The position numbers and the translations under genes were made by a program. Below are positions 1-64,000 of a stretch of DNA of 64,000 nucleotides, one piece after another; position 1 is the stretch's first letter, and the number at the start of each line of letters is the position of its first letter. Under the pieces are notes generated by a model, which was not told where the DNA came from, searched no databases, and was given only the letters and a program-made list of their open reading frames with translations. The stretch is from Xylanibacter ruminicola Ga6B6. Its GTDB lineage: Bacteria; Bacteroidota; Bacteroidia; Bacteroidales; Bacteroidaceae. Location: the NCBI RefSeq assembly GCF_000687715.1, contig NZ_JHXD01000001.1, positions 124,001-188,000 on the forward strand, given 5' to 3'.

Positions 1-23
1 TCTTTTTACTCGCTAAAAAAGAC

Positions 24-32
24 TATTTTTGC
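24..32 (+). promoter_or_regulatory. Probable -7 promoter element of the M16 peptidase gene
   Basis: TATTTTTGC matches the Bacteroidetes -7 consensus TAnnTTTG and lies 32 nt upstream of the ATG at 65. The matching -33 element would lie at the very edge of the window and is not clear. The leader is AT-rich and has no Shine-Dalgarno site, as is normal for this phylum. Confidence 0.6.
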
Positions 33-64
33 ACACAAAAATTTAATTTCAACTATAAGAACGT

Positions 65-2932
65 ATGAAAAGAACTGCATTATCCATTTTCGCATGCGTG
101 GTTGCACTTACAGCAACGGCACAACTCAATGTAAAGGAGTTTAAACTTAGCAATGGCATGACCGTTTGGGTTAACGAAGACCACTCGCAGCCCAAGGTGT
201 TTGGTGCCGTTGTGGTGAGGGCGGGCGCAAAGGATTGCCCCAATACCGGTATTGCCCATTACTTTGAGCACATTATGTTTAAGGGTACCGACCGCTTGGG
301 CACCATCGATTACGCAGCCGAAAAGCCCCTGCTTGATAGTATTTCTGCCCAGTACGACCTGCTGTCGCAGACTAAGGATGAGGCTGAGCGAAAGCTGATT
401 CAGCAGCACATTAACCAGCTGAGCCTGAAAGCTGCCGATTATGTGATACCTAACGAGTTTAACCGTCTGATATCAAAGTATGGCGGTAGCGGTTTGAATG
501 CGGGCACTGGTTACGATATGACCTACTATTACAACGAGTTTTTGCCCCATTTCATCGAGCAGTGGTGCTGGCTCAACTCTGAGCGACTGATAAACCCCGT
601 GTATCGTGGATTCCAGGGCGAATTGGAGAATGTGTACGAGGAAAAGAACCGTTCGGCCGATGGTATGGGCAATGCAATGGAGAAAGTGATGGGTGCTGTG
701 TTCAAGACTCAGCCTTATGGCTATCCCATCATTGGTTCTACCGAGAATCTGAAAAACCCGCGCCTGTCGGATATGGCCGAATTCTACAAGAAATACTATG
801 TAGCCTCGAATATGGGTCTGATTCTCTGTGGCGACATTACCTCCAGCGACGACTTGACTGCCCTGCTTGAAAAGACGTTCGGGCGTGTGCAGACGGGTCC
901 TGTGCCACAGCGTGGATATAGTCCGATGCCGGAGATTTCGGCTGGTGAGCGACAGGAGGTTATACTCCCCATACCGCTTATTGGTGCTGAGGCATTGGTA
1001 TTCAAGGGGGCTACCGATTACGAGCCTGACGCTAATGCTCTGGATCTGGCCAACAGTCTGCTTTCTAACGGCAAAGCTGGATTGCTCGACTCGCTGATGA
1101 ACGAGCATAAGGTGATGGCATCGCTCGCCCTGAACGTAGGTTTCGACGATGCCGCAGGTACAGCCGTGCTCATCATTCCCAAGCTGTTTGGAAAGATGAA
1201 AACTGCCGAAGGACGCGTGATGGAGCAGATTCAGCAGGTGATGGCTGGTAACTTTAGCGATGCTCAGTTGGAAGCCCTGAAACAAGAGGAGGTAATGGAT
1301 GCAGAGAAGCATCTGGAAACCATCAGCAGCCGTTCTGAGTTGCTGGTCGACCTGTTCTCGAAAGGCAAGACCTGGCAGGATGCACTCGATAAAATCGAAA
1401 GAATTAAGCATCTTACCAAGGCCGATGTGGTAGCCGCCGCCAAGAAGTACTATGGCGCCAACTACGTAACGCTGGTAAAGAAATTCGGCACACCTAAGAA
1501 GGAAACACTGAAACAGCCTGGCTACAAGCCCATTCAGCCTAAGAATGTAGACGCCAAGTCGGACTTTGCCCGCCAGCTGGAGCAGATATCTGTGAAACAG
1601 ACCGAAATACGTACCGTTGACCTGCAGACGGCTGCAGATACCAGACAGCTGAGCAATCACGCCACTTTATATTATAAGCTGAATCCCATCAACGATATCT
1701 TTACCTTTACGCTGCGCTTTAAGGAGGGCAAGCTGCATACACCAGCACTCGACGTCCTGAGCTCGTATCTCTCGTCGTTAGGTACCGACTCGCTCAAGAA
1801 ACAGCAGTTGGAGAAGGCTTGGCAGCAGATAAACACCACGCTGGAAATAGGCGCTGGTGGCCGCACATTCGGGTTCACCCTTACAGGTCCCGATAAGCAG
1901 TTCGAACCTGCCCTCCGTCTGTTGGCACATTTCTTGCGCTCGGCCAAGGGCGACGATGAGGCGCTGAGCGACGCTAAGGACGAGGATAAGGTTGACCGCA
2001 AGAGCTTTGGTAAACAGAAGGACGATGTGCTCGCCCCCATGCGCGAATATGTGATGTACGGCAGCAAGTCGACCTATCTTAACCAGCTGAGTAAGAGCGA
2101 GATAAAGGCGCTTAAGAACGAAGACCTGCTCAGCCTGTTCCGCGAGTTGCAGCAGTACGATTGCGAGCTGCTGTATTGCGGCACCAAGACTATCTCCGAG
2201 GTGGCTGCAGCTGCACAGCAGGCATTGCCACTCAGCCAGTGTACCCGCAAGGAGGCCGATACCTTCCGCCCATTGCAGCAGTACACCGAGCCTACGGTTT
2301 ACTTCTACAACGTGCCCAAGTCGCGCCAGAACTACGTGATAAGTTACGATGCCATCGGCGCACTGCCCACAGCTGAGGATCGTGCCAAGCTATCGCTCTT
2401 CGACGAATATTTCGGCGGCAGCATGTCGTCGGTACTCTTCCAGAATGTACGCGAGTTCCGTTCGCTGGCCTACAGCACTGGCGGCCGTGCTCTTACCACC
2501 AGTCTTGCCCAGTATCCCGAGGCCGTTCAGGGCTATATTACAGCCACTGGCACTCAGGCCGACAAGACGATGGAAGCCCTTGCTACAGTAGATTCTCTGC
2601 TGCGCCAGATGCCGATGAAGGAGAACAATCTGGATGCCGCCCGCCAGAGCGTGCTCAACGACATACAGAACAGCTATCCCACCTTCCGCAATATGCCTGC
2701 CTTCGTGGCCAATCAGCGCACGCTGGGCAACACTACAGACCCCAATGCCGCCCAAGCCCGACTGCTGCCTGGCATCGCAGCTCAGGACATCATCCAGTTC
2801 CACCAGCAGCGCATCGCAGGCAACAACAACCGCGTGTGGATCATCATCGGCGATAAGAAACTTACCGACCTGAAAGCCCTCGAACGCTACGGCAAGGTGG
2901 TTGAGCTTAAGAAAGAAGATGTATATAGATAA
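65..2932 (+). CDS. Secreted M16 (pitrilysin-like) zinc metallopeptidase, two-repeat form
   Basis: The 955-residue protein starts with a signal peptide (about residues 1-20, ending ALTATAQ), so it should act in the periplasm or outer envelope. The inverted zinc motif HxxEH is complete (His65, Glu68, His69), and a Glu-rich segment at 186-193 should supply the third zinc ligand. After the first M16 core and its inactive partner, a second pair of M16-like domains fills residues 520-955, giving the usual full length for a two-repeat peptidase. Known relatives cleave peptides inside a clamshell chamber; the substrate here cannot be inferred. The next gene starts 5 nt after the stop, so the two are probably co-transcribed. 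Confidence 0.9.
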   Translation: MKRTALSIFACVVALTATAQLNVKEFKLSNGMTVWVNEDHSQPKVFGAVVVRAGAKDCPNTGIAHYFEHIMFKGTDRLGTIDYAAEKPLLDSISAQYDLLSQTKDEAERKLIQQHINQLSLKAADYVIPNEFNRLISKYGGSGLNAGTGYDMTYYYNEFLPHFIEQWCWLNSERLINPVYRGFQGELENVYEEKNRSADGMGNAMEKVMGAVFKTQPYGYPIIGSTENLKNPRLSDMAEFYKKYYVASNMGLILCGDITSSDDLTALLEKTFGRVQTGPVPQRGYSPMPEISAGERQEVILPIPLIGAEALVFKGATDYEPDANALDLANSLLSNGKAGLLDSLMNEHKVMASLALNVGFDDAAGTAVLIIPKLFGKMKTAEGRVMEQIQQVMAGNFSDAQLEALKQEEVMDAEKHLETISSRSELLVDLFSKGKTWQDALDKIERIKHLTKADVVAAAKKYYGANYVTLVKKFGTPKKETLKQPGYKPIQPKNVDAKSDFARQLEQISVKQTEIRTVDLQTAADTRQLSNHATLYYKLNPINDIFTFTLRFKEGKLHTPALDVLSSYLSSLGTDSLKKQQLEKAWQQINTTLEIGAGGRTFGFTLTGPDKQFEPALRLLAHFLRSAKGDDEALSDAKDEDKVDRKSFGKQKDDVLAPMREYVMYGSKSTYLNQLSKSEIKALKNEDLLSLFRELQQYDCELLYCGTKTISEVAAAAQQALPLSQCTRKEADTFRPLQQYTEPTVYFYNVPKSRQNYVISYDAIGALPTAEDRAKLSLFDEYFGGSMSSVLFQNVREFRSLAYSTGGRALTTSLAQYPEAVQGYITATGTQADKTMEALATVDSLLRQMPMKENNLDAARQSVLNDIQNSYPTFRNMPAFVANQRTLGNTTDPNAAQARLLPGIAAQDIIQFHQQRIAGNNNRVWIIIGDKKLTDLKALERYGKVVELKKEDVYR

Positions 2933-2937
2933 AATAG

Positions 2938-3555
2938 ATGAAACAAGAAGTTAATCCTAACGAAACCAGCAGGGCACAGGCTTTTGGACTTTGGATGAAG
3001 TCGCCTGTGCCCATGGTTACGTTTACCAAAACGTTCGATGTAACGCGTTTATACAAGGTTTGCAAGCGCAGGGGCGTAAAGTTTAACACGCTGCTGTGCT
3101 GGTGTATGGGCCGTGCTGCCAGCAGCAGGCCCGAGTTTTACCTGTTGCCCGAGAACGGCAAGCTGTACAAGTACGACCGTCTGGCCATCAACGTGATAGT
3201 GAATCACAAGAAGGGCGATATCTGTTCGTGCGATGTGCCTTATAGTGATGATTTTAATCAGTTTGCAGCCGATTATCAAAGGATGACGCAAACGGCCATC
3301 GACACCTGCGAGAGCACCTTTGATGAGGAGGCGATGATTATCGGCACCTCGGCTATGACGGCCACCCAACTCGATAGCATTGTCAACCAGTACTCGGGTG
3401 TTTTCAATAACCCCTTCCTGGCTTGGGGTCGCTATCGCAAAAGTTGGTTCAAAGTGTCGCTTCCCATCTCCATGCAGTTCCATCATGCCCAGATGGATGG
3501 TGGTCATGCCGCCCAATATTTAGAGAATTTGCAGCAAATCATCAACCATCTGTAG
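2938..3555 (+). CDS. Chloramphenicol-acetyltransferase-fold protein
   Basis: This 205-residue protein has the length and C-terminal signature of type A CAT enzymes: FHHAQMDGGHAAQYLENLQ around residues 181-199 contains HHxxxDG, where the second His is the general base that takes a proton from the acceptor hydroxyl and the Asp keeps the fold. The segment MKSPVPMVTFTKTFDVT near the N-terminus also fits the family. CAT enzymes are cytoplasmic trimers using acetyl-CoA. Many chromosomal CAT-like genes in Bacteroidales are not resistance genes, and nothing nearby suggests a resistance element, so the acceptor is unknown. It follows the M16 gene by 5 nt. Confidence 0.75.
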   Translation: MKQEVNPNETSRAQAFGLWMKSPVPMVTFTKTFDVTRLYKVCKRRGVKFNTLLCWCMGRAASSRPEFYLLPENGKLYKYDRLAINVIVNHKKGDICSCDVPYSDDFNQFAADYQRMTQTAIDTCESTFDEEAMIIGTSAMTATQLDSIVNQYSGVFNNPFLAWGRYRKSWFKVSLPISMQFHHAQMDGGHAAQYLENLQQIINHL

Positions 3556-3560
3556 CCGTA

Positions 3561-3609
3561 GTTCCCCCGCATGGAACTAACGGTTCCCCAGGTAGAAACG
3601 ATGAGTTTC
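3561..3609. repeat. Left GGAAC/GAAAC inverted-repeat cluster
   Basis: Overlapping short inverted repeats follow the CAT-like gene: GTTCC (3561-3565), GGAAC (3573-3577), GTTCC (3583-3587), then GAAAC (3595-3599) with GTTTC (3605-3609) and CTATTTTT. On the minus strand the order and spacing resemble the cluster at 8739-8775 after the primase gene, suggesting one repeat family. The two clusters bracket the accessory island. They may act as bidirectional terminators, element ends, or both. Confidence 0.5.
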
Positions 3610-3610
3610 C

Positions 3611-3760
3611 CTATTTTTCGCCATCGGGTGACGGGTGATAGTGGCGAACCTCGCGGAACGAGTCCATCTGTACTACACGACCATTGCGGAAATCGAGCAC
3701 CACTACATCACTCCCAACACGCCCACCAGGGCCATTTTTCTTATCGTTTTCATCATCATT
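3611..3760 (-). pseudogene. Possible gene remnant, 50 open codons without a start
   Basis: Read on the minus strand, one frame stays open for 49 sense codons and ends at TAG (3613-3611). The predicted peptide looks protein-like: an acidic, polar N-terminal stretch, then SDVVVLDFRNGRVVQMDSF and a short charged tail. A TAG directly precedes it (3763-3761) and no ATG lies in frame upstream, although a promoter-like TACCTTTGC sits near 3786-3794 on the same strand. It could be the tail of a decayed gene or chance. I do not recognise the family. Confidence 0.3.
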
Positions 3761-3824
3761 CTAAGCATTAATTAAACAATCATACTGCAAAGGTAAAACG
3801 ATTATATTTGAAATATGCGTACAA

Positions 3825-3926
3825 ATCCCTACTATGCGGTAGGGAAATCCCTAAAGCCCGCAATTTTTCCCAGGTTAGGGAATTTTTGCGCCCTAACTAG
3901 GGAAATATTTATTCCCAGTAAGGGAA
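3825..3926. repeat. Array of TTCCC/GGGAA inverted repeats
   Basis: About 100 bp hold a run of small dyads built on the same core: TCCCTAC/GTAGGGA, TAGGGA/TCCCTA, GTTAGGG/CCCTAAC (10-nt spacer), GGGAA/TTCCC and TTCCC/GGGAA. The array lies between the possible remnant at 3611-3760 and the paired TGTGACAG sites. It has no coding potential. It may be a set of protein-binding sites or part of a replication or control region for the cassette downstream. Confidence 0.65.
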
Positions 3927-3984
3927 CAAAAACGGCCACGGGAGCATGAATGGAAAAATACTTACATCAGCGGTGGCTAAAGCA

Positions 3985-4118
3985 GGGTGCACCCACATCT
4001 GTGACAGATGTGACAGTTCAAAAACAGGGGTGCACACTTTAAAATAACTTCTATGTATATATTAATATATACATAGGCATAAATGCCACCTAAATTTTTT
4101 ATTGTCACAACTGTCACA
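3985..4118. promoter_or_regulatory. Origin- or operator-like region: GGTGCAC repeats, TGTGACAG pairs and 26-bp palindrome
   Basis: Several elements are arranged almost symmetrically. GGGTGCACCC (3985-3994) and GGGGTGCAC (4027-4035) are repeats. TGTGACAG occurs twice in direct orientation at 9-bp spacing (4000-4007, 4009-4016). The same motif occurs twice inverted at the same spacing (4102-4109 as TTGTCACA, 4111-4118 as CTGTCACA). Between them lies a perfect 26-bp palindrome, 4051-4076, with arm CTATGTATATATT. The right-hand pair ends 38 nt before the -7 box of the first cassette gene, so it could be an operator. The whole also resembles an iteron-type origin next to a primase-helicase gene. 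Function is inferred. Confidence 0.6.
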
Positions 4119-4156
4119 ACTTTGCTTTAAGTGTAGGTGGAATGGAAAAAACTTAG

Positions 4157-4165
4157 TATATTTGC
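4157..4165 (+). promoter_or_regulatory. -7 promoter element of the two-gene unknown operon
   Basis: TATATTTGC fits the Bacteroidetes -7 consensus and lies 24 nt before the ATG at 4190. No good -33 TTG lies at the usual distance, which would fit a promoter needing an activator at the adjacent TGTGACA sites. Confidence 0.6.
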
Positions 4166-4189
4166 AGCAATTATTTAATAAACGAAAGA

Positions 4190-5149
4190 ATGAGCAATAT
4201 TACTATGACGCCCGAGGCGTTTCTACAATACCTGAAGCGTAATGTGCTGGGCGATGTTGATTTCGACAGCATAGCCGGTATGAACGATGCCGACAAGCAG
4301 CATCTGATACTTAGGCAGATTGACAAGATGATAGGCATGCAGCCAGGTGCCGATGCATTAGGTTGGTACTTTACAAAGTTTCTGGACGACGATGGCAGAT
4401 GCCAGGCTGACAACCCGCTAACCGACGAGGCAAGCACCCCGCTAAGCGAGTGGCTTTACGACATGGCCGAACTGGGGCGCCTGCTGTATTGGCATCAGGC
4501 ATTCCCCCTCGAATTATTGGCACCTGAATTGGAGTATGATCCTTTTGTTGACCAAAAACTGAACTTTACTATCGACAACGAGCAGTTGGTTTCGTGGCTA
4601 AAAGTGGTGCCTTATCGCCGTGTAGCTGCTATGGTGGCACGCATTATGATGAGCACAGAGTACGATCGTATTCAGGGTTGTAACGATGCCATGCAGGATT
4701 ATTATGCCGAGCATTGCCCCATAGGCGATTTTGATGCGCAGGACGAGAAACAGGCCGACGAATTTGTGACTGCAGTAATCGATGCTCTCACAGAGATGGA
4801 ACAGCACACAGAACGAGGATATGAACTGGGGCTCGACGACGAGCAGATAAGAGTGGTGGATATGCTGTGGAGCTGGGTGCCTCACGATTATCCTGAGGAA
4901 TATGTAGCTGCAGCCAAGGATATCGTAAAAATGGTACAAAAGTTGCTGCCAGCTAAAACGGTTATCCGCAGCCGTAACGGCTTTAAGCTGTTTTACGATA
5001 CGGTGCTGCCTAAGCTGAAGGAGATAGTTGATAAACATGATGTGCCTGTAGATACCACCGATTATTACAATCTTACGATGGGCTATATGCGCGAGTGGAT
5101 GTATGCAAAATACTTAGGAGGGGTAGTGCTGGATGAATTCTTTGACTAA
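4190..5149 (+). CDS. Protein of unknown function, first gene of the primase cassette
   Basis: I do not recognise this 319-residue protein. It has no signal peptide or membrane segment, is rich in acidic residues and Trp/Tyr, and is predicted mostly helical, so it is probably a soluble cytoplasmic protein. The stretch around residues 215-285 (DEQIRVVDMLW, then a run of Lys, Val and Leu helices ending KEIVDKHDVP) faintly recalls the helical tail of type I restriction HsdR subunits; I regard this as weak. The start ATG follows an AT-rich leader without a Shine-Dalgarno site. Its last 17 nt overlap the next gene, so the two are probably translated together. Confidence 0.75.
   Translation: MSNITMTPEAFLQYLKRNVLGDVDFDSIAGMNDADKQHLILRQIDKMIGMQPGADALGWYFTKFLDDDGRCQADNPLTDEASTPLSEWLYDMAELGRLLYWHQAFPLELLAPELEYDPFVDQKLNFTIDNEQLVSWLKVVPYRRVAAMVARIMMSTEYDRIQGCNDAMQDYYAEHCPIGDFDAQDEKQADEFVTAVIDALTEMEQHTERGYELGLDDEQIRVVDMLWSWVPHDYPEEYVAAAKDIVKMVQKLLPAKTVIRSRNGFKLFYDTVLPKLKEIVDKHDVPVDTTDYYNLTMGYMREWMYAKYLGGVVLDEFFD
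5116..5123 (+). promoter_or_regulatory. Strong Shine-Dalgarno site inside the upstream gene
   Basis: AGGAGGGG ends 9 nt before the ATG at 5133 and lies inside the end of the preceding coding region. Canonical Shine-Dalgarno sites are uncommon in Bacteroidetes. It supports the start choice and suggests independent or enhanced initiation of the second gene. Confidence 0.6.
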
Positions 5150-6155
5150 CAGGTACCCTCAGGATCAGCCATCTTACGGCGCAACCTTAAACCGCGAACG
5201 CCTGCTTGGGGATGCCGATAGGCTTTTCTCAATCCGATGGCTGATAAACAGACTATTTAGCGAAATAAAGCAGTTGCTTATTAACGACTACAATTTGCAG
5301 AGCCACAAGTTCTTTTTCGCCATCCGCCAGCAGCCCGAATTGTGGTTTGCCTGGCACATGCTTAAGCACCATCAGGCATCGCTGGCAAAGGTAGAAGAGT
5401 ACAAGCAGATGTTTCCCGAGAATGGTAACTTTATCGCGGCACTACGCGAAGAGCGCGAAAATGTTATCAAGCAGTTTATGAAGTTTGTGCCCTCTAAGCA
5501 GTGGGATACATTGCGCGATAACGACGACTCGTGGCGCATCTATGCCAAAAGGTTATACCAGGCCAACTCAAAAAATCCACAGATCGAACTCGAGTTCTTT
5601 GCGCTGGTGGATTATATCTGTGTAATGACCGATGCTCTTTGCGGCAACTGGAACCTGCTGTTTCCTAGCGACGAGGATAATACCGACATGCAGACCTATA
5701 TCGACCAAGGCGCCACCAGCAACAATCAGGAGATGGCTGAGATAAAGACGGTACTGAAAACGCTGCTAAAAAGCGCATGGTTTGATAAGTTCTGTGACGA
5801 CAGTAAGAAATACGATACCCACTGGCGCGATAACTATATCGACGCTCTGTTCAAATCAGATTACGGTCAGGAACTGGTAATTGGCTGGGACAAGAAACAG
5901 ATACAGATAAAAGGTTATGTGCTTGGTTGCTTGTATGCATCAGGCGTATTTTGCAAGGGTGTAAAAATGCTGGCAATAGCCAAAGAGATACTATCGCCAT
6001 TTTATCCCACTAAGAATACTGATGCACAGGTAAAGCAGGAATGGCAGAAAAAAAGTTCGTCGCTCTCCAACTATATGGGCCAGGCCGACCAACAGAAATT
6101 CTACGATTGGGCCATCAAGTTTATCGAGGCCGACGACAATCAAAAACTCGATTAA
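5133..6155 (+). CDS. Protein of unknown function, second gene of the primase cassette
   Basis: The product has 340 residues and no recognised domain, signal peptide or membrane segment. It is rich in Trp, Tyr, Phe and Lys and looks all-helical and soluble. The C-terminal segment (about residues 300-335, including WQKKSSSLSNYMGQ and FYDWAIKFIE) is the most motif-like part. It overlaps the preceding gene by 17 nt and has its own strong Shine-Dalgarno site. A set of 11-bp repeats begins at its stop codon, followed by a terminator. The tight pairing suggests the two proteins form a complex or act in one process, possibly with the primase-helicase. Confidence 0.75.
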   Translation: MNSLTNRYPQDQPSYGATLNRERLLGDADRLFSIRWLINRLFSEIKQLLINDYNLQSHKFFFAIRQQPELWFAWHMLKHHQASLAKVEEYKQMFPENGNFIAALREERENVIKQFMKFVPSKQWDTLRDNDDSWRIYAKRLYQANSKNPQIELEFFALVDYICVMTDALCGNWNLLFPSDEDNTDMQTYIDQGATSNNQEMAEIKTVLKTLLKSAWFDKFCDDSKKYDTHWRDNYIDALFKSDYGQELVIGWDKKQIQIKGYVLGCLYASGVFCKGVKMLAIAKEILSPFYPTKNTDAQVKQEWQKKSSSLSNYMGQADQQKFYDWAIKFIEADDNQKLD

Positions 6156-6187
6156 CACTCGATTATAGTTCGATTAGCGTTCGATTG
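6147..6187 (+). repeat. Four 11-bp tandem repeats of YTCGATTA/G
   Basis: CTCGATTA, CTCGATTA, TTCGATTA and TTCGATTG begin at 6147, 6158, 6169 and 6180, an exact 11-bp period, about one helical turn. The first copy contains the stop codon of the second unknown gene (CTC GAT TAA). The last copy is also the left arm of the terminator at 6178-6208. Equal helical phasing suggests binding of a multimeric protein along one face of the DNA. Confidence 0.7.
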
Positions 6188-6217
6188 ATGAAAAGCGTCA
6201 ATCGAACGTTATTTTTT
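6178..6217 (+). terminator. Intrinsic terminator after the two-gene unknown operon
   Basis: CGTTCGATTGA (6178-6188) pairs perfectly with TCAATCGAACG (6198-6208) across a 9-nt loop, followed by a T-rich tract (TTATTTTTTT). It should separate the transcript of the two unknown genes from the primase gene, which has its own promoter. Confidence 0.8.
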
Positions 6218-6313
6218 TGTATTAAAATCAGTAGATTTTTAAAAACGCAAACGTCTGATAATCAGTCGGTTATAAATTGTATACAAAATAAAACAAAAAT
6301 ATTTCGGAAATTG

Positions 6314-6345
6314 TTTGGTGGGCACTCATCGAATAGTACATTTGC
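6314..6345 (+). promoter_or_regulatory. Promoter of the primase-helicase gene
   Basis: TTTG at 6314-6317 and TACATTTGC at 6337-6345 are separated by 19 nt, a near-consensus Bacteroidetes promoter. The ATG at 6373 lies 27 nt after the -7 box. The primase-helicase can therefore be expressed separately from the two upstream genes. Confidence 0.75.
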
Positions 6346-6372
6346 ACCGTCAAAACCAAATTTTATCTATTT

Positions 6373-8700
6373 ATGTTAAATTACATTTCAGTTCGAAACG
6401 GCCACAAGGTGGCACGTCGAGTACAGGACCGCGAGGAATTTCTCGCATTGCGTAACACAGAGACTAACCTCTCTAATCTCTCACTTGCCCGCACGGGCGA
6501 TGCAAAAGCTAAAAAGGCTTTGGTGCAGTTTGCTTACAACGATTTGATGCCCGATGGTCGAGTGGCTGGATGCTGCCATCCCAGCGACTGGTTCTTCCAC
6601 GACATCGACTGCTACGACGACAATCAGGCCCAGGAGATGAAGGAAAAAATCTTTTCAGTAAAAACCGAAATCGGTCTGGGCTTGCTCGAACGTTCGGCTG
6701 GTGGCGGATTCCATCTGGTTTGCCGTCGTGAGTTGGGAAAAACCATCCTCGAGAATCAGGTGCGAATAGCTTGCATACTGAAGATTGAGATGGACACCAA
6801 CTGTAAGAATCTGAGCAGGGTGGTATACTCAACCAGTGGCAGCGCCGACGATTTGCTTTATCTGGATGATGCCATCTTTGCCGACACCATCAGCGTAGAG
6901 GAGAGCGAGCGCGAGTACAAACTATTAAAGGAACGCGAGCGCAAGGGGCTGGAACAGGTGCCTGCCGAAGCCAAGCACGAACGCAAGCACTACAAGCCCT
7001 GGGAGGATGACGTGAAGCCCGATACACCCGTAAACGCCACACCCAGCACCACCACGCTAGCTGCCGGCCAGTTTCCTAACGAGTATCACGGCCATACGTT
7101 CCAGGAAATCATCGCTAAGTACTGGGAGATAACCAATCACGGCTACGAACCCACTATTGGCGACCGCGACACCAAGACCTATCAGCTGGCTCGCGACCTG
7201 CAGCACATCTGTGCCCGCAACTTTGATTGGCTCAACCAGGTGATACCCTGCTACAACGGCTTTACACTCGAAGAGAAACAGGCCAAAATACGCAGTGCCC
7301 TGCAGAGCCCCTACGAGGGCATGCCCCGTACCATACAGGAGGTGCTGAATGCACTTGAGGGTGATACTGATAGCGCTATCTGCGAACCCAAGGCGGCACC
7401 CACCGATTTCTTCTTCAACGCACCCCAGCCTCCCGCATTCCCTGCCGATCGCAAGTTGCCCAAGCTTATCCGTCTCATCACCTCGCGTGCACCTTACATC
7501 TATAAGCCCGCTGTGGCCGAAGCAGCATTCCCCTCGCTGGGCATCCATCTGCACGACACCTGGTTTAATTACACCGACAATGTAAAGCACGAGGCAACAC
7601 TCATGAACTGTCTGGTGGGCGAATCAGGTTCAGGTAAAGGCTGCATCGACGCACCCATCGACCACATTATGGCTGATATCCGAGAACGCGATGCCATCAA
7701 TCTGAAGCGTGAAGACGAATACAAGAAAGCAGCCGAAGCAAGGGGAGCCAATAAGGATCAGCCCCTTCGCCCTGAAGGATTGGTTATCCAGGAGATTACA
7801 GGCGATGTGACAAACGCGGCACTCGTAACCCGAATAGACGAGGCGCAGGGCCGATTTGTATATGTGAAGCTGAACGAGATCCAGATGTTCGATGCCTTGA
7901 AAGGCAACGGCAAAGCAGGCCTGCAGTACACGCTGATGTGCCTGTCGTTCGACCCCAATAACCGCTATGGTCAGACTCGTCGAGGCGTAGGCTCAGTATC
8001 TAAGATTGTGTGTGTACGCTTTAACTGGAACGCATCTACCACACCTAAAAAGGTAAAAAGCTACTTTAAGTCGGTAGTAGAAGACGGACCCGTACAGCGC
8101 ATTAACTTCAGCACCATACCTGTGTGCGAGATTGGAGCCGAACAGCCCGTATTTGGTGAGTACGATGCCCAGTTCGATGCCGACCTGAAACCCTATCTGG
8201 CTAACCTGTTGGCTGCCAGCGGCACCATCAATTGCCCCGAAGCATTCAAACTGGCCAAGAAACTGCAGAAAGAGTGTCAGGATATGGCCGTACTATCACA
8301 GAGCCGTGTGTTCGATAGTCTTACCCACCGTGCTTTGGTGATTGCTTGGCTTAAGGCTTGTGTACTCTATGTGGCCAATGGCTATGAATGGGAAAAGGGC
8401 ATCGAAACCTACGTGCGCTGGGCGTTGCAGAACGATCTGTGGTGTAAGATGCACTATTTTGGTGCGATGCTGGAGAATGGTCAGGAAGCATACGCCGAAC
8501 CCAAGCACGGCCCTCGAAACCAGCTGATGATGCTGCCCGATGTGTACACACTCGACGACCTGAAGACCGTACGCTTGAAGTGTGGCATGGACGAAAAAGG
8601 AGCCGATGCCCAGAACCGACAGTGGCTTTCGCGTAAGTTTGTGACAGTTGTGACAGATAAAAAAGGAGTATTCAAGAAGCTGAAATACCTCTCAGCCTAG
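6373..8700 (+). CDS. BT4734-like primase (AEP-type) fused to a P-loop DUF3987-type helicase domain
   Basis: The 775-residue protein has two modules. Residues 1-200 match the BT4734-like/VirE_N domain: FFHDIDCYDD carries an Asp77-x-Asp79 pair and SAGGGFH ends at His114, the DxD and sxH patterns of archaeo-eukaryotic primases. Residues 340-775 form a DUF3987-type ATPase with Walker A GESGSGKG (416-423) and a Walker-B-like YVKLNEIQ strand (Asn501-Glu502), with no canonical DE. A sensor-like FNWNASTTP follows. Such fusions are linked to replication of mobile elements or to DNA repair and defence; the role here is unknown. The 3' end (about 8640-8657) contains a tandem TGTGACAG pair like those at 4000-4016 and 4102-4118. 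Confidence 0.85.
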   Translation: MLNYISVRNGHKVARRVQDREEFLALRNTETNLSNLSLARTGDAKAKKALVQFAYNDLMPDGRVAGCCHPSDWFFHDIDCYDDNQAQEMKEKIFSVKTEIGLGLLERSAGGGFHLVCRRELGKTILENQVRIACILKIEMDTNCKNLSRVVYSTSGSADDLLYLDDAIFADTISVEESEREYKLLKERERKGLEQVPAEAKHERKHYKPWEDDVKPDTPVNATPSTTTLAAGQFPNEYHGHTFQEIIAKYWEITNHGYEPTIGDRDTKTYQLARDLQHICARNFDWLNQVIPCYNGFTLEEKQAKIRSALQSPYEGMPRTIQEVLNALEGDTDSAICEPKAAPTDFFFNAPQPPAFPADRKLPKLIRLITSRAPYIYKPAVAEAAFPSLGIHLHDTWFNYTDNVKHEATLMNCLVGESGSGKGCIDAPIDHIMADIRERDAINLKREDEYKKAAEARGANKDQPLRPEGLVIQEITGDVTNAALVTRIDEAQGRFVYVKLNEIQMFDALKGNGKAGLQYTLMCLSFDPNNRYGQTRRGVGSVSKIVCVRFNWNASTTPKKVKSYFKSVVEDGPVQRINFSTIPVCEIGAEQPVFGEYDAQFDADLKPYLANLLAASGTINCPEAFKLAKKLQKECQDMAVLSQSRVFDSLTHRALVIAWLKACVLYVANGYEWEKGIETYVRWALQNDLWCKMHYFGAMLENGQEAYAEPKHGPRNQLMMLPDVYTLDDLKTVRLKCGMDEKGADAQNRQWLSRKFVTVVTDKKGVFKKLKYLSA

Positions 8701-8721
8701 CCGCAACCGTTGAATTTAAAC

Positions 8722-8779
8722 CTTTGGTCCCAAAGTAGGAAACTGTCAGTGCCTTTCGTAGAAACTGGCAGTTTCTCTA
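8722..8779. terminator. Right GAAAC/GTTTC inverted-repeat cluster, likely terminator
   Basis: CTTTGG/CCAAAG (8722-8735) is followed by GAAACTGTCAG (8739-8749), which pairs with CTGGCAGTTTC (8765-8775), then TCTATTTTAT. AGAAACTG and CAGTTTCT at 8760-8776 are also inverted repeats. The layout resembles the cluster at 3561-3609 at the other end of the island. It probably ends primase transcription. Confidence 0.6.
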
Positions 8780-8848
8780 TTTTATATATTTATGGAAATC
8801 ATTCCTGTGATATTCACACTTAATAAAAAGCAAAATCTTTGCTGATAA

Positions 8849-8881
8849 TTTGGAACGTTGTAATTTTATGATTACTTTTGC
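8849..8881 (+). promoter_or_regulatory. Promoter of the thioredoxin-fold protein gene
   Basis: TTTG (8849-8852) and TACTTTTGC (8873-8881) are 20 nt apart, close to the Bacteroidetes consensus, followed by a roughly 50-nt leader to the ATG at 8933. Confidence 0.7.
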
Positions 8882-8932
8882 AGGCGAATAAAACTATAAA
8901 CGCGTGAAGTATTATCAACTATAGAATAAATA

Positions 8933-10567
8933 ATGATTAAAAGAACTATTTTTACCATCGTGCTGGCAACTGCGGCTATGGTGGTACAGGCACAGGAGTG
9001 GTTTAAAACGGATAGCGTCACTATTCAGGGACGTATCGAAGGGTATGATGCAGAGCAGTTTGGTTTTACGTCGATGTCGGACACATTCGACGATGTGTTT
9101 GAGAAGGAAGGCACGGTTCTAGTGTTGGATATCAACGACGACGGCACGTTCTGCAAGAAGTTTAAGGTAAGTTATCCTGTAAGACTTTCGTTCTCGGCCG
9201 ACGAATCGAAAGTGGGATTCAAAGGTATGAGAATTTTTGCCCGACCAGGCGAGACGATAGATGTGACCGTAGCCAAGGATGCCAACGGCAAGTATCAATG
9301 CCGATATAATGGCGGCAGCAGTAGCGAGGTGCAACGATGGTTGCGCTCTGGTTGGAAGTTTTCTGAATTATCGCGTGCCATGTGGCGATTCAAGGGCAAG
9401 CTGGATGAGGCTAACCTTGCGGCTGAAATGCTGTGGCAGATAGTGAACGACAGCCTGCAGCAAGTGGCTAAACGTGAAGGCTACACACCGCTGGAGATGC
9501 AGTTGGCTCAGGCCGATATACAGGCGAGATTTGGCGAGGGATACTTGACTTACGTGGCGAACCACGAATCAGACCTGATAAAGTGGGAGCAGCGCGATGG
9601 GAAATATCACAAGGTGATAACCGATAGTGCCGAATGGCAGAAAAAGAGGGATTACGATACCTACAAGCCGTTGAAGCACGTAGACTTTACTAATCCGCTG
9701 CTATTTGCCAGCGATGACATATCTAGTCTGCTCAATCGCATGCAGTATGCCGAGGTGGTTTGGGAGGATAAAAACAAAGGGGTAACTAATGAAATGGGCA
9801 ACATAGAGATAAACTACGACATATATGTTAAGGAACTATCTAACTACAGAACCGCCCTTAACAAACTTACTGGCGGCAAGGATAACCTGATGACCCAGTT
9901 GTGCGTGTATAAGACCTTTGCTATCCGTTTTGACCACTGGCGCAGCTATGATGACGATATACCAAAGATAAAGGTCGACACCCGATTGACCAAGGCCGAA
10001 AGGGAAAAGGTGTTAAAAACCTGGCCCACTCTAGATATGATGACAAAGCTATACATCAGCGCACTTCCGCACTCATACTTACGCCAAAAGGCCGAGCAGT
10101 TTATGGCCATTAAACTGGCGCAGAAAGACTTGGCCGCACCGCTGCCCGATAAGCCTATGGCCGACCTGATACGTAAGCTATCGGCCAAATATCCCGGTCG
10201 AATCCTGGTGATAGATTTCTGGGGTATGACTTGCGGTCCTTGTCGTTTAGCTATACAGACAAGCAAGGATCTGCGCGCAGAGATTGCCAAGCGCAACGAT
10301 GTAAAGCTGATATTTATAGCTGGCGAGCGCACCACAGAGGGTAGCGAAGCTTACAAGAAATACGTGGCCGAGTGGCTGGCAGACGAGGAGACGGTGTGCG
10401 TAACCAATCAAGACTTCGCCAAACTGCGCGAATTGTTCCAATTCAACGGCATACCACACTTCGAGACCTTCACGCCCGACTGTCGTCGAGTGCGCGATGA
10501 CCTGCAGATACACGGCTATAATGCTTTTGACTACGAACTGCAAATGCTCATAGACAAACTGAAATAA
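8933..10567 (+). CDS. Secreted thioredoxin-like (TlpA/ResA-type) thiol-disulfide protein with long N-terminal domain
   Basis: The 544-residue protein has a signal peptide (residues 1-20, ending VVQAQ). Residues 25-130 form a beta-rich domain like those before thioredoxin folds in many Bacteroidetes proteins. A long helical middle segment follows, then a C-terminal thioredoxin fold from about residue 415. The redox motif is CGPC (Cys434, Cys437) after IDFWGMT, and GIPHFE supplies the cis-Pro loop. The active site is intact, so periplasmic disulfide reduction or exchange is likely; the partner is unknown. It has its own promoter and faces the BlaI/M56 pair, with a shared terminator. Confidence 0.85.
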   Translation: MIKRTIFTIVLATAAMVVQAQEWFKTDSVTIQGRIEGYDAEQFGFTSMSDTFDDVFEKEGTVLVLDINDDGTFCKKFKVSYPVRLSFSADESKVGFKGMRIFARPGETIDVTVAKDANGKYQCRYNGGSSSEVQRWLRSGWKFSELSRAMWRFKGKLDEANLAAEMLWQIVNDSLQQVAKREGYTPLEMQLAQADIQARFGEGYLTYVANHESDLIKWEQRDGKYHKVITDSAEWQKKRDYDTYKPLKHVDFTNPLLFASDDISSLLNRMQYAEVVWEDKNKGVTNEMGNIEINYDIYVKELSNYRTALNKLTGGKDNLMTQLCVYKTFAIRFDHWRSYDDDIPKIKVDTRLTKAEREKVLKTWPTLDMMTKLYISALPHSYLRQKAEQFMAIKLAQKDLAAPLPDKPMADLIRKLSAKYPGRILVIDFWGMTCGPCRLAIQTSKDLRAEIAKRNDVKLIFIAGERTTEGSEAYKKYVAEWLADEETVCVTNQDFAKLRELFQFNGIPHFETFTPDCRRVRDDLQIHGYNAFDYELQMLIDKLK

Positions 10568-10572
10568 TATAA

Positions 10573-10622
10573 GCCCCTCGCTGCTGATGGAGAGAGAGAG
10601 TAACCTTCAGCGGGCGAGGGGG
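10573..10622. terminator. Bidirectional terminator-like hairpin between convergent genes
   Basis: GCCCCTCGC...TGCTGA (10573-10587) pairs with TCAGC...GCGAGGGG (10607-10622), with a small bulge and a loop containing GAGAGAGAGAG. It lies between two converging genes and could stop transcription from both sides, although the flanking T-runs are weak. Confidence 0.55.
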
Positions 10623-10643
10623 TAAGCATGGTAATGATTGGGG

Positions 10644-12005
10644 TTATTTTTTTGACGCGTTATTCTTTATACCCGATGGAATGGATACGGGCGTGGTAAT
10701 CAGATTTACCACGTTGACATTGCCTTTGCGGTGGTTTTCGATTTTCTTGAGCACAGAATAGTGCAATTTGGGTGCGCTATTCTCATCGAAAGGTACACCA
10801 TCGAGCTGTATCTTGGTGGTCTTGCCTGCGAATGAGAATCTGTCCCAGCTTACTTCTATCCAAGAATCTTCGTCGTCTTCTACCCAGCAACCCTTTGGTA
10901 CACGGATCTGATAGAAAAAAGAGTTGTTCTTATCGATGGCGATGCCATTGTCGTGTATAACCGCGCTGATACTGATAGAGCCAGGTGCACCTGGAGTTAT
11001 TGTCTTGGCTTGCTCTTTCTGCTCATCGGTAAATACCCATACGAGTGAGTTTTTTAAGTTTATAGTGTCAGGTGCGACAGCGGTTGGCGTTACATGATTG
11101 GTAGGTTTGGGCTTAAACTCAGTCACCGTCTTTGCCGTTGCTACCAACGATACTGCTACTATGGGGGCGATATAAAGGGCTTTGAGCCATGCTCGCCTGT
11201 TTGACTTATGTTTTAACATCATGAAAATTCGTTTTTTAATGGTGCTGTTGTTGATGCCATTGGCTAGGATACTGGCCTTTGTACCCATCGCCTTCCGCAT
11301 CAGTAGTTGAATGTATTGACTCACGTCTGAGTCTGACGAGAGGACGGATGCATCGGCTTCGTACTCATGGACGGTTCGCAGGTCGCGACGCAGGAGCCAT
11401 ACCACAGGATTGAACCATTGCAGGGCCGTAAGCATTTCGACGAAGACGATATCCCAGCTGTGATGCAGGCGGATATGTCCACGCTCGTGGGCAAGTATCG
11501 AAGGGTTGCGCTCATCGTAGTCAATCCGGCTTAACACGATGGTACGCATCCACGAGAACGGTGCAACAGGCAGGTCGACAACTGCCAGCGTTACATCATC
11601 CTCCAACGTATGTTGCTCACTATCACTAATAATTCGGCGCAAAAGCCGATAACTGTTGGCTATAAAGAATAATCTACAAAGTACACCAATCATAAAGATG
11701 GCAAAGATAACGGCTGACTGATCAACAGGAGCCATCTGTACGCTATCTGCGGCCGTTACAGCCGGCATATCCGTGATGGGCGATTGTGGATTAGGATTAG
11801 CCGTTGCAGTGGTTTGTTCTACCTCTACCGTTTCATGGAAAGTGATGACACAAAGGGGCAGAACGAGCGAGAGGGCAATGGATGATAATAGCACGATACG
11901 GTTAAGTCTGTGAAACGTTTCACGCTCCATCAGCAGTCGATAGCAGAAGTAGAATACCGCTATCAGTACGGCTACCTTCAGGTCGTAGGTCAGAAATTCA
12001 GTCAT
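10644..12005 (-). CDS. M56 (BlaR1/MecR1-like) membrane metallopeptidase
   Basis: The 453-residue protein has membrane helices near residues 8-25, 38-56, 98-118 and 285-302. A cytoplasmic zinc-protease loop carries HERGH (His173-Glu174-His177), and the downstream EYEADA element typical of M56 is present. The outer C-terminal part (about 305-453) is not a penicillin-binding domain, so the signal need not be a beta-lactam. In BlaR-type systems the sensor becomes an active protease and removes the BlaI-type repressor. The start ATG shares its last base with the BlaI stop codon (TAATG), so the two are translationally coupled. Confidence 0.9.
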   Translation of the reverse strand: MTEFLTYDLKVAVLIAVFYFCYRLLMERETFHRLNRIVLLSSIALSLVLPLCVITFHETVEVEQTTATANPNPQSPITDMPAVTAADSVQMAPVDQSAVIFAIFMIGVLCRLFFIANSYRLLRRIISDSEQHTLEDDVTLAVVDLPVAPFSWMRTIVLSRIDYDERNPSILAHERGHIRLHHSWDIVFVEMLTALQWFNPVVWLLRRDLRTVHEYEADASVLSSDSDVSQYIQLLMRKAMGTKASILANGINNSTIKKRIFMMLKHKSNRRAWLKALYIAPIVAVSLVATAKTVTEFKPKPTNHVTPTAVAPDTINLKNSLVWVFTDEQKEQAKTITPGAPGSISISAVIHDNGIAIDKNNSFFYQIRVPKGCWVEDDEDSWIEVSWDRFSFAGKTTKIQLDGVPFDENSAPKLHYSVLKKIENHRKGNVNVVNLITTPVSIPSGIKNNASKK

Positions 12006-12379
12006 TACTTGCGATTCTTTATGATTTCCATAATCTCACTTACTTCCTCATCGCTCAGATGCTCATCCTTGGCAAAGAACGAAACGAGCGAGGCGAACGA
12101 GCCACCAAAGAACGTGTTCTTCACCTCTTTCATATAGGCGCGTGTGTAATCCTCTTTGCTGATGGTGGTGCTGAAAAGCTGTGCTTTTCCTATCTTTTCC
12201 GAGCTCACAAAGCCTTTCTCCTTGAGTATCTTCAAGAATGTGAGCAGCGTGGTAAGAGCTGGCTTTGGTTCAGGGAATTTCTCCATAATCTCCGACGAAT
12301 AACCCTTACTCTCTGGCAACGACCAGAGTATGTTCATCACTTGCGTTTCAGCCTTAGTCAATTGTTTCTTTTCTTTCAT
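12005..12379 (-). CDS. BlaI/MecI-family winged-helix repressor
   Basis: The 124-residue protein has the compact BlaI/MecI layout: an N-terminal winged helix (LTKAETQVMNILWSLPESKG; FPEPKPALTTLLTFLKILKEKGFV) and a C-terminal dimerisation segment. It should bind dyads as a dimer and be inactivated by the co-encoded M56 protease. Three dyads with core CTAAnnnTTTAG lie between 12381 and 12461, covering its promoter and ending 2 nt before its ATG, so strong autorepression is likely. Only this operon carries the dyads in this window; other targets may lie elsewhere. Confidence 0.9.
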   Translation of the reverse strand: MKEKKQLTKAETQVMNILWSLPESKGYSSEIMEKFPEPKPALTTLLTFLKILKEKGFVSSEKIGKAQLFSTTISKEDYTRAYMKEVKNTFFGGSFASLVSFFAKDEHLSDEEVSEIMEIIKNRK

Positions 12380-12380
12380 A

Positions 12381-12461
12381 TTCTAAGTTTTTAGAATTAC
12401 CGTTGGCAAATGTACTCTAAGTTTTTAGAACAAACAAGTATTTTACTCTAAAACTTTAGAA
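12381..12461 (-). promoter_or_regulatory. Three BlaI-type operator dyads over the blaI promoter
   Basis: Site 1 TTCTAAGTTTTTAGAA (12381-12396), site 2 CTCTAAGTTTTTAGAA (12415-12430) and site 3 CTCTAAAACTTTAGAA (12446-12461) are near-identical dyads 34 and 31 bp apart, about three helical turns. Read on the minus strand, the -7 box TACATTTGC lies at 12414-12406, between sites 1 and 2. Site 2 fills the spacer between the -7 box and the -33 TTG, and site 1 touches the start codon. Confidence 0.85.
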
Positions 12462-12478
12462 TATTAACAAGATTTAAG

Positions 12479-13237
12479 TTATTTAGCCTGAAAGAGGCCT
12501 TTGAAGAGTAGGTGTGGGTCGATGGTGATGGGCGTCTGGCAGTTGGGGGCGATGGTGCGGGCCATGCCGCCTGTAGCGATGATTTTGGGGGCTTGCGACA
12601 TGGATGAGGCAAGCTGGTGGATAAGGCCGTCGATCATGGCAGCTGTGCCGTTTACAATGCCGCTCTGCATGCATTCGAGGGTGTTGCGACCAATCAGATG
12701 CTGAGGTTTCTCGATGTTGATGGCGGGCAGCTGCGAGGCGCGGGTGCTGAGGGCGTTGAGCGAGGTTTTTACGCCAGGAATGATGATTCCACCGCGAAAC
12801 ACTCGGTTTTCGTCGATAACGCCGATGGTGGTAGCTGTGCCGAAATCGATGACGATGGCGGGCACACCATAGCAGCAGGCAGCGCCGATGGCATCGGCCA
12901 GACGGTCCTTGCCCAGTTGGGCGGGCGATTCAACATCTATCGAGATAATGCCCTGTGCATCGGCAATCGAGAAGAAATGGGGCTGCAGACCCGTGAGGTC
13001 GGTAATGGCCTGGGCCATATCGTCGTTAACCTCGGGAACTACCGATGAAATGGTGATTTTTTGGATATCAGCTACCTCTACACCGTACTTGCGCAAGCCT
13101 TGGCGCAGTTCGTAACGGAAAAAGCTGGCTGTTTCTTCTTTCTTGGTCTTGAAACGCCATGTGTCGGCGATGTTACCTTGGCCATCAGCCAAAGCAACTA
13201 CAACGGTAGAATTGCCGATATCTATGAGTATATGCAT
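12479..13237 (-). CDS. coaX: Type III pantothenate kinase
   Basis: CoaX phosphorylates pantothenate in the first committed step to coenzyme A. The 252-residue protein has the ASKHA phosphate-1 motif at the N-terminus (IDIGNST, Asp6), the central IDFGTATTIGVID strand-turn and the GGIIIPGVKTSLNAL segment typical of type III enzymes. These enzymes are not feedback-inhibited by CoA and need a monovalent cation. It is the last gene of the operon, starting 3 nt after the coaBC stop, so pantothenate synthesis and its use are encoded in one transcript. Confidence 0.93.
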   Translation of the reverse strand: MHILIDIGNSTVVVALADGQGNIADTWRFKTKKEETASFFRYELRQGLRKYGVEVADIQKITISSVVPEVNDDMAQAITDLTGLQPHFFSIADAQGIISIDVESPAQLGKDRLADAIGAACCYGVPAIVIDFGTATTIGVIDENRVFRGGIIIPGVKTSLNALSTRASQLPAINIEKPQHLIGRNTLECMQSGIVNGTAAMIDGLIHQLASSMSQAPKIIATGGMARTIAPNCQTPITIDPHLLFKGLFQAK

Positions 13238-13240
13238 ACG

Positions 13241-14431
13241 CTACGCAAGGGTTTGGATATGGTCGATAATCAGGTCGGCTGTTTCTTCCTTCGAGCAGAG
13301 TGGCAGCTCTTTTACCTCCTTGGCGCTAATGAGCGTTACCTTGTTGGTATCGACTGCAAAGCCTGTGTTGCCGCCAGCAATCGAGTTGGCGCAAATCAGC
13401 TGGGCATGCTTCTTCAGGAGTTTGGCGCGCGAGTTTTCAATCAGATTCTCCGTTTCCATCGAGAATCCCACCAAAGTCTGGTTGGCGGGCTTATGTTCGC
13501 CCAGCCAACCAAGAATATCTTGTGTTCGTTTGAGTTCAATCTGTAGGTCGCCGTCGTGCTTTTTCACCTTCTGGTCGGCATAAACGGCGGGTGTGTAGTC
13601 GGCCACAGCGCTGCACATAATCACCACATCGGCCTCAGCACTACGACTGGTAACAGCCTCGAACATATCGGCAGCACTCTTAACAGGCACCACATCTACG
13701 CCACAGAAAGGTTTGATGTTTACGGGGCCTGACACCAAAGTTACCTGTGCGCCACGCAAACGGGCCATTTTAGCGATGGCGTAGCCCATTTTGCCCGATG
13801 AGTGGTTGGTGATATAGCGAACGGGGTCGATAGCCTCTTGTGTGGGTCCAGCGGTAATGAGATAGCGCTTGCCAGCAAGGTCCTTTTCCTTGGCCATAAA
13901 CGCCAGGATATGCTCTACGATCACCTCTTCTGCCTGCATCTTGCCTGTGCCCGTATCGCCACAAGCCAGTCGGCCTATGATAGGATCGATGATATGATAA
14001 CCATAGCCCTTCAGCTTGGTAAGATTGTCCTGCAAGATGGGGTTCTCCCACATGCCGGTATTCATGGCGGGCGCAATCAGCTTGGGTGCACGGGTGGCCA
14101 GCATGGTGGTGGTAAGCATATCGTCGCAGATGCCGTGAGCCAGTTTGCCGATGACATTTGCTGTACAGGGAGCCACAATAAACAGATCGCCGCGCTTGGC
14201 CAGCGATACGTGCTTGACATCGAACGAGAAATTGCGGTCGAAGGTATCGACAATGCACTTATTGTTGGTAAGCGTTTCGAACGTCATGGGCGTAATAAAC
14301 TTGGTGGCGTTCTGCGTCATAATCACATGCACATCGGCATGCAGCTTAATGAGCATCGAAGCCAGATTGGCGCTCTTGTAGGCAGCAATACCGCCCGTAA
14401 CGCCCAGCACAATCGTCTTTCCCGTCAGCAT
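13241..14431 (-). CDS. coaBC: Bifunctional phosphopantothenoylcysteine decarboxylase / phosphopantothenate-cysteine ligase
   Basis: The 396-residue protein fuses the flavin-dependent CoaC decarboxylase (about residues 1-185) to the CoaB ligase (about 190-396). The N-terminal GVTGGIAAYKS is the FMN-binding signature, and VKHVSLAKR with the CTANVIGKLAHGICDD loop fits the decarboxylase. AGPTQEAIDPVRYITNHSSGKMG opens the ligase domain. The product makes 4'-phosphopantetheine from 4'-phosphopantothenate and cysteine. It lies 12 nt after panD and 3 nt before coaX on the same strand. Confidence 0.95.
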   Translation of the reverse strand: MLTGKTIVLGVTGGIAAYKSANLASMLIKLHADVHVIMTQNATKFITPMTFETLTNNKCIVDTFDRNFSFDVKHVSLAKRGDLFIVAPCTANVIGKLAHGICDDMLTTTMLATRAPKLIAPAMNTGMWENPILQDNLTKLKGYGYHIIDPIIGRLACGDTGTGKMQAEEVIVEHILAFMAKEKDLAGKRYLITAGPTQEAIDPVRYITNHSSGKMGYAIAKMARLRGAQVTLVSGPVNIKPFCGVDVVPVKSAADMFEAVTSRSAEADVVIMCSAVADYTPAVYADQKVKKHDGDLQIELKRTQDILGWLGEHKPANQTLVGFSMETENLIENSRAKLLKKHAQLICANSIAGGNTGFAVDTNKVTLISAKEVKELPLCSKEETADLIIDHIQTLA

Positions 14432-14443
14432 ATCTTTATGTTT

Positions 14444-14833
14444 TTACTGTTCAACCAGCAGGCCGTGCTTCTCGTAGTTGGCCTTACGAACCAGCTTGTT
14501 GTGCTCATCTACAAACAGCACAGTTGGCTTGTGGTCGCGGGCCTCCTCAGGAGTCATCGTGGCATAGGCCATGATAATCACCTTGTCGCCTACGTTCACG
14601 CACTTGGCAGCGGCACCGTTCAGGCAGATGATGCCCGATCCGGCCTCGCCAGCAATGGCATAGGTGGCAAAGCGACTGCCGTTGTCGATATCGGCAATTT
14701 CTACCTTCTCGTACTCCAGAATACCACTCTCACGCAGCAAATCAGAGTCGATAGTGATACTGCCCACGTAATCCAGATCGGCCTGGGTAACCACAGCACG
14801 ATGTATCTTTGCCTTCAGCAGTGTTATATCCAT
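14444..14833 (-). CDS. panD: Aspartate 1-decarboxylase precursor
   Basis: PanD makes beta-alanine for pantothenate synthesis. The 129-residue proenzyme cleaves itself between Gly24 and Ser25 (DYVGSITID), turning Ser25 into the pyruvoyl cofactor. The conserved LNGAAA loop is present, as is the C-terminal YEKHGLL tail. Length is normal for the family. It lies 7 nt after panC and 12 nt before coaBC. Confidence 0.95.
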
Positions 14834-14840
14834 ACCTATC

Positions 14841-15686
14841 TTAAATGTTTACGATGAAATTATCAATCAGTCGGGTCTTACCGATATAAACGGCGATAGC
14901 AACCAGAACCTCGCCCTCGATACGGGCTGTGCGCTGGATGTTCTCAAAGTCAACCACCTCAACATAGTCGATGCGAGCCATTGGCTCGGTCTCCAGATTC
15001 TTTCGGATGATGTCGATCACCTTCTGTGCATCGCGCTCGCCAGCCTCGATAGCCTGCTTACCCAGCTTCAGACTCTTTGAAAGAACGAGTGCAGCCTGAC
15101 GCTCGTCGGCATTCAGGTAAGTGTTACGGCTCGATTTGGCCAGTCCGTCGTCCTCGCGAACGATGGGGCAGGGCACAATCTCTACGGGGAAGTTCAAGTC
15201 GCGCACAAAACGCTTAACGGTAGCCAGCTGCTGGGCATCCTTCTGTCCGAAGTAAGCACGATCGGGACAAACAATATTAAAGAGCTTACCTACTACGGTG
15301 CACACACCACGGAAGTGAACGGGGCGAACGGCACCACAAAGCAGCTCGGTAGTCTCGGTGGTATCGATAAACGATGTAAAGTGGCCAGGATACATCTCGG
15401 CGGGCTCGGGGTTGAAAATCAGGTTGCCACCAGCCTCTTCTACCTTCTCCATATCGCGGTTCAAGTCGCGTGGATAAGCCTCCAGATCCTCGTTAGGACC
15501 AAACTGGATGGGGTTAACGAAAACCGAAACCAACGTGCGATCGTTCTGACTGGCCGACTTGCGGATGAGGCTCTGATGACCCTCGTGCAGGAATCCCATG
15601 GTAGGAACAAGTCCTACGGTGAGCCCTTCTTTACGCCAACCGGCTACAATCTCTCTTACCTCCTTTACTGTCTTAACTACTTTCAT
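14841..15686 (-). CDS. panC: Pantothenate synthetase (pantoate-beta-alanine ligase)
   Basis: PanC joins pantoate to beta-alanine with ATP. The 281-residue protein has the nucleotide-binding [15 protein letters not shown] (HxGH type), [19 protein letters not shown], the FGQKDAQQL segment and KSSRN in the KMSKS-like region. Length and motifs are complete. It follows panB by 5 nt. Confidence 0.96.
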
Positions 15687-15691
15687 CTCTC

Positions 15692-16543
15692 TTATCTTCT
15701 TACTTCTTCTAACTCCGTTTCAAAAAGCGCCTGCATCACCTCTTCGCTGATGGCATAGGTATGCCCTGCTGCTGGGAAGGTACGCTCTTCACACTCTTGT
15801 TTATATTGTTTAAAAGCCTCAAGCATCACACTGTGCAAGTCGGCATATTTCTTCACGAACTTAGGTATGAAGCCATTGTTATAGCCCAGCATATCCTGAT
15901 AAACCAACACCTGGCCGTCGCAGCCATTACCAGCTCCGATACCAATGGTCAATGCATTGGCCTGCGAGGTGACGAGCTTAGCCAATGCGGCAGGCACGCA
16001 CTCAAGTGTGATGGCAAAAGCACCAGCCTCTTCTACTGCCTTAGCGTCGGCCAGCAGCTTCTTGGCCTGTTCGAGCGATTTGCCCTGAACCTTGTAACCA
16101 CCCATGGCATTAACAGATTGTGGTGTGAGTCCGATATGTGCCACGACAGGGATGCCTGCCTGTACGATAGCCTTGATACGGTCGGCATACTCTACGCCGC
16201 CTTCGAGCTTAACTGCCTGGCAGTTAGTTTCTTTTACGATACGTCCGGCATTGCGTACAGCATCCTCAACCGATGCCTGGTACGACATAAATGGCATATC
16301 GATAACCACGAATGCCTGCTTGGCACCACGGCACACGGCGGCACCGTGATGAATCATGTCATCAACTGTTACTGCAAGTGTATTCTCATAACCCAGCATC
16401 ACGTTGCCGAGCGAATCGCCAACCAATATCATGTCGATTCCAGCCTCATCAATTGTGCAGGCTGTATGATAATCATAAGCCGTCAGCATGCTGATCGGCT
16501 GCTTTCCCTTACGTTCTAGTAAGTCAAAAATAGATTTTCTCAT
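15692..16543 (-). CDS. panB: 3-methyl-2-oxobutanoate hydroxymethyltransferase (ketopantoate hydroxymethyltransferase)
   Basis: PanB adds a hydroxymethyl group from methylene-tetrahydrofolate to 2-oxoisovalerate. The protein has 283 residues with ISMLTAYDYHTA, ILVGDSLGNVMLGY (metal-binding Asp), VKLEGG, VAHIGLTPQ and IGIGAGNGCDGQVLV. I start it at ATG 16543; a longer reading from a TTG at 16582 runs through the -7 box and is unlikely. It is first of panB-panC-panD-coaBC-coaX. Ketopantoate reductase (panE) is not in the window; ilvC or an unlinked panE must supply that step. Confidence 0.95.
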   Translation of the reverse strand: MRKSIFDLLERKGKQPISMLTAYDYHTACTIDEAGIDMILVGDSLGNVMLGYENTLAVTVDDMIHHGAAVCRGAKQAFVVIDMPFMSYQASVEDAVRNAGRIVKETNCQAVKLEGGVEYADRIKAIVQAGIPVVAHIGLTPQSVNAMGGYKVQGKSLEQAKKLLADAKAVEEAGAFAITLECVPAALAKLVTSQANALTIGIGAGNGCDGQVLVYQDMLGYNNGFIPKFVKKYADLHSVMLEAFKQYKQECEERTFPAAGHTYAISEEVMQALFETELEEVRR

Positions 16544-16578
16544 TTCCTGAAATAGAATTCTATACTCCCTTTGAGGGT

Positions 16579-16611
16579 GCAAAAGTATGACATTATTTTA
16601 ATATCAGCAAA
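16579..16611 (-). promoter_or_regulatory. Promoter of the panB-panC-panD-coaBC-coaX operon
   Basis: On the minus strand TTTG (16611-16608) is followed after 20 nt by TACTTTTGC (16587-16579), a near-perfect Bacteroidetes promoter 36 nt upstream of the panB ATG. It explains why the in-frame TTG at 16582 should not be used as a start. Confidence 0.8.
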
Positions 16612-16661
16612 TTTTTTAGTTATTTTCTGTTGAAAATGGGTGTTTGTTGACTAAAAAGTAG

Positions 16662-16670
16662 TATCTTTGC
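16662..16670 (+). promoter_or_regulatory. -7 promoter element of the dapB operon
   Basis: TATCTTTGC lies 22 nt upstream of the dapB ATG, divergent from the panB promoter. The -33 element is unclear. Confidence 0.6.
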
Positions 16671-16692
16671 GGCGTTTTAATTCGAATTAATT

Positions 16693-17409
16693 ATGAAAAT
16701 AGCTTTAATCGGCTACGGCAAGATGGGTAAGATGATTGAACAGATAGCCCTCGACCGTGGTCATGAGATTGTAAGTATTATCGACATCGATAATCAGCAG
16801 GATTTCGATTCGCCTGAGTTCGCATCGGCCGATGTGGCCATCGAGTTTACAGCCCCACAGGCTGCCTATGGCAACTATCTTAAGGCATGGGCTAAAGGCG
16901 TGAAAGTTGTTAGTGGTTCAACCGGATGGATGACCGAGCATGGCGACGAAGTGCGCAAGGCTTGCAATGAAGAGGGAAAAACTCTTTTCTGGGCATCTAA
17001 TTTCTCAATCGGTGTGGCCATTTTCTCTGCCGTAAACCGCTATCTGGCTAAGATTATGAACCAGTTCCCACAGTACGATGTGGAGATGGAGGAGACACAC
17101 CATGTGCACAAGCTCGACCATCCCAGCGGAACTGCCATCACACTGGCCGAGGAGATTGTTGACAATATCGACCGCAAGGAAGCTTGGAAAGAGGATACTA
17201 CCGACAAGAAGTTCCTGCGTGTAGATCATATCCGTCGTGGCGAGGTGCCTGGTATCCATACCATCCGCTATGATAGCGATGCCGACCTGATTACCATTAC
17301 TCACGATGCCCACAGTCGTAAGGGTTTTGCCCTGGGAGCCGTGCTGGCCGCTGAGTACACAAGCCAGCATCAGGGACTGCTCACCATCAGCGATATGTTT
17401 AAATTCTAA
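16693..17409 (+). CDS. dapB: 4-hydroxy-tetrahydrodipicolinate reductase
   Basis: DapB reduces hydroxytetrahydrodipicolinate with NAD(P)H in lysine and diaminopimelate synthesis. The 238-residue protein is a little shorter than the E. coli enzyme but complete: Rossmann motif ALIGYGKMGKMI (residues 3-14), VSGSTGW, and the catalytic HHVHKLDHPSGT segment where the His and Lys act. A C-terminal substrate-binding part follows. It is first in dapB-lepB-wbqC-like, with 12 nt to lepB. Confidence 0.95.
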   Translation: MKIALIGYGKMGKMIEQIALDRGHEIVSIIDIDNQQDFDSPEFASADVAIEFTAPQAAYGNYLKAWAKGVKVVSGSTGWMTEHGDEVRKACNEEGKTLFWASNFSIGVAIFSAVNRYLAKIMNQFPQYDVEMEETHHVHKLDHPSGTAITLAEEIVDNIDRKEAWKEDTTDKKFLRVDHIRRGEVPGIHTIRYDSDADLITITHDAHSRKGFALGAVLAAEYTSQHQGLLTISDMFKF

Positions 17410-17421
17410 GCCTTAGCAATA

Positions 17422-18849
17422 ATGGTAAAAAAGAAAGAATTCGACCCCAAGGTGCAGTGGGCCAAGTTTATTGGCGTGCTGGTACTTTACTTGCTCTTCC
17501 TGTATTGGGTGGGCAGCTGGTGGGGACTGCTGGTGATACCTTTTATCTTTGATGTGTATATCACCAAGAAAATTAAGTGGCAGTGGTGGAAAGAGGCCGA
17601 AAAGCCCGTTAAGTTTGTGATGTCGTGGATCGATGCCCTGGTGTTTGCGCTGGTGGCCGTCTACTTCATCAATCAGTTCTTCTTCCAGAACTACGTGATT
17701 CCATCAAGCTCTTTGGAAAAGTCGCTGTTGACTGGCGATTACCTGTTTGTATCAAAGGTAAGCTACGGTCCACGTATTCCTCAGACACCCTTGACGATGC
17801 CTCTTACCCAGCACACCCTGCCTGTGGTAGAGTGCAAGAGCTACATTGAGTGGCCACACTGGGACTATCGTCGTGTAAAAGGCTTGGGTAACGTGCAGCT
17901 GAACGATATCGTCGTGTTCAACTATCCTGCTGGCGATACCATCTGTACCGCCCTGCAGTATCAGACCGAATATTACAACCTGTGCTACGGCTATGGCATT
18001 GGCAACTATCCCAACATGCCCAACCCCGATAACCTGACGGCCGAGCAGCGACTGAAGCTGTATAACGAGATTTATGAGACGGGTAAGAAGATTATTGCCG
18101 ACCACCCACAGGAGTTTGGTGAGATTGATACCCGCCCAACCGACCGTCGTGAGAACTATGTTAAGCGTTGTGTGGGTCTGCCCGGACAAACGCTGCAGAT
18201 CAAGGACCACGTGGTATATCTGGACGGTAAGGCTAACAAGGAGCCCGACAACGTGCAGTATACCTACGAGCTGCGCCTGAAGCGCCACTTTACCGATGAG
18301 GAGATGGAGAAGTGGGGCATTACTCAGGAGGAGTTGGTATCGCTGAATAACAACGGTTACATGCCTCTTACCAATCGCGTTGTGAGCGAGATGAAGGCCT
18401 GCGGCGATCTGATCGACGGCATCAGCTTCCACTACGACCGCGAAACATGGAGTTTGTATCCACAGAACGGCAACTACCACTGGACCCGCGATAACTACGG
18501 TCCTATCTGGATTCCCAAGAAGGGTGCTAGCATCAATCTCTCGCTGGAGAATCTTCCCATGTACGAGCGCTGTATCCGTGCCTACGAGGGTAACGACCTG
18601 CAGGTTCGCGATGGCAAGATTTTTATTAATGGCAAGCCTGCCAGTCAGTACACCTTTAAGCTGGATTACTACTGGATGATGGGTGATAACCGTCATAATT
18701 CGGCCGACTCTCGTTACTGGGGATTTGTGCCCGAGGATCATATTGTGGGTAAGCCTATCTTCATCTGGTGGAGTAGCGATCCCGACCGCAACGGATTTGG
18801 CGGCATTCGCTGGAGCCGTATCGGTAGCATCGTAGATAATATTAAATAA
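17422..18849 (+). CDS. lepB: Signal peptidase I, long Bacteroidetes form
   Basis: LepB cleaves signal peptides at the outer face of the inner membrane. The 475-residue protein has membrane helices at about residues 15-47 and 68-86, followed by box B IPSSSLEKSL with nucleophile Ser97. The general base is Lys248 in YVKRCVGLPGQ, and the box E segment MMGDNRHNSADSRYWGFVP lies near the end. The region between Ser97 and Lys248, and a second stretch before box E, are much longer than in E. coli, as is common in this phylum. It lies between dapB and a WbqC-like gene with gaps of 12 and 9 nt. Confidence 0.94.
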   Translation: MVKKKEFDPKVQWAKFIGVLVLYLLFLYWVGSWWGLLVIPFIFDVYITKKIKWQWWKEAEKPVKFVMSWIDALVFALVAVYFINQFFFQNYVIPSSSLEKSLLTGDYLFVSKVSYGPRIPQTPLTMPLTQHTLPVVECKSYIEWPHWDYRRVKGLGNVQLNDIVVFNYPAGDTICTALQYQTEYYNLCYGYGIGNYPNMPNPDNLTAEQRLKLYNEIYETGKKIIADHPQEFGEIDTRPTDRRENYVKRCVGLPGQTLQIKDHVVYLDGKANKEPDNVQYTYELRLKRHFTDEEMEKWGITQEELVSLNNNGYMPLTNRVVSEMKACGDLIDGISFHYDRETWSLYPQNGNYHWTRDNYGPIWIPKKGASINLSLENLPMYERCIRAYEGNDLQVRDGKIFINGKPASQYTFKLDYYWMMGDNRHNSADSRYWGFVPEDHIVGKPIFIWWSSDPDRNGFGGIRWSRIGSIVDNIK

Positions 18850-18858
18850 GGTAGAACC

Positions 18859-19461
18859 ATGCAGGTTTTGCTCAGTACAACCTATTTCGGCCCGGTGCAG
18901 TGGTATCAGAAGCTGCATCGGGCTGACATTGTGCTGATTGAACAGTGGGAGAGTTTCCTGAAGCAGACCTATCGCAACCGCTGCCTGATAGCCACCACCA
19001 ATGGTGTGCAAGCCCTTACCGTACCCGTCGAGCGTGGTACTTCGCCTCTTATCAAGGATATCCGCATCAGCGATCATGGCAACTGGCGCCATCTGCATTG
19101 GATGGCCCTGCAGAGCGCTTATGGCGAATCGCCTTTCTTTGAGTATTACCAGGACGACATCCGCCCGTTTTTTGAGCAGCGATGGGACTACCTGGTAGAT
19201 TTTAACGAGGCCATCAGCCTGAAAATGTGCGAACTCATCGATATACAGCCCCAAATGACGCGTAGTACTGAGTTCATCCCCGAACCCATAGATCTGACTG
19301 ATTACCGTTCAGCCATCAACCCTAAACATCCGGCACCCGATGCCGATTTCACGCCTAAGCCCTATTATCAGGTGTATGCCCAGAAGCATGGCTTCCTGCC
19401 CAATCTGTCGGTGTTAGACCTGCTATTTAACATGGGGCCCGAAAGCATATACTATTTATAA
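18859..19461 (+). CDS. WbqC-family protein
   Basis: The 200-residue protein matches the WbqC family: N-terminal LSTTYFGPVQWYQKL and DIVLIEQWESFLKQTYRNRC, then ISDHGNWRHLHW and an aromatic-rich C-terminus ending GPESIYYL. Members are often found near O-antigen or sugar-nucleotide genes but their reaction is not established to my knowledge. No signal peptide is visible. Linkage to lepB and dapB by 9-12 nt gaps suggests simple co-transcription rather than shared function. Confidence 0.8.
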   Translation: MQVLLSTTYFGPVQWYQKLHRADIVLIEQWESFLKQTYRNRCLIATTNGVQALTVPVERGTSPLIKDIRISDHGNWRHLHWMALQSAYGESPFFEYYQDDIRPFFEQRWDYLVDFNEAISLKMCELIDIQPQMTRSTEFIPEPIDLTDYRSAINPKHPAPDADFTPKPYYQVYAQKHGFLPNLSVLDLLFNMGPESIYYL

Positions 19462-19485
19462 CTTGCAAACCTCAATTTAAAAACA

Positions 19486-22400
19486 ATGTTCCGTTATCTA
19501 CTACTTACATTACTATCAACATTTACACTACTAAGTTCTGGTCAATCGCACTTCTACACGTCAGAGAAACTGTCGAGTAACCAGATAACCCGGATATGCC
19601 AGGATAAGGATGGCTACATCTGGATAGGTACCGAGTATGGTTTGAACAAATACGATGGTTACCGTTTTACCAACTATCTGCACGAGAAAGGTAAACCTAA
19701 CACCGTGAGCAGCAATGTGATATCGTATCTGTTCGAGGATGTGAACGGCACGCTCTGGGTGGGTACCCAGTTGGGCCTCGACCGCTTCGATCCTGTTACC
19801 AACCAGTTTATATCGGTTGAGATGAAAGGTGCCACCAGCATACCTCGTATCAACGCTATCATTCAGGAAGATGCCAACCACCTGTTGATTGGTACTGCCG
19901 GTTACGGACTCTTCAGAGTAGATACCCGTACCAACAATTCGCAGCGTGTTGAGGGTTATGCCAAGGCCGATAACAACTATTTTAGCTATATTTTTATCGA
20001 TCAAAAGGGCTATTTCTGGAAATCGGGTCATGGTAATTCCATTATCCGACGTTCGCCCAAAGGCAAGATCGAGGAGCTGCTGTCGCCTTACGGTATGGTA
20101 ACCGGTTTTGTAGGTTACGAGGGCGGTGTGCTGATAGTGTGCAATCATGGACTGCTTTACTATCGCGACGGACAGCTGACATCCGATTATATCGACCCAG
20201 GCGAGATGCGTGGTAAGGACTTGGTGTTGCGTACCGCCAAGTGCGACAAGGCTGGCAACCTGTATATCGGCACCATGGGTGATGGTCTGTGGTGGGTGCC
20301 TCGTGGCGAGCGCCGTATGCGTCGCTATGAGTTCCAGAATGCCTCGTTGGATTTGAACACAGCTACCATCTGGGCGCTGTTCGAGGATAATCAGGAGAAC
20401 TTGTGGATTGGTTGTCAGAGTCGCGGTCTGCTGCTTATTCCCCAGCACCAGTCGCCCTTCCGCTCGTGGAAATTCATCGATCAGCACCTCAGTACAGGTG
20501 GTTCGCTCAGTTCTATCTGTGCTGGCGACAACGGTATGACCTGGTGTGCTGTACAGAATAACGGTGTATTCGGATTTGATGCTGCGGGTCGCTTGGTGGC
20601 TCATCCAGCCTCGCCCGATGGTACGTATGTGATATACCGCGATGGAATGGGCCGTTATTGGCTTGGTACCAACGCAGGGCTCTATGCCTACAACCCACTT
20701 ACAGGGCAATACCAGCTTAAATCATCGTTCAAGAGTGGTTTTGTTAACTCGATTACCGACGATGGAAAGGGCAAACTCTTCTTCTCGGTTTATTCGTTGG
20801 GCTTCTTCTCGTACGATACCAATACCGATGAATTGCGCCATTTCAGTATGTACGATGGCGATGGACCGAAAGGTCGACTGCATAACGACTGGATCAGAGA
20901 ACTGCTGGTTGACAGTCGTGGTAAGCTTTGGATTTGTTCGGCTTCGGGTATTAACTGTTACGACCCTGCCGAAGATAGTTTCCGTTCGTATGGCTGGGAG
21001 GTGCTGCTTGATTATAATACCATCGAATCAGTCTGCGAAACGCACGATCATAAGATGTTGTTCGGCACCTATTCAGGCTTGTATTATTACGATGAAAAGG
21101 AGAAAACTGCCAAACCCTTCCCTGATGCCGAAATGCTGAGCAACAAGGTAGTGAACGGTATTATTCAGGATCAGGCTGGCGACTTATGGATCAGTACTAC
21201 CATGGGACTTTGGCAATACAAACATGCCGACCAGCAGTTTGTGAGCTATCTTTACGGTAATGGTCTGGCCAGTCGCGAGTATGTCAGCGGTACAGCTATG
21301 CGCACCCACGATGGCCGCATCTGGTTCGGCTTCAGCGATGGTATCACCTCGTTTAATCCTGCCGACCTGCAGATAAAGAATTCCGAAATAGGAAAAGTGC
21401 TGCTTACAGGCATCTATGTAGGCGGTGTGGCTCGCCCCAGCACCAAGCGCATCGAGCTTGATTTCATCGATAACACCTTCTCGTTGGAGTTCTCTTCGCT
21501 CAACTTTGCCAATGCCGAGAACGTGATTTACGAGTACCGATTGAATGGCAACCGCGAGTGGGGACAGACCGAAGTAGGTCGAAATGTGGTATCGTTTACC
21601 CACATGCAGCCCGGTTCGTATATCCTTGAGGTAAGAGCCTACGATAACGGCATTTATTCCGATACCGAGATTTTCCATATTATTGTGCATGCACCTTGGT
21701 ACAGATCCTCGTGGGCATACATTATATATATATGTATAGGATTCCTGACGCTTGGCACCTTGGTTTTGGGTTATGTTCGTCGTCGTCGCCAGGAGTTGGA
21801 CGAGGATAAGATGAAGTTCCTCATCAACGCCACGCACGATATCCGCTCGCCGTTGACGCTCATCATGAGTCCGCTGCACAAACTGTTGAAGCGCGATTTC
21901 GATCCAGAGGTAACCAACGAGCTGAAAACCATTGAGCATAACGCCCAGCGTGTGCAGAATCTGGTGAACCAGATACTTGATATTCGTAAGATGGACCGCC
22001 AGCAGATGAAGCTGCAATGCCAGGAAACCGATATGGTACAGTATGTGGGCAATCTGCTTAAGTCGTACGAATATACCGCCAACGAGCGTCATATCAACTT
22101 CCGCTATGCGCCTACGCTCGATAAGCTCAGTGTTTGGTTCGATCGCAAGGCCATCGATAAGGTGGTTGATAATCTGCTCTCAAACGCCTTTAAGTACACC
22201 TACGATGGCGGTGAGATTGAGGTGTGTGTATCTCAGGATACTGAGAACAAGAGCGCTATCCTGCAGGTGGTTGATAATGGTATGGGCATCAAGGGCGATC
22301 CACGCAAGCTTTTCGACCGTTTCTATCAGGGAGCCAGCTCGCGTAGCATGCATATCGAGGGCACAGGTATCGGACTGAATCTGTGTAAGATGGTTGTAGA

Positions 22401-23340
22401 GATGCATCACGGCACCATCGATGCGGCCAATCGCGACGATGAGCAGGGTAGTGTGTTCACCGTACATCTGCCTTTAGGCTGCGAACATCTGAAGGAAGAA
22501 GAGCTGTTGAAGGTTGAGGAGAAAGAGAAGGCAACACGCCAGCGCTCGCAGTACAGCTATCAGGTTCTGATAGTTGACGACGATGAGGAGATTGGTCGCT
22601 ATATCGCTCAGGAGCTGGGCTGCTACTATCATATCACCCCCGTTACCAGCGGTCGTGAGGCCCTGCGCCTGCTGCTTGCTGAATCCGAGAAGCAGTTCGA
22701 TCTGGTGGTGAGCGATGTGATGATGCCCGAGATGGACGGCTTTACGTTGCTGCGAATGATTAAGACCAATATGAACCTGAATCATATCCCAGTGGTAATG
22801 CTCACTTCGAAAGCTGCTGTAGCCAACCGTTTGGAGGGCTTGGAGAAGGGTGCCGACGCCTTCCTGGCTAAACCATTTGATATGGACGAGTTGCATATGG
22901 TGATTAATAACTTGATCAGTACCAACCTGCGTCTGAAGGGTAAATACTCGGGTTTGCAACAGCCCAAGGATAAGATTGAGGAGAAACCGATTAAGGGTAA
23001 CGATGAACTGCTGATGGAACGTGTGCTGAAAGAAGTGAACGAACATTTGGACGATAACGACTTTAGTGTTGAGATGCTGGCCAAGGGTGTTGGCATCAGT
23101 CGCGCCCAGTTGCATCGCAAAATGAAGGAACTCACCGGTATCCCCGTCAGCGAGTTTATCCGAAACATTCGTTTGGAGCAAGCCGTACGATTGCTCGAGG
23201 AGCAAAAAATCAATGTTACACAGGTTGCATATTCAGTTGGATTTAGTAACTTAGCACACTTTTCAACGGTGTTCCGCAAGCAGTTTGGAGTGTCTCCAAC
23301 CGAATATATCGAGCAAAAAGGGCTAAAAAACCCCGGTTGA
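19486..23340 (+). CDS. Hybrid two-component system regulator (propeller sensor, kinase, receiver, AraC)
   Basis: This 1284-residue HTCS has a signal peptide, about 14 propeller repeats forming a periplasmic sugar sensor (residues 25-650), a Y_Y_Y domain (about 660-737) and one membrane helix (about 743-765). The HisKA domain has His784 in NATHDIRSPL. HATPase (DNLLSNAFKY; GMGIKGDPRKLFDRF; GTGIGLNL), receiver with Asp1077 (SDVMMPEMDG) and a C-terminal AraC helix-turn-helix (about 1180-1280) follow. All phosphorelay residues are present. It should activate the SusC gene 118 bp downstream on sensing an oligosaccharide. It begins only 24 nt after the WbqC-like gene, with no clear promoter of its own. 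Confidence 0.95.
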   Translation: MFRYLLLTLLSTFTLLSSGQSHFYTSEKLSSNQITRICQDKDGYIWIGTEYGLNKYDGYRFTNYLHEKGKPNTVSSNVISYLFEDVNGTLWVGTQLGLDRFDPVTNQFISVEMKGATSIPRINAIIQEDANHLLIGTAGYGLFRVDTRTNNSQRVEGYAKADNNYFSYIFIDQKGYFWKSGHGNSIIRRSPKGKIEELLSPYGMVTGFVGYEGGVLIVCNHGLLYYRDGQLTSDYIDPGEMRGKDLVLRTAKCDKAGNLYIGTMGDGLWWVPRGERRMRRYEFQNASLDLNTATIWALFEDNQENLWIGCQSRGLLLIPQHQSPFRSWKFIDQHLSTGGSLSSICAGDNGMTWCAVQNNGVFGFDAAGRLVAHPASPDGTYVIYRDGMGRYWLGTNAGLYAYNPLTGQYQLKSSFKSGFVNSITDDGKGKLFFSVYSLGFFSYDTNTDELRHFSMYDGDGPKGRLHNDWIRELLVDSRGKLWICSASGINCYDPAEDSFRSYGWEVLLDYNTIESVCETHDHKMLFGTYSGLYYYDEKEKTAKPFPDAEMLSNKVVNGIIQDQAGDLWISTTMGLWQYKHADQQFVSYLYGNGLASREYVSGTAMRTHDGRIWFGFSDGITSFNPADLQIKNSEIGKVLLTGIYVGGVARPSTKRIELDFIDNTFSLEFSSLNFANAENVIYEYRLNGNREWGQTEVGRNVVSFTHMQPGSYILEVRAYDNGIYSDTEIFHIIVHAPWYRSSWAYIIYICIGFLTLGTLVLGYVRRRRQELDEDKMKFLINATHDIRSPLTLIMSPLHKLLKRDFDPEVTNELKTIEHNAQRVQNLVNQILDIRKMDRQQMKLQCQETDMVQYVGNLLKSYEYTANERHINFRYAPTLDKLSVWFDRKAIDKVVDNLLSNAFKYTYDGGEIEVCVSQDTENKSAILQVVDNGMGIKGDPRKLFDRFYQGASSRSMHIEGTGIGLNLCKMVVEMHHGTIDAANRDDEQGSVFTVHLPLGCEHLKEEELLKVEEKEKATRQRSQYSYQVLIVDDDEEIGRYIAQELGCYYHITPVTSGREALRLLLAESEKQFDLVVSDVMMPEMDGFTLLRMIKTNMNLNHIPVVMLTSKAAVANRLEGLEKGADAFLAKPFDMDELHMVINNLISTNLRLKGKYSGLQQPKDKIEEKPIKGNDELLMERVLKEVNEHLDDNDFSVEMLAKGVGISRAQLHRKMKELTGIPVSEFIRNIRLEQAVRLLEEQKINVTQVAYSVGFSNLAHFSTVFRKQFGVSPTEYIEQKGLKNPG

Positions 23341-23387
23341 GACAAAAGTGAAACGAAACGCAACATACGTTAAAGCCTCTAAAAAAG

Positions 23388-23418
23388 AATCTGCCTATCT
23401 TTGCGGCAGATTTTTTCT
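23388..23418 (+). terminator. Terminator hairpin whose loop is the -7 box of the next gene
   Basis: AATCTGCC (23388-23395) pairs perfectly with GGCAGATT (23405-23412), followed by TTTTTCTTTT. The 9-nt loop is TATCTTTGC (23396-23404), a consensus Bacteroidetes -7 element. The same DNA can therefore end the HTCS transcript and start the SusC transcript. No consensus -33 box lies upstream, fitting activation by the HTCS regulator. Confidence 0.8.
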
Positions 23419-23458
23419 TTTATTCAATTAATTAAATTTTAACTAACAAACCAAACGT

Positions 23459-26400
23459 ATGAGTTTCAAAGCAAAGAAAACAGCCTTAGTTGCAGGATTG
23501 TGCTTTTTAGGCATGGCTCCTGTACAGCAGGCTTCGGCAGCTACCGCAGCAGTAGCTTCCGTACAGCAAACGAAGCAGGCAACCGGTTATGTAGCTGACT
23601 CACAGGGTCCGCTGATTGGTGCCACGGTTATGGAGAAGGGTACTAATAATGGTACCGTTACCGATTTCAACGGCTTCTTCACTCTTAATGTAAAGCCAGG
23701 TGCAACAATTGTTGTATCTTATGTAGGCTATGTATCGCAGGAGATTAAGGCCGGCGATAACTTAAAAATCAATCTTAAGGAAGACGGCCATGTTGTAAAC
23801 GAGGTTGTTGTTATCGGTTACGGTACCCAGCGTCGTGAGGCCGTTACCGGTTCTGTTGCAAACATTGGTGGTGAGAAACTTAACCAGGTTGCAGCTACTA
23901 ACGCCGCTCAGGCTCTGCAGGGTCGTGTAGCTGGTGTTTTGATGACACAGACAGGTTCTAAGCCTGGTGATGAGATGCAGATTCGTATTCGTGGTCAGCG
24001 CTCACTGAGTGCAAGTAACGACCCATTGATCGTACTCGATGGTATTCCATTTATGGGTCAGCTTTCAGATATCAACCCTGCCGACATCAAGTCGATGGAT
24101 ATCCTGAAGGATGCTTCTGCCACCGCTATCTACGGTTCGCGTGGTGCTAACGGTGTAATCATCATTACTACAGTAAAGGGTACACAAGGCACACCTGCTA
24201 AGGTTACATATAATGGTTATATATCGTTTAAGAAGGTATTCCACAAGTATCCTATGATGGATGGTCCTACGTTCAACAAGTTCCGCCAGTATGCTGGTAA
24301 GTATAAAAACTCACTCGACGAGAGCGAGACAACCAATACCGATTGGCAGGATCTGTATTACAAGACCGGTGTAAGTCACAATCATGATGTAAGCGTTGCT
24401 GGTGGTACAAATGGTGGTAGCTACAGCTTTGGTGCCGGTTACTATCATGATGAATCAGTACTTCCTACTGAGGGTTACGATCGTATCTCTGTTCGTGGTA
24501 ACTTCGACCAGACTGTTGGAAAGTACTTCCGTTTTGGTTTGAGTACCAACAACAGCTATCGTAAAACTCAGGGTGTTAACAATATGTATGCTGTATTGTG
24601 CGCATCTCCGCTTTCAAGTCCATACGATGAGAACGGTAATCTGAAGCGTTACAACACTCTGCCTGCAGATGACCAGGTTGTAGTAACCAAAGAGACTGTT
24701 GAGCGCGATAAGGATGTATGGTTGAGCGAAAACAAAGGTATCGGTTCTTACAATACGTTGTTTGCAGAGGTTAAGTGCCCATGGATAGAGGGACTGAGCT
24801 ATCGTGTAAACGTAGGTCTGAACTTCCGTAGCTCTAAGGGTGGCAGTTTCACTGGTACTGGTATTAATAATAAGGATGCTAATGCTGTTAATAGCGGTAG
24901 TATATCAGAGAATCAGACTCGTAACTGGGCTGTTGAGCATCTGCTGACCTTTGATAGAACCTTTGCAGAGAAGCATAATCTGAATGTTGTTGCTATGTAC
25001 TCTGCCGAGCAGACTACATATGAGTCTACTGGCGCATCGGCTCAGGAGATTCCTGCTGATTACATGCAGTATTATAATCTGTCGTACGCTACAGGCGAAG
25101 TTAACTTGAATAATTATAGTTACTGGCAGAGTGGCCTTATCTCTTGGATGGGTCGTGTGATGTACTCTTATGATAATAAGTATATGCTTTCGGCTGCCCT
25201 TCGTTCGGATGCTTCATCACGTCTGGCTAAGGGTCATCAGTGGCACACCTATCCTGCAGTAAGTGCTGGTTGGAACATTGCTCGTGAGCAGTTCATGGAG
25301 AACCTTACTTGGATTGACAACTTGAAGTTGCGCGTAGGTTATGGTGAAACTTCTAACCAGTCTATCAACCCATATTCTACCTTGGGTACCCTTTCAATCC
25401 GTAACTATAACTTTGGCGATACCTATAAGGCAGGATATTATGTATCATCTCTGCCTAATGTGGATCTTGGATGGGAGTATTCTAAGACATGGAACTTCGG
25501 TCTCGACTTCTCTTTGTTCAATGGTCGCCTGTCTGGATCATTCGAATACTATGTCCAGAAAACAAATGACATCCTGCTTGATGTTACCATGCCTTCAACT
25601 TCTGGTGTAGGCAGCTATACTGGTAACATTGGTAAGACCGAGAATAAAGGTTGGGAGTTAACTCTGAATGGTATCATCCTCGACAACAAGAACGGATGGA
25701 ACTGGGAGGCTGGTATCAACCTCTATGCTAACCGCAATAAACTGACAGCTCTGGCATCAGGTGCCGATCGCGATGAGGCTAACCGCTGGTTTGTTGGTTA
25801 TCCTATCGACGTGATCTACGACTATGAATATGAGGGCCTGTGGAACCAGAGCGATATCGTAACTGGTCCTGATGGCAAGACTAACCTTGAGGCTCTGGTA
25901 AAAGGTGGTAATGTGGGAATGATTAAGGTAAAGTATACTGGCGACTATGATGCAAACGGCATACCTACTCGTCAGATAGGTCCAGAGGATCGTCAGATCA
26001 TCAGCATGGAACCAAAACTGATGGGAGGTTTCAATACCACTGTTGGTTATAAGAACTTCGACCTGACTGTTATTGGTGCCTTCCAGGTTGGTGGTAAGCT
26101 CATCTCTGCTATCCACTCTTCAAGCGGTTACCTGAACATGCTGACAGGTCGTCGTAACAACCTCGATGTTGACTACTGGACCGAGGAGAACACGGGTGCT
26201 AAATATCCAAAACCAGGTGGTATCCAGGATGGTGATAACCCCAAGTTCGGTTCTACACTGGGTTATTTCGATGCTGGCTATCTGAAGATTCGTACCATTA
26301 CACTGGGTTACAACTTCGACAAGCTGAAGGCTGTGAAGGATCTTGGTATCAGCCGTCTGCGCCTCTATGCTACTGTTCAGAATCCATTCGTTCTGTTCTC

Positions 26401-26566
26401 ACCATTCAACAACGAGAGCGGACTTGATCCTGAGACCAATTCATGGGCAAACCAGAATACAGCTGTGGCTGTTGATGGATACACAGGTAAGCACAAGATG
26501 CCAATCGTAGGTTACAACACACCTGCTACCCGCAATTTCTTGGTTGGTGTTAACGTTACATTCTAA
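23459..26566 (+). CDS. SusC-like TonB-dependent outer-membrane transporter
   Basis: The 1035-residue protein has a signal peptide, then a carboxypeptidase-D-like domain (TGYVADSQGPLIGATV to about residue 110). The hinge VVNEVVVIGYGTQ leads into the plug domain (RIRGQRSLSASNDPLIVLDG, DILKDASATAIYGSRGANGVI), then a 22-strand barrel ending in the aromatic FLVGVNVTF. It imports oligosaccharides captured by the SusD partner, powered by TonB. It lies downstream of the HTCS gene and 22 nt before SusD. Preference for GGT, CGT and AAC codons suggests high expression. Confidence 0.95.
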   Translation: MSFKAKKTALVAGLCFLGMAPVQQASAATAAVASVQQTKQATGYVADSQGPLIGATVMEKGTNNGTVTDFNGFFTLNVKPGATIVVSYVGYVSQEIKAGDNLKINLKEDGHVVNEVVVIGYGTQRREAVTGSVANIGGEKLNQVAATNAAQALQGRVAGVLMTQTGSKPGDEMQIRIRGQRSLSASNDPLIVLDGIPFMGQLSDINPADIKSMDILKDASATAIYGSRGANGVIIITTVKGTQGTPAKVTYNGYISFKKVFHKYPMMDGPTFNKFRQYAGKYKNSLDESETTNTDWQDLYYKTGVSHNHDVSVAGGTNGGSYSFGAGYYHDESVLPTEGYDRISVRGNFDQTVGKYFRFGLSTNNSYRKTQGVNNMYAVLCASPLSSPYDENGNLKRYNTLPADDQVVVTKETVERDKDVWLSENKGIGSYNTLFAEVKCPWIEGLSYRVNVGLNFRSSKGGSFTGTGINNKDANAVNSGSISENQTRNWAVEHLLTFDRTFAEKHNLNVVAMYSAEQTTYESTGASAQEIPADYMQYYNLSYATGEVNLNNYSYWQSGLISWMGRVMYSYDNKYMLSAALRSDASSRLAKGHQWHTYPAVSAGWNIAREQFMENLTWIDNLKLRVGYGETSNQSINPYSTLGTLSIRNYNFGDTYKAGYYVSSLPNVDLGWEYSKTWNFGLDFSLFNGRLSGSFEYYVQKTNDILLDVTMPSTSGVGSYTGNIGKTENKGWELTLNGIILDNKNGWNWEAGINLYANRNKLTALASGADRDEANRWFVGYPIDVIYDYEYEGLWNQSDIVTGPDGKTNLEALVKGGNVGMIKVKYTGDYDANGIPTRQIGPEDRQIISMEPKLMGGFNTTVGYKNFDLTVIGAFQVGGKLISAIHSSSGYLNMLTGRRNNLDVDYWTEENTGAKYPKPGGIQDGDNPKFGSTLGYFDAGYLKIRTITLGYNFDKLKAVKDLGISRLRLYATVQNPFVLFSPFNNESGLDPETNSWANQNTAVAVDGYTGKHKMPIVGYNTPATRNFLVGVNVTF

Positions 26567-26588
26567 CAATATTAAAGAATTAATAATT

Positions 26589-28556
26589 ATGAAAACTAAA
26601 AGTATAAAATATATTCTTGCTGCGGGTTTGGTTTGCTGTGGTCTTTCCACAACATTCACCTCATGCGGTGATGTGCTCGATGAGCAGCCACGCAGCACTT
26701 TCGACCCATCATTCTTCACAACGAAGACGGGTATTGAGGGCGGTCTGACATCGCTCTACGCTCACCTGCGCTATTTCTATGGCAACGGTTACTACCTGAA
26801 CACCCTCGAGACAGGTACCGATGAGTACACATACGCACAGAGTGCCGATGGTAACTTTAAGGATGCCGACCTTTCTGGTGTAGGCTCTGTTACTTCTACT
26901 AGCACTGTTGCTGGTGGTGCATGGGGTACCCTGTTTGCAAATATCAATACCTGTAATGGTATCATAGAGAATGGTGCTGCTGCTGGTATCGACGATGCTC
27001 TGCTCGCTGAGGCTTATTTCTTCCGTGCATTCGACTACTTTATCCTGGTACAGACCTATGGTGGTGTGCCTCTCGATCTGGGTGCAGGCGAACTGAAGTT
27101 CAATACAACAACTATTCGAACCTCTGTACGTAACACTGTTCCTGAAGTTTATAAGGTCATTTTTAGTGATCTCGAGAAAGCTTTGACTGATCTTCCTGAT
27201 AATCCACGTCTTAAAGGTTCTGCTACCAAGAATCTGGCTCGTTTGTACCTCTCTAAGGCATATCTTACTTACGCATGGTGGTTAGAGAATCCTAATAACA
27301 TTCCTACCTATCCTGAGTGCAGCCGCGACGCCGGCCAGGCCCAGAGTTATTTCCAGAAAGCTTTCGATATGGCCAAGCAGGCTATCGACAACCCTGGCCC
27401 TTACGGTCTGCAGCCTACATTCTATGATGTGAACGTTGCTACCAACGATCGTAACTCAGAAATTATGCTCTACGCTGATCACAACGAGAATGAGAAGTTT
27501 GGTAACGGAGGTGCTGGTTACGGTTGGGGTAACGGCGGTTCTCCTGAGAACTTTGCTTACTGGATGGAGACTTGGAACTATACAGAAATGATTGCAAAGA
27601 CTGATAGAAAGAATGATAAGGGTGAAACCGTTTATATCAACCCCGTTCAACGTGAGGCTGTTCAAGCTCTTGGACGTCCTTGGACACGTATGGCTCCTAT
27701 CGCCGACAACTTCATGGAAGGTGGTGTATGGGAAGATGCTGTAAAGGCTATTGACTCTCGTTATGATGCAACTTTCACGCTGCGTTATCACACCAACTGG
27801 CATAAGGCAGGAGGCAGCGATGCGTTTGTATACGGTGCCAATGGTGAGAAGATCTATCCAAATGATGTTTACTTCAGCTGGGTTCCTGAAAGTGAGGATG
27901 AAAACATCAAATATACAGGTGCTGATGAAAAGCTTGGTTTCGGAGAAATGCCTGGTCGTGCTGACTTTGTTGTAGCTGTTAACCACATCAGCCGCAAGAA
28001 GTACCCCATCAACTGGAAGATTGGTATCTATCGTACAGATAATGATGGAGGTCTTGGTTCAAAGGTTAATGGAGGTAGTCCACGTCCTTGGAACGTAGCA
28101 AAGTTCTCTGAGTTCTATCTCATTGGTGCTGAGGCTGCTGTTAAGCTCGGCAAGAACGAGGATGCAAAGAAACTGGTTAACGTGCTCCGTGCCCGTGCAG
28201 GAAAGCAGACTTTCAATCAGAATGACAATGTTGCTGTATCAGTAGATAAGAGCGCCGAAATGGTAGCTGCTACTCCTGCTACTATCACTATCGACTTTAT
28301 CCTCGACGAGCGTAGCCGTGAGTTCTGGGGTGAGGGATACCGTTGGTTCGACCTCGTTCGTACTCAGAAGTGGGGTGAGCGTGCTGGTACCTACCGCATC
28401 GCTGGTGCTGGTTACACCGATAAGGATCTGCAGACAGTTAAGCGTGATATTCCTGCTGGTTACTACATCCGTCCTATCCCACAGGGACAGCTCGATGGTA
28501 TGGAGATGACCGACGAGGAGAAGACTGCTTATCAGAATCCCGCATACAGAAATTAA
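26589..28556 (+). CDS. SusD-like surface glycan-binding lipoprotein
   Basis: The 655-residue protein is the partner of the upstream SusC. I start it at ATG 26589, giving a type II signal peptide MKTKSIKYILAAGL with lipobox Cys26 in FTSC; an earlier in-frame start would add 15 unrelated residues. The SusD helical TPR scaffold is visible (ARLYLSKAYLTYAW; FSEFYLIGAEAAVKLG; ERSREFWGEGYRWFDLVR). It should cap the SusC barrel at the cell surface and bind glycan. It ends 29 nt before a strong terminator. No enzyme gene follows on this strand. Confidence 0.94.
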   Translation: MKTKSIKYILAAGLVCCGLSTTFTSCGDVLDEQPRSTFDPSFFTTKTGIEGGLTSLYAHLRYFYGNGYYLNTLETGTDEYTYAQSADGNFKDADLSGVGSVTSTSTVAGGAWGTLFANINTCNGIIENGAAAGIDDALLAEAYFFRAFDYFILVQTYGGVPLDLGAGELKFNTTTIRTSVRNTVPEVYKVIFSDLEKALTDLPDNPRLKGSATKNLARLYLSKAYLTYAWWLENPNNIPTYPECSRDAGQAQSYFQKAFDMAKQAIDNPGPYGLQPTFYDVNVATNDRNSEIMLYADHNENEKFGNGGAGYGWGNGGSPENFAYWMETWNYTEMIAKTDRKNDKGETVYINPVQREAVQALGRPWTRMAPIADNFMEGGVWEDAVKAIDSRYDATFTLRYHTNWHKAGGSDAFVYGANGEKIYPNDVYFSWVPESEDENIKYTGADEKLGFGEMPGRADFVVAVNHISRKKYPINWKIGIYRTDNDGGLGSKVNGGSPRPWNVAKFSEFYLIGAEAAVKLGKNEDAKKLVNVLRARAGKQTFNQNDNVAVSVDKSAEMVAATPATITIDFILDERSREFWGEGYRWFDLVRTQKWGERAGTYRIAGAGYTDKDLQTVKRDIPAGYYIRPIPQGQLDGMEMTDEEKTAYQNPAYRN

Positions 28557-28584
28557 TTAGTTAGATAACCACTCTCTCTATCAG

Positions 28585-28627
28585 CACGGGCCGCCCAAAA
28601 ACTGGACGGCCCGTGTATCTTTTTTAT
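28585..28627 (+). terminator. Intrinsic terminator after the first SusC/SusD pair
   Basis: CACGGGCCGCCC (28585-28596) pairs with GGACGGCCCGTG (28604-28615), with one mismatch, followed by TATCTTTTTTATT. It separates this operon from the convergent enzyme operon. Confidence 0.85.
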
Positions 28628-28645
28628 TCCCGCGTGTGGGAAATA

Positions 28646-29908
28646 TTACCACTTGTCGTGCGTGCGGATATCATCACCCCAGCGGTGATCCTTTGGGAAC
28701 TTCTGTCCGTTCCAGGCTTTTACCTGTGTCCAAGGCTCAGCGGCATCGGTCCAGAAAGGATGATCGGCAGGCAAACCAAGGGGCATCAAACTCAGACTGG
28801 TAAGATAAAGCGAACCGTTGTTGGTGTACCAGTCGGCAACCTCTGGCTGTGAACCGCAGAAACCAATAGTGAGATAACCAGCATCGTTAAAATTCTGCTG
28901 ATAGTCGAACATACGGTGATGCACCTTGGTAAGGGCAGCGCGAACCTGTCCGTTGCTCAGTTCCTTAGGCAACTTCTGATACCAGGCTATCAGAGCCAAC
29001 GTCTGCATAGCGGCTGTACGATAGGGGATAGAACGACCAATCACAGGGAATGTACCCTCAGGCGAGATGAATCGCTCCAGGATGATAGCGTACTTCTGAG
29101 CACGCTTCAGGGCGCGATCGTAGTACTTCTGATAGTCCAAACGGGTGTTGGCCTTAGCATCTACCATGGCCTGCAGTGTCTCCAGGTACATGGCGTGGAA
29201 CACGTAGCTGCTGTAGTAATCGAAAGCAAACACGGGACCATCGGCATACCAGCCATCGCCTACGTACCACTCTTCAACCTTACGGCAGGCGGTGTTTACA
29301 CGGAACTCATCGTACTGTGCACCAGCCTTAGCCAGCAGACTCTCGATGGTAGACGAGAACAGGAACCAGTTGGTGTAGGGTGGGTCGATCTTTCTTAAGG
29401 CCTGAAACTCCTTGATGTAACGCTGTTTGGTTACCTCGTCGAGTGGCTGCCATAAGGTATCCCAGGCGCGCAGGAACGATTCGGCGATATAGGCGGCATC
29501 AACTAAGTTCTGTCCGGCCTTGCCCCAGCACAGATAGTCGGGCGATGCGGGATCTACAGCGTTCTTATACGAGGCCAATGCCCACTCGCGTAACTGGTGG
29601 CGCTGCTGGCTCTCAGCGGTGTTGTCGTCGGGTAGTGCAAGCCAAGGGGCTACACCAGCCATCAGGCGTCCGAAGGTTTCCATATATACCACCGAGCGGT
29701 CGCGGTTATCAAACGAGGGCGAGAACTCTGTCTTCATGTTCTTCTGCAGCTCGCCCTTGGCCATATTCTCCAATACGGGCTGGGCCATCTTGTAGGCTAA
29801 CGAGCACCAGTACTGACGGTCGGTTTGTTCTGGCGTTTTTGTCTTTTTGGCTTGCGTTGGTATTACTAGCATTAGAGCTAATACCAACAAGGTTGTTGTT
29901 CGTTTCAT
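28646..29908 (-). CDS. Secreted DUF2264 protein (alpha/alpha-barrel type), last gene of the enzyme operon
   Basis: I start this 420-residue protein at ATG 29908, giving a signal peptide MKRTTTLLVLALMLVIPTQAK and a 4-nt overlap (ATGA) with the preceding gene. The DUF2264 pattern is clear: METFGRLMAGVAPWLALPDD, NWFLFSSTIE, GDGWYADGPVFAFDYYSSYVFH and GYLTIGFCGSQPEVADWYTNNGS. The fold is expected to be an (alpha/alpha) toroid like those of unsaturated glucuronyl hydrolases and lyases. To my knowledge its reaction is not firmly established. Its place behind a GH105 and a lyase-like gene suggests a role on unsaturated or uronic oligosaccharides. Confidence 0.85.
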   Translation of the reverse strand: MKRTTTLLVLALMLVIPTQAKKTKTPEQTDRQYWCSLAYKMAQPVLENMAKGELQKNMKTEFSPSFDNRDRSVVYMETFGRLMAGVAPWLALPDDNTAESQQRHQLREWALASYKNAVDPASPDYLCWGKAGQNLVDAAYIAESFLRAWDTLWQPLDEVTKQRYIKEFQALRKIDPPYTNWFLFSSTIESLLAKAGAQYDEFRVNTACRKVEEWYVGDGWYADGPVFAFDYYSSYVFHAMYLETLQAMVDAKANTRLDYQKYYDRALKRAQKYAIILERFISPEGTFPVIGRSIPYRTAAMQTLALIAWYQKLPKELSNGQVRAALTKVHHRMFDYQQNFNDAGYLTIGFCGSQPEVADWYTNNGSLYLTSLSLMPLGLPADHPFWTDAAEPWTQVKAWNGQKFPKDHRWGDDIRTHDKW

Positions 29909-31083
29909 TTGATGTCTGTTATTAGTGGATTCTTGATATTGTTCAGATAGTTGTCGGCCAAAAGCTGCCACTCGGCCATCGTCTTCACGTCGTTGCTGCT
30001 CCAGGCTGAGCCGAAATAATAGGTATAGGGCTTGCCCTTATACTGGCGCACAATGCCCAAGGCGTGGTTCTTGTTGCCGTTAAGTCGGGTGGTTTCATCC
30101 ACACCGTTAGGGAACAAGGTACCCACGTAAATCTGCGACTGGTTTACTTTTGGGTTATCGGTGGGGTCGGTATACAGCACATAGTCTTTGCCAAGCGCTA
30201 ACTCACCCTCGCCATTCAGCACCACACCTGTAGCCCAGCCGGTTTTCTGTTTCATACCGTCGTACCATACGGTTATCTTGTTGTAATGTGAACCGCGATC
30301 CAGACTCACCAGTCGGTGCTCTGTTGCGCCATCATTATTGGGATGGTAGGTCAGCTCTACGGTGAAACGCAGCGGACCGTTGTCCAATATCTTGTAGTCC
30401 TTAAAGCAATAAGGATAAACCAGTTCGCCATTCTTCATCAGCGCAGGTGCGCCGCATCCTAAACTCGGACCAACAGAGTAAACATCCATTCCCTCACCAT
30501 GGTCGTGGTGGAACGATGTGGCCAGGTATATCTCGTTGGCCTCCTTGGACTTGCCAGCTCTTTTCAGCGAGTCGCGTTGTCCCACACCCCACAGGTGCAT
30601 CTTATAACGTTTCTCTAAAACCAGTTCTGGGGTGCTTTTGGTCCATACGTCGGTACCGAACGACTTCTCACCGCTACGCTGCAGGGCAGGACCGTACATG
30701 CGATAGATGCCCAGCTCGTTCTCCCAGGTCATATCGTCGGCACGTTCGGGGAACAATCTTCCATAAACATACGATTTCATCGCAGCTGGCTGTCCTTTCT
30801 CGATGGTGAATACAGCCTTACTGTGGGGTTGTACCGATACATACATCAGCAGCTTGCCATCGTATGATAGTTGGTAAGCCTGCTCCTGGCCGAAGCCGTT
30901 CTTAATCATGAATGCCTCGCCTGCGGTTAAGCCTAATCGGTTAGATACCGTCTGTAAGTCGGCTTCTACTACCTCCTGACGTTGGTAGTCGCTAGGGTTG
31001 GTTACCGTAAGGGTTGTTTGCTGGGCGCTGACCCCTTTGGTCAGTGCACCCAGCAAAACTATAGTAAGTAGTAGTCTAATCAT
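29905..31083 (-). CDS. Secreted DUF4861 protein
   Basis: The 392-residue protein has a signal peptide (to about residue 20, GVSAQ) and the DUF4861 pattern: ENELGIYRMYGPALQ, FGTDVWTK, SFHHDHGEGMDVYSVGPSLGCGAP and YYFGSAWSSNDV. The His-rich FHHDHGEG segment could bind metal or be catalytic. A beta-sandwich fold is likely. Function is not established to my knowledge; relatives occur in pectin- and uronate-related loci. It overlaps both neighbours by 4 nt. Confidence 0.85.
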   Translation of the reverse strand: MIRLLLTIVLLGALTKGVSAQQTTLTVTNPSDYQRQEVVEADLQTVSNRLGLTAGEAFMIKNGFGQEQAYQLSYDGKLLMYVSVQPHSKAVFTIEKGQPAAMKSYVYGRLFPERADDMTWENELGIYRMYGPALQRSGEKSFGTDVWTKSTPELVLEKRYKMHLWGVGQRDSLKRAGKSKEANEIYLATSFHHDHGEGMDVYSVGPSLGCGAPALMKNGELVYPYCFKDYKILDNGPLRFTVELTYHPNNDGATEHRLVSLDRGSHYNKITVWYDGMKQKTGWATGVVLNGEGELALGKDYVLYTDPTDNPKVNQSQIYVGTLFPNGVDETTRLNGNKNHALGIVRQYKGKPYTYYFGSAWSSNDVKTMAEWQLLADNYLNNIKNPLITDIK

Positions 31084-32852
31084 TTGATACTATATTTGAT
31101 TTGTTGCTTAGTTTTTGCCGATTTCACCGTCAGCACTATGCGGTACATCTCTTTTCCCCACATGTCTTGCAACAGCGGGTCGAGTTGGTTGCTGATATCC
31201 TCGATAGCTGCTTCCAGCTGGTTGGCATTGTAGCTGATGTGCTTCAGCGCATCGCGGTTGGTGGTCATCAGCATCAGACGGGTAGGAGCTTTGTAGGCAT
31301 CTAATTCAAAGTCCTCGGTTACCGATACGCCCGATTTGGTGGCAGTAACGGTGCGTTTCCACGATTTTACCGCAGCCTCTTTGGGATAGGCACCGGCAAT
31401 GTCGAGTGTAAGCTTTCCGTTCTGGTGACTTGTCACCTTGGCGCCGAACGCCTTTCCATCCTGCTGGTCGATACCGTTAATCTGTGGTAGATTATGATAG
31501 CCCGACTGCATGGTCCATATCTCGTAGCGACTGTTGCTGAAGGTCTTGGCGGTATATTCGCCCACACCTGGATCGATCAGCAGCGGTTCGCCATCTATAT
31601 ACACCAGGAACGAGCCCACATCGTTGTGATTGTGGCTCTCGCCGTTATGTCCGCCCTTAAAGGCCGTAAATAGGCCGCCACGTCGCGCAGTCATAATCTG
31701 TAGGTTAGGTAACCACGCATCCTTTATGAGTGGCTCCTGGGGCTTTTCTGCGATGAAATCGCGAATATTTCGTAAGAAGAACAGCTCGCGACCCAACGTT
31801 GGGAAGTTGCCGCTCTTATCGTATAGCTTGGCAGGCTGGGTCAGCACTTGCTTGGTTCGTCCTAAATAAGCGCCAAACTCGCGCATGGTTTTGTCGTTCA
31901 GCCAATGACCGAATGGATACACGATGTTTACCTGTTGCACAGCCTTGTTCTCGTGTGCATCGGCAAAGTTTACACAGTAATCATGCCCGATATAGGTCTT
32001 ATAGCTATAAGCAGCCATCGCTCTAATCTTCCTTGAAAGGCTTGTATTACTAGTACTACTAGTTAATCTAGCCAACCTAGAATTCTCAGGCAGTAGCCTG
32101 AGTACCTCGAACATCGAGGCTGCGGCGCGGTCCCAATAGCCAGGACCCTCATCGCAACCGCCATCCTCGGGGTAGGCGTCGATAAACGCATGGGTGGCCT
32201 TTTCTATTTGGGCGATGGCTTCGGCTTTACGGGCCTCGTCCTTCTCACAGATCAGCACACAGGCCAGCCAGTTGCTGCAAATCCATGGGTTCCAGTTCAT
32301 GCCAGCCGTCTTCCACCAGTAGTTGTTGGCTACGGCAGGTTTCAGGATACGCTGTTCTGCCTCTCGGTCGATACGTTGACAGATATCGGGCGAGAAGGCA
32401 TCCAACTGTTTCTCCAGCATATAGCGTGTCCATACAATCAGACTGGCCGTTTCGACATTAAACAAGTCTACCTCCTGTATCTCCTGCAGGGGGATGCGTT
32501 TACCGTAATGGGCGGGTATGCCCCACCAGGTTTCTTCGCAAAAGCTACCGATTCCATCGATGATATCGTTCATAAATCGGCCCTTGCCCTCTACAATCTC
32601 GGCCATGACGAGGGCAGCCAGATGGCGGCGCTTCTCAAAACAGATACCCTCGTAGTTTACGCGGTTACCGGTTATCTTGTTCTCGGCAAAAACAGTCCAG
32701 GGCAAAGCTGTCCACGCTTTGCCCAGATACTGTTCGCCATATACGGTATAACTCTGCTTCATCTCCTGAGGGATGGAGTCGCGCCAGAACGCATCCTCAG
32801 CCTGCGGTAACAGGTTGGCTATACCGAGTGCTATTGTTAATAACAGGTTCAT
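31080..32852 (-). CDS. Heparinase II/III-like polysaccharide lyase
   Basis: The 590-residue protein has an N-terminal helical toroid (about residues 20-370, rich in Trp, with EGICFEKRRHLAALVMAEIVEG and EETWWGIPAHYG) and a C-terminal heparinase II/III beta-sandwich. The signature ESHNHNDVGSF has His407, His409 and Asp411. Such lyases cut uronic-acid glycans by beta-elimination, leaving an unsaturated sugar, the substrate type of the adjacent GH105. Substrate is not determined. A stretch around 32023-32085 holds a 9-bp CTAG-rich repeat coding for SRLARLTSSTSNTSLSRK, probably an inserted linker. It overlaps both neighbours by 4 nt. Confidence 0.85.
   Translation of the reverse strand: MNLLLTIALGIANLLPQAEDAFWRDSIPQEMKQSYTVYGEQYLGKAWTALPWTVFAENKITGNRVNYEGICFEKRRHLAALVMAEIVEGKGRFMNDIIDGIGSFCEETWWGIPAHYGKRIPLQEIQEVDLFNVETASLIVWTRYMLEKQLDAFSPDICQRIDREAEQRILKPAVANNYWWKTAGMNWNPWICSNWLACVLICEKDEARKAEAIAQIEKATHAFIDAYPEDGGCDEGPGYWDRAAASMFEVLRLLPENSRLARLTSSTSNTSLSRKIRAMAAYSYKTYIGHDYCVNFADAHENKAVQQVNIVYPFGHWLNDKTMREFGAYLGRTKQVLTQPAKLYDKSGNFPTLGRELFFLRNIRDFIAEKPQEPLIKDAWLPNLQIMTARRGGLFTAFKGGHNGESHNHNDVGSFLVYIDGEPLLIDPGVGEYTAKTFSNSRYEIWTMQSGYHNLPQINGIDQQDGKAFGAKVTSHQNGKLTLDIAGAYPKEAAVKSWKRTVTATKSGVSVTEDFELDAYKAPTRLMLMTTNRDALKHISYNANQLEAAIEDISNQLDPLLQDMWGKEMYRIVLTVKSAKTKQQIKYSIK
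32023..32085. repeat. In-frame 9-bp CTAG-rich repeat inside the heparinase-like gene
   Basis: CTAG occurs at 32050, 32059, 32068 and 32077, an exact 9-bp period. Degenerate copies continue the phase at 32041 (CTTG), 32032 (CTTG) and 32023 (CTAA). The period is three codons, so the frame is kept and the protein gains a Ser/Thr/Asn/Arg-rich segment. A closely related array lies in argS at 63244-63274. Confidence 0.75.
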
Positions 32853-33964
32853 CGGCCAATGTATTTCACGTATTCACATGCGGCCAGCAGGAAGGCACCA
32901 ACACCAAAGTTGGCCTGCGAGTTGGCATCTACTGTCTGTCCGGGAATAGCGCGCTCGCCAATGGGTTGTACGTAACCCACCTTACCGTCCTTCTGCAGGG
33001 CGATAGTGGTGAGATAGTTCCACGCCTTATCGATGGTGGGGGCAAACTCCTTCTTCGACAGATAGCCGTGATTAACGCCCCACAACAAGCCGTAGCAGAA
33101 GAAGGCTGTACCGCTGGTTTCGTAGCCAGGCGCCTGCTCTGGGTCCATCATCGAACGGGTCCAGTGGCCCTGTGGCTGCTGCAACTTCTTCACGCCGCGT
33201 GCCAGATTTACGTACTTCTCAACAAAGAACGGCTGACGGACGTAGGTCTCGGGCATATCCTGCAGCACCTTGGCCAAGCCGGCCAGCACCCAACCATCGC
33301 CACGTGCCCAGAAGTCCTTCTTGCCCTTGGCTGTTTTGTGCTTGGGATAGATGTATTTACCATCGCGGAAGTACAGTCCTGTCTCCTTGTCGAGCATGAT
33401 ACTGTCGCTATAGCAGATGTTTTCGTAGAGTTTGCGCAGATACTTGGTGTCACCGGTCAGCTTGTACATCTTGGTGAGTGTAGGCATCACCATGTAGAGC
33501 GCGTCGGCCCACCACCAGTAGTCGTTGGCTTTCGATTCGGCCTCATAGCTCATCACCTCCTTGGCGCGTGCTATCTTCTTCTCGTCGGGTTGCAGGTTGT
33601 ACAAATCGATGTACGTCTGGAAGCAGATCTGCCAGTCGCCAAACAGTACATAGTCCTGTCCCTCACCGTAGTTCTTGTATTTCCAGTTGGCGGGGTTGGG
33701 TTCGGTGGCACCTTTCCACTGGTTGTGTTCCGCCCAGCGAATACTGTAGTCCAGCATCTGCTTATCCTGCAACAACTTGTAAACCTCCATATTACCTGTA
33801 TGGTAGGCGGCGTTGTCCCAGAAAGAGCGCACCTCGGCCGGATTATTGGTCTGCCAGTAGGTGTTAACCAAGCGTATCATGTCCTTTACCTCGTCGGTAG
33901 TCCATCGCTTGGCCTGAACCATCATGGTGCTCAGCAAACATGCCAATAATAATAGTTTTCTCAT
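32849..33964 (-). CDS. GH105-type unsaturated glucuronyl/galacturonyl hydrolase
   Basis: The 371-residue protein has a signal peptide (to about residue 18) and an (alpha/alpha)6 barrel of the YteR/GH105 type. Typical segments are YHTGNMEVYKLL, YGEGQDYVLFGDWQ, the catalytic-site DYWWWADALYM (Asp154), KKDFWARGDGWVLAGL and ETSGTAFFCYGLLWG. These enzymes hydrate the 4,5-unsaturated uronyl group left by a lyase and release it. It should act on products of the next gene. It is first of four genes joined by three 4-nt overlaps, starting 115 bp after SusD. Confidence 0.92.
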   Translation of the reverse strand: MRKLLLLACLLSTMMVQAKRWTTDEVKDMIRLVNTYWQTNNPAEVRSFWDNAAYHTGNMEVYKLLQDKQMLDYSIRWAEHNQWKGATEPNPANWKYKNYGEGQDYVLFGDWQICFQTYIDLYNLQPDEKKIARAKEVMSYEAESKANDYWWWADALYMVMPTLTKMYKLTGDTKYLRKLYENICYSDSIMLDKETGLYFRDGKYIYPKHKTAKGKKDFWARGDGWVLAGLAKVLQDMPETYVRQPFFVEKYVNLARGVKKLQQPQGHWTRSMMDPEQAPGYETSGTAFFCYGLLWGVNHGYLSKKEFAPTIDKAWNYLTTIALQKDGKVGYVQPIGERAIPGQTVDANSQANFGVGAFLLAACEYVKYIGR

Positions 33965-33991
33965 AGAGTCCGTTTTTACTTGTTTTTGTTG

Positions 33992-34026
33992 AAAAAGGGG
34001 CAGCCTAAAGAATGATAGACCGCCCC
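33992..34026 (-). terminator. Terminator or attenuator between SusD and the GH105 operon
   Basis: On the minus strand GGGGCGGTC pairs with GGCTGCCCC (two G-U pairs), followed by TTTTT. Partial read-through would make transporter expression higher than enzyme expression. No clear promoter lies between this hairpin and the GH105 start. Confidence 0.65.
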
Positions 34027-34079
34027 CTCCACCTTAGAAATACTAACAAATTACCATAATTAATGTATGAACAGCCTAA

Positions 34080-36110
34080 TTAATTTGCTGATTCTTCGTC
34101 AGCTACAGCCTCTTCCCAACTTGTCCACATAGGAATAGTGTCGCTATAGCCATCGTAACCGAAGTTCTGACGCAGCTGTCCCTTGTTGTTGGCTGTGATA
34201 GCAGAGTTTGGAACAGGCCAGAACAGGTTGTGCTTATTGACCTTGTATTCGAATGTCTGGTTGCCCTGCTGGCCTTTGCCGTAAGGACGATTGAATACAT
34301 TATAGATTGTGCAGCGACGATACCAATAGCTACCGCCATTCAAATCGGTACCTTCCTGCTTGTCCCATGTATTGAGGTCGTAAGTATTACCCCATTCGTC
34401 AGCTACACCGCTACGAGCCAGACACCAGCTGACACGTACCATTTCGGCCTGTCGGAACTCCTCCAGATACAGCTCGCGTGCACGCTCTGCCATGATGTCG
34501 CCAATGTTTACAGTTGCGTACATCTTCTTGGCATTTGCGCGTTTGCGTACGGCATTCACGTCTTCTGCAGCGCCAGCAGCATTTTTCTGATAGAGTCGAG
34601 CCTCTGCACGCAACAGGTAGGTTTCTGCCAAGCGGAAGAGATACATGTCGCCATTAGCTCCTTTACCAGATGCACCCTGGAACTGGTTTGCACCCATGTT
34701 GTTTTCATTAGGTGTATCCAAGATATAGAGTTGGTACAGTGGTGTAGGATACCAACTACGGATTGTATCAGAGCAAAGAATGTCGCCTTTGTGTACAAGA
34801 ACCTTCGATGGATTTGAGGGATCTACATAATCTTCTGTGGCATAAAGCTGATAATTCTTACCGTAGAAATCAGACTTCTTGTTGTTGTACTTAAAGTCTT
34901 CCATCTCCATCCAGTTACCAACTTCGCGGTTGTGGCGTAGGTCTTGCCAGTCAGTCTCTCCATCGTAGTTCCAGATGGTCTTGTTATAATAGTAAGAAGT
35001 ACGGTTTACAGCAATACCACGTCCGGCAGCGCGTACCCAGTCGAGTTCTGCATTGTAGTCACCGTTATTACGTGCAATGTTCTGTCCAGGACCGCCAAGT
35101 CCATGAGGATCGCGGATGATACCGTTGCTCCAGTGGGCAAAGCAGGCGCGCATAACATTATAGGTAGTGAAATCCTGATCGTTAGAGTTTGAGATCATCA
35201 TGATGGTCTCCTTGTTGGCTGGATCGGCGATATTTGGTGTGCGATGCAAATCCCAAACAACATTACGAGTAACTTTCCATGTACTCTCTGCACCCGAAGG
35301 CTGCCATGTACCAAAGTTCTCAGTCATCAACTTCAAACCATGATTGTTAATCAGGTCGGTGGCCATAGCTTCGGCCTTTGCATATTCGCCTACTACGAGG
35401 TAGCACTTAACCAACAGATGCATGCAGCCTTCCTGATTTACCTGACCTACATATGACATTTTGGCTTGTGCAGGAACATGCTGAACAGCAAATTCCAAAT
35501 CGTGTACCAGCATCTTGAAGATAGCTTCCTTGCTGGTTGATGTATAGTTGCGCTTAGGCACACTAATCAGTTTCGTTACCAAAGGAATATCGCCGAACTG
35601 CAAAGCCAGGTTGTAGTAAGCGTATGCACGATGGAAGTAAGCGCGACCTTTATAGGCATCACGAGTAGCATCGTCTAGACCTTTTACTTGATCAATGTAT
35701 GAAAGAATGGTATTGGCATATTTTACCATGCTGAATCCCTGATCCCAGAAACGCTGCATATAGTTGCCGTCACCACCGCCTGCCATACCGGATGTAGGGG
35801 TGAGCTTGGCGTCGAAGTTATCTTGGAAACCACCTCCCATATCTGTTTTGGCATACATACCAACATCCGACATGAGGTAGTTTGTGAAGATACCAACGTT
35901 GTTCCAGTTACCATCGATACGATAGGTTTTCAACTGTTTGTCGCACTGTGCCAGAGCGGCCTGCAGACCTGCCTCTGTGCTGTAGGTAGTAGCCGGTTCA
36001 TAGAATGACAATGGATCCTGCTCCAGGAAGCCGTCCGAACATCCTACCATGGTTCCCGCAAGGGCTAACATGAGTCCTCCGCGAAGTATATTGTTCTTTT
36101 TGATATTCAT
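34080..36110 (-). CDS. SusD-like surface glycan-binding lipoprotein (second pair)
   Basis: The 676-residue protein has a type II signal peptide with Cys24 in GTMVGC followed by SDGFLEQDP, and the usual SusD scaffold (GRAYFHRAYAYYNLALQFGDIPLVT; LYLEEFRQAEMVRVSW). It pairs with the SusC gene 14 nt upstream. The spacing and a terminator-like hairpin afterwards suggest SusC and SusD form the main transcript. Confidence 0.95.
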   Translation of the reverse strand: MNIKKNNILRGGLMLALAGTMVGCSDGFLEQDPLSFYEPATTYSTEAGLQAALAQCDKQLKTYRIDGNWNNVGIFTNYLMSDVGMYAKTDMGGGFQDNFDAKLTPTSGMAGGGDGNYMQRFWDQGFSMVKYANTILSYIDQVKGLDDATRDAYKGRAYFHRAYAYYNLALQFGDIPLVTKLISVPKRNYTSTSKEAIFKMLVHDLEFAVQHVPAQAKMSYVGQVNQEGCMHLLVKCYLVVGEYAKAEAMATDLINNHGLKLMTENFGTWQPSGAESTWKVTRNVVWDLHRTPNIADPANKETIMMISNSNDQDFTTYNVMRACFAHWSNGIIRDPHGLGGPGQNIARNNGDYNAELDWVRAAGRGIAVNRTSYYYNKTIWNYDGETDWQDLRHNREVGNWMEMEDFKYNNKKSDFYGKNYQLYATEDYVDPSNPSKVLVHKGDILCSDTIRSWYPTPLYQLYILDTPNENNMGANQFQGASGKGANGDMYLFRLAETYLLRAEARLYQKNAAGAAEDVNAVRKRANAKKMYATVNIGDIMAERARELYLEEFRQAEMVRVSWCLARSGVADEWGNTYDLNTWDKQEGTDLNGGSYWYRRCTIYNVFNRPYGKGQQGNQTFEYKVNKHNLFWPVPNSAITANNKGQLRQNFGYDGYSDTIPMWTSWEEAVADEESAN

Positions 36111-36124
36111 ATGATGATGATTTA

Positions 36125-39100
36125 TTAAAGTGTAACATTAAGACCGAACTGGAACTGGCGATTAGCAAAGCCTCCTGTTTCAGGATCGCCATATTCCCAA
36201 CTGTCGATAGTAAATACATTGTTGATACCAGCAGTTACGTGTACGCGCTGGATACCCCACTTATTTGTAATGTCGCGTGGGATGGTATAGCCGAGTGTGA
36301 TATTGTCAAGACGTACAAAACTGCGATTGTACACCTTCTCAATACCGGTCACTCCTGAAGGACCTACGGCATTCAAGCGTGCGTAGTCGTTGGTTGGGTT
36401 TTCTGGTGTCCAGTATTCTTTCTTGTAAGTATTACAAGTCTGTGTAAACATAGAACCAGAGTTGTCGCCATTCAACCAGTAGCCAGCGCGGCTCTTATGA
36501 CCCATGTAGCTGTACATTGAGAAAGAGAATGTGAAATCCTTATACTGGAAGTCATTGCGCATATTCCAATAGATTGGTGGCTGAGTGGTGCCATGGTATA
36601 CGCGATCCTTGTCATTATAAACAGGAACACGAGTACCATCTTCCAGAATCTTATCGTCTTCAGTATATACGTTAACAACCTTTGGATCACCAGGCTTCTG
36701 GTTTACCAGAGCAGCCTGCTCGGCTTCGTCAGCCTGCCAAATGCCATCGGTCTTCCAGTACCAGATTTCGCCGATAGGTTTGCCGATGAACCAACCATTA
36801 CTGGTATCGTCCATTTCCTTGCCGTCCTCGTCATACTCATAGTAAAGATGCTTGATCTTATTCTTGTTGTAAGAGAATCCGAGTGAGGTGCTCCACTTGA
36901 AGTCTTTAGTGTCAATATTTCTTGAGTTCAGTGTAATTTCGAAACCAGTATTGGTAACCTCACCGAGGTTTGTTGTGATGCTGCCGAAACCGGTGAAGTT
37001 AGGTAGGCGCTGAGCCATGATCATATCGTGAGTCTTCTTGTGGTAGAAGTCAATGCTACCAGAGAGGCGCTTGTTAAGTACGGCAAAGTCGAGACCGAAG
37101 TTCCACGATGAGGTCTTTTCCCATTCCAGGTTAGGATTACCCAGACGGTTAACGCTCAATGCATTCAGCACTTCTTGTGATGTTGAACCGTACTTGTAAT
37201 AAGCATACAAGCCGCCATTCGACAAGTTAGAAAGAGCCAGGTAAGTGTCGCTAAGCGAACGGTTACCATTTGTACCATAGCTCAAACGAACCTTAGCCAT
37301 ATCCAACCATTTCCAATCCTGAGCGAACTTCTCCTCCGAGAGAATCCAGCTAGTACCTAATGACCAGAAGTTAGCCCATGGATTGTTCTGTCCGAATGCA
37401 GAATAACCATCGCGACGTACAGTAGCGGTAATCATATAGCGATCCATGAATCCATAGAACAAACGTCCCAGATAGGCCGATGCTGTATAGTGGGTATCGT
37501 TGGTAGAGAACGAACTCTGCTCTTTATTGGCACCAGAAATATAGTGGAAACCAAGAACATCTGTAGGGGTGATGTTGCGTGCAGAGATATTATCGCTCCA
37601 ATAACGATTCTCTTCTGCTTCCTGAACTAAAGTAACAGTAACATGATGAAGGTCGGCAAATGTGCGATCCCATGTCAGTGTATTGTTCAAGTTCCAGTTG
37701 AATGTCTTTGAAGAGTTACGGTTTACACCGCGTGTAGCAGGGTCGCTGTTTGGCAGTTCTGCCGACATGTGATAACGATCGTAGAACCACTGGTAGCGTG
37801 GAGCAATATTGAACTGGTAGGTAATGCCGAATGGCAGGGTTACTTTAGCATTGAAGATGGTGTTCAGTACAGTATAACCTTTCTCAAGACCGATATACTG
37901 CTGCTGGAAGTGATAGTTGTAACCTCCGTTTGTTGGGTTACCAGTACGGGGGTACTGTATCTCGTTGCCGTTTTCATCATATCGTGAAGCATATGGTGAT
38001 TCACGAAGCTGGTTATCGTCCCAGTAGTTGCTGCCAAGGGGAACTGCCTGAGATTCATCGCTACGATCCTGGAAGTTTACGTTGGCACCAACTTCCAACC
38101 AGTCGGTAATCTTAGCGTTCAACTTCATGTTTGCGCGATATGCATGGTAATTGTCTCCCTGGATAGCACCCTGATTCTTCAGATAACCAAATCCTAAATA
38201 GTAGTTTACACGATCGGTAGCACCTGAAATGCTGGCATTGTAGTCCTGATTGAAACCGGTACGGAAGGTAGCATCCTCCCAGTTGTATGTCTTACCTGCC
38301 AGGAAGTTCTCCATAACGAGGGCTGCGTCAGCGTCAAAGCCCATACGACGTGCATAGAGGCTCAGCATCGACTCGCCTGCCTGCAATGTCTTTGGACCAT
38401 TGCTGGCCCACTGGTCCTGCGAAATACCATATTGACTGATATTGTTGAAGTTATCATAGTAACCAGTAGGAATACCGCTGTCTTTACCATAGTAGCCCCA
38501 TGTGCCATCCTCGCGATAACCATATGTCTGAGCCTTATACCAGTCCTCGCGGTAGGTCATATACTCGCTGGCATTGAATACATCGCGGTATGCAGCTTTC
38601 GTGTTGGCTGCCAAGTTCATGCTTACATTAATGATGGGCTTACCTTCCTTACCTTTTTTGGTAGTAATAATGATAACACCACTGGCAGCCTTGGCACCAT
38701 AGATAGCAGCCGACGAAGCATCCTTCAGTACATCAATCTGTTCGATGTCGTCAGGGTTGATCTCTGAGAGTTCACCTGCAAACTGCATGCCGTCAAGGAT
38801 AATCAGTGGTGAATTATGAGAGCCATCTGTATAGAGTGAATTCTGTCCACGCAGCTGGATGCTGGCGCCAGAACCCTTGGCTGAAGAATCGAAGCCAATC
38901 TGAAGTCCAGGTGTGCCACGCAGAAGGTCCTGTACACTACCAGGGTTTTGGTCAGCGAGTTTGCTGGGGTCAATCTGAACAACAGAACCGGTCAGGTCCT
39001 TCTTGCGCATTGTTCCATAACCAACTACAACAACCTCTTGCAGGGTTTCTGCATCTTCCTCGATAGTAATGTTAAGGGTCTGACCATTTCTGTAGGCTAC

Positions 39101-39406
39101 CTCTTTGGTTTTGAAACCGACATATGATACAATAATAGTACCATTAGATGGGATGCCTTTTAATTCAAAGTTTCCATCGAAATCGGTAACTGTTCCTGCT
39201 TTCTCGGCATTTTTTACTTTTACGGTTGCACCAATGACTGGTTCGCCATTCTTCTCAACAACCTGACCTTTCACAACTCCGCTTTGCTGCGTAGCCTGAA
39301 CTGCAGGTTCTGCCATTGCTGACATTGGGAACGAAATCATTCCTGCTGCCAACGCCATCACAAAACATAGTTTGCGGGATGGATTTGTTAAATTAGCATA
39401 CTTCAT
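36125..39406 (-). CDS. SusC-like TonB-dependent outer-membrane transporter (second pair)
   Basis: The 1093-residue protein has a signal peptide (ending MSAMAEP), a carboxypeptidase-D-like domain (GVVKGQVVEKNGEPVIGATV), the hinge LQEVVVVGYGTMRKKDLTGSV, plug (IQLRGQNSLYTDG; IDVLKDASSAAIYGAKAASGVIIITTKKG) and a barrel ending FQFGLNVTL. It differs clearly from the SusC at 23459, so the locus should handle two ligands or two sizes. Its upstream region shares a 75-bp pattern with the GH43 promoter, so both are probably under one regulator. Confidence 0.95.
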   Translation of the reverse strand: MKYANLTNPSRKLCFVMALAAGMISFPMSAMAEPAVQATQQSGVVKGQVVEKNGEPVIGATVKVKNAEKAGTVTDFDGNFELKGIPSNGTIIVSYVGFKTKEVAYRNGQTLNITIEEDAETLQEVVVVGYGTMRKKDLTGSVVQIDPSKLADQNPGSVQDLLRGTPGLQIGFDSSAKGSGASIQLRGQNSLYTDGSHNSPLIILDGMQFAGELSEINPDDIEQIDVLKDASSAAIYGAKAASGVIIITTKKGKEGKPIINVSMNLAANTKAAYRDVFNASEYMTYREDWYKAQTYGYREDGTWGYYGKDSGIPTGYYDNFNNISQYGISQDQWASNGPKTLQAGESMLSLYARRMGFDADAALVMENFLAGKTYNWEDATFRTGFNQDYNASISGATDRVNYYLGFGYLKNQGAIQGDNYHAYRANMKLNAKITDWLEVGANVNFQDRSDESQAVPLGSNYWDDNQLRESPYASRYDENGNEIQYPRTGNPTNGGYNYHFQQQYIGLEKGYTVLNTIFNAKVTLPFGITYQFNIAPRYQWFYDRYHMSAELPNSDPATRGVNRNSSKTFNWNLNNTLTWDRTFADLHHVTVTLVQEAEENRYWSDNISARNITPTDVLGFHYISGANKEQSSFSTNDTHYTASAYLGRLFYGFMDRYMITATVRRDGYSAFGQNNPWANFWSLGTSWILSEEKFAQDWKWLDMAKVRLSYGTNGNRSLSDTYLALSNLSNGGLYAYYKYGSTSQEVLNALSVNRLGNPNLEWEKTSSWNFGLDFAVLNKRLSGSIDFYHKKTHDMIMAQRLPNFTGFGSITTNLGEVTNTGFEITLNSRNIDTKDFKWSTSLGFSYNKNKIKHLYYEYDEDGKEMDDTSNGWFIGKPIGEIWYWKTDGIWQADEAEQAALVNQKPGDPKVVNVYTEDDKILEDGTRVPVYNDKDRVYHGTTQPPIYWNMRNDFQYKDFTFSFSMYSYMGHKSRAGYWLNGDNSGSMFTQTCNTYKKEYWTPENPTNDYARLNAVGPSGVTGIEKVYNRSFVRLDNITLGYTIPRDITNKWGIQRVHVTAGINNVFTIDSWEYGDPETGGFANRQFQFGLNVTL

Positions 39407-39486
39407 TTGTTAATGTTTTAAGTTTATTATAATTGTTAATAATTGAATAGTTCTTCCTTCTCTGGGATAGGTTCGAATTTTCGGGT

Positions 39487-39552
39487 GCAAAGATACGAAG
39501 GTTGATATAAATCAAGGGTTAAAATGCGTGAATTTAGGGGAACAAATCGTTA
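39487..39552 (-). promoter_or_regulatory. SusC promoter with putative AraC-type operator
   Basis: The -7 box TATCTTTGC lies on the minus strand at 39495-39487. Upstream of it are the dyad TTGATATAAATCAA (39502-39515) and TTTAGGGGAACAAATCGTTA (39533-39552), the latter touching the GH43 stop codon. Both elements recur at matching distance upstream of GH43 (41718-41731 and 41748-41768). They are the best candidates for the binding site of the divergent AraC-type regulator. Confidence 0.75.
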
Positions 39553-41670
39553 ATTTTCCCCTAATTCACTAAGATTCCACGCATCACGCCAGCTGATGAC
39601 GGGTTTTCCGTTCTCAAAATCGATAGGCAACCAGATGTAACGGGCATCGCTTGGATGCTTGGGTCGCCAGATGTCGGCCATAAAGATAAAGCCTTTGCCG
39701 TAGGGCAGGACATAGGTCGATTGTCCTTCGAAGGTGATTTCGGCCTTTGGACCTACACAAGGTGTGGGGTGCTGAGTCCAAGGTCCCCAGATGCTGGGTG
39801 CCGAGAACATACGTGCCTCGTTAGGAGCCCAACCGGTGCAACCCGAGGTAATCATCCAGTAGGTACCATCCTTCTTAAAGATGGCAGGTGCCTCGTTCTG
39901 GCCGCCAGGAGCCACGCGGGTATATTTGCCTGAGTGGTGCAGGTAGTCGCCTGTCAGTTCGGCAATATGCAGTGTCAGGTTATCCTCCGATGAGAATATG
40001 TGATAGGCTTTGCCATCATCATCTACATAAAGTGTCATATCGCGAGCCATCTGACCTGTACCGAAGTCGCGTTTCAGGAACAGGCCCTGCTTGATAGCCT
40101 CCATCCAGGTGGGTGTCCACCATTTCTTGAAATTGTCGGCATTCAGGGTGTCGAGTGTAGCCAACTCCTGCTGTCCGAACTCTACAGGGTAGGTGCCTGC
40201 GTTGGCGCGCTGCGAGTACAGAAACTTATAAGGTCCTTCGGGTTTGTCGCTTACAGCCACACCGTAGCGGGCAGCGCTGTAGCCCTTGCCTTTCAGCTCC
40301 AGGTGGAACCACATGCAGAATTTCTTGGTTACCTTATTATATATAACCTTGGGGCGCTCCAGCACACAACCGCGGGTAATATCGCTGCGGCGGTCGTCGC
40401 TCACGTAGAGGGCAACGCCACGGTTCTGCCAGTTCATCAGATCTTTAGATGAGTAGCACTGCACACCAATCATAGCCGATGAGGTGGTGTCGCACTTGTT
40501 CTCGCCAAACCAGTAGTAGGTGTCGCCATACTTCATGATACCACCGCCATGGGCGTTGATATGACGCCCGCTTGCATCGGGCCAGATTTCACCCGAGCGA
40601 ATCATCTTGGCTTTCTTCTGCTGGTTGTTCCAGTAGTTTTCGATACGCTTAGCCTCGGCCTTGGTGATATGAATCACGCTTCCGTGTTTGGGCGATGAGA
40701 AATTGGCAGCCTTCATCACACCCTCATTAAATCGACCCAGAGGCTTGAAGGTCTTGAAGTCGCTGGTCTCAACAAATCCGAAGTTATGAGGGTTCACGCT
40801 GTAGATATCGTACATCACCACCCATTTCTTCTGTCCGATGCGCTTCCATACGTTTGGCGCCTCGCAACCACGGTTCTCGCCGTCGATCTGCTCGGCGTGA
40901 TAATCGTTGAAATGGTTAATTTTGTCGCTAATCATGTACTTGATGCCGCCAGGATTCTCCTGAGCCACATAGCTCATAAAGTAACGACCGTCGGGCATGG
41001 GACAGATATCGGCATCCAGTACCTGAATCTTATCGTCGGGATACTCAAACAGCAACTGGGGCTCGGTCTCAAGTGTAGTAAACTCCTCGTTGGCGTAACT
41101 ATAGTATAGTTTCGTGCGCCCGCCCGCGTGTTGTCTGATGGTAAAGTAAACCATAGGCTTGCCCACGGCAGGATCCCAGATGGTCTGAGGTGCCCAGGCA
41201 CAACCGATTTTACCGAACTTCTCGGGGAACAGTTTATCTATACGTGCCTCGTGGTGGGTCCAGTGTATCAGGTCGTCGCTGGCCATCAGCACCAGTCCGC
41301 GGTTGTTACCCCAGCCAAACTCGTCGGGGCGTTCCCACTGGGTGGCGCGCAATCCCATCTCCTTACCGAACACATGCAGGTCGGTCATGGCAATGTAGAA
41401 TTTGCCATTGGGAGCACGGTAGATATGAGGATCGCGTATGCCTCGCTGGTCGGCAATAGAGTCGCCGGCAATAATGGGCTCGCCATTGTTAACAGCTGTA
41501 AACGTGTAGCCATCGTAGCTGATGGCCATAAACAGCGAGTGGGTTGGATCGTTGAAATACGTAAACAGATAGGCACCCATATCCTTTTCGGTGAGCGCTT
41601 TCTTGGCTTTGGCATCGGTCTGAGCCACAAAGGCCAGCAATAGTGATGCAATGAAAAGTACTTTCTTCAT
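39550..41670 (-). CDS. Secreted two-domain GH43-like glycosidase
   Basis: The product has 706 residues from ATG 41670, which gives a clean signal peptide MKKVLFIASLLLAFVAQTDA; an earlier in-frame start lies in the leader. It holds two five-bladed propeller domains. The first (about 25-340) has DQRGIRDPHIYR (Asp80), VLDADICPMPDG and GCEAPNVWK, fitting the Asp/Asp/Glu set of GH43. The second (about 345-706) has WPDASGRHINAHGGGIMKYGDTYYWFGENK, typical of GH43 subfamilies acting on arabinan or galactan side chains, and APAIFKKDGTYWMITSGCTG. Arabinofuranosidase or galactosidase activity is possible but unproven. It is divergent from the propeller-AraC regulator and upstream of SusC. Confidence 0.88.
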   Translation of the reverse strand: MKKVLFIASLLLAFVAQTDAKAKKALTEKDMGAYLFTYFNDPTHSLFMAISYDGYTFTAVNNGEPIIAGDSIADQRGIRDPHIYRAPNGKFYIAMTDLHVFGKEMGLRATQWERPDEFGWGNNRGLVLMASDDLIHWTHHEARIDKLFPEKFGKIGCAWAPQTIWDPAVGKPMVYFTIRQHAGGRTKLYYSYANEEFTTLETEPQLLFEYPDDKIQVLDADICPMPDGRYFMSYVAQENPGGIKYMISDKINHFNDYHAEQIDGENRGCEAPNVWKRIGQKKWVVMYDIYSVNPHNFGFVETSDFKTFKPLGRFNEGVMKAANFSSPKHGSVIHITKAEAKRIENYWNNQQKKAKMIRSGEIWPDASGRHINAHGGGIMKYGDTYYWFGENKCDTTSSAMIGVQCYSSKDLMNWQNRGVALYVSDDRRSDITRGCVLERPKVIYNKVTKKFCMWFHLELKGKGYSAARYGVAVSDKPEGPYKFLYSQRANAGTYPVEFGQQELATLDTLNADNFKKWWTPTWMEAIKQGLFLKRDFGTGQMARDMTLYVDDDGKAYHIFSSEDNLTLHIAELTGDYLHHSGKYTRVAPGGQNEAPAIFKKDGTYWMITSGCTGWAPNEARMFSAPSIWGPWTQHPTPCVGPKAEITFEGQSTYVLPYGKGFIFMADIWRPKHPSDARYIWLPIDFENGKPVISWRDAWNLSELGEN

Positions 41671-41702
41671 TTTCTTACAAGTTAGTGTTTGGTTTTGCAG
41701 GT

Positions 41703-41814
41703 GCAAAGGTACGATAATTGATTTATATCAACGTCCCAACATCGTTATTTAGGGGGAACAAATTGTTATTTTTGCGATTTCCTTTGATGATTCACAAAAG
41801 TTTCGTATCTTTGC
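41703..41814. promoter_or_regulatory. Divergent promoter region of GH43 and the propeller-AraC regulator
   Basis: The GH43 -7 box TACCTTTGC lies on the minus strand at 41711-41703 and the regulator's -7 box TATCTTTGC on the plus strand at 41806-41814. TTTAGGGGGAACAAATTGTTA (41748-41768) lies almost exactly midway, 37-38 bp from each. The dyad TTGATTTATATCAA (41718-41731) is the exact reverse complement of the one before SusC. One regulator could control both directions from this central site. Confidence 0.75.
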
Positions 41815-41835
41815 AACCGTAATTGCAACTAACTA

Positions 41836-44754
41836 ATGAGGCGTGTAATATCCCTACTGATAACTGTTTTTGTGCTTGGGCAGATGTCCATGGCATGCCC
41901 CGTGTCGCTCAGAATTATGTCGCAGACACCTGTTCAGGGCATCGAGGAGGCACGAAAGCTTATGTTCGACCACTATGGCATGATGTGGGTAGGTACCGAT
42001 CAGGGCTTGCGCTCGTTCGATGGTTACAGCTTCAAAACCTACCGCAATAACGCTTATACCCCTGGCATCCTGCCTAATAATTATGTACGTTCGATGACCG
42101 AAGACCAGCACGATGGTCTTTGGATAGGCACCCGCGATGGGCTGGCCCGTTTCGACCGTCGTCGCGGCTCGTTTAAAACGTACCATCTGCGTGGCGATCA
42201 GGCCCGACTGATTAATACCCTTTATACCGATAAAAACGGTACAGTATGGGCAGGAACTAATGCAGGCGTGTCACGTTATAATGCAAAAACCGACGATTTC
42301 ATCGATATAAACCTCTCGGCTGGCGTTATCTCGTTTGCCGAGGATGCCCGTGGTAATCTGTATATAGGTACCTGGGAGGGCGGTTTGCTACGCCTGAACA
42401 AGAAAACCGGTAAAATGGTAAGCTATCCGCCGTTAAGTACGCGTAATACCGCCCAGACCATGCTGATGGACAGTCGTGGTCGCCTGTGGATTGGTACCTG
42501 GGAGCATGGAATTGTACGTCTGGATCATCCTGAAAACGAGTCGGCACCAGGCATGCACAAGATGAACGAGGGTAGGGCCGATTTCCGTACGTTTCACCGA
42601 CTGGTTGAAGATTCTGTCAGCCATGCTGTGTGGGGTTGCTGTATTGAGGGACTGACCCGAGTTGATATGGATAACGAGGCCGAGGTTGAGAACTATCCGA
42701 TACTCACTTTCTGCTACGATATGGTGACAGATGGCATGGGCAATCTGTGGGCACTTACCCGTAACAACGGTATCGTGCACCTGAGCACTAAACCATCGCC
42801 TTTCCACTTCTATCATCTGGATCCCGCTGGATTGGAGCTGCCTGTAAACCGTATTCAGAAGGTGTTTACTACCGATGGTAATCGTTTCTGGTTAGGTTTG
42901 CAGCCTTACGGACTGGCCCTTTACGACCGTCAGGCCGGTCAGGTGCTGTACAATAACCACATTCCTGGACTGGAGAACGAAACAGGTCAGCAGGGCATCT
43001 ACGTACAAACCATCTCAGATATGATCGAGCGCCCCGATGGCAGTATCTGGCTGGCCAGTTCGCGAGGCGTGGTGATCTGGAAAGAGGGCGAACCGGCACG
43101 CCTGTTAGTGCGTAGTAACTCACCGTTTATCGGCGATAGTGAAGTAAATGCTTTTCATGCATTAACCGATGGCGCTGTTCTGGTGGGACAGAATAATGGT
43201 ATTGGCATTGCATTCAGTGAAAACAAAGGCCGTTTGCTGAAGATGACAGAAGGTAAACGCGACTTTAGCAATTGTCATGTTTTATCCATATCCGAAGATC
43301 ACCATCACCGCTTGTGGGTAGCTACCGAGGGACAGGGTATTATCCGCATTACCGGAAGGCTCGACGATCCTAAGTCGTTTACCTATCATCAGTACGCTCC
43401 TGTTGCCGACAATTATCCTATCGATGAGGCTACGGCTGTGTACGAGGATGCCAATCACCAGTTGTGGGCCATTTCTAATAGCGGCGATTTCTTTCAATAT
43501 AACGATGAAACCGATGTTTTTGAGCCTGTAAACCACCGTTATTACATTGGTATGGGTAGCATCTACTCTATCCAGGGCGACAGCAACGGTCGTATATGGC
43601 TTTCTACTGATAAAGGTTTGGTACGCTTTGCCTCGTCGGATGAGCAAGGCTCAACCACGTACTACAATATGGAGGATGGTATCGAGGCTATCAGCTTCTC
43701 GTCTAACGGCGCTTTCAGCTATGGTAAGGAACTCTTTTACGGCAGTGCCAAGGGTTTCTTCTCGTTCGATGCTGCCGAGATAGAACGCTGGCAGCAGGGT
43801 GCCTCGTCATCGTTGGTGGTTACCGAACTGATGATTGACGATAGACCTTACCTTTGGCAGGATTCTTTGCACCGTCAAAGAATATCGGCCGACCAGCCCT
43901 TCTTTACGCAAAAAATCACCATTCCATCGGATGCCCGTAAGTTCTCGGTTGAGTTTGCATTGCTCACTTATCAGAATCAGGAACAGTGCCGATATGCCTA
44001 TTACTTAGAGGGTTACGACAACGACTGGCACGATACCGATGCCCAGAACCGAGTGGCTACCTACCAGAACCTACCCTCGGGTACCTACCATCTGAAGTTA
44101 CGTGCCGTAGATAGTTACGGACGACTGGTTGAAATGCCTTACGCGATTGTGGTGCGTGTGCTGCCGCCATGGTATCGCACCTGGTGGGCCTATCTCATTT
44201 ACCTGGTGCTGCTACTGGCCGCTGCCTATGGTGTAAAAGAGTGGTATAAAGCCCGTGTAAACCGCCGTGCCCGTCTGCAGCAGCGTGTGAGCGAACTGTT
44301 ACACTACCGCGAGATGATGGTGATGAAGCAGTTTATCAATAAGCCTGGCGGCAAGGCCGAGCGCGAGGGTGCCCGTAAGGTGCTCGAAGTTGAGGAGCAG
44401 CAACACTCATCGCCCGACGAGCTGTTCCTGCAGAAAGCTATCGAGTGTGTGAAACAGCATATTGATGATGCCGACTACGATCGTGAGCAGTTTGCCAGCG
44501 ATATGTGCGTATCGTCATCTACCCTCTATAACAAGCTGCGTGCCCTGACAGGCGAGAATGTTACTGCCTTTATCAACAGCATCCGACTGAAAGAGGCCTG
44601 TCGCATTCTCCGTCAGAAGCCGAACATAAAAATGACCGAACTCTCCATGGCCGTTGGTTTCAATACGCCTAAGTATTTTACCAAGTGCTTCAAGAAAGAG
44701 TTCGGTGTGCTGCCTAGCGAATATTTATCGCAGGACTCAGAACAATTATCTTAG
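41836..44754 (+). CDS. Membrane-anchored propeller/Y_Y_Y/AraC regulator lacking kinase and receiver
   Basis: The 972-residue protein has the sensor half of an HTCS: signal peptide, propeller repeats (MMWVGTDQGLRSFDGY, GLWIGTRDGLARFDRR and others to about 650), a Y_Y_Y domain (about 690-775) and one membrane helix (about 782-805). A short basic and coiled linker leads straight to an AraC helix-turn-helix (about 870-968: REQFASDMCVSSSTLYNKLRALTG; MTELSMAVGFNTPKYFTKCFKKEFG). No HisKA, HATPase or receiver exists and the frame is continuous, so it is not a simple truncation. It probably acts as a one-component sensor binding DNA from the membrane. Its last 4 nt overlap the convergent gene. Confidence 0.9.
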   Translation: MRRVISLLITVFVLGQMSMACPVSLRIMSQTPVQGIEEARKLMFDHYGMMWVGTDQGLRSFDGYSFKTYRNNAYTPGILPNNYVRSMTEDQHDGLWIGTRDGLARFDRRRGSFKTYHLRGDQARLINTLYTDKNGTVWAGTNAGVSRYNAKTDDFIDINLSAGVISFAEDARGNLYIGTWEGGLLRLNKKTGKMVSYPPLSTRNTAQTMLMDSRGRLWIGTWEHGIVRLDHPENESAPGMHKMNEGRADFRTFHRLVEDSVSHAVWGCCIEGLTRVDMDNEAEVENYPILTFCYDMVTDGMGNLWALTRNNGIVHLSTKPSPFHFYHLDPAGLELPVNRIQKVFTTDGNRFWLGLQPYGLALYDRQAGQVLYNNHIPGLENETGQQGIYVQTISDMIERPDGSIWLASSRGVVIWKEGEPARLLVRSNSPFIGDSEVNAFHALTDGAVLVGQNNGIGIAFSENKGRLLKMTEGKRDFSNCHVLSISEDHHHRLWVATEGQGIIRITGRLDDPKSFTYHQYAPVADNYPIDEATAVYEDANHQLWAISNSGDFFQYNDETDVFEPVNHRYYIGMGSIYSIQGDSNGRIWLSTDKGLVRFASSDEQGSTTYYNMEDGIEAISFSSNGAFSYGKELFYGSAKGFFSFDAAEIERWQQGASSSLVVTELMIDDRPYLWQDSLHRQRISADQPFFTQKITIPSDARKFSVEFALLTYQNQEQCRYAYYLEGYDNDWHDTDAQNRVATYQNLPSGTYHLKLRAVDSYGRLVEMPYAIVVRVLPPWYRTWWAYLIYLVLLLAAAYGVKEWYKARVNRRARLQQRVSELLHYREMMVMKQFINKPGGKAEREGARKVLEVEEQQHSSPDELFLQKAIECVKQHIDDADYDREQFASDMCVSSSTLYNKLRALTGENVTAFINSIRLKEACRILRQKPNIKMTELSMAVGFNTPKYFTKCFKKEFGVLPSEYLSQDSEQLS

Positions 44755-45341
44755 TTTTCGGCAGTGATATCCTCTATTTGATCGAGGATCTCCTGATACT
44801 GGCGTTGGGTCTTGATGTGGAGTGAGAATCCCCAGATAGCTCCAATAACGCCACCGATGCATCCTGCCCAGAAGAGCCCGTTGAAAAAGGCATTCGGATG
44901 AAGCAGATATGACTCGTACATAAACCAACCAAGGAAAACAACAGCAAGAGGAATGCCGATGAGGAGCCAGTTGGCATCGAACTTCTTGGCGCTGGCCATA
45001 CGGCGCTGGACATCCACGAGATTGTTGGTCATCAGGTTCGAATCGCTCAGTTTCCTGCTGTTATAGAAGGTGCCTCCGAAGCTAACCAGCATGGTGATGC
45101 AGGTGAAAATCCAGAAAGGAATGGAGAAACTGTTTAGCATTACAAATGCCCAGTAGCTATAGGGAATCATCAGCAAGCAGACGGCCATGATGAAATAATA
45201 TCTGCGACTGATGTTGCTGGCGGTTTTGTTCATCGACTGGCGGATAAAGCGGTCGCTCAAAATAGTCTGCTTATCCAGCTTATTCTTCAGCGTGTTCATC
45301 TGCTCACGCATATTCTCTAAATCAAAGTTCTCGTTGTTCAT
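44751..45341 (-). CDS. Membrane protein paired with an ECF sigma factor, possible anti-sigma factor
   Basis: The 196-residue protein has a 45-residue charged N-terminal cytoplasmic segment with heptad-like NLREQMNTL-type helices, then about four membrane helices in two hairpins (about 48-68, 72-92; 123-141, 150-172) and a polar tail. I do not recognise a named family. It starts 12 nt after the ECF sigma gene, the usual place for an anti-sigma factor, and the N-terminal segment could bind the sigma factor. The role is inferred from context. The 3' end overlaps the convergent regulator gene by 4 nt. Confidence 0.7.
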   Translation of the reverse strand: MNNENFDLENMREQMNTLKNKLDKQTILSDRFIRQSMNKTASNISRRYYFIMAVCLLMIPYSYWAFVMLNSFSIPFWIFTCITMLVSFGGTFYNSRKLSDSNLMTNNLVDVQRRMASAKKFDANWLLIGIPLAVVFLGWFMYESYLLHPNAFFNGLFWAGCIGGVIGAIWGFSLHIKTQRQYQEILDQIEDITAEN

Positions 45342-45353
45342 AATGGGTAATTT

Positions 45354-45833
45354 TTAATCGTTCGACATTTGTTTTAACTGTTCGCGGATTCTAAACAGAC
45401 GTACGCTGACGTTTTTAGTAGTGATACCTACAATCTGTCCGATTTCCTCGTAGCTGAGGTTTTCGAGCCAGAGCAGGACAATCGCGCGGTCGAATGGCTG
45501 GAGCTTGGAGATACGCTTGTGGAGCATGTCCACTTGCTTGGTGTCCTCGTCGCGGTCTTCAAACAGGTTGATGTCCATGGTTAGGCGTTCGGTGGCCTGG
45601 CGGCGCTTCTTTCTGTCAATCGAGATACAGGTGTTCAGCGCCACGCGGTAAATCCACGTCTTGATGTCACTGCGATGCTCAAAGCTCTCGAATCCTTTCC
45701 ACAGATTCACTAGTACCTCCTGGAACAGGTCGTTCACCTCGTCGGCATCTTGCGAGAACATGTAGCACACGGTGTAGATGGTGCTTTTGTGCTCTGCTGC
45801 GGTTTGCGCAAACTGCTTTTCTAATGCGTTCAT
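45354..45833 (-). CDS. ECF-type RNA polymerase sigma factor
   Basis: The 159-residue protein has sigma region 2 (about residues 15-85; DVNDLFQEVLVNLWKGFESF-like helices and KTWIYRVALNTCISIDRKKR for -10 recognition) and region 4 (about 105-157; LSYEEIGQIVGITTKNVSVRLFRIREQLK helix-turn-helix). No extra C-terminal domain is present. It is transcribed with the membrane protein that follows; a likely -7 box TATCTTTGC is on the minus strand at 45882-45874. Confidence 0.93.
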   Translation of the reverse strand: MNALEKQFAQTAAEHKSTIYTVCYMFSQDADEVNDLFQEVLVNLWKGFESFEHRSDIKTWIYRVALNTCISIDRKKRRQATERLTMDINLFEDRDEDTKQVDMLHKRISKLQPFDRAIVLLWLENLSYEEIGQIVGITTKNVSVRLFRIREQLKQMSND

Positions 45834-45941
45834 TGTCTCATCTGTTTTTTATAACTTTTACCCTTTAGACGTGGCAAAGATACTAAAAACTACACGAAAA
45901 TCGCACAAATTACAAAAAATACGTATTTTTTCGCGAAAACA

Positions 45942-45973
45942 CTTGTATATATCGCTATTTTTGACTATCTTTG
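45942..45973 (+). promoter_or_regulatory. Promoter of the fumarate reductase operon
   Basis: CTTG (45942-45945) and TATCTTTG (45966-45973) are 20 nt apart, a near-consensus Bacteroidetes promoter, followed by a roughly 70-nt leader to the frdC ATG. No inverted repeat stands out in the leader. Confidence 0.7.
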
Positions 45974-46046
45974 TCCCCTAATCACGAGAGCACGTACTAA
46001 CAAGTAAGTATATAACATTCAATAATTCATTAAAACTCAACAACTT

Positions 46047-46736
46047 ATGTGGTTATTCAATTCATCAATTGGTAGAAAAGTTGTAATGTCCGTTACGGGT
46101 ATTGCGCTTATTCTGTTCCTCACCTTCCACGGTTGCATGAACATGGTAGCGCTATTCTCGGAAGAGGGTTACAACATGATTTGCGAATTCCTGGGTGCCA
46201 ACTGGTATGCTGTTGTAGCAACCATGGGTCTGGCTGCCTTGGCAGTGCTTCACATTGTGTACGCATTCATCCTGACTGCGCAGAACCGTACCGCTCGCGG
46301 CGAGAGCCGCTACGAGGTAGCTACCGAGGTTAAGGCCGGCAAAGTAGAGTGGGCTTCAAAGAACATGCTCGTTCTGGGTCTCATCATCTGCATTGGCTTG
46401 CTCATCCACCTCTGGAACTTCTGGTACAACATGATGTTTGCCGAGCTCGTTGGCGCTATGCCTGCCATCAGCCCAACAGATGGTTTCGGTTGGATTAAGG
46501 AAACATTCTCAAATCCTGTATTCGTAGTTATCTACATCGTATGGCTTGTAGCTATCTGGTTCCACCTCTCACATGGTTTCTGGAGTGCTATGCAGACTCT
46601 GGGTGTTAGCGGTAAGATCTGGCTCAAGCGCTGGATGTGCATTGGCAACATTTACGTTACCGTGCTCATGCTTATGTTCCTGGTAGTAGTTCTGGCTTTC
46701 GCATTTGGTTGCGCTCCTAGCCTCGGCTGCTGCTAA
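46047..46736 (+). CDS. frdC: Fumarate reductase / succinate dehydrogenase cytochrome b subunit
   Basis: The 229-residue protein has five membrane helices and is the sole anchor, as in the Wolinella-type dihaem enzymes. Candidate haem-ligand histidines are in FHGC, LHIVYAF, IHLWNFW and FHLSHGFW. It passes electrons between menaquinone and FrdB. In anaerobic Bacteroidales this complex mainly reduces fumarate, giving succinate as a fermentation end product. It is the first gene of frdCAB, with 43 nt to frdA. Confidence 0.93.
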   Translation: MWLFNSSIGRKVVMSVTGIALILFLTFHGCMNMVALFSEEGYNMICEFLGANWYAVVATMGLAALAVLHIVYAFILTAQNRTARGESRYEVATEVKAGKVEWASKNMLVLGLIICIGLLIHLWNFWYNMMFAELVGAMPAISPTDGFGWIKETFSNPVFVVIYIVWLVAIWFHLSHGFWSAMQTLGVSGKIWLKRWMCIGNIYVTVLMLMFLVVVLAFAFGCAPSLGCC

Positions 46737-46779
46737 TTTAATTTTTTAATCTTTTAATTTTTAAACTTTACGAAAGATT

Positions 46780-48759
46780 ATGGCAAAAGTAATTGATTCA
46801 AAGATTCCCGCAGGACCAGTGCCTGAGAAATGGAAGGAATATAAGGCTCACCAGCGTTTGGTTAACCCAAAGAATAAGCTGAAGCTCGATGTTATCGTAG
46901 TAGGTACCGGTTTGGCTGGTGCTTCTGCAGCTGCTTCACTTGGCGAGATGGGCTTCAACGTTATCAACCTGTGTATTCAGGATTCTCCACGTCGTGCTCA
47001 CTCAATCGCAGCTCAGGGTGGTATCAACGCCGCTAAGTGCTACCAGAACGATGGTGACTCTATCTACCGTTTGTTCTATGATACAGTAAAGGGTGGCGAC
47101 TATCGTGCCCGCGAGGCTAACGTATATCGTCTGGCCGAGGTTTCTAACAATATTATCGACCAGTGTGTAGCTCAGGGCGTACCTTTCGCTCGTGAGTACG
47201 GTGGTATGCTGGCTAACCGTTCGTTCGGTGGTGCTCAGGTAAGCCGTACATTCTACGCTAAGGGTCAGACCGGTCAGCAGTTGCTGCTTGGTGCTTACAG
47301 CTCACTGAGCTGCCAGGTTAACGCTGGTAAGGTTAAGCTCTATACCCGTTACGAGATGGAGGATGTAGTTATTGTTGATGGCCGCGCTCGTGGTATCATT
47401 GCCAAGAACCTGGTTACTGGTAAGCTGGAGCGTTTCTCAGCTAATGCTGTAGTTATCGCTACTGGTGGTTACGGTAACACTTACTTCCTCTCTACCAACG
47501 CTATGGGTTGTAACTGTACCGCTGCTGTTCAGTGCTACCGCAAGGGTGCTTACTTTGCAAACCCATCATACGTTCAGATTCACCCAACATGTATCCCCGT
47601 TCACGGCGACAAGCAGTCAAAGCTTACTCTGATGTCAGAGTCGCTGCGTAACGATGGTCGTATCTGGGTTCCAAAGAAGCTCGAGGATGCTAAGGCACTT
47701 CAGGCTGGAACCAAGCAGGGTTGGGAGATTCCTGAGGAGGATCGCGACTACTATCTGGAGCGCCGTTATCCTGCATTCGGTAACCTCGTACCACGCGACG
47801 TTGCCAGCCGTGCAGCTAAGGAGCGTTGCGATAAGGGCTTTGGTGTAAACAATACCGGTCTGGCTGTGTTCCTCGATTTCTCTGAGTCAATCAACCGTCT
47901 GGGTCTTGATGTTATCATGCAGCGTTATGGTAACCTGTTCGAGATGTACGAGGAGATTACCGACGTATTCCCTGGCGATGTAGCTAACGAGATCAACGGC
48001 GTTAAGTACTACAAGCCAATGATGATCTATCCTGCTATCCACTACACCATGGGTGGTATCTGGGTTGACTACGAGCTGCAGACTTCTATTCCTGGTCTGT
48101 TCGCTATCGGTGAGTGTAACTTCTCTGACCACGGTGCTAACCGTCTGGGTGCTTCGGCTCTGATGCAGGGTCTGGCCGATGGTTACTTCGTTCTGCCTTA
48201 CACTATCCAGAACTATCTGGCCGATCAGGCTGTATGGCCAAAGGTTTCTACCGATCTGCCTGAGTTCGCTGAGGCTGAGAAGAAGGTTGATGCCGAGCAG
48301 GATCGCCTGTTGAACATCAAGGGTAAGCGTTCGGTTGACTCTATCCACAAGGAGTTGGGTCACATCATGTGGGAGTATGTAGGTATGGGTCGCACCGCTG
48401 AGGGTCTGAAGGAAGGTCTGAAGAAGATGCACGAGCTCGAGAAGGAGTTCGACTCTAACCTGTTCGTTCCTGGAACCAAGGAGGGCTTGAACATCGAGCT
48501 CGACAAGGCTATCCACCTGCGCGACTTCTTCACCATGGGTCAGCTTGTAGCTTTCGACGCTCTCTCTCGTAACGAGTCTTGCGGTGGTCACTTCCGCGAG
48601 GAGTATCAGACCGAGGAAGGCGAGGCTAAGCGCGACGATGAGAACTACTTCTATGTAGGCTGCTGGGAGTACAAAGGCAAGGGCAACGAGCCTGAGCTCA
48701 TTAAGGAGCCACTGGAGTACGAGGCAATCAAGGTACAGACACGTAACTATAAGAATTAA
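46780..48759 (+). CDS. frdA: Fumarate reductase / succinate dehydrogenase flavoprotein subunit
   Basis: The 659-residue catalytic subunit binds FAD covalently. The Rossmann motif [14 protein letters not shown] (about 38-51) is followed by [16 protein letters not shown] with FAD-linking His74. The active-site segments [20 protein letters not shown] and [17 protein letters not shown] are all present. Length is typical for the group containing Wolinella FrdA. It interconverts fumarate and succinate on the cytoplasmic side. Codon use is strongly biased to GGT, CGT and AAC, indicating high expression. Confidence 0.96.
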
Positions 48760-48773
48760 TATGCAAGCCGAAG

Positions 48774-48800
48774 GCAGAGTCAAGCTCGCTTGAACTCTGC
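48774..48800 (+). other. Stem-loop between frdA and frdB
   Basis: GCAGAGTCAAG (48774-48784) pairs with CTTGAACTCTGC (48789-48800) with a single bulge and a 4-nt loop. No T-run follows, so it is more likely an RNA-stabilising or processing element than a terminator. It may set the ratio of FrdA to FrdB. Confidence 0.6.
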
Positions 48801-48838
48801 TGAGGCGCAGCTTTTAATCATCGAAGATAATTAAAATT

Positions 48839-49597
48839 ATGGCAAGAAATATTTCATTCACAATCAAGTTCTGGCGCCAGAACGGCCCCAAGGACCAGGG
48901 ACATTTCGACACCCACGAGATGCACGATATTCCCGATGATACCTCGTTCCTCGAGATGCTCGACATCCTGAACGAGGAGCTCATCAACGAAGGCAAGGAG
49001 CCCTTCGTATTCGATCACGACTGCCGCGAGGGTATCTGCGGTATGTGCTCGCTCTACATCAACGGTACACCTCACGGTCTTACCGAGCGTGGTGCTACCA
49101 CCTGTCAGCTCTACATGCGCCGCTTCAACGATGGCGACGTGATTACTGTAGAGCCTTGGCGTTCAGCTGCCTTCCCCGTCATTAAGGACTGTATGGTTGA
49201 TCGTAACGCCTTCGATAAGATTATCCAGGCTGGCGGTTACACCACAATCCGTACCGGTCAGGCTCAGGATGCTAACGCTATCCTGATTCCTAAGGAGGAT
49301 GCTGATGAGGCTATGGACTGCGCATCTTGCATTGGCTGTGGCGCTTGCGTAGCAGCTTGTAAGAATGGTTCTGCCATGCTGTTCGTTTCATCTAAGGTAA
49401 GCCAGCTGGCACTGCTCCCACAGGGTCGTGTAGAGGCAGCTCGTCGTGTTAAGAACATGATTGCCAAGATGGACGAGCTTGGTTTCGGTAACTGTACTAA
49501 CACCCGCGCTTGCGAGGCTGTTTGTCCTAAGAACGAGACCATCGCTAACATCGCTCGCCTCAACCGCGAGATGATCAAGGCTAAGATGGCCGATTAA
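48839..49597 (+). CDS. frdB: Fumarate reductase / succinate dehydrogenase iron-sulfur subunit
   Basis: The 252-residue protein carries the three clusters of the complex: a [2Fe-2S] ferredoxin domain with Cys62, Cys67, Cys70 and Cys89; and a C-terminal domain with [14 protein letters not shown] and [14 protein letters not shown] for the [4Fe-4S] and [3Fe-4S] clusters. It links the FAD of FrdA to the haems of FrdC. It follows frdA by 79 nt and ends at a strong terminator. Confidence 0.96.
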
Positions 49598-49609
49598 TAA
49601 CTCTTTATA

Positions 49610-49648
49610 GGTAGTGGAGACAACATGTCTCCATTACCTCTTTTTATT
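49610..49648 (+). terminator. Intrinsic terminator of the frdCAB operon
   Basis: GGTAGTGGAGAC (49610-49621) pairs with GTCTCCATTACC (49627-49638), with one G-U pair and a 5-nt loop, followed by TCTTTTTATT. Confidence 0.88.
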
Positions 49649-49677
49649 ATTATGGAATAACTAAAAACTTAGGTATA

Positions 49678-50313
49678 ATGAGAAAAAACGAAAGATTTGT
49701 CATCACCATTAATCGCGAGTTGGGTAGCGGTGGTCGTACCGTCGGTCGTGTTTTAGCCGAGAAACTGGGTGTGCCCTATTACGACAAGGTGCTTCCTAAA
49801 GCTTTGGAAGAGAAGTTCGACCTTTCACATCGTCAGATTGAGGATTTGAAAGGCAAGAACCGTAGCTGGTGGGAAGAAATTAAGCGTGTGTTGGTTCTAG
49901 GAGAAGGAGCAGCCAATTCTTCTGAGTATTACGACGAGGATAATAACAGGTATGTGACCTCCGAGGCTGTGTTGAAGGCAGAAAGAGAAATCTTGCAAAA
50001 CATTGCAAGCGAGGAGTCGTGTGTCATCGCCGGTCGTTCGGCCTTCTTTGCTATGAACGATAATCCCAACCATCTGAGCGTTCTCATTCAGGCTTCTATG
50101 GAACACCGTGTGAAGCGTGTTATGACCAAACAGGGTCTTACCGAGAAAGAGGCCAAAAAGGTTATTAAGATGGTGGATGATACGCGCGAGGAGTATATGA
50201 AGAATAATGCCCATACTTCGCGTTACGACACCCGTAACTACGATCTGGTTATCAGAATGGATGGTAAAACCGAGGAAGAGGCAGCCAATGTGATATTAAC
50301 ATATATTGGTTGA
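49678..50313 (+). CDS. Cytidylate kinase-like family protein
   Basis: The 211-residue protein matches the cytidylate-kinase-like P-loop family rather than classical Cmk: ITINRELGSGGRTVGRVLAEKLGVPYYD near the N-terminus contains a GSGGRT phosphate loop, then CVIAGRSAFFA and the lid-type RVKRVMTKQGLTEKEAKK. The predicted role is phosphorylation of a nucleoside monophosphate or similar small molecule in the cytoplasm; the substrate is not known for this group. It is a single gene between the frd terminator and its own. Confidence 0.85.
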   Translation: MRKNERFVITINRELGSGGRTVGRVLAEKLGVPYYDKVLPKALEEKFDLSHRQIEDLKGKNRSWWEEIKRVLVLGEGAANSSEYYDEDNNRYVTSEAVLKAEREILQNIASEESCVIAGRSAFFAMNDNPNHLSVLIQASMEHRVKRVMTKQGLTEKEAKKVIKMVDDTREEYMKNNAHTSRYDTRNYDLVIRMDGKTEEEAANVILTYIG

Positions 50314-50336
50314 TATATCCCTGATAAGGATAATAT

Positions 50337-50377
50337 AAGAGCGCCGCAATATTCTTGCTTCGGCGCTCTTTTTTTTG
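50337..50377 (+). terminator. Intrinsic terminator after the cytidylate-kinase-like gene
   Basis: AAGAGCGCCG (50337-50346) pairs perfectly with CGGCGCTCTT (50361-50370), followed by an eight-base T-run. It lies between converging genes and may also stop the cupin transcript, although less efficiently. Confidence 0.88.
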
Positions 50378-50392
50378 TGCTGTGGGGTAGGG

Positions 50393-50863
50393 CTACTCCA
50401 ATGGGATATCGGGGTGCTGTACGGCCAGCGGCAGGTCTTTCTGCGACAGATAGAACATGTACAGAATAACCGGTTTGGTGCCACGGTTCTCGCCATGGTG
50501 TATGGTGCCTACCATCTCAACTACGGCCTCGCCCTCATGTACCACCTTGGTCTTGCCATCCTGTCCGATAATGGTCAGTTCGCCCTGCGTCAGTACACCA
50601 TAGTTCATAGCTACGTGGTGATGCCATCCCAACTTCTGTCCTGGAGGAAATACGTACTTTACGGCCACCAGTTCGGGGCGCCCTTGGAAATAGTCGGGCA
50701 ACTCTACACCGTCCCAACTCTGACTTGTACGAATCAGTTCTACACTCTCAACCTTGGCCGCCGCTCCGTTATCGGCGTGCGAATTAGGGCAAGCAGTTAA
50801 AGTAGTAGCTGTAGCCAGCATGGCTGTTGCCACGATAGCATGCATAAATACCTTTGTGTTCAT
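50393..50863 (-). CDS. Small cupin-domain lipoprotein
   Basis: The 156-residue protein has a type II signal peptide with Cys25 in TLTAC, so it should be lipid-anchored. The rest is a single cupin: VFPPGQKLGWHHHVAMNYGVLTQGELTI (His81-His83) for motif 1 and GEAVVEMVGTIHHGENRG for motif 2, giving a likely metal site. Cupins bind or transform small molecules; no specific substrate can be named. It is monocistronic and divergent from a long non-coding region. Confidence 0.82.
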   Translation of the reverse strand: MNTKVFMHAIVATAMLATATTLTACPNSHADNGAAAKVESVELIRTSQSWDGVELPDYFQGRPELVAVKYVFPPGQKLGWHHHVAMNYGVLTQGELTIIGQDGKTKVVHEGEAVVEMVGTIHHGENRGTKPVILYMFYLSQKDLPLAVQHPDIPLE

Positions 50864-51003
50864 GATAAATAATGTTGTTAATAGATTATACTTATTGTTC
50901 TACTTATTGGTACTATGTTGCAAATGTACAAATAAATCTTCATCACGCAACAAAATAGTTATCTAAATTTTGTTAATTTATAAGCAGGGCTAAGATGTGG
51001 ACT

Positions 51004-51087
51004 ATTCAGATAATCTCTGTGCGCTATTCGGATAATCTTTATCAGGTGTTCAGATAATCCCTATAGGGGGATAGAGATAATCTGAAC
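51004..51087 (+). repeat. Iterated ATTCAGATAATCT motif: three direct copies at 22-bp spacing plus one inverted
   Basis: ATTCAGATAATCT (51004), ATTCGGATAATCT (51026) and GTTCAGATAATCC (51048) recur at exactly 22 bp, two helical turns, so a protein could bind them on one face. An inverted copy, AGATAATCTGAAC, ends at 51087. A related ATTCGGATAT (51491-51500) lies in the spacer of the peroxiredoxin promoter. The period is not a multiple of three, so it is not coding. Confidence 0.7.
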
Positions 51088-51155
51088 GAGTGGCTCGTGA
51101 CGTCTGAGCGAGTCGTAAGTCCCGTCCTAACGATCTGTCTTGCTTTTTGGGGGAA

Positions 51156-51292
51156 CGGAGCAACCGGAGCAGCAGAATTTGGAATTTTTCTCCTGCGTAC
51201 GTGCGTGAAGTTTTTTTTCGATTTTAAAGTTCCTGCACGTACGCGCGAGGATTTTTAAAAAAATGCCTGCTCCGTATAAAATGCCTGCTCCA
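51156..51292. repeat. Nested inverted-repeat element with GGAGCA and GCGTACGTGC arms
   Basis: Outer arms: CGGAGCAA (51156-51163) and CCGGAGCAG (51164-51172) against CTGCTCCG (51267-51274) and CTGCTCCA (51285-51292). Inner arms: GCGTACGTGC (51195-51204) and GCACGTACGC (51235-51244), perfectly complementary. The outer right arm lies in an 18-bp tandem repeat of AATGCCTGCTCC. The element has no open frame of note. It looks like a structured repeat, possibly a transcribed RNA or a small dispersed element. The rest of the 671-bp gap holds the iterated motif, the small ORF at 51335-51448 and the peroxiredoxin promoter. Confidence 0.6.
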
Positions 51293-51334
51293 TATTTTTG
51301 TGTGTAAATTGAAAATGGTGTCTATAGTATAACG

Positions 51335-51448
51335 TTACTGGATGATGGGCTGTTTGCCGAAGTAGCCTGACAGTAGTAATACTAATGCTGTGCAGGCAAG
51401 GATCCCATCGGCGATTCCTGTGGGAATCATGAATAACATCAGATTCAT
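51335..51448 (-). CDS. Possible 37-residue hydrophobic small protein
   Basis: An ATG at 51448 on the minus strand opens 37 codons ending at TAA (51335). The predicted peptide has one hydrophobic helix (about residues 12-30, GIADGILACTALVLLLSGY) and a short polar tail GKQPIIQ, as in single-span small membrane proteins. No recognised family fits; the KdpF-like look is superficial, since no kdp genes are near. It lies next to the nested repeat element, a setting seen for type I toxins, but that is speculative. No strong promoter or Shine-Dalgarno site is evident. Confidence 0.3.
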   Translation of the reverse strand: MNLMLFMIPTGIADGILACTALVLLLSGYFGKQPIIQ

Positions 51449-51483
51449 GGTTATCGCGGAGTGTATTATTTTTAGCTATAAAT

Positions 51484-51515
51484 TTGATTATTCGGATATT
51501 ATTTGTATCTTTGCC
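51484..51515 (+). promoter_or_regulatory. Promoter of the Bcp peroxiredoxin gene
   Basis: TTTG (51484-51487) and TATCTTTGC (51507-51515) are separated by 19 nt. The spacer contains ATTCGGATAT, similar to the iterated motif at 51004-51060, so the same regulator could act here. Confidence 0.8.
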
Positions 51516-51534
51516 GCAGGAACATAAAACTTAG

Positions 51535-51993
51535 ATGCGTATGAATATTGGTGATAAGGCGCCAGAGATTCTGGGCAAGGATGAACAGGGACGGGATATC
51601 CGTTTGAGTGATTATCGTGGACGTAAGTTGGTGTTGTACTTTTATCCAAAGGATAATACCAGCGGCTGTACGGCTGAGGCTTGTAGTTTGCGCGACCATT
51701 ATAACGAACTGCAAGGGGCAGGCTACGAGGTGGTGGGCGTGAGTAAGGACTCGGCAGCATCGCACGTGAAGTTTAAGGAGAAGCATGAACTGCCTTTCCC
51801 GTTGATAGCGGATGTGGACAAGGAACTGCTACAGGCGATGGGTGCCTGGGGCGAGAAGGTGATGTACGGTAAGAAAACCGAGGGCACCATACGTACCACG
51901 TTTATTATTAACGAGGAGGGCATCATCGAGCAGATTTTTGCCGGCAAGCAGGTAAAGACCAAGGAGCATGCCGAGCAGATACTAAGCCGATAG
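51535..51993 (+). CDS. bcp: Thioredoxin-dependent thiol peroxidase (Bcp/PrxQ type)
   Basis: The 152-residue protein is an atypical two-cysteine peroxiredoxin: VLYFYPKDNTSGCTAEACSLRD has the peroxidatic Cys45 and the resolving Cys50 five residues later, the PrxQ pattern. It reduces hydrogen peroxide and organic hydroperoxides using thioredoxin. Start is ATG 51535; a second in-frame ATG at 51541 is equally possible. Its last 12 nt overlap the convergent transporter gene. Confidence 0.94.
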   Translation: MRMNIGDKAPEILGKDEQGRDIRLSDYRGRKLVLYFYPKDNTSGCTAEACSLRDHYNELQGAGYEVVGVSKDSAASHVKFKEKHELPFPLIADVDKELLQAMGAWGEKVMYGKKTEGTIRTTFIINEEGIIEQIFAGKQVKTKEHAEQILSR

Positions 51994-52878
51994 CTTAGGG
52001 CGCTTGGTGTTAACCAGGTACATGCCGTACAGGATGAGCACAGTACCGATGATGAACCATACGGTGATCTGTTCGTTAAGAACCATCCAGGCAAACACGA
52101 TGGTAGTAACGGGATTAAGATACACGTAGTTGGTGGCTACCACAGCCCCCAAGCGCTTAAGTGCCCAGTTCCATGCCACGTAACAAAGCATGGAGGCTAC
52201 ACAACCTAAGAATAGCAGGTTGGCTAACAGCGTGGGCTTGTTGATGACCAGCTGGATGTTGAGGTCGGGATGCAGGATGTTATAGGGTATCATGGACAGC
52301 AGACCGTAAAAGAATACCTTGCGGGTAATGAACACCGTGGGGTAACGCTTGCTAACGGGGATAATCAGCAAACTGTAGAACGCCCAGCACATGCAGGCAC
52401 CAAAGGCCAAAGCATCGCCCAAAGGCGAGAGGTGGAGCACAAAATGGCCGTTCATCACCACCATGATAACTCCCAATGCCGCCATAACAGTACCAACGGT
52501 TTGCCAGCGACTAAGACGCTCGGTTTTATAGAAAGCACCGATAATGGCAGAGGCAAACAGGGGGCATAGACTTACGATGATGCTGGTGTTGGTGGTTGTG
52601 GTGTAGTTCATGGCGCTATTCTCGGTGAGGAAGTAGAGCGATCCGCCAAATACACCTAATGCCATCATGTTGAGCTCGTCGCGCCAACTGTTGCTGAGCC
52701 AGTGGATACCCTTTGACAGGCTATAGCCTAACAACAGCAAGTAGGCGATAATAAATCGCAGAATAAATATCTGGGCTGCAGTTAGTCCGCCTAGCAACAA
52801 CAGTTTAGTGCATACAAACGTGATGCCCCAGATGGCCACCACTATAAATGCTATAAGATGAGGTAGAAATCGCTTCAT
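51982..52878 (-). CDS. EamA-family (DMT superfamily) exporter
   Basis: The 298-residue protein has ten predicted membrane helices in two EamA repeats (AIWGITFVCTKLLLLGGLTAAQ in the first; AWNWALKRLGAVVATNYVYLNPVTTIVFAW in the second), typical of drug/metabolite exporters. The substrate is unknown. A second, distinct EamA gene is at 55971. The -7 box TATCTTTGC is on the minus strand at 52906-52898. Its 3' end overlaps bcp by 12 nt, tail to tail. Confidence 0.9.
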   Translation of the reverse strand: MKRFLPHLIAFIVVAIWGITFVCTKLLLLGGLTAAQIFILRFIIAYLLLLGYSLSKGIHWLSNSWRDELNMMALGVFGGSLYFLTENSAMNYTTTTNTSIIVSLCPLFASAIIGAFYKTERLSRWQTVGTVMAALGVIMVVMNGHFVLHLSPLGDALAFGACMCWAFYSLLIIPVSKRYPTVFITRKVFFYGLLSMIPYNILHPDLNIQLVINKPTLLANLLFLGCVASMLCYVAWNWALKRLGAVVATNYVYLNPVTTIVFAWMVLNEQITVWFIIGTVLILYGMYLVNTKRPKLSA

Positions 52879-52946
52879 ATTAAGTAAGTTTATGGGTGCA
52901 AAGATACAACTATTTTCCCATATTTAACAAAAAAAGCAAGATTTGC

Positions 52947-52977
52947 TTGCACTTTTCGGTGAAAAGCCGTACCTTTG
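52947..52977 (+). promoter_or_regulatory. Promoter of the SLC13 permease operon
   Basis: TTG (52947-52949) and TACCTTTG (52970-52977) are 20 nt apart, 31 nt before the ATG at 53009. Confidence 0.7.
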
Positions 52978-53008
52978 TCCGCATAATATTAAACATATCT
53001 GATTAATC

Positions 53009-54523
53009 ATGGAAACAGAACTGTTGTGGGGTTTCAATCTCCAAGCTTGGATTACGATTATTACAGTGCTGGGTATGTTTACTACTCTGCTACTAACCAA
53101 ATTGCGTGCTGATGTGGTATTCTTGGCTGCTATAGGCATACTGCTTGTTACAGGTGTGCTCGATGCTAAAGAGGCGTTTTCGGGCTTCAGTTCTTCGTCG
53201 GTAGTGGTTATCGGAGTATTGTTTGTGGTAGTGGCTGGTCTTACCTATACCGGCGTGCTGCAATGGATAGTGAAAAACTTGTTAGGACAACCCAATAGCT
53301 ATGGTAAGGCTGTGATACGACTGATGCTGCCAGTGGCCGGACTGAGTTCGTTCTTGAGTAATACCACGGTGGTGGCCATGTTTGTGGGCATCGTGAAAAT
53401 GTGGTCGAAAAAGTTGGGTATCTCGCCCTCAAAGCTGCTTATCCCTCTGAGTTATGCCTCGGGAATGGGTGGTGTGTGTACGCTGATTGGTACACCGCCA
53501 AACCTGATTATCAGTGGACTGTATGCCGATAAGACGGGCCATGTGATGAACGTGTTGGCAACTACGATACCAGGCTTGTTCTGCTTGCTGGTAGGTGTGC
53601 TGAGCATTATTGCCATGCGCAAGCTGCTGCCCGACAGAAAGGCCCCCGAGTCGGATTTTGAGGATACAGCCGAATATACCGTAGAGCTGCTGGTGCCATC
53701 GAGCAACAAGTTTATAGGCGAGACACTCGACTATGCTGGCCTGTACGATGTGAAGGGCGGCCGACTGATCAGGATCCGCCACTTTGATAATGTACCCGTA
53801 GCGCTGAGCAAGAACGAGTTTGTGATGGGAGGTGACCATCTGACATACGCCGGACATATTAAAGACATACTGCAGCTGGCCCAGGAGCGTGGCTTGCAGG
53901 TTGGCGACGAGGTGATTAACGTGGGTAGCAAAACGCTGATATCGGCGCTTGTCATGATAGCGATGGTAACAGTATCGGCCTTGGGTATTATGCCACTGCT
54001 GCACTGTGCTTTTATTGCCGCTGCTGCCATGATGATACTGCACTGCTGTACGCCCGACCAGGCCATGCGCGCTATTAACTGGGACATATTGATGGTGTTT
54101 GCCGGTAGCGTGGTGCTGGGACTGGCTATCCAGAAAACGGGTATTGCCGAACGCCTGGCCATGGGTATTCTGGATGTGTGTGGTACCAACCCGATAGTGG
54201 TGATGACTGCCATCTGCTTTGTGGGTACGTTTATCACCGAGTTTATATCAAACACCGCTGCCGGTGCCATGTTCTTCCCCATCATGTACGAGGCTGCCGA
54301 GAAGTTGGGTTACGAGCCATACCCATTCCTGATAGCCCTGATGGTAAGCGTGAGCAGTAGCTTTGCCACACCTATCGGATCGCCTACACACATGCTGGTT
54401 TACGGTCCTGGTGGCTACCGATTCAGCGATTTTATGCGTATAGGACTGCTGATGAACCTTATCATACTGGCAGCTAACATATTTATAGTGAACATTATTT
54501 ATCCACTGACACCCTTGCAATAA
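53009..54523 (+). CDS. SLC13/DASS-family permease with a TrkA-C domain
   Basis: The 504-residue membrane protein has about 10-11 helices in two halves, each with an SNT-type substrate/sodium signature: SSFLSNTTVVAMF (about 111-123) and EFISNTAAGAMFFP (about 411-424). A cytoplasmic TrkA-C/RCK-type domain sits in between (about 225-295). Such proteins carry dicarboxylates, sulfate or other anions with sodium; the substrate cannot be assigned. It is first of SLC13-AGCS-EamA-HAD, with gaps of 20, -1 and 6 nt. Confidence 0.88.
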   Translation: METELLWGFNLQAWITIITVLGMFTTLLLTKLRADVVFLAAIGILLVTGVLDAKEAFSGFSSSSVVVIGVLFVVVAGLTYTGVLQWIVKNLLGQPNSYGKAVIRLMLPVAGLSSFLSNTTVVAMFVGIVKMWSKKLGISPSKLLIPLSYASGMGGVCTLIGTPPNLIISGLYADKTGHVMNVLATTIPGLFCLLVGVLSIIAMRKLLPDRKAPESDFEDTAEYTVELLVPSSNKFIGETLDYAGLYDVKGGRLIRIRHFDNVPVALSKNEFVMGGDHLTYAGHIKDILQLAQERGLQVGDEVINVGSKTLISALVMIAMVTVSALGIMPLLHCAFIAAAAMMILHCCTPDQAMRAINWDILMVFAGSVVLGLAIQKTGIAERLAMGILDVCGTNPIVVMTAICFVGTFITEFISNTAAGAMFFPIMYEAAEKLGYEPYPFLIALMVSVSSSFATPIGSPTHMLVYGPGGYRFSDFMRIGLLMNLIILAANIFIVNIIYPLTPLQ

Positions 54524-54543
54524 ACAATACGAACTAAACATAA

Positions 54544-55971
54544 ATGAACGAACTGATTACTCAGATTAATGATGCCGTTTGGGGCTATGTGCTGATTGCC
54601 GCGCTGGTAGGCTGTGGCGTGTGGTTTACTATTAGAACACGCTTTGTGCAGTTCCGGATGGTGGGCGAGATGCTCAGGTTGCTGACCGATTCGGCAGTTG
54701 ACACAGTAGGCGACCAAGTAAAGGATACAGGTAAAGAGGGCAAGCATAAGCATATATCCTCGTTTCAGGCTTTTGCCGTGAGTGTGGCCACGCGTGTGGG
54801 TACGGGCAACTTGGCTGGTGTGGCTTCGGCCATTGCCATCGGTGGACCAGGTGCCGTGTTCTGGATGTGGATTATCGCCCTTATCGGATCGGCTACGGCT
54901 TTTGTAGAATCTACCTTGGCCCAGCTGTTTAAGCAGAAACACAAGGACTCGTTTATCGGCGGTCCTGCGTACTATATCCAGCATGGCTTGCACCAGCGAT
55001 GGATGGCCATTACGTTTGCGGTGCTGATTACGCTGCAGTTCGGACTGTCGAACAACTCAATCCAGGCTAACACCATTTGTGGTGCCATGCAGGAGGCCTT
55101 TGGCTGGAATCCTGTATGGGTGGGTATTGCATTGGCAGTTCTGGGCTTGTTTATCGTGTTTGGCGGTATTCAGCGTATTGCCCATGTAAGTGCGGTGCTG
55201 GTGCCTGTGATGGCTATCGGCTATGTGGTTCTGGCCATTGTGGTTATTGCCATGAACATAGAGCATATACCACATGTGTTTAAGGTGATTGTAGAAGATG
55301 CCTTTGGCATACACCAGATAGCTGGTGGCGGTATTGGTGCAACGATTATGAATGGTGTGAAGCGTGGTCTGTTCTCGAACGAGGCGGGCGAGGGTAGTGC
55401 ACCTAACGTGGCTGCTACGGCTGCCGTGTCGCACCCCGTAAAGCAGGGCTTGATTCAGGCATTGGGCGTGTTTACCGATACCTTGCTAGTTTGCTCGTGT
55501 ACGGCGTTCATCATTTTGATTAGCGGCCTGTATGAGGTGCCTGAGCTGAATGGTATCGCACTCACGCAGTCGGCACTCCAGAGCGAGGTGGGATCGGCTG
55601 GTCCGGTGTTTGTGGCCATCGCCATCTTCCTGTTTGCCTTCTCGAGTATCATCGGCAACTATTATTACGGCGAGGCAAATATCCGTTTCATTACGTCGAA
55701 TGCACAGGTGATGACAACCTACCGCATCTGTTCGGCTGGTGTGATGGTGATTTTTGGTGCGTTGGCCAGCTTTGAACTGGTGTGGAACATTGTCGACTTT
55801 TTTATGGCTTTCCTTACAGCTTGTAACCTGATAGCGATTGTGCTGTTGGGTCGTTACGCCTTCCGACTGCTTGATGATTACCGCCAGCAGAAGCGTGCAG
55901 GTATCAAGGAACCCACATTCCACCGTAGTCAGTTTCCTGAGTTAGAGAACGAATTAGAGTGCTGGGAGTGA
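54544..55971 (+). CDS. Alanine/glycine:cation symporter (AGCS family)
   Basis: The 475-residue protein has the family hallmark FAVSVATRVGTGNLAGVASAIAIGGPGAVFWMW (about residues 77-109), the ESTLAQLFK and GGPAYYIQ segments, and GLFSNEAGEGSAPNVAATA (about 277-295). It imports alanine or glycine with sodium or protons. Its TGA stop overlaps the ATG of the next gene (TGATG), so they are translationally coupled. Confidence 0.95.
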   Translation: MNELITQINDAVWGYVLIAALVGCGVWFTIRTRFVQFRMVGEMLRLLTDSAVDTVGDQVKDTGKEGKHKHISSFQAFAVSVATRVGTGNLAGVASAIAIGGPGAVFWMWIIALIGSATAFVESTLAQLFKQKHKDSFIGGPAYYIQHGLHQRWMAITFAVLITLQFGLSNNSIQANTICGAMQEAFGWNPVWVGIALAVLGLFIVFGGIQRIAHVSAVLVPVMAIGYVVLAIVVIAMNIEHIPHVFKVIVEDAFGIHQIAGGGIGATIMNGVKRGLFSNEAGEGSAPNVAATAAVSHPVKQGLIQALGVFTDTLLVCSCTAFIILISGLYEVPELNGIALTQSALQSEVGSAGPVFVAIAIFLFAFSSIIGNYYYGEANIRFITSNAQVMTTYRICSAGVMVIFGALASFELVWNIVDFFMAFLTACNLIAIVLLGRYAFRLLDDYRQQKRAGIKEPTFHRSQFPELENELECWE

Positions 55972-56846
55972 TGAACGAAACACAACGTGGATTTATACAA
56001 CTGCACCTGAGCGTGCTGCTGGCAGGCTTTACAGGCCTGTTTGGGCGACTGATTACCCTGAACGAGGTTGATATTGTGTGGTACCGTATGCTGTTTACGA
56101 GTGCCATTCTGCTGGTGTTTACTGGATTGCCACGTGTGGGCTGGCGTAAGTTTCTGCAGCTGTGCGGTTGTGGAGCGCTGTTAGGCTTACATTGGATACT
56201 GTTTTACAGTAGCATCAAGGCCTCGAACGTGTCGATTGGTGTTATCTGTTTCTCGTTAGTGGGCTTTTTTACCGCCCTTTTCGAGCCGCTGATTTACCAT
56301 CGTAAGCTGTCGGTTACCGAGCTGGTGTTCTCGCTGATTACCGTGCTGGGTGTGCTGTGCATTTTTTCATTAGATGCCCGTTACCGCTATGGTATCGGCA
56401 TTGGTGTGGTGTCGAGTGCCGTGTGTGCGCTCTATGCCATCTGCAATAAAAAGGCAAGCGTGGGTGTGCGTAGTCGTACGGTGCTGATGTACCAGATGTC
56501 GGGTGGTATCGTGCTGGTATCGATGATCATCCCCATCTATCTGGCTTTCTTCCCCAGCAATCAGCCCGTGGTGGTTATTCCCGAGGGTACTAACCTGTGG
56601 CTGATGCTCTGTCATGCACTGTTCTGTACGGTGGGTATGTATCTGCTACAGATACAGGCGCTGAAGCGACTCTCAGCCTTTACGGTAAACCTGACGTACA
56701 ACCTGGAGCCTTGCTATACCATTATATTAGCATTCCTGATTTTTGGCGAGGGCCGCGAGATAAACTTCTCGTTCTATATCGGCATCGCCCTGATACTGCT
56801 CAGTGTGCTGTTGCAAACCCGACGGGCACTGGGACCTAAAAAATAA
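55971..56846 (+). CDS. EamA-family (DMT superfamily) transporter
   Basis: The 291-residue protein has ten helices in two EamA repeats (AGFTGLFGRLITLNEVDIVWYR; LHWILFYSSIKASNVSIGVIC; LSAFTVNLTYNLEPCYTIILAFLIFGE). I start at ATG 55971, which overlaps the upstream stop by one base; an in-frame start 12 nt earlier is less likely. The substrate is unknown. It shares little visible identity with the EamA protein at 51982. Confidence 0.9.
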   Translation: MNETQRGFIQLHLSVLLAGFTGLFGRLITLNEVDIVWYRMLFTSAILLVFTGLPRVGWRKFLQLCGCGALLGLHWILFYSSIKASNVSIGVICFSLVGFFTALFEPLIYHRKLSVTELVFSLITVLGVLCIFSLDARYRYGIGIGVVSSAVCALYAICNKKASVGVRSRTVLMYQMSGGIVLVSMIIPIYLAFFPSNQPVVVIPEGTNLWLMLCHALFCTVGMYLLQIQALKRLSAFTVNLTYNLEPCYTIILAFLIFGEGREINFSFYIGIALILLSVLLQTRRALGPKK

Positions 56847-56852
56847 ACATAT

Positions 56853-57641
56853 ATGCAGACAAGTTACGCATTATTCTTTGATATCGACGGTACGCTGGTA
56901 AGTTTCGAGACGCACCAGATTCCCGCTTCTACCATCCTGGCACTTACACAGGCCAAGGCCAATGGGCACAAGGTGTTTATAGCTACCGGGCGCCCACCTA
57001 TTATCATAACCAACCTGGGTGCTATCGAGCACCTGATCGACGGGTATGTAACTACTAATGGCGCTTACTGTTTTGTAGGCGATGAGGTGGTGGCCTGTAA
57101 GAGTATTCCGCCACACGAGGCCCGATTGATAGTTGACGATGCCATAGAGAAGAACTATGGCGTGATAGTGGTAGGCGAGAAGGATGTGGCTGTGCTCGAC
57201 CCGCAGGGACAGGTGGATGAGATTTTTCGTCAGCATTTAGCGGTGGAGAATCTGGATAAAGCCAAGCCTGTAGAGGAGGTGCTACAGCAGCGTATTATGC
57301 AGATAACACCTTTCTTTAGTAAGGATTATGAGGCAGAGTTGATGGCACGCGTGCCAGGCTGTACCTCAGGGCGCTGGCATCAGGCATTTACCGATGTAAC
57401 CGCATTAGGTGCCGATAAGGGCGAGGGACTGTTGGCAATGGCCAAGCACTTAGGGCTGAATCCCGACCATACCATGGCCTTTGGCGATGGCGGTAACGAC
57501 ACTACCATGGTGCGTAAGGCCGGTGTGGGCATAGCTATGGGTAATGCCATCGACGAACTGAAAGCTGAGGCTGACTACATTACTGCATCGGTTGACGATG
57601 AGGGGGTGCGCAAGGCCCTGCAGCACTTTGGCTTGATTTAG
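56853..57641 (+). CDS. HAD-superfamily (Cof-type) phosphatase
   Basis: The 262-residue protein has all HAD motifs of subclass IIB: FFDIDGTLVSFE with the nucleophile Asp and DxDGT, a TNGAYC segment for motif II, a Lys before the cap-return (GADKGEGL) and FGDGGNDTTMV for motif IV. These enzymes dephosphorylate sugar phosphates, nucleotides or flavin precursors; the substrate is unknown. It lies 6 nt after the EamA gene and its stop abuts the convergent kinase gene. Confidence 0.92.
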   Translation: MQTSYALFFDIDGTLVSFETHQIPASTILALTQAKANGHKVFIATGRPPIIITNLGAIEHLIDGYVTTNGAYCFVGDEVVACKSIPPHEARLIVDDAIEKNYGVIVVGEKDVAVLDPQGQVDEIFRQHLAVENLDKAKPVEEVLQQRIMQITPFFSKDYEAELMARVPGCTSGRWHQAFTDVTALGADKGEGLLAMAKHLGLNPDHTMAFGDGGNDTTMVRKAGVGIAMGNAIDELKAEADYITASVDDEGVRKALQHFGLI

Positions 57642-60600
57642 TTAGGCCAAAGGCAACGTCATGACAAAGCGGGCACCTGAGGTGTAAGTGGTATCGAGCA
57701 CCACATCGCCACCAAGTCGACGTGCTAATGAGCGTGCTACGGTGAGGCCAATACCAGTACCTTCGTAGTACTCATCCAGCTGAACAAACTCATCAAAAAT
57801 ATGTTCTACTTCATTGTTGGGTACACCAATACCAGTGTCCTCAACGATGAATTCGATGGTACTGTCAGTCTTTTTGAGTGCAAGTGTAACCTGTTGTTGC
57901 TCTGTTGGTTCTTCGTTCTTCGCCTCGGCTGGATGGGTAAACTTACGGGCGTTATCAAGCAGCATGGTAAGTGCACGGGTAGCAGCCTGTTCGTTGGTGG
58001 TGATGGTTACTGCGCCTTCGGCGTCGCCAACCTGTAAGTCGAACTTCAGGTGCTTGGCATTGGCAACCTCGCTGGCATCGGTGGCCTGTGCCGCAATCTG
58101 TACGGCCAGCACATTGTCGGTGCGGTCGATAACGGCCTGACTGCTGGCATCACTCAGTTCCAGCATCTTGTTAACCAGACCGGTAATACGGTCGGTATTC
58201 TCCACAATCTTATGATTGATATCGGTGCGGGTAGCCTCGTCGAGCTTCATATCGGGCATAGTGATAATCTGTGTAAAACCACTCAGGATATTCAATGGCG
58301 TACGTATCTCGTGCGAAATCTGACGGATAAAGTTGGTCTTCATCTTCGACGACTCCTCGGCGCGTTCGTTGGCTATCACCAGGTTGTTATAGCTAATCTC
58401 GAGTAACGTGTGGGCACGGCGCAGTTTGCGATAGAACTCGAACAGCACTCCTAAGAATATCAGCAGCAACAGTACCACTACTACGATGGCCTGCATGCGC
58501 TGACTGTTGAGTGAGGCTCGCTGGGCGGCAATCTCCTGCTCTTTCTGTTCGGTTTCGTAAATCACAGCTAATTCCTCGGCATCGCTGCGGTGCTGGTATG
58601 CCTTTACCGAATCGAGCATCTGAACAATGTGCTCGGCTTTTTGTAGCGCCTCTTCCTTGCGCCCGGTCTTTACCATGGCTTTGAAGATGATTCCGGGGCT
58701 GTTAATCAGATAGTCGAGTGTGGGCGGAACCTCTGCAGCAATTTCAGCAGAATCAATGCGAAGTACAATAGAAAGCAGTTTCTCCCACTGCTCGGTAGTT
58801 TCCAGGTAAAAAGCCTGATCGTACACGCCTCGTAACTTATGGGCATAATTGGATGACAGGAAACTCTGGTAGGCGGCTTCTGCCTCCTCGTGGTGCCCGG
58901 TCATTGACCACATAATGGCTTTGTCGCAATTCAGTGTGGCCAGATAGTCGCTATATTTTTCTGTAGGTGCATTGGTGGCGGCATAGCGCTCAAGGGCAGT
59001 TTCCATCATATCGAGCCATGGCTCAATCACGTCGAACCTGTTCTGGTTCATGTAGTAGTTGATGATATTAGAGGCTATCAGCATGCAACTTTCCTGGCAG
59101 TTGGGGCTGTTTGGATAGCTCTGTGCCAGTTGTAGGGCTCCTTGGCGCACCTCTTCGAAGGTTTCGGCGGCCTCCTTGCTATAACCAAGACGTAATTGGC
59201 ACATACCAATTTCCATCTGGAGGTTGTTGCTCATGTCGCGACCAACGATGCTACTATCTTTGCTGGCGATCTCGTAACCCTCGGTGGCGGTTTTAAGCGC
59301 TAATTCTACGTTGTTATTGTTTAGATAGCCTGTGCATACGCCCATGTATGCATCGTAGAAGTTGCCCTTGCTGATTTGCAGTAGTTTGTTGCCTTCGATG
59401 GCTTTGTTATAGAAAATCAGGGCCGAACGGAGTTGCTCCATTTCTTCATACTTCTCGCCCCTCATAAAGTCGGCTTGGCAGGTGGCTACCTTGCCTATCT
59501 GTTCCAAACTGTCGAGCACTTGGAACCAGCGGTTGCCCTCGTACTCGTCCAATTGTTTTCTAATTTTGTCGCCGGTTTGTTCTTCGGGGTTGGGTTGGTT
59601 CGAGGCTTCTTGTTTGTTCGGCTGGTTGTTGTGGCACGAGGTGGCAGTTAGTACAAGCAAGGGTAGCAGCACGGCTGCAAAGTGGCGTCGGCGGAACAGC
59701 AAGCGCCATAGAGGCATGAACATGAGCATAATGGATAATAGAATTAGTGGCAATAGGAAATAAAGCAATAGGCGATAGTTGCTGAGAATAACCTCGTTGG
59801 GGCATACAAGGGCTATGCTCCAACCTGTTTGGCGGAACGGCATGTAGAATACATGACTATCTACGCCATCCAGTCGTAGTGACTTGTAACCTGTTTCGCC
59901 ATCGGTCATAGCACGGCCCAATGAGGTAAGGGCTGTGTCGGGATGCTCGATGGTAGAGGTGAAAATGGTTTCGTACAGCAGACGGGTGCTGTCGGGATGA
60001 ACAATGTAGGAGCCGCCACGACCTAACAGCATGCAATACGATTTGGGCATGGGCTGATAGTTTTCTATCTGATCGGCCAGCCAGCTCAGTGGCACATCGG
60101 CCGAGAGGATACCCACTGTTTTATCGGGGCCACCTTGTATGGGCTGGCAGTACGAGGTCATAATATCATTAACCACAATACCGCTGGTGCTCTTCTCGGC
60201 AAACGGCTCTATCCAGTACGAGTGGTACAGCATACGTGGGATAACGTACCAGTCCATATAAAAATACTGATAGTTGTCGTTACCCTCCTGTTCGGTTACG
60301 ATGCGGTTACCTTTTTTATACGAGTAAGCCGAGAAATATTGACCTTTCTCTTTATAGAAATAGGGATCGAACGAGATGCTGCAGCCTTTCAGGTCGGGGT
60401 GCTGATTCAGTAACTCTCTGCTATACTCGAACATCATGTCGGGCTGGTCGATATGCTGTTCAATCTTTGGAATCAGACTGTCAGCAGCGGCCTCTATCTG
60501 ATGCAGATGACGGTCGGTACGCTCCATGACCTGTTGTAGCGATTTTACGGCATCGTCCATCGCCTGCTGCTGTATAATCTGGCGACTATAGATGAGTACT

Positions 60601-60662
60601 GCTGCCAGCAACAGTGCGAGTGCTGCACCAAAGGCAGCTGTTATCCAAGGGTGCTTTTTCAT
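57642..60662 (-). CDS. Cache-sensor, TPR and histidine kinase protein (apparent fusion)
   Basis: The 1006-residue protein has two parts. Residues 1-325 form a chemosensor: membrane helix (8-25), periplasmic Cache domain (about 30-290) and second helix (295-318). Residues 326-1006 look like a separate lipoprotein-type TPR kinase: RRRHFAAVLLPLLVLTATSC is a near-perfect lipoprotein signal ending at Cys343, then a polar linker, TPR helices (about 365-690), a membrane helix (about 722-740), HisKA (IRQISHEIRTPLNIL) and HATPase (LLDNARKF; EDTGIGVPNNEVEHIFDEF; GTGIGLTV). There is no receiver domain and no neighbouring response regulator. It overlaps the binding-protein gene by 4 nt. Confidence 0.88.
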   Translation of the reverse strand: MKKHPWITAAFGAALALLLAAVLIYSRQIIQQQAMDDAVKSLQQVMERTDRHLHQIEAAADSLIPKIEQHIDQPDMMFEYSRELLNQHPDLKGCSISFDPYFYKEKGQYFSAYSYKKGNRIVTEQEGNDNYQYFYMDWYVIPRMLYHSYWIEPFAEKSTSGIVVNDIMTSYCQPIQGGPDKTVGILSADVPLSWLADQIENYQPMPKSYCMLLGRGGSYIVHPDSTRLLYETIFTSTIEHPDTALTSLGRAMTDGETGYKSLRLDGVDSHVFYMPFRQTGWSIALVCPNEVILSNYRLLLYFLLPLILLSIMLMFMPLWRLLFRRRHFAAVLLPLLVLTATSCHNNQPNKQEASNQPNPEEQTGDKIRKQLDEYEGNRWFQVLDSLEQIGKVATCQADFMRGEKYEEMEQLRSALIFYNKAIEGNKLLQISKGNFYDAYMGVCTGYLNNNNVELALKTATEGYEIASKDSSIVGRDMSNNLQMEIGMCQLRLGYSKEAAETFEEVRQGALQLAQSYPNSPNCQESCMLIASNIINYYMNQNRFDVIEPWLDMMETALERYAATNAPTEKYSDYLATLNCDKAIMWSMTGHHEEAEAAYQSFLSSNYAHKLRGVYDQAFYLETTEQWEKLLSIVLRIDSAEIAAEVPPTLDYLINSPGIIFKAMVKTGRKEEALQKAEHIVQMLDSVKAYQHRSDAEELAVIYETEQKEQEIAAQRASLNSQRMQAIVVVVLLLLIFLGVLFEFYRKLRRAHTLLEISYNNLVIANERAEESSKMKTNFIRQISHEIRTPLNILSGFTQIITMPDMKLDEATRTDINHKIVENTDRITGLVNKMLELSDASSQAVIDRTDNVLAVQIAAQATDASEVANAKHLKFDLQVGDAEGAVTITTNEQAATRALTMLLDNARKFTHPAEAKNEEPTEQQQVTLALKKTDSTIEFIVEDTGIGVPNNEVEHIFDEFVQLDEYYEGTGIGLTVARSLARRLGGDVVLDTTYTSGARFVMTLPLA

Positions 60663-61609
60663 AGGCCAATCAGTTCTTTATAGGTTACTTCGCGTTTCAG
60701 CATGCCGGCTTCGAACATCATCTTACTGGCCTTTCGTACCATATCGGCACGTACACGGAACTCGCGGCGTTTCGACTCGCGATCAATCTGCAGGCGTAAC
60801 ACCTCTTCGAGCATCATCTTCTGCATCACGCGGTTGGTGTGGATACCGTTCTTGCGTACATACTTCATGACAATCTCCAAGGCCTCGTCGGGGTGAGCGG
60901 CTACCCATTCCCAGCCACGGCGACTGGCGGCTGCAAACTTACCCACAGTGCTGCGGTGGGTGTCATAATACTGGCGTTTTACATAAACGCCGTTTTCCTG
61001 TATGTTATAATCGTGATCGCTAAAACGATACAAACTTCTCTCGGGTAGTTTAAAGCCGGCCTGCTTCAGCTGACAGAACTCGTTGTAACTCACTACCATA
61101 GTGGCATCTACGGCACCCGACAGGAATACGTTGATATCGCTGGTAAAACGCACCCACTCGTAATCCATGCCCTCCTTCTTACTCATAATATAGGTTAGGT
61201 AGTTGGGGTCGGAATTGAAGATAGCCACACGCTGACCTTTCATCTTTAACGGATCAGCACCCCAGCGCGAAACTAAGATGTTACTGCTGTTCATGGAGTC
61301 CTGAAAGATGTTTACCAGTGGTGTGCCTTGGGCAATGAAGTCCATGGCCGACATCATTGAAAACATGGCGGCATCGCACTGGTCGGTCTTCAATCTGTTT
61401 GAGGCCGAACTGGTGAGCGAGGGGTGCTGGATAACCACATCCAGGCCCATTTCAGCGTAAAATCCTTTCTCTTTGGCGGCATAATAGCCGGCAAACTGTG
61501 CCTGCGCCGTCCAGATGGTAGTAAACACAAATCTTTCACCCTTTGCCGCTACTGGTAAGGCCAGCATCACAGCAAAGACCAAGGTGATATGTTTAAGGCT
61601 ATGTCTCAT
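60659..61609 (-). CDS. NMT1/THI5-like periplasmic binding protein
   Basis: The 316-residue protein starts at ATG 61609 with a signal peptide (ITLVFAVMLALPVAAKG); an earlier in-frame start overlaps the leader. The NMT1/SsuA-like pattern is visible: TIWTAQAQFAGYYAAKEKGFYAEMGLDV, DAAMFSMMSAMDFIAQGTPLVNI and SGAVDATMVVSYNEFCQL. Relatives bind pyrimidine precursors of thiamin, sulfonates or nitrate for ABC import. No ABC permease or ATPase is nearby. Instead it is translationally coupled (ATGA) to a Cache/TPR kinase, so it probably presents a ligand to that sensor. Confidence 0.88.
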   Translation of the reverse strand: MRHSLKHITLVFAVMLALPVAAKGERFVFTTIWTAQAQFAGYYAAKEKGFYAEMGLDVVIQHPSLTSSASNRLKTDQCDAAMFSMMSAMDFIAQGTPLVNIFQDSMNSSNILVSRWGADPLKMKGQRVAIFNSDPNYLTYIMSKKEGMDYEWVRFTSDINVFLSGAVDATMVVSYNEFCQLKQAGFKLPERSLYRFSDHDYNIQENGVYVKRQYYDTHRSTVGKFAAASRRGWEWVAAHPDEALEIVMKYVRKNGIHTNRVMQKMMLEEVLRLQIDRESKRREFRVRADMVRKASKMMFEAGMLKREVTYKELIGL

Positions 61610-61630
61610 TCTATTTTTCTCTCGTCGGGC

Positions 61631-61639
61631 GCAAAGATA
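61631..61639 (-). promoter_or_regulatory. -7 promoter element of the binding protein-kinase operon
   Basis: TATCTTTGC on the minus strand lies 22 nt upstream of ATG 61609. It confirms that the earlier in-frame start is not used. Confidence 0.65.
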
Positions 61640-61724
61640 CAAAAAAGTTTTAAACTATGTGCGTTTTTTTGTACAAAGATGTAACTTTTTGTACACTAAG
61701 TATCTAATTTCCATATATTTTTAT

Positions 61725-61733
61725 TAATTTTGC
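61725..61733 (+). promoter_or_regulatory. -7 promoter element of argS
   Basis: TAATTTTGC lies 19 nt before the argS ATG. The upstream AT-rich segment is shared with the divergent operon. Confidence 0.5.
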
Positions 61734-61751
61734 ACCCAAAATTCGAAAGAT

Positions 61752-63536
61752 ATGAATATTGAAGCATTAATCAGCAAGGCTGCAGGCGAGGCAGTAAAGG
61801 CCCTCTATGGCATGGATGCCACAGAGAAGATGCTGCAGTTGCAGAAGACAAGAAGTGAGTTTGAGGGTAACTTGACTCTGGTGGTATTCCCCTTTGTGAA
61901 GGCTGCCAAGAAGAGTCCGGAGCAGACAGCACAGGAGATTGGTGAATACCTGACTGCTAACTGTGCAGCTGTTGAGAAGTTTAATGTGGTAAAAGGTTTC
62001 TTGAACCTGAGCGTTGGTGATGGTGCCTGGTTGCAGTTGCTCGATGCTATCGATAAGGATGAGCATTTCGGCATGAAGCAGGTTACTGATGAGTCGCCTC
62101 TGGTTATGATTGAATACTCATCGCCTAATACCAACAAGCCTTTGCACCTGGGTCATGTACGTAATAACCTGCTAGGTTGGAGCTTGGCACAGATTATGGA
62201 GGCCAACGGCAATAAGGTGGTGAAGACGAACATTGTGAACGACCGCGGTATTCATATCTGTAAGTCGATGCTGGCTTGGCTGAAGTACGGCAACGGCGAG
62301 ACTCCTGAGACATCGGGCAAGAAGGGCGACCACCTGATTGGTGACTACTATGTAGCTTTCGATAAGCACTACCGCGAGGAGGTGAAGGAACTCGTAGCCC
62401 AGGGTATGGACGAGGAGAAGGCTAAGCAGGAGGCTCCGCTGATTAAGGAGGCTCACGAGATGCTGGTTAAGTGGGAGAACAACGATCCCGAGGTACGCGC
62501 TCTGTGGGAGAAGATGAATAACTGGGTATATGCCGGTTTCGACGAGACCTACAAGAAGATGGGCGTATCTTTCGATAAGATCTACTATGAGAGTCAGACC
62601 TATCTGAAGGGTAAGGCTAAGGTTGAAGAGGGCTTGGCTAAGGGCCTGTTTGAGCGCCACGAGGACAACTCGGTTTGGGCCGACCTGACTAACGAGGGGC
62701 TCGACCAGAAGCTGCTGCTGCGTAGCGATGGTACTTCGGTTTATATGACTCAGGATATCGGTACAGCCGAGATGCGTTTCAAGGATTATCCTATCGATAA
62801 GATGATATATGTGGTAGGTAACGAGCAGAACTACCACTTCCAGGTACTCTCTATCTTGTTGGATCGCTTAGGATTCAAGTGGGGTAAGGAGCTTACACAC
62901 TTCTCATATGGTATGGTAGAACTGCCAAACGGTAAGATGAAGAGTCGTGAGGGAACGGTTGTTGATGCCGACGACCTGATGGCACTGATGGTAGAGGATG
63001 CCTACAAGACCTCGATGGAGCTTGGTAAGTTCGACGATATGACCGAAGAGGAGCGCCGTGAGATTGCTCGTGTGGTAGGTATGGGTGCCCTGAAGTACTT
63101 TATCCTGAAGGTTGATGCTCGTAAGAACATGCTGTTCAACCCCGAGGAAAGTATCGATTTCAACGGAAATACCGGTCCTTTCATCCAGTACACCTACGCT
63201 CGTATCCGTTCGATCCTGCGTAAGGCCGAATCGGCCAGCGTAACTAGTATCTCTAGTAGCTCTAGTCTTTCTAGCAAAGAGGTGGAGCTTATCCAGAAGA
63301 TGAACGAGTTTGGTGCTGCTGTAGAGCAGGCTGGTAAGGATTACTCGCCAAGCGGTATCGCTAACTATTGCTACGAGCTTACCAAGGTGTTCAACCAGTT
63401 CTATCACGATTACAGCATTCTGAACGAACCCGATGAGCAGAAGAAGGCAGTACGTTTGATGCTGGCAAAGAATGTAGCCAAGATTATCAAGAACGGTATG
63501 GGCCTGCTGGGCATCGAAGTTCCTGAGCGTATGTAA
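61752..63536 (+). CDS. argS: Arginyl-tRNA synthetase
   Basis: ArgRS charges tRNA-Arg. The 594-residue protein has the N-terminal tRNA D-loop domain, the HIGH-type motif SSPNTNKPLHLGHVRNN (about residues 118-135), YMTQDIGTAEMRF, the KMSKS counterpart GKMKSREGTVVD (about 395-406) and the C-terminal anticodon-binding helices (YCYELTKVFNQFYHDYSIL). A Ser-rich segment, SVTSISSSSSLSSKEVE, about residues 496-512, is encoded by a 9-bp CTAG repeat and looks like an in-frame insertion between the catalytic and anticodon-binding parts. It precedes an RNase H gene by 1 nt. Confidence 0.96.
   Translation: MNIEALISKAAGEAVKALYGMDATEKMLQLQKTRSEFEGNLTLVVFPFVKAAKKSPEQTAQEIGEYLTANCAAVEKFNVVKGFLNLSVGDGAWLQLLDAIDKDEHFGMKQVTDESPLVMIEYSSPNTNKPLHLGHVRNNLLGWSLAQIMEANGNKVVKTNIVNDRGIHICKSMLAWLKYGNGETPETSGKKGDHLIGDYYVAFDKHYREEVKELVAQGMDEEKAKQEAPLIKEAHEMLVKWENNDPEVRALWEKMNNWVYAGFDETYKKMGVSFDKIYYESQTYLKGKAKVEEGLAKGLFERHEDNSVWADLTNEGLDQKLLLRSDGTSVYMTQDIGTAEMRFKDYPIDKMIYVVGNEQNYHFQVLSILLDRLGFKWGKELTHFSYGMVELPNGKMKSREGTVVDADDLMALMVEDAYKTSMELGKFDDMTEEERREIARVVGMGALKYFILKVDARKNMLFNPEESIDFNGNTGPFIQYTYARIRSILRKAESASVTSISSSSSLSSKEVELIQKMNEFGAAVEQAGKDYSPSGIANYCYELTKVFNQFYHDYSILNEPDEQKKAVRLMLAKNVAKIIKNGMGLLGIEVPERM
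63244..63274 (+). repeat. In-frame 9-bp CTAG repeat inside argS
   Basis: CTAG lies at 63244, 63253, 63262 and 63271, an exact 9-bp period, with unit roughly CTAGTnnnT. Three codons per unit give (T/S)S(I/S/L/K) triplets. It matches the array at 32023-32085 in an unrelated gene in period, core and coding frame (NCT AGN NNN). Confidence 0.75.
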
Positions 63537-63537
63537 T

Positions 63538-63996
63538 ATGCAGAATCCCCCAGATTATAGACACGATACAGTTCTGCCCTTGCCAATGGAGGTAAGGGCA
63601 GACGCTTTTGCAGTAGATGCTGCTTGTAGCGGAAACCCTGGACCGATGGAGTATCAGGGTATTGATCTGACTACAGGCGCAAGGGTTTTTCATTTTGGTC
63701 CTGTAAAAGGCACAAATAATATCGGTGAATTCTTGGCTATTGTGCATGCCTTGGCACTTTGTTGGCAAAAGGGATGGCACGATAAAACCATTTATTCGGA
63801 TAGTTATAATGCCATTCTATGGGTGTCGAAAGGCAAATGTAAAACTACACTTGAACGCACCCCACAAACCGAACAGCTCTTCCAAATTATTGCAAGAGCC
63901 GAGAACTGGTTACGTACCCACCAGTACCGTAATCCCATCATTAAATGGGAAACACAGAAGTGGGGTGAGGTGCCTGCCGATTTTGGTAGAAAATAA
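63538..63996 (+). CDS. RNase H family protein
   Basis: The 152-residue protein has the RNase HI core: FAVDAACSGNPGPMEYQGID (first catalytic Asp), NNIGEFLAIVHALAL (Glu), TIYSDSYNAILWV (second Asp) and a C-terminal WGEVPADFGRK containing the last Asp. All four acidic positions are present, so it should cut RNA in RNA-DNA hybrids. It lacks the N-terminal hybrid-binding domain of larger Bacteroidales versions. The ATG follows the argS stop by 1 nt, and the gene ends 4 nt before the window edge. Confidence 0.9.
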   Translation: MQNPPDYRHDTVLPLPMEVRADAFAVDAACSGNPGPMEYQGIDLTTGARVFHFGPVKGTNNIGEFLAIVHALALCWQKGWHDKTIYSDSYNAILWVSKGKCKTTLERTPQTEQLFQIIARAENWLRTHQYRNPIIKWETQKWGEVPADFGRK

Positions 63997-64000
63997 CTAT

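Follow-up and report, generated by a model that had tools for sequence, protein, structure and literature searches.

What is a primase-helicase gene doing in the genome of Xylanibacter ruminicola Ga6B6, together with two partner genes (A and B) and an origin-like DNA structure? All coordinates given here are positions within the window, that is, the whole 64,000-nt stretch of DNA that was analyzed. Three open reading frames had been predicted from the sequence, and their places were confirmed: gene A (4190..5149, plus strand, 319 aa), gene B (5133..6155, plus strand, 340 aa), which shares 17 nt with A, and the primase-helicase gene, an AEP-helicase fusion (6373..8700, plus strand, 775 aa). Absent from that original prediction were an origin-like R-palindrome-R' structure (4000-4121) and a third R array (8639-8656). 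Our answer is that 3990-8700 is probably a chromosome-resident iteron replicon of mobile-element ancestry, which would work like the ori/crr system of the phage satellite P4.

The fusion protein is a single chain with a primase, a helicase, and, at its C-terminus, a winged helix; the AEP part was recognized by motifs and alignment. We take DxD at residues 77-79, H114, and D141 to be the AEP-type (DxD/H/D) motifs, and K422, in the AAA+ domain, to belong to Walker A. In structure comparison the AAA+ part (359-714) resembles MCM (Z 15.5, 3.9 Å, 269 residues); the best 50 listed matches were all MCM in one search and nearly all MCM in the other, with SF3 not among them. The winged helix (~724-770) is a helix-helix-hairpin in the AF2 model (mean pLDDT 82.8, pTM 0.56). 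As to the predicted BT4734-like/DUF3987 identity, matches come from aligned relatives: the window fusion itself has 0 matches in Pfam, and among 20 aligned relatives DUF3987 is matched by five and BT4734-like_N by three. The fusion also has a weak match to the PHROG “DNA primase” (E 0.0026), and PDB sequences yielded nothing for the primase alone and nothing under E 0.2 for the three profiles.

The origin-like structure lies upstream of gene A. It begins with the left R array, two TGTGACAG units with a 9-bp period (4000..4016, plus strand), is centered on an AT-rich perfect palindrome of 26 bp with 13-bp arms (4051..4076; AT fraction 0.846), and ends with the R' array, an inverted R (4103..4121, minus strand) 69 bp left of gene A. 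The third R array, TTGTGACAGTTGTGACAG (8639..8656, plus strand), lies inside the primase gene; it spans residues 756-762, where the winged helix has its first wing strand. The R pattern, TGTGACANNTGTGACA, has three sites in the whole 3.47-Mb genome, all of them in this cassette, and the reversed pattern, used as a control, has 0. Folded as single-stranded DNA, 3990-4130 reaches -23.7 kcal/mol (z -5.07), with 0 of 200 shuffles equally stable. AT-rich palindromes numbered 0 in a 400-kb control from the same genome at AT cuts of 0.75, 0.80, and 0.85, and an Rfam search gave nothing reaching gathering scores.

Is this arrangement peculiar to one locus? The cassette is one of at least 15 related loci in the same genome; the palindrome occurs in 9 of 15, five of the six others have 6.6-7.3 kb of upstream DNA, and several of the loci have a private recognition repeat. 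A wider set of 115 loci takes in the best 80 of 346 relatives from one genome scan and includes four pairs with an identical primase 3' segment, which leaves 111 distinct loci (113 by another segment). The palindrome test was passed by only 35 of the 115, or by 31 of the 70 with more than 4 kb of upstream DNA. The array tests omit L083 and L199, which are without flanking sequence. Thirty-three loci entered the left-right match test, including a duplicate (L193) and a near-duplicate (L138); the 3'-end R count and the covariation tests used the 31 that remain without these two, equal to 28 clusters at 80% primase identity.

An inverted left-right match of at least 14 was found in 25 of 33 own pairs versus 5.6% of other-locus pairs, the window's own match being 13, below the cut of 14. 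Between the left R and the 3' R the corresponding figures were 27 of 33 and 6.2%. The 31 palindrome loci come from several genomes and have 36 extra R matches, of which 28 fell in a 430-nt interval at the primase 3' end, and all 28 share one orientation; with the R of other loci as a control, the mean was 8.6 sites in total and 2.6 in that interval.

R similarity also follows protein similarity, and it does so for one half of the protein. The rank correlation was 0.62 for the helicase, 0.60 for its C-part, and 0.63 for the winged helix (rho; Mantel p 0.001 for each), whereas the AEP half reached 0.13 (p 0.033). This half is coded between the origin and the helicase and was used as an internal control; the Mantel p-values are uncorrected for relatedness. 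There are exceptions: L053 and L086 are without a third R site, L054 has it in the AEP-helicase linker, and L072 shares R with L176 and L215 (0.80-0.83) at only 40-41% helicase identity. Taken together, these comparisons show the three-site anatomy, R matching in relatives that is specific to each locus, and an R that varies along with the C-terminal half.

Could R simply be an operator? Expression would then be controlled by the primase (or A/B) binding R beside the start of A and at the end of the gene, and the locus would have no origin. Iteron initiators commonly autoregulate, which suits this reading, as does the short distance (only 69 bp) from R' to gene A. So does the stretch between B and the primase, where a second conserved block looks regulatory. 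Here four TCGATT units at 11-bp spacing run into a terminator-like hairpin (6148..6211, plus strand; terminator scan), an arrangement conserved in close A-B cassettes: all eight cassettes examined have three to five units, mostly 11 bp apart and some with one 21-22 bp step. The same eight contain the TGATAATCA core of a palindrome, CTGATAATCAG (6255..6265), both palindrome and core having been read by eye. Operators, however, need neither a long AT palindrome flanked by inverted arrays nor a third 3' copy of fixed orientation. The covariation of R with the helicase/winged-helix half speaks against them as well, as does the wider set, in which A occurs in only 17 and B in only 14 of 115 loci. 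We regard control of expression alone as unlikely.

The shared orientation of left R and 3' R (28 of 28 cases) and the patchy distribution of the loci would also suit direct repeats used as recombination or transposition ends, between which the segment excises as a circle. Yet locus-conserved genes lie outside the R interval: of the 35 palindrome loci, 22 have an HU gene on the left side and 23 have a lysin-type gene on the right. No recombinase or transposase family was found among the three cassette proteins (Pfam and NCBIfam, with Pfam also applied to some flanking genes), and among the 15 own-genome loci a tyrosine integrase is close by only at C3:64 kb. The genome has five tyrosine-recombinase (PF00589) genes, the nearest on the same contig being ~71 kb off, so the earlier statement that the locus has no integrase holds. 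Among 31 whole contigs (30 of them distinct), none had the exactly overlapping ends that would indicate a circular form. With these points against it, excision at R is highly improbable.

A different pair of repeats had been put forward as bracketing the cassette. These GAAAC/GTTTC repeats are real, and in more distant cassettes they were not seen. One lies after the CAT-like gene on the host side (3595..3617, plus strand; hairpin at 3595-3609), the other after the primase gene (8739..8783, plus strand; hairpin at 8761-8775). By position and on our reading of the sequence, these two hairpins look like the terminators of the CAT-like gene and the primase; a simple terminator scan listed neither. 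GAAACN3-8GTTTC has two matches in the window, the two hairpins only (expected 0.31; 2 of 100 shuffles reach two), and GAAACN3-8GTTTCNCTATTTT has two in the whole genome, exactly at both hairpins (control 0). A looser GAAAC/GTTTC form with a T tail occurs five times in the genome against 11 for its control, so that hairpins of this kind are not enriched as such. By eye, no GAAAC hairpin was seen past the primase stop in L139-L143. The repeats were rejected as element ends on these genome counts and on that absence, and as transposon ends on the absence and the lack of a transposase family among the three proteins. A comparison of left and right ends gave nothing above shuffles in L141, L142, or the window by that method; in L138 it gave one direct match (20 vs a null maximum of 19).

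What do A and B contribute? Both had been described as belonging to no recognized family, and neither matches Pfam, NCBIfam, or PADLOC at E≤1. A has no match in PHROGs; B has two weak ones, at E 0.13 and 0.21, to families without an assigned function. A fold search had been suggested for the two proteins and was run for A, which is all-helical: its AlphaFold (AF2) model (pLDDT 87.1) has no Foldseek match at E≤0.001 (best E 0.83), and its VIA Z is 5.4 at most, which amounts to no match among the results listed. The C-terminal part of B reappears in other primase loci behind different N-termini. Had A and B occurred mostly without the primase, the idea of a three-gene cassette would have suffered; in 60 genomes, own included, 9 of 9 A matches and 8 of 8 B matches belong to loci that also carry a primase homologue.

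The locus also has the look of an anti-phage or conflict cassette: its partner genes vary while the core gene behind them is conserved, genomes hold many diverged copies, and the distribution is patchy. A and B would then be effectors or sensors, and the primase-helicase would sense or amplify DNA. Against this, PADLOC defense models matched 0 of 3 cassette proteins, no effector domain of known kind was found in A or B, and defense does not require a private origin-like code. We consider a defense role distinctly unlikely.

Primase homologues are patchy, being present in 23 of 60 genomes (own included) and in 0 of 24 outside the genus. The gene clusters were built by single linkage, and L057 (444 aa), a member from the own genome, has no AEP half. 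The nearest relative, L138, has the cassette at the same site, with 95% identity over 5.1 kb. Its left flank is 91% identical, falling to 82% in the final 206 bp, and its right flank 86%. It also bears out the suspected gene remnant near the left end: L138 has a longer minus-strand version that matches BamE (E 1.4e-5), from which the window lacks 171 bp. No empty site was found, L138 being occupied at the same site, and loci with a CAT or M16 gene (~35-71% identity) have no other gene of the window set within ~1.5 kb on each side. For the A-B-primase cassettes L141-L143, nothing in the DNA examined matches the M16, CAT-like, TlpA-like, or BlaR/BlaI genes of the window. Mobile-element ancestry, as originally proposed, is supported indirectly, by these cassettes without the window's neighbor genes and by the patchy primase homologues.

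In L143, a stretch ~8 kb to the left of the primase matches window 26243-28567 at 75%. No tRNA was found in the window. A plasmid search returned 0 matches, a phage search only two short unannotated, unverified virome records, and a search of IMG/VR with two peptide patterns 27 matching stretches, none confirmed.

The closest known parallel is the replication module of P4 (alpha, ori, crr; X51522.1), which like the cassette has short repeats upstream that recur at the initiator gene's 3' end. The distances are comparable: counted from the alpha start, the P4 type I repeats are at -2348 to -2444, with crr just beyond the alpha 3' end, and the window's R-palindrome-R' structure lies at -2373 to -2252 from the primase start. 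P4 alpha likewise has primase, helicase, and winged helix in one polypeptide, although its primase is of Toprim type (PMC4234260) and the window's motifs are AEP-like. P4 crr stands beyond the stop codon with repeats both ways, whereas the third R of the window is a single array in one orientation and, in related loci, often within coding sequence. None of the three cassette genes corresponds to P4 int, sid, delta, or psu.

Two other systems share part of this plan. According to PMC4234260, a single pRN1 protein unites an AEP, a helicase, and a winged helix, and a large stem-loop is proposed as its origin; the cassette resembles this type in its AEP (by motifs) and in having a stem-loop near the gene (z -5.07, a putative origin). 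However, pRN1 is said there to lack iterons and to have its stem-loop downstream, whereas the window has iterons, an upstream stem-loop, and an MCM-like AAA+ domain. The PICMI satellites of Vibrionaceae have a primase with DUF3987 in the search model, shown for one PICMI to be required for normal circular-copy numbers, and resemble the cassette in being small, with variable unknown genes directly ahead of the primase (PMC10803314). They carry an integrase and AlpA and have 17-bp direct repeats near fis (same source), none of which was found at the window locus; Pfam gave no AlpA match in A or B. As for the BT4734-like_N/DUF3987 and mobile-element AEP families, both Pfam models find matches among the relatives of the window protein. 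The passages of PMC5862659 consulted name AEP families and domain fusions and describe no origin or private repeat there. The portions of PMC5512222 and PMC10434189 that we consulted hold nothing on such an origin structure, and among the titles and abstract beginnings listed in a survey of the open-licence literature none describes one.

How might a resident replicon of this kind work? The initiator would be the AEP primase with its MCM-like AAA+ helicase and winged helix, and the R array, AT palindrome, and inverted R' upstream of A would form its origin. The helicase/winged-helix half may bind R in all three places, the two origin arrays and the distal one, probably with DNA looping; the AT palindrome could then be melted or extruded, and the AEP domain would lay primers for the host polymerase. 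The distal R array may be a cis-required or copy-control site, like P4 crr, and A and B, made before the primase, could be regulators or accessory factors.

More tentatively, and with the chances rather against it, resident replicons without an integrase may form a large, so far undescribed class in Prevotellaceae chromosomes. Each would have a private iteron code, read by its own initiator's helicase/winged-helix half and rewritten at the end of that initiator's gene; they might fire in place or leave as satellites, and the codes would allow coexistence without incompatibility. If this is true, it would provide a function-level account of a widespread AEP-DUF3987-type family (the 346 relatives come from a single genome scan) and place a P4-like ori/crr arrangement in Bacteroidales chromosomes. 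One would then have to ask why a single genome retains fifteen or more such loci, and the loci would offer a natural series of matched initiator-repeat pairs from which to learn how a winged-helix initiator picks its iteron.

What defines the cassette is a private iteron code at three sites, arranged with an AT-rich palindrome. Left of gene A lies a structure that the original prediction had overlooked: a short, iteron-like tandem repeat array, R (TGTGACAG x2, 4000-4016), a palindrome of 26 bp (4051-4076), and then the array in inverted form, R' (4103-4121). As single-stranded DNA, the fold of this structure is far more stable than that of shuffled sequence (z -5.07, 0/200). A third R array (8639-8656) sits in the final codons of the primase gene and encodes residues 756-762, which fall over the first wing strand of a winged helix in the predicted model. 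The whole genome has three copies of the pattern TGTGACANNTGTGACA, each at one of these R sites, and none of its reversed form.

All three genes were placed correctly by the original prediction, on the plus strand: A (4190-5149), B (5133-6155), and the 775-residue primase-helicase fusion (6373-8700). A and B, described there as belonging to unrecognised families, indeed have zero matches in Pfam, NCBIfam, and PADLOC. Similarly, neither the enlarged A family (15 members) nor the enlarged B family (13 members) matched a Pfam model at E≤0.01, and PHROGs returned weak matches for B alone, to families of no assigned function. The original prediction likened the fusion to BT4734-like_N and DUF3987; of the members of its alignment, 3/20 match the former and 5/20 the latter in Pfam. 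Its sequence contains the AEP-type motifs DxD (77-79), H114, and D141, as well as a Walker A lysine (residue 422). In its AlphaFold model (mean pLDDT 82.8, pTM 0.56), the AAA+ part (residues 359-714) matches MCM helicases (Z 15.5, 3.9 Å, 269 residues), all three Foldseek matches at E≤0.001 are MCM (TM-score 0.24 by query length), and the predicted C-terminal helix-helix-hairpin reads as a winged helix.

Homologues of the fusion were found in 23 of 60 genomes (own included), all of the same genus, and in 0 of the 24 among those 60 that belong to other genera. Scanning named genomes gave 346 relatives, and of the best 80, 58 bear the title Prevotella or Prevotellaceae. The own genome holds at least 15 such loci, one of which (L057) has no AEP half. 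Eight of these 15 have a contig end no more than ∼5 kb away (C8, C10, C16, C22, C28, C36, C40, and C41); assembly breaks thus seem to concentrate at such elements. An AT-rich palindrome is present ≤9 kb upstream in 35/115 loci, in 31 of the 70 loci whose upstream DNA exceeds 4 kb, and in 9/15 own-genome loci; a 400 kb own-genome control contained none. Palindrome and array are separated by a median of 33.5 bp on either side (30 loci).

The R unit varies between loci and agrees within each. An inverted left-right match of ≥14 was seen in 25/33 own pairs versus 5.6% of other-locus pairs, and a match of left R to the 3'-end R in 27/33 versus 6.2%. Searching whole loci with their origin arrays gave 36 extra sites in 31 loci, 28 of them within a 430-nt stretch at the primase 3' end (one per locus, in a single orientation); arrays borrowed from other loci gave a mean of 8.6 sites in total and 2.6 within those 430 nt. 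In some loci the third array falls inside the coding sequence, in others directly past the stop, which argues that the DNA is conserved, not the protein alone. No third site was found in L053 and L086, and that of L054 is exceptional in lying in the AEP-helicase linker. Tandem 8-10-bp repeats, such as TAATTCGTG, occur in this linker (∼+520 to +710 of the gene) in L054, L055, L058, L062, L069, and L080; those of L054 match its origin arrays.

Across 31 loci, similarity in R follows similarity in the helicase (rho 0.62), in the C-terminal part of the helicase (rho 0.60), and in the winged helix once the R codons are excluded (rho 0.63; Mantel p 0.001 for each). It hardly follows the AEP half (rho 0.13, p 0.033) or the linker (rho 0.08, p 0.22). 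L079 and L158 share a common R with 86% helicase identity and 18% AEP identity; a contrary case is L072, whose R resembles those of L176 and L215 (0.80-0.83) at a helicase identity of merely 40-41%. Linkage alone does not readily explain the trend, because the AEP half sits between the origin and the helicase. We infer that the C-terminal half of the fusion would bind R. Alignment of L052-L086 also revealed low-similarity AEP halves joined to high-similarity helicase halves, with the break in the linker; the primase family is, on its sequences, a mosaic.

A and B accompany the primase, standing beside a homologue in 9/9 and 8/8 matches (60 genomes) and nowhere else. Among 115 loci, A occurs in 17, B in 14, and both in 11 (10 distinct, with L067 and L144 counted once). 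The stretch that separates B from the primase (window 6148-6265, with counterparts in L067 and L138-L143) holds conserved, phased TCGATT repeats, a hairpin, and a TGATAATCA core, which likely form a regulatory element in the close A-B cassettes. The units, mostly 11 bp apart, run into the hairpin in the eight closest A+B cassettes, those compared here. A divergent HU-type gene stands left of the origin in 22 of the 35 palindrome loci, and a lysin-type gene right of the primase in 23 (M15 peptidase, DUF5675, or cluster c12, a presumed lysozyme with no Pfam match), some with Rha/KilAC-type and DUF3127-type genes in between; the A-B cassettes in this set (L066, L138, L141, and L142) lack both HU and lysin genes.

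The original prediction proposed checking sister genomes for absence of the cassette as a block; the closest relative, Xylanibacter ruminicola SIG140 (L138), carries it at the same site with 95% DNA identity (flanks 91% and 86%; 82% over the 206 bp adjoining the left end). The GAAAC/GTTTC repeats said to bracket it are present; they are not established as its ends. The suspected gene remnant on the left is real, a BamE-domain lipoprotein-like gene (3610-3790, minus strand) lacking 171 bp of the longer L138 copy (7051-7320, minus strand). The neighbouring CAT-like acetyltransferase gene is intact in the window (2938-3555) and has lost ∼500 bp in L138 (6900-7000). To the right, a thioredoxin-like gene and a gene pair of BlaR1/BlaI type (M56 peptidase, penicillinase repressor; 8933-12379) are missing at the equivalent L138 site. 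None of the window's M16, CAT-like, and TlpA-like genes was seen near the more distant A-B cassettes L141-L143. A 75% DNA match links L143 7-2323 to window 26243-28567, ∼8 kb left of the L143 primase but 17.5 kb right of the window cassette. Searches of plasmids and, with two peptide patterns, of viral contigs gave no confirmed sign of the cassette, and 0/31 contigs examined had the overlapping ends of a circle. The locus contains no integrase, as originally stated; the sole tyrosine recombinase gene close to an own-genome locus (L061 9318-10199) may, we presume, be a chromosomal Xer-type gene and not part of the element.

In the record of phage satellite P4, where the initiator gene alpha spans 6969 to 4636, ori carries type I repeats 2348-2444 bp upstream of the alpha start; these repeats recur in crr, which begins directly beyond the 3' end of alpha. 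The window cassette likewise has repeats upstream and the same repeats at the 3' end of its initiator gene. Membership of P4 was nevertheless rejected, because the primase is of another type and no integrase is present at the locus. The pRN1 initiator, as PMC4234260 describes it, combines AEP, helicase, and winged helix, as the fusion does; its proposed origin is a stem-loop, and iterons are absent. In addition, PMC10803314 reports on a satellite of Vibrionaceae, a PICMI, that requires its primase, of a type whose search model includes DUF3987, for normal circular copy numbers. The P4-like arrangement and pRN1-like initiator together suggest that the cassette would work, on its anatomy, like a P4 ori/crr replicon whose primase resembles that of pRN1. 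P4-like ori/crr replicons are a known kind, of which we would rate the cassette, by this comparison, a variant not previously described.
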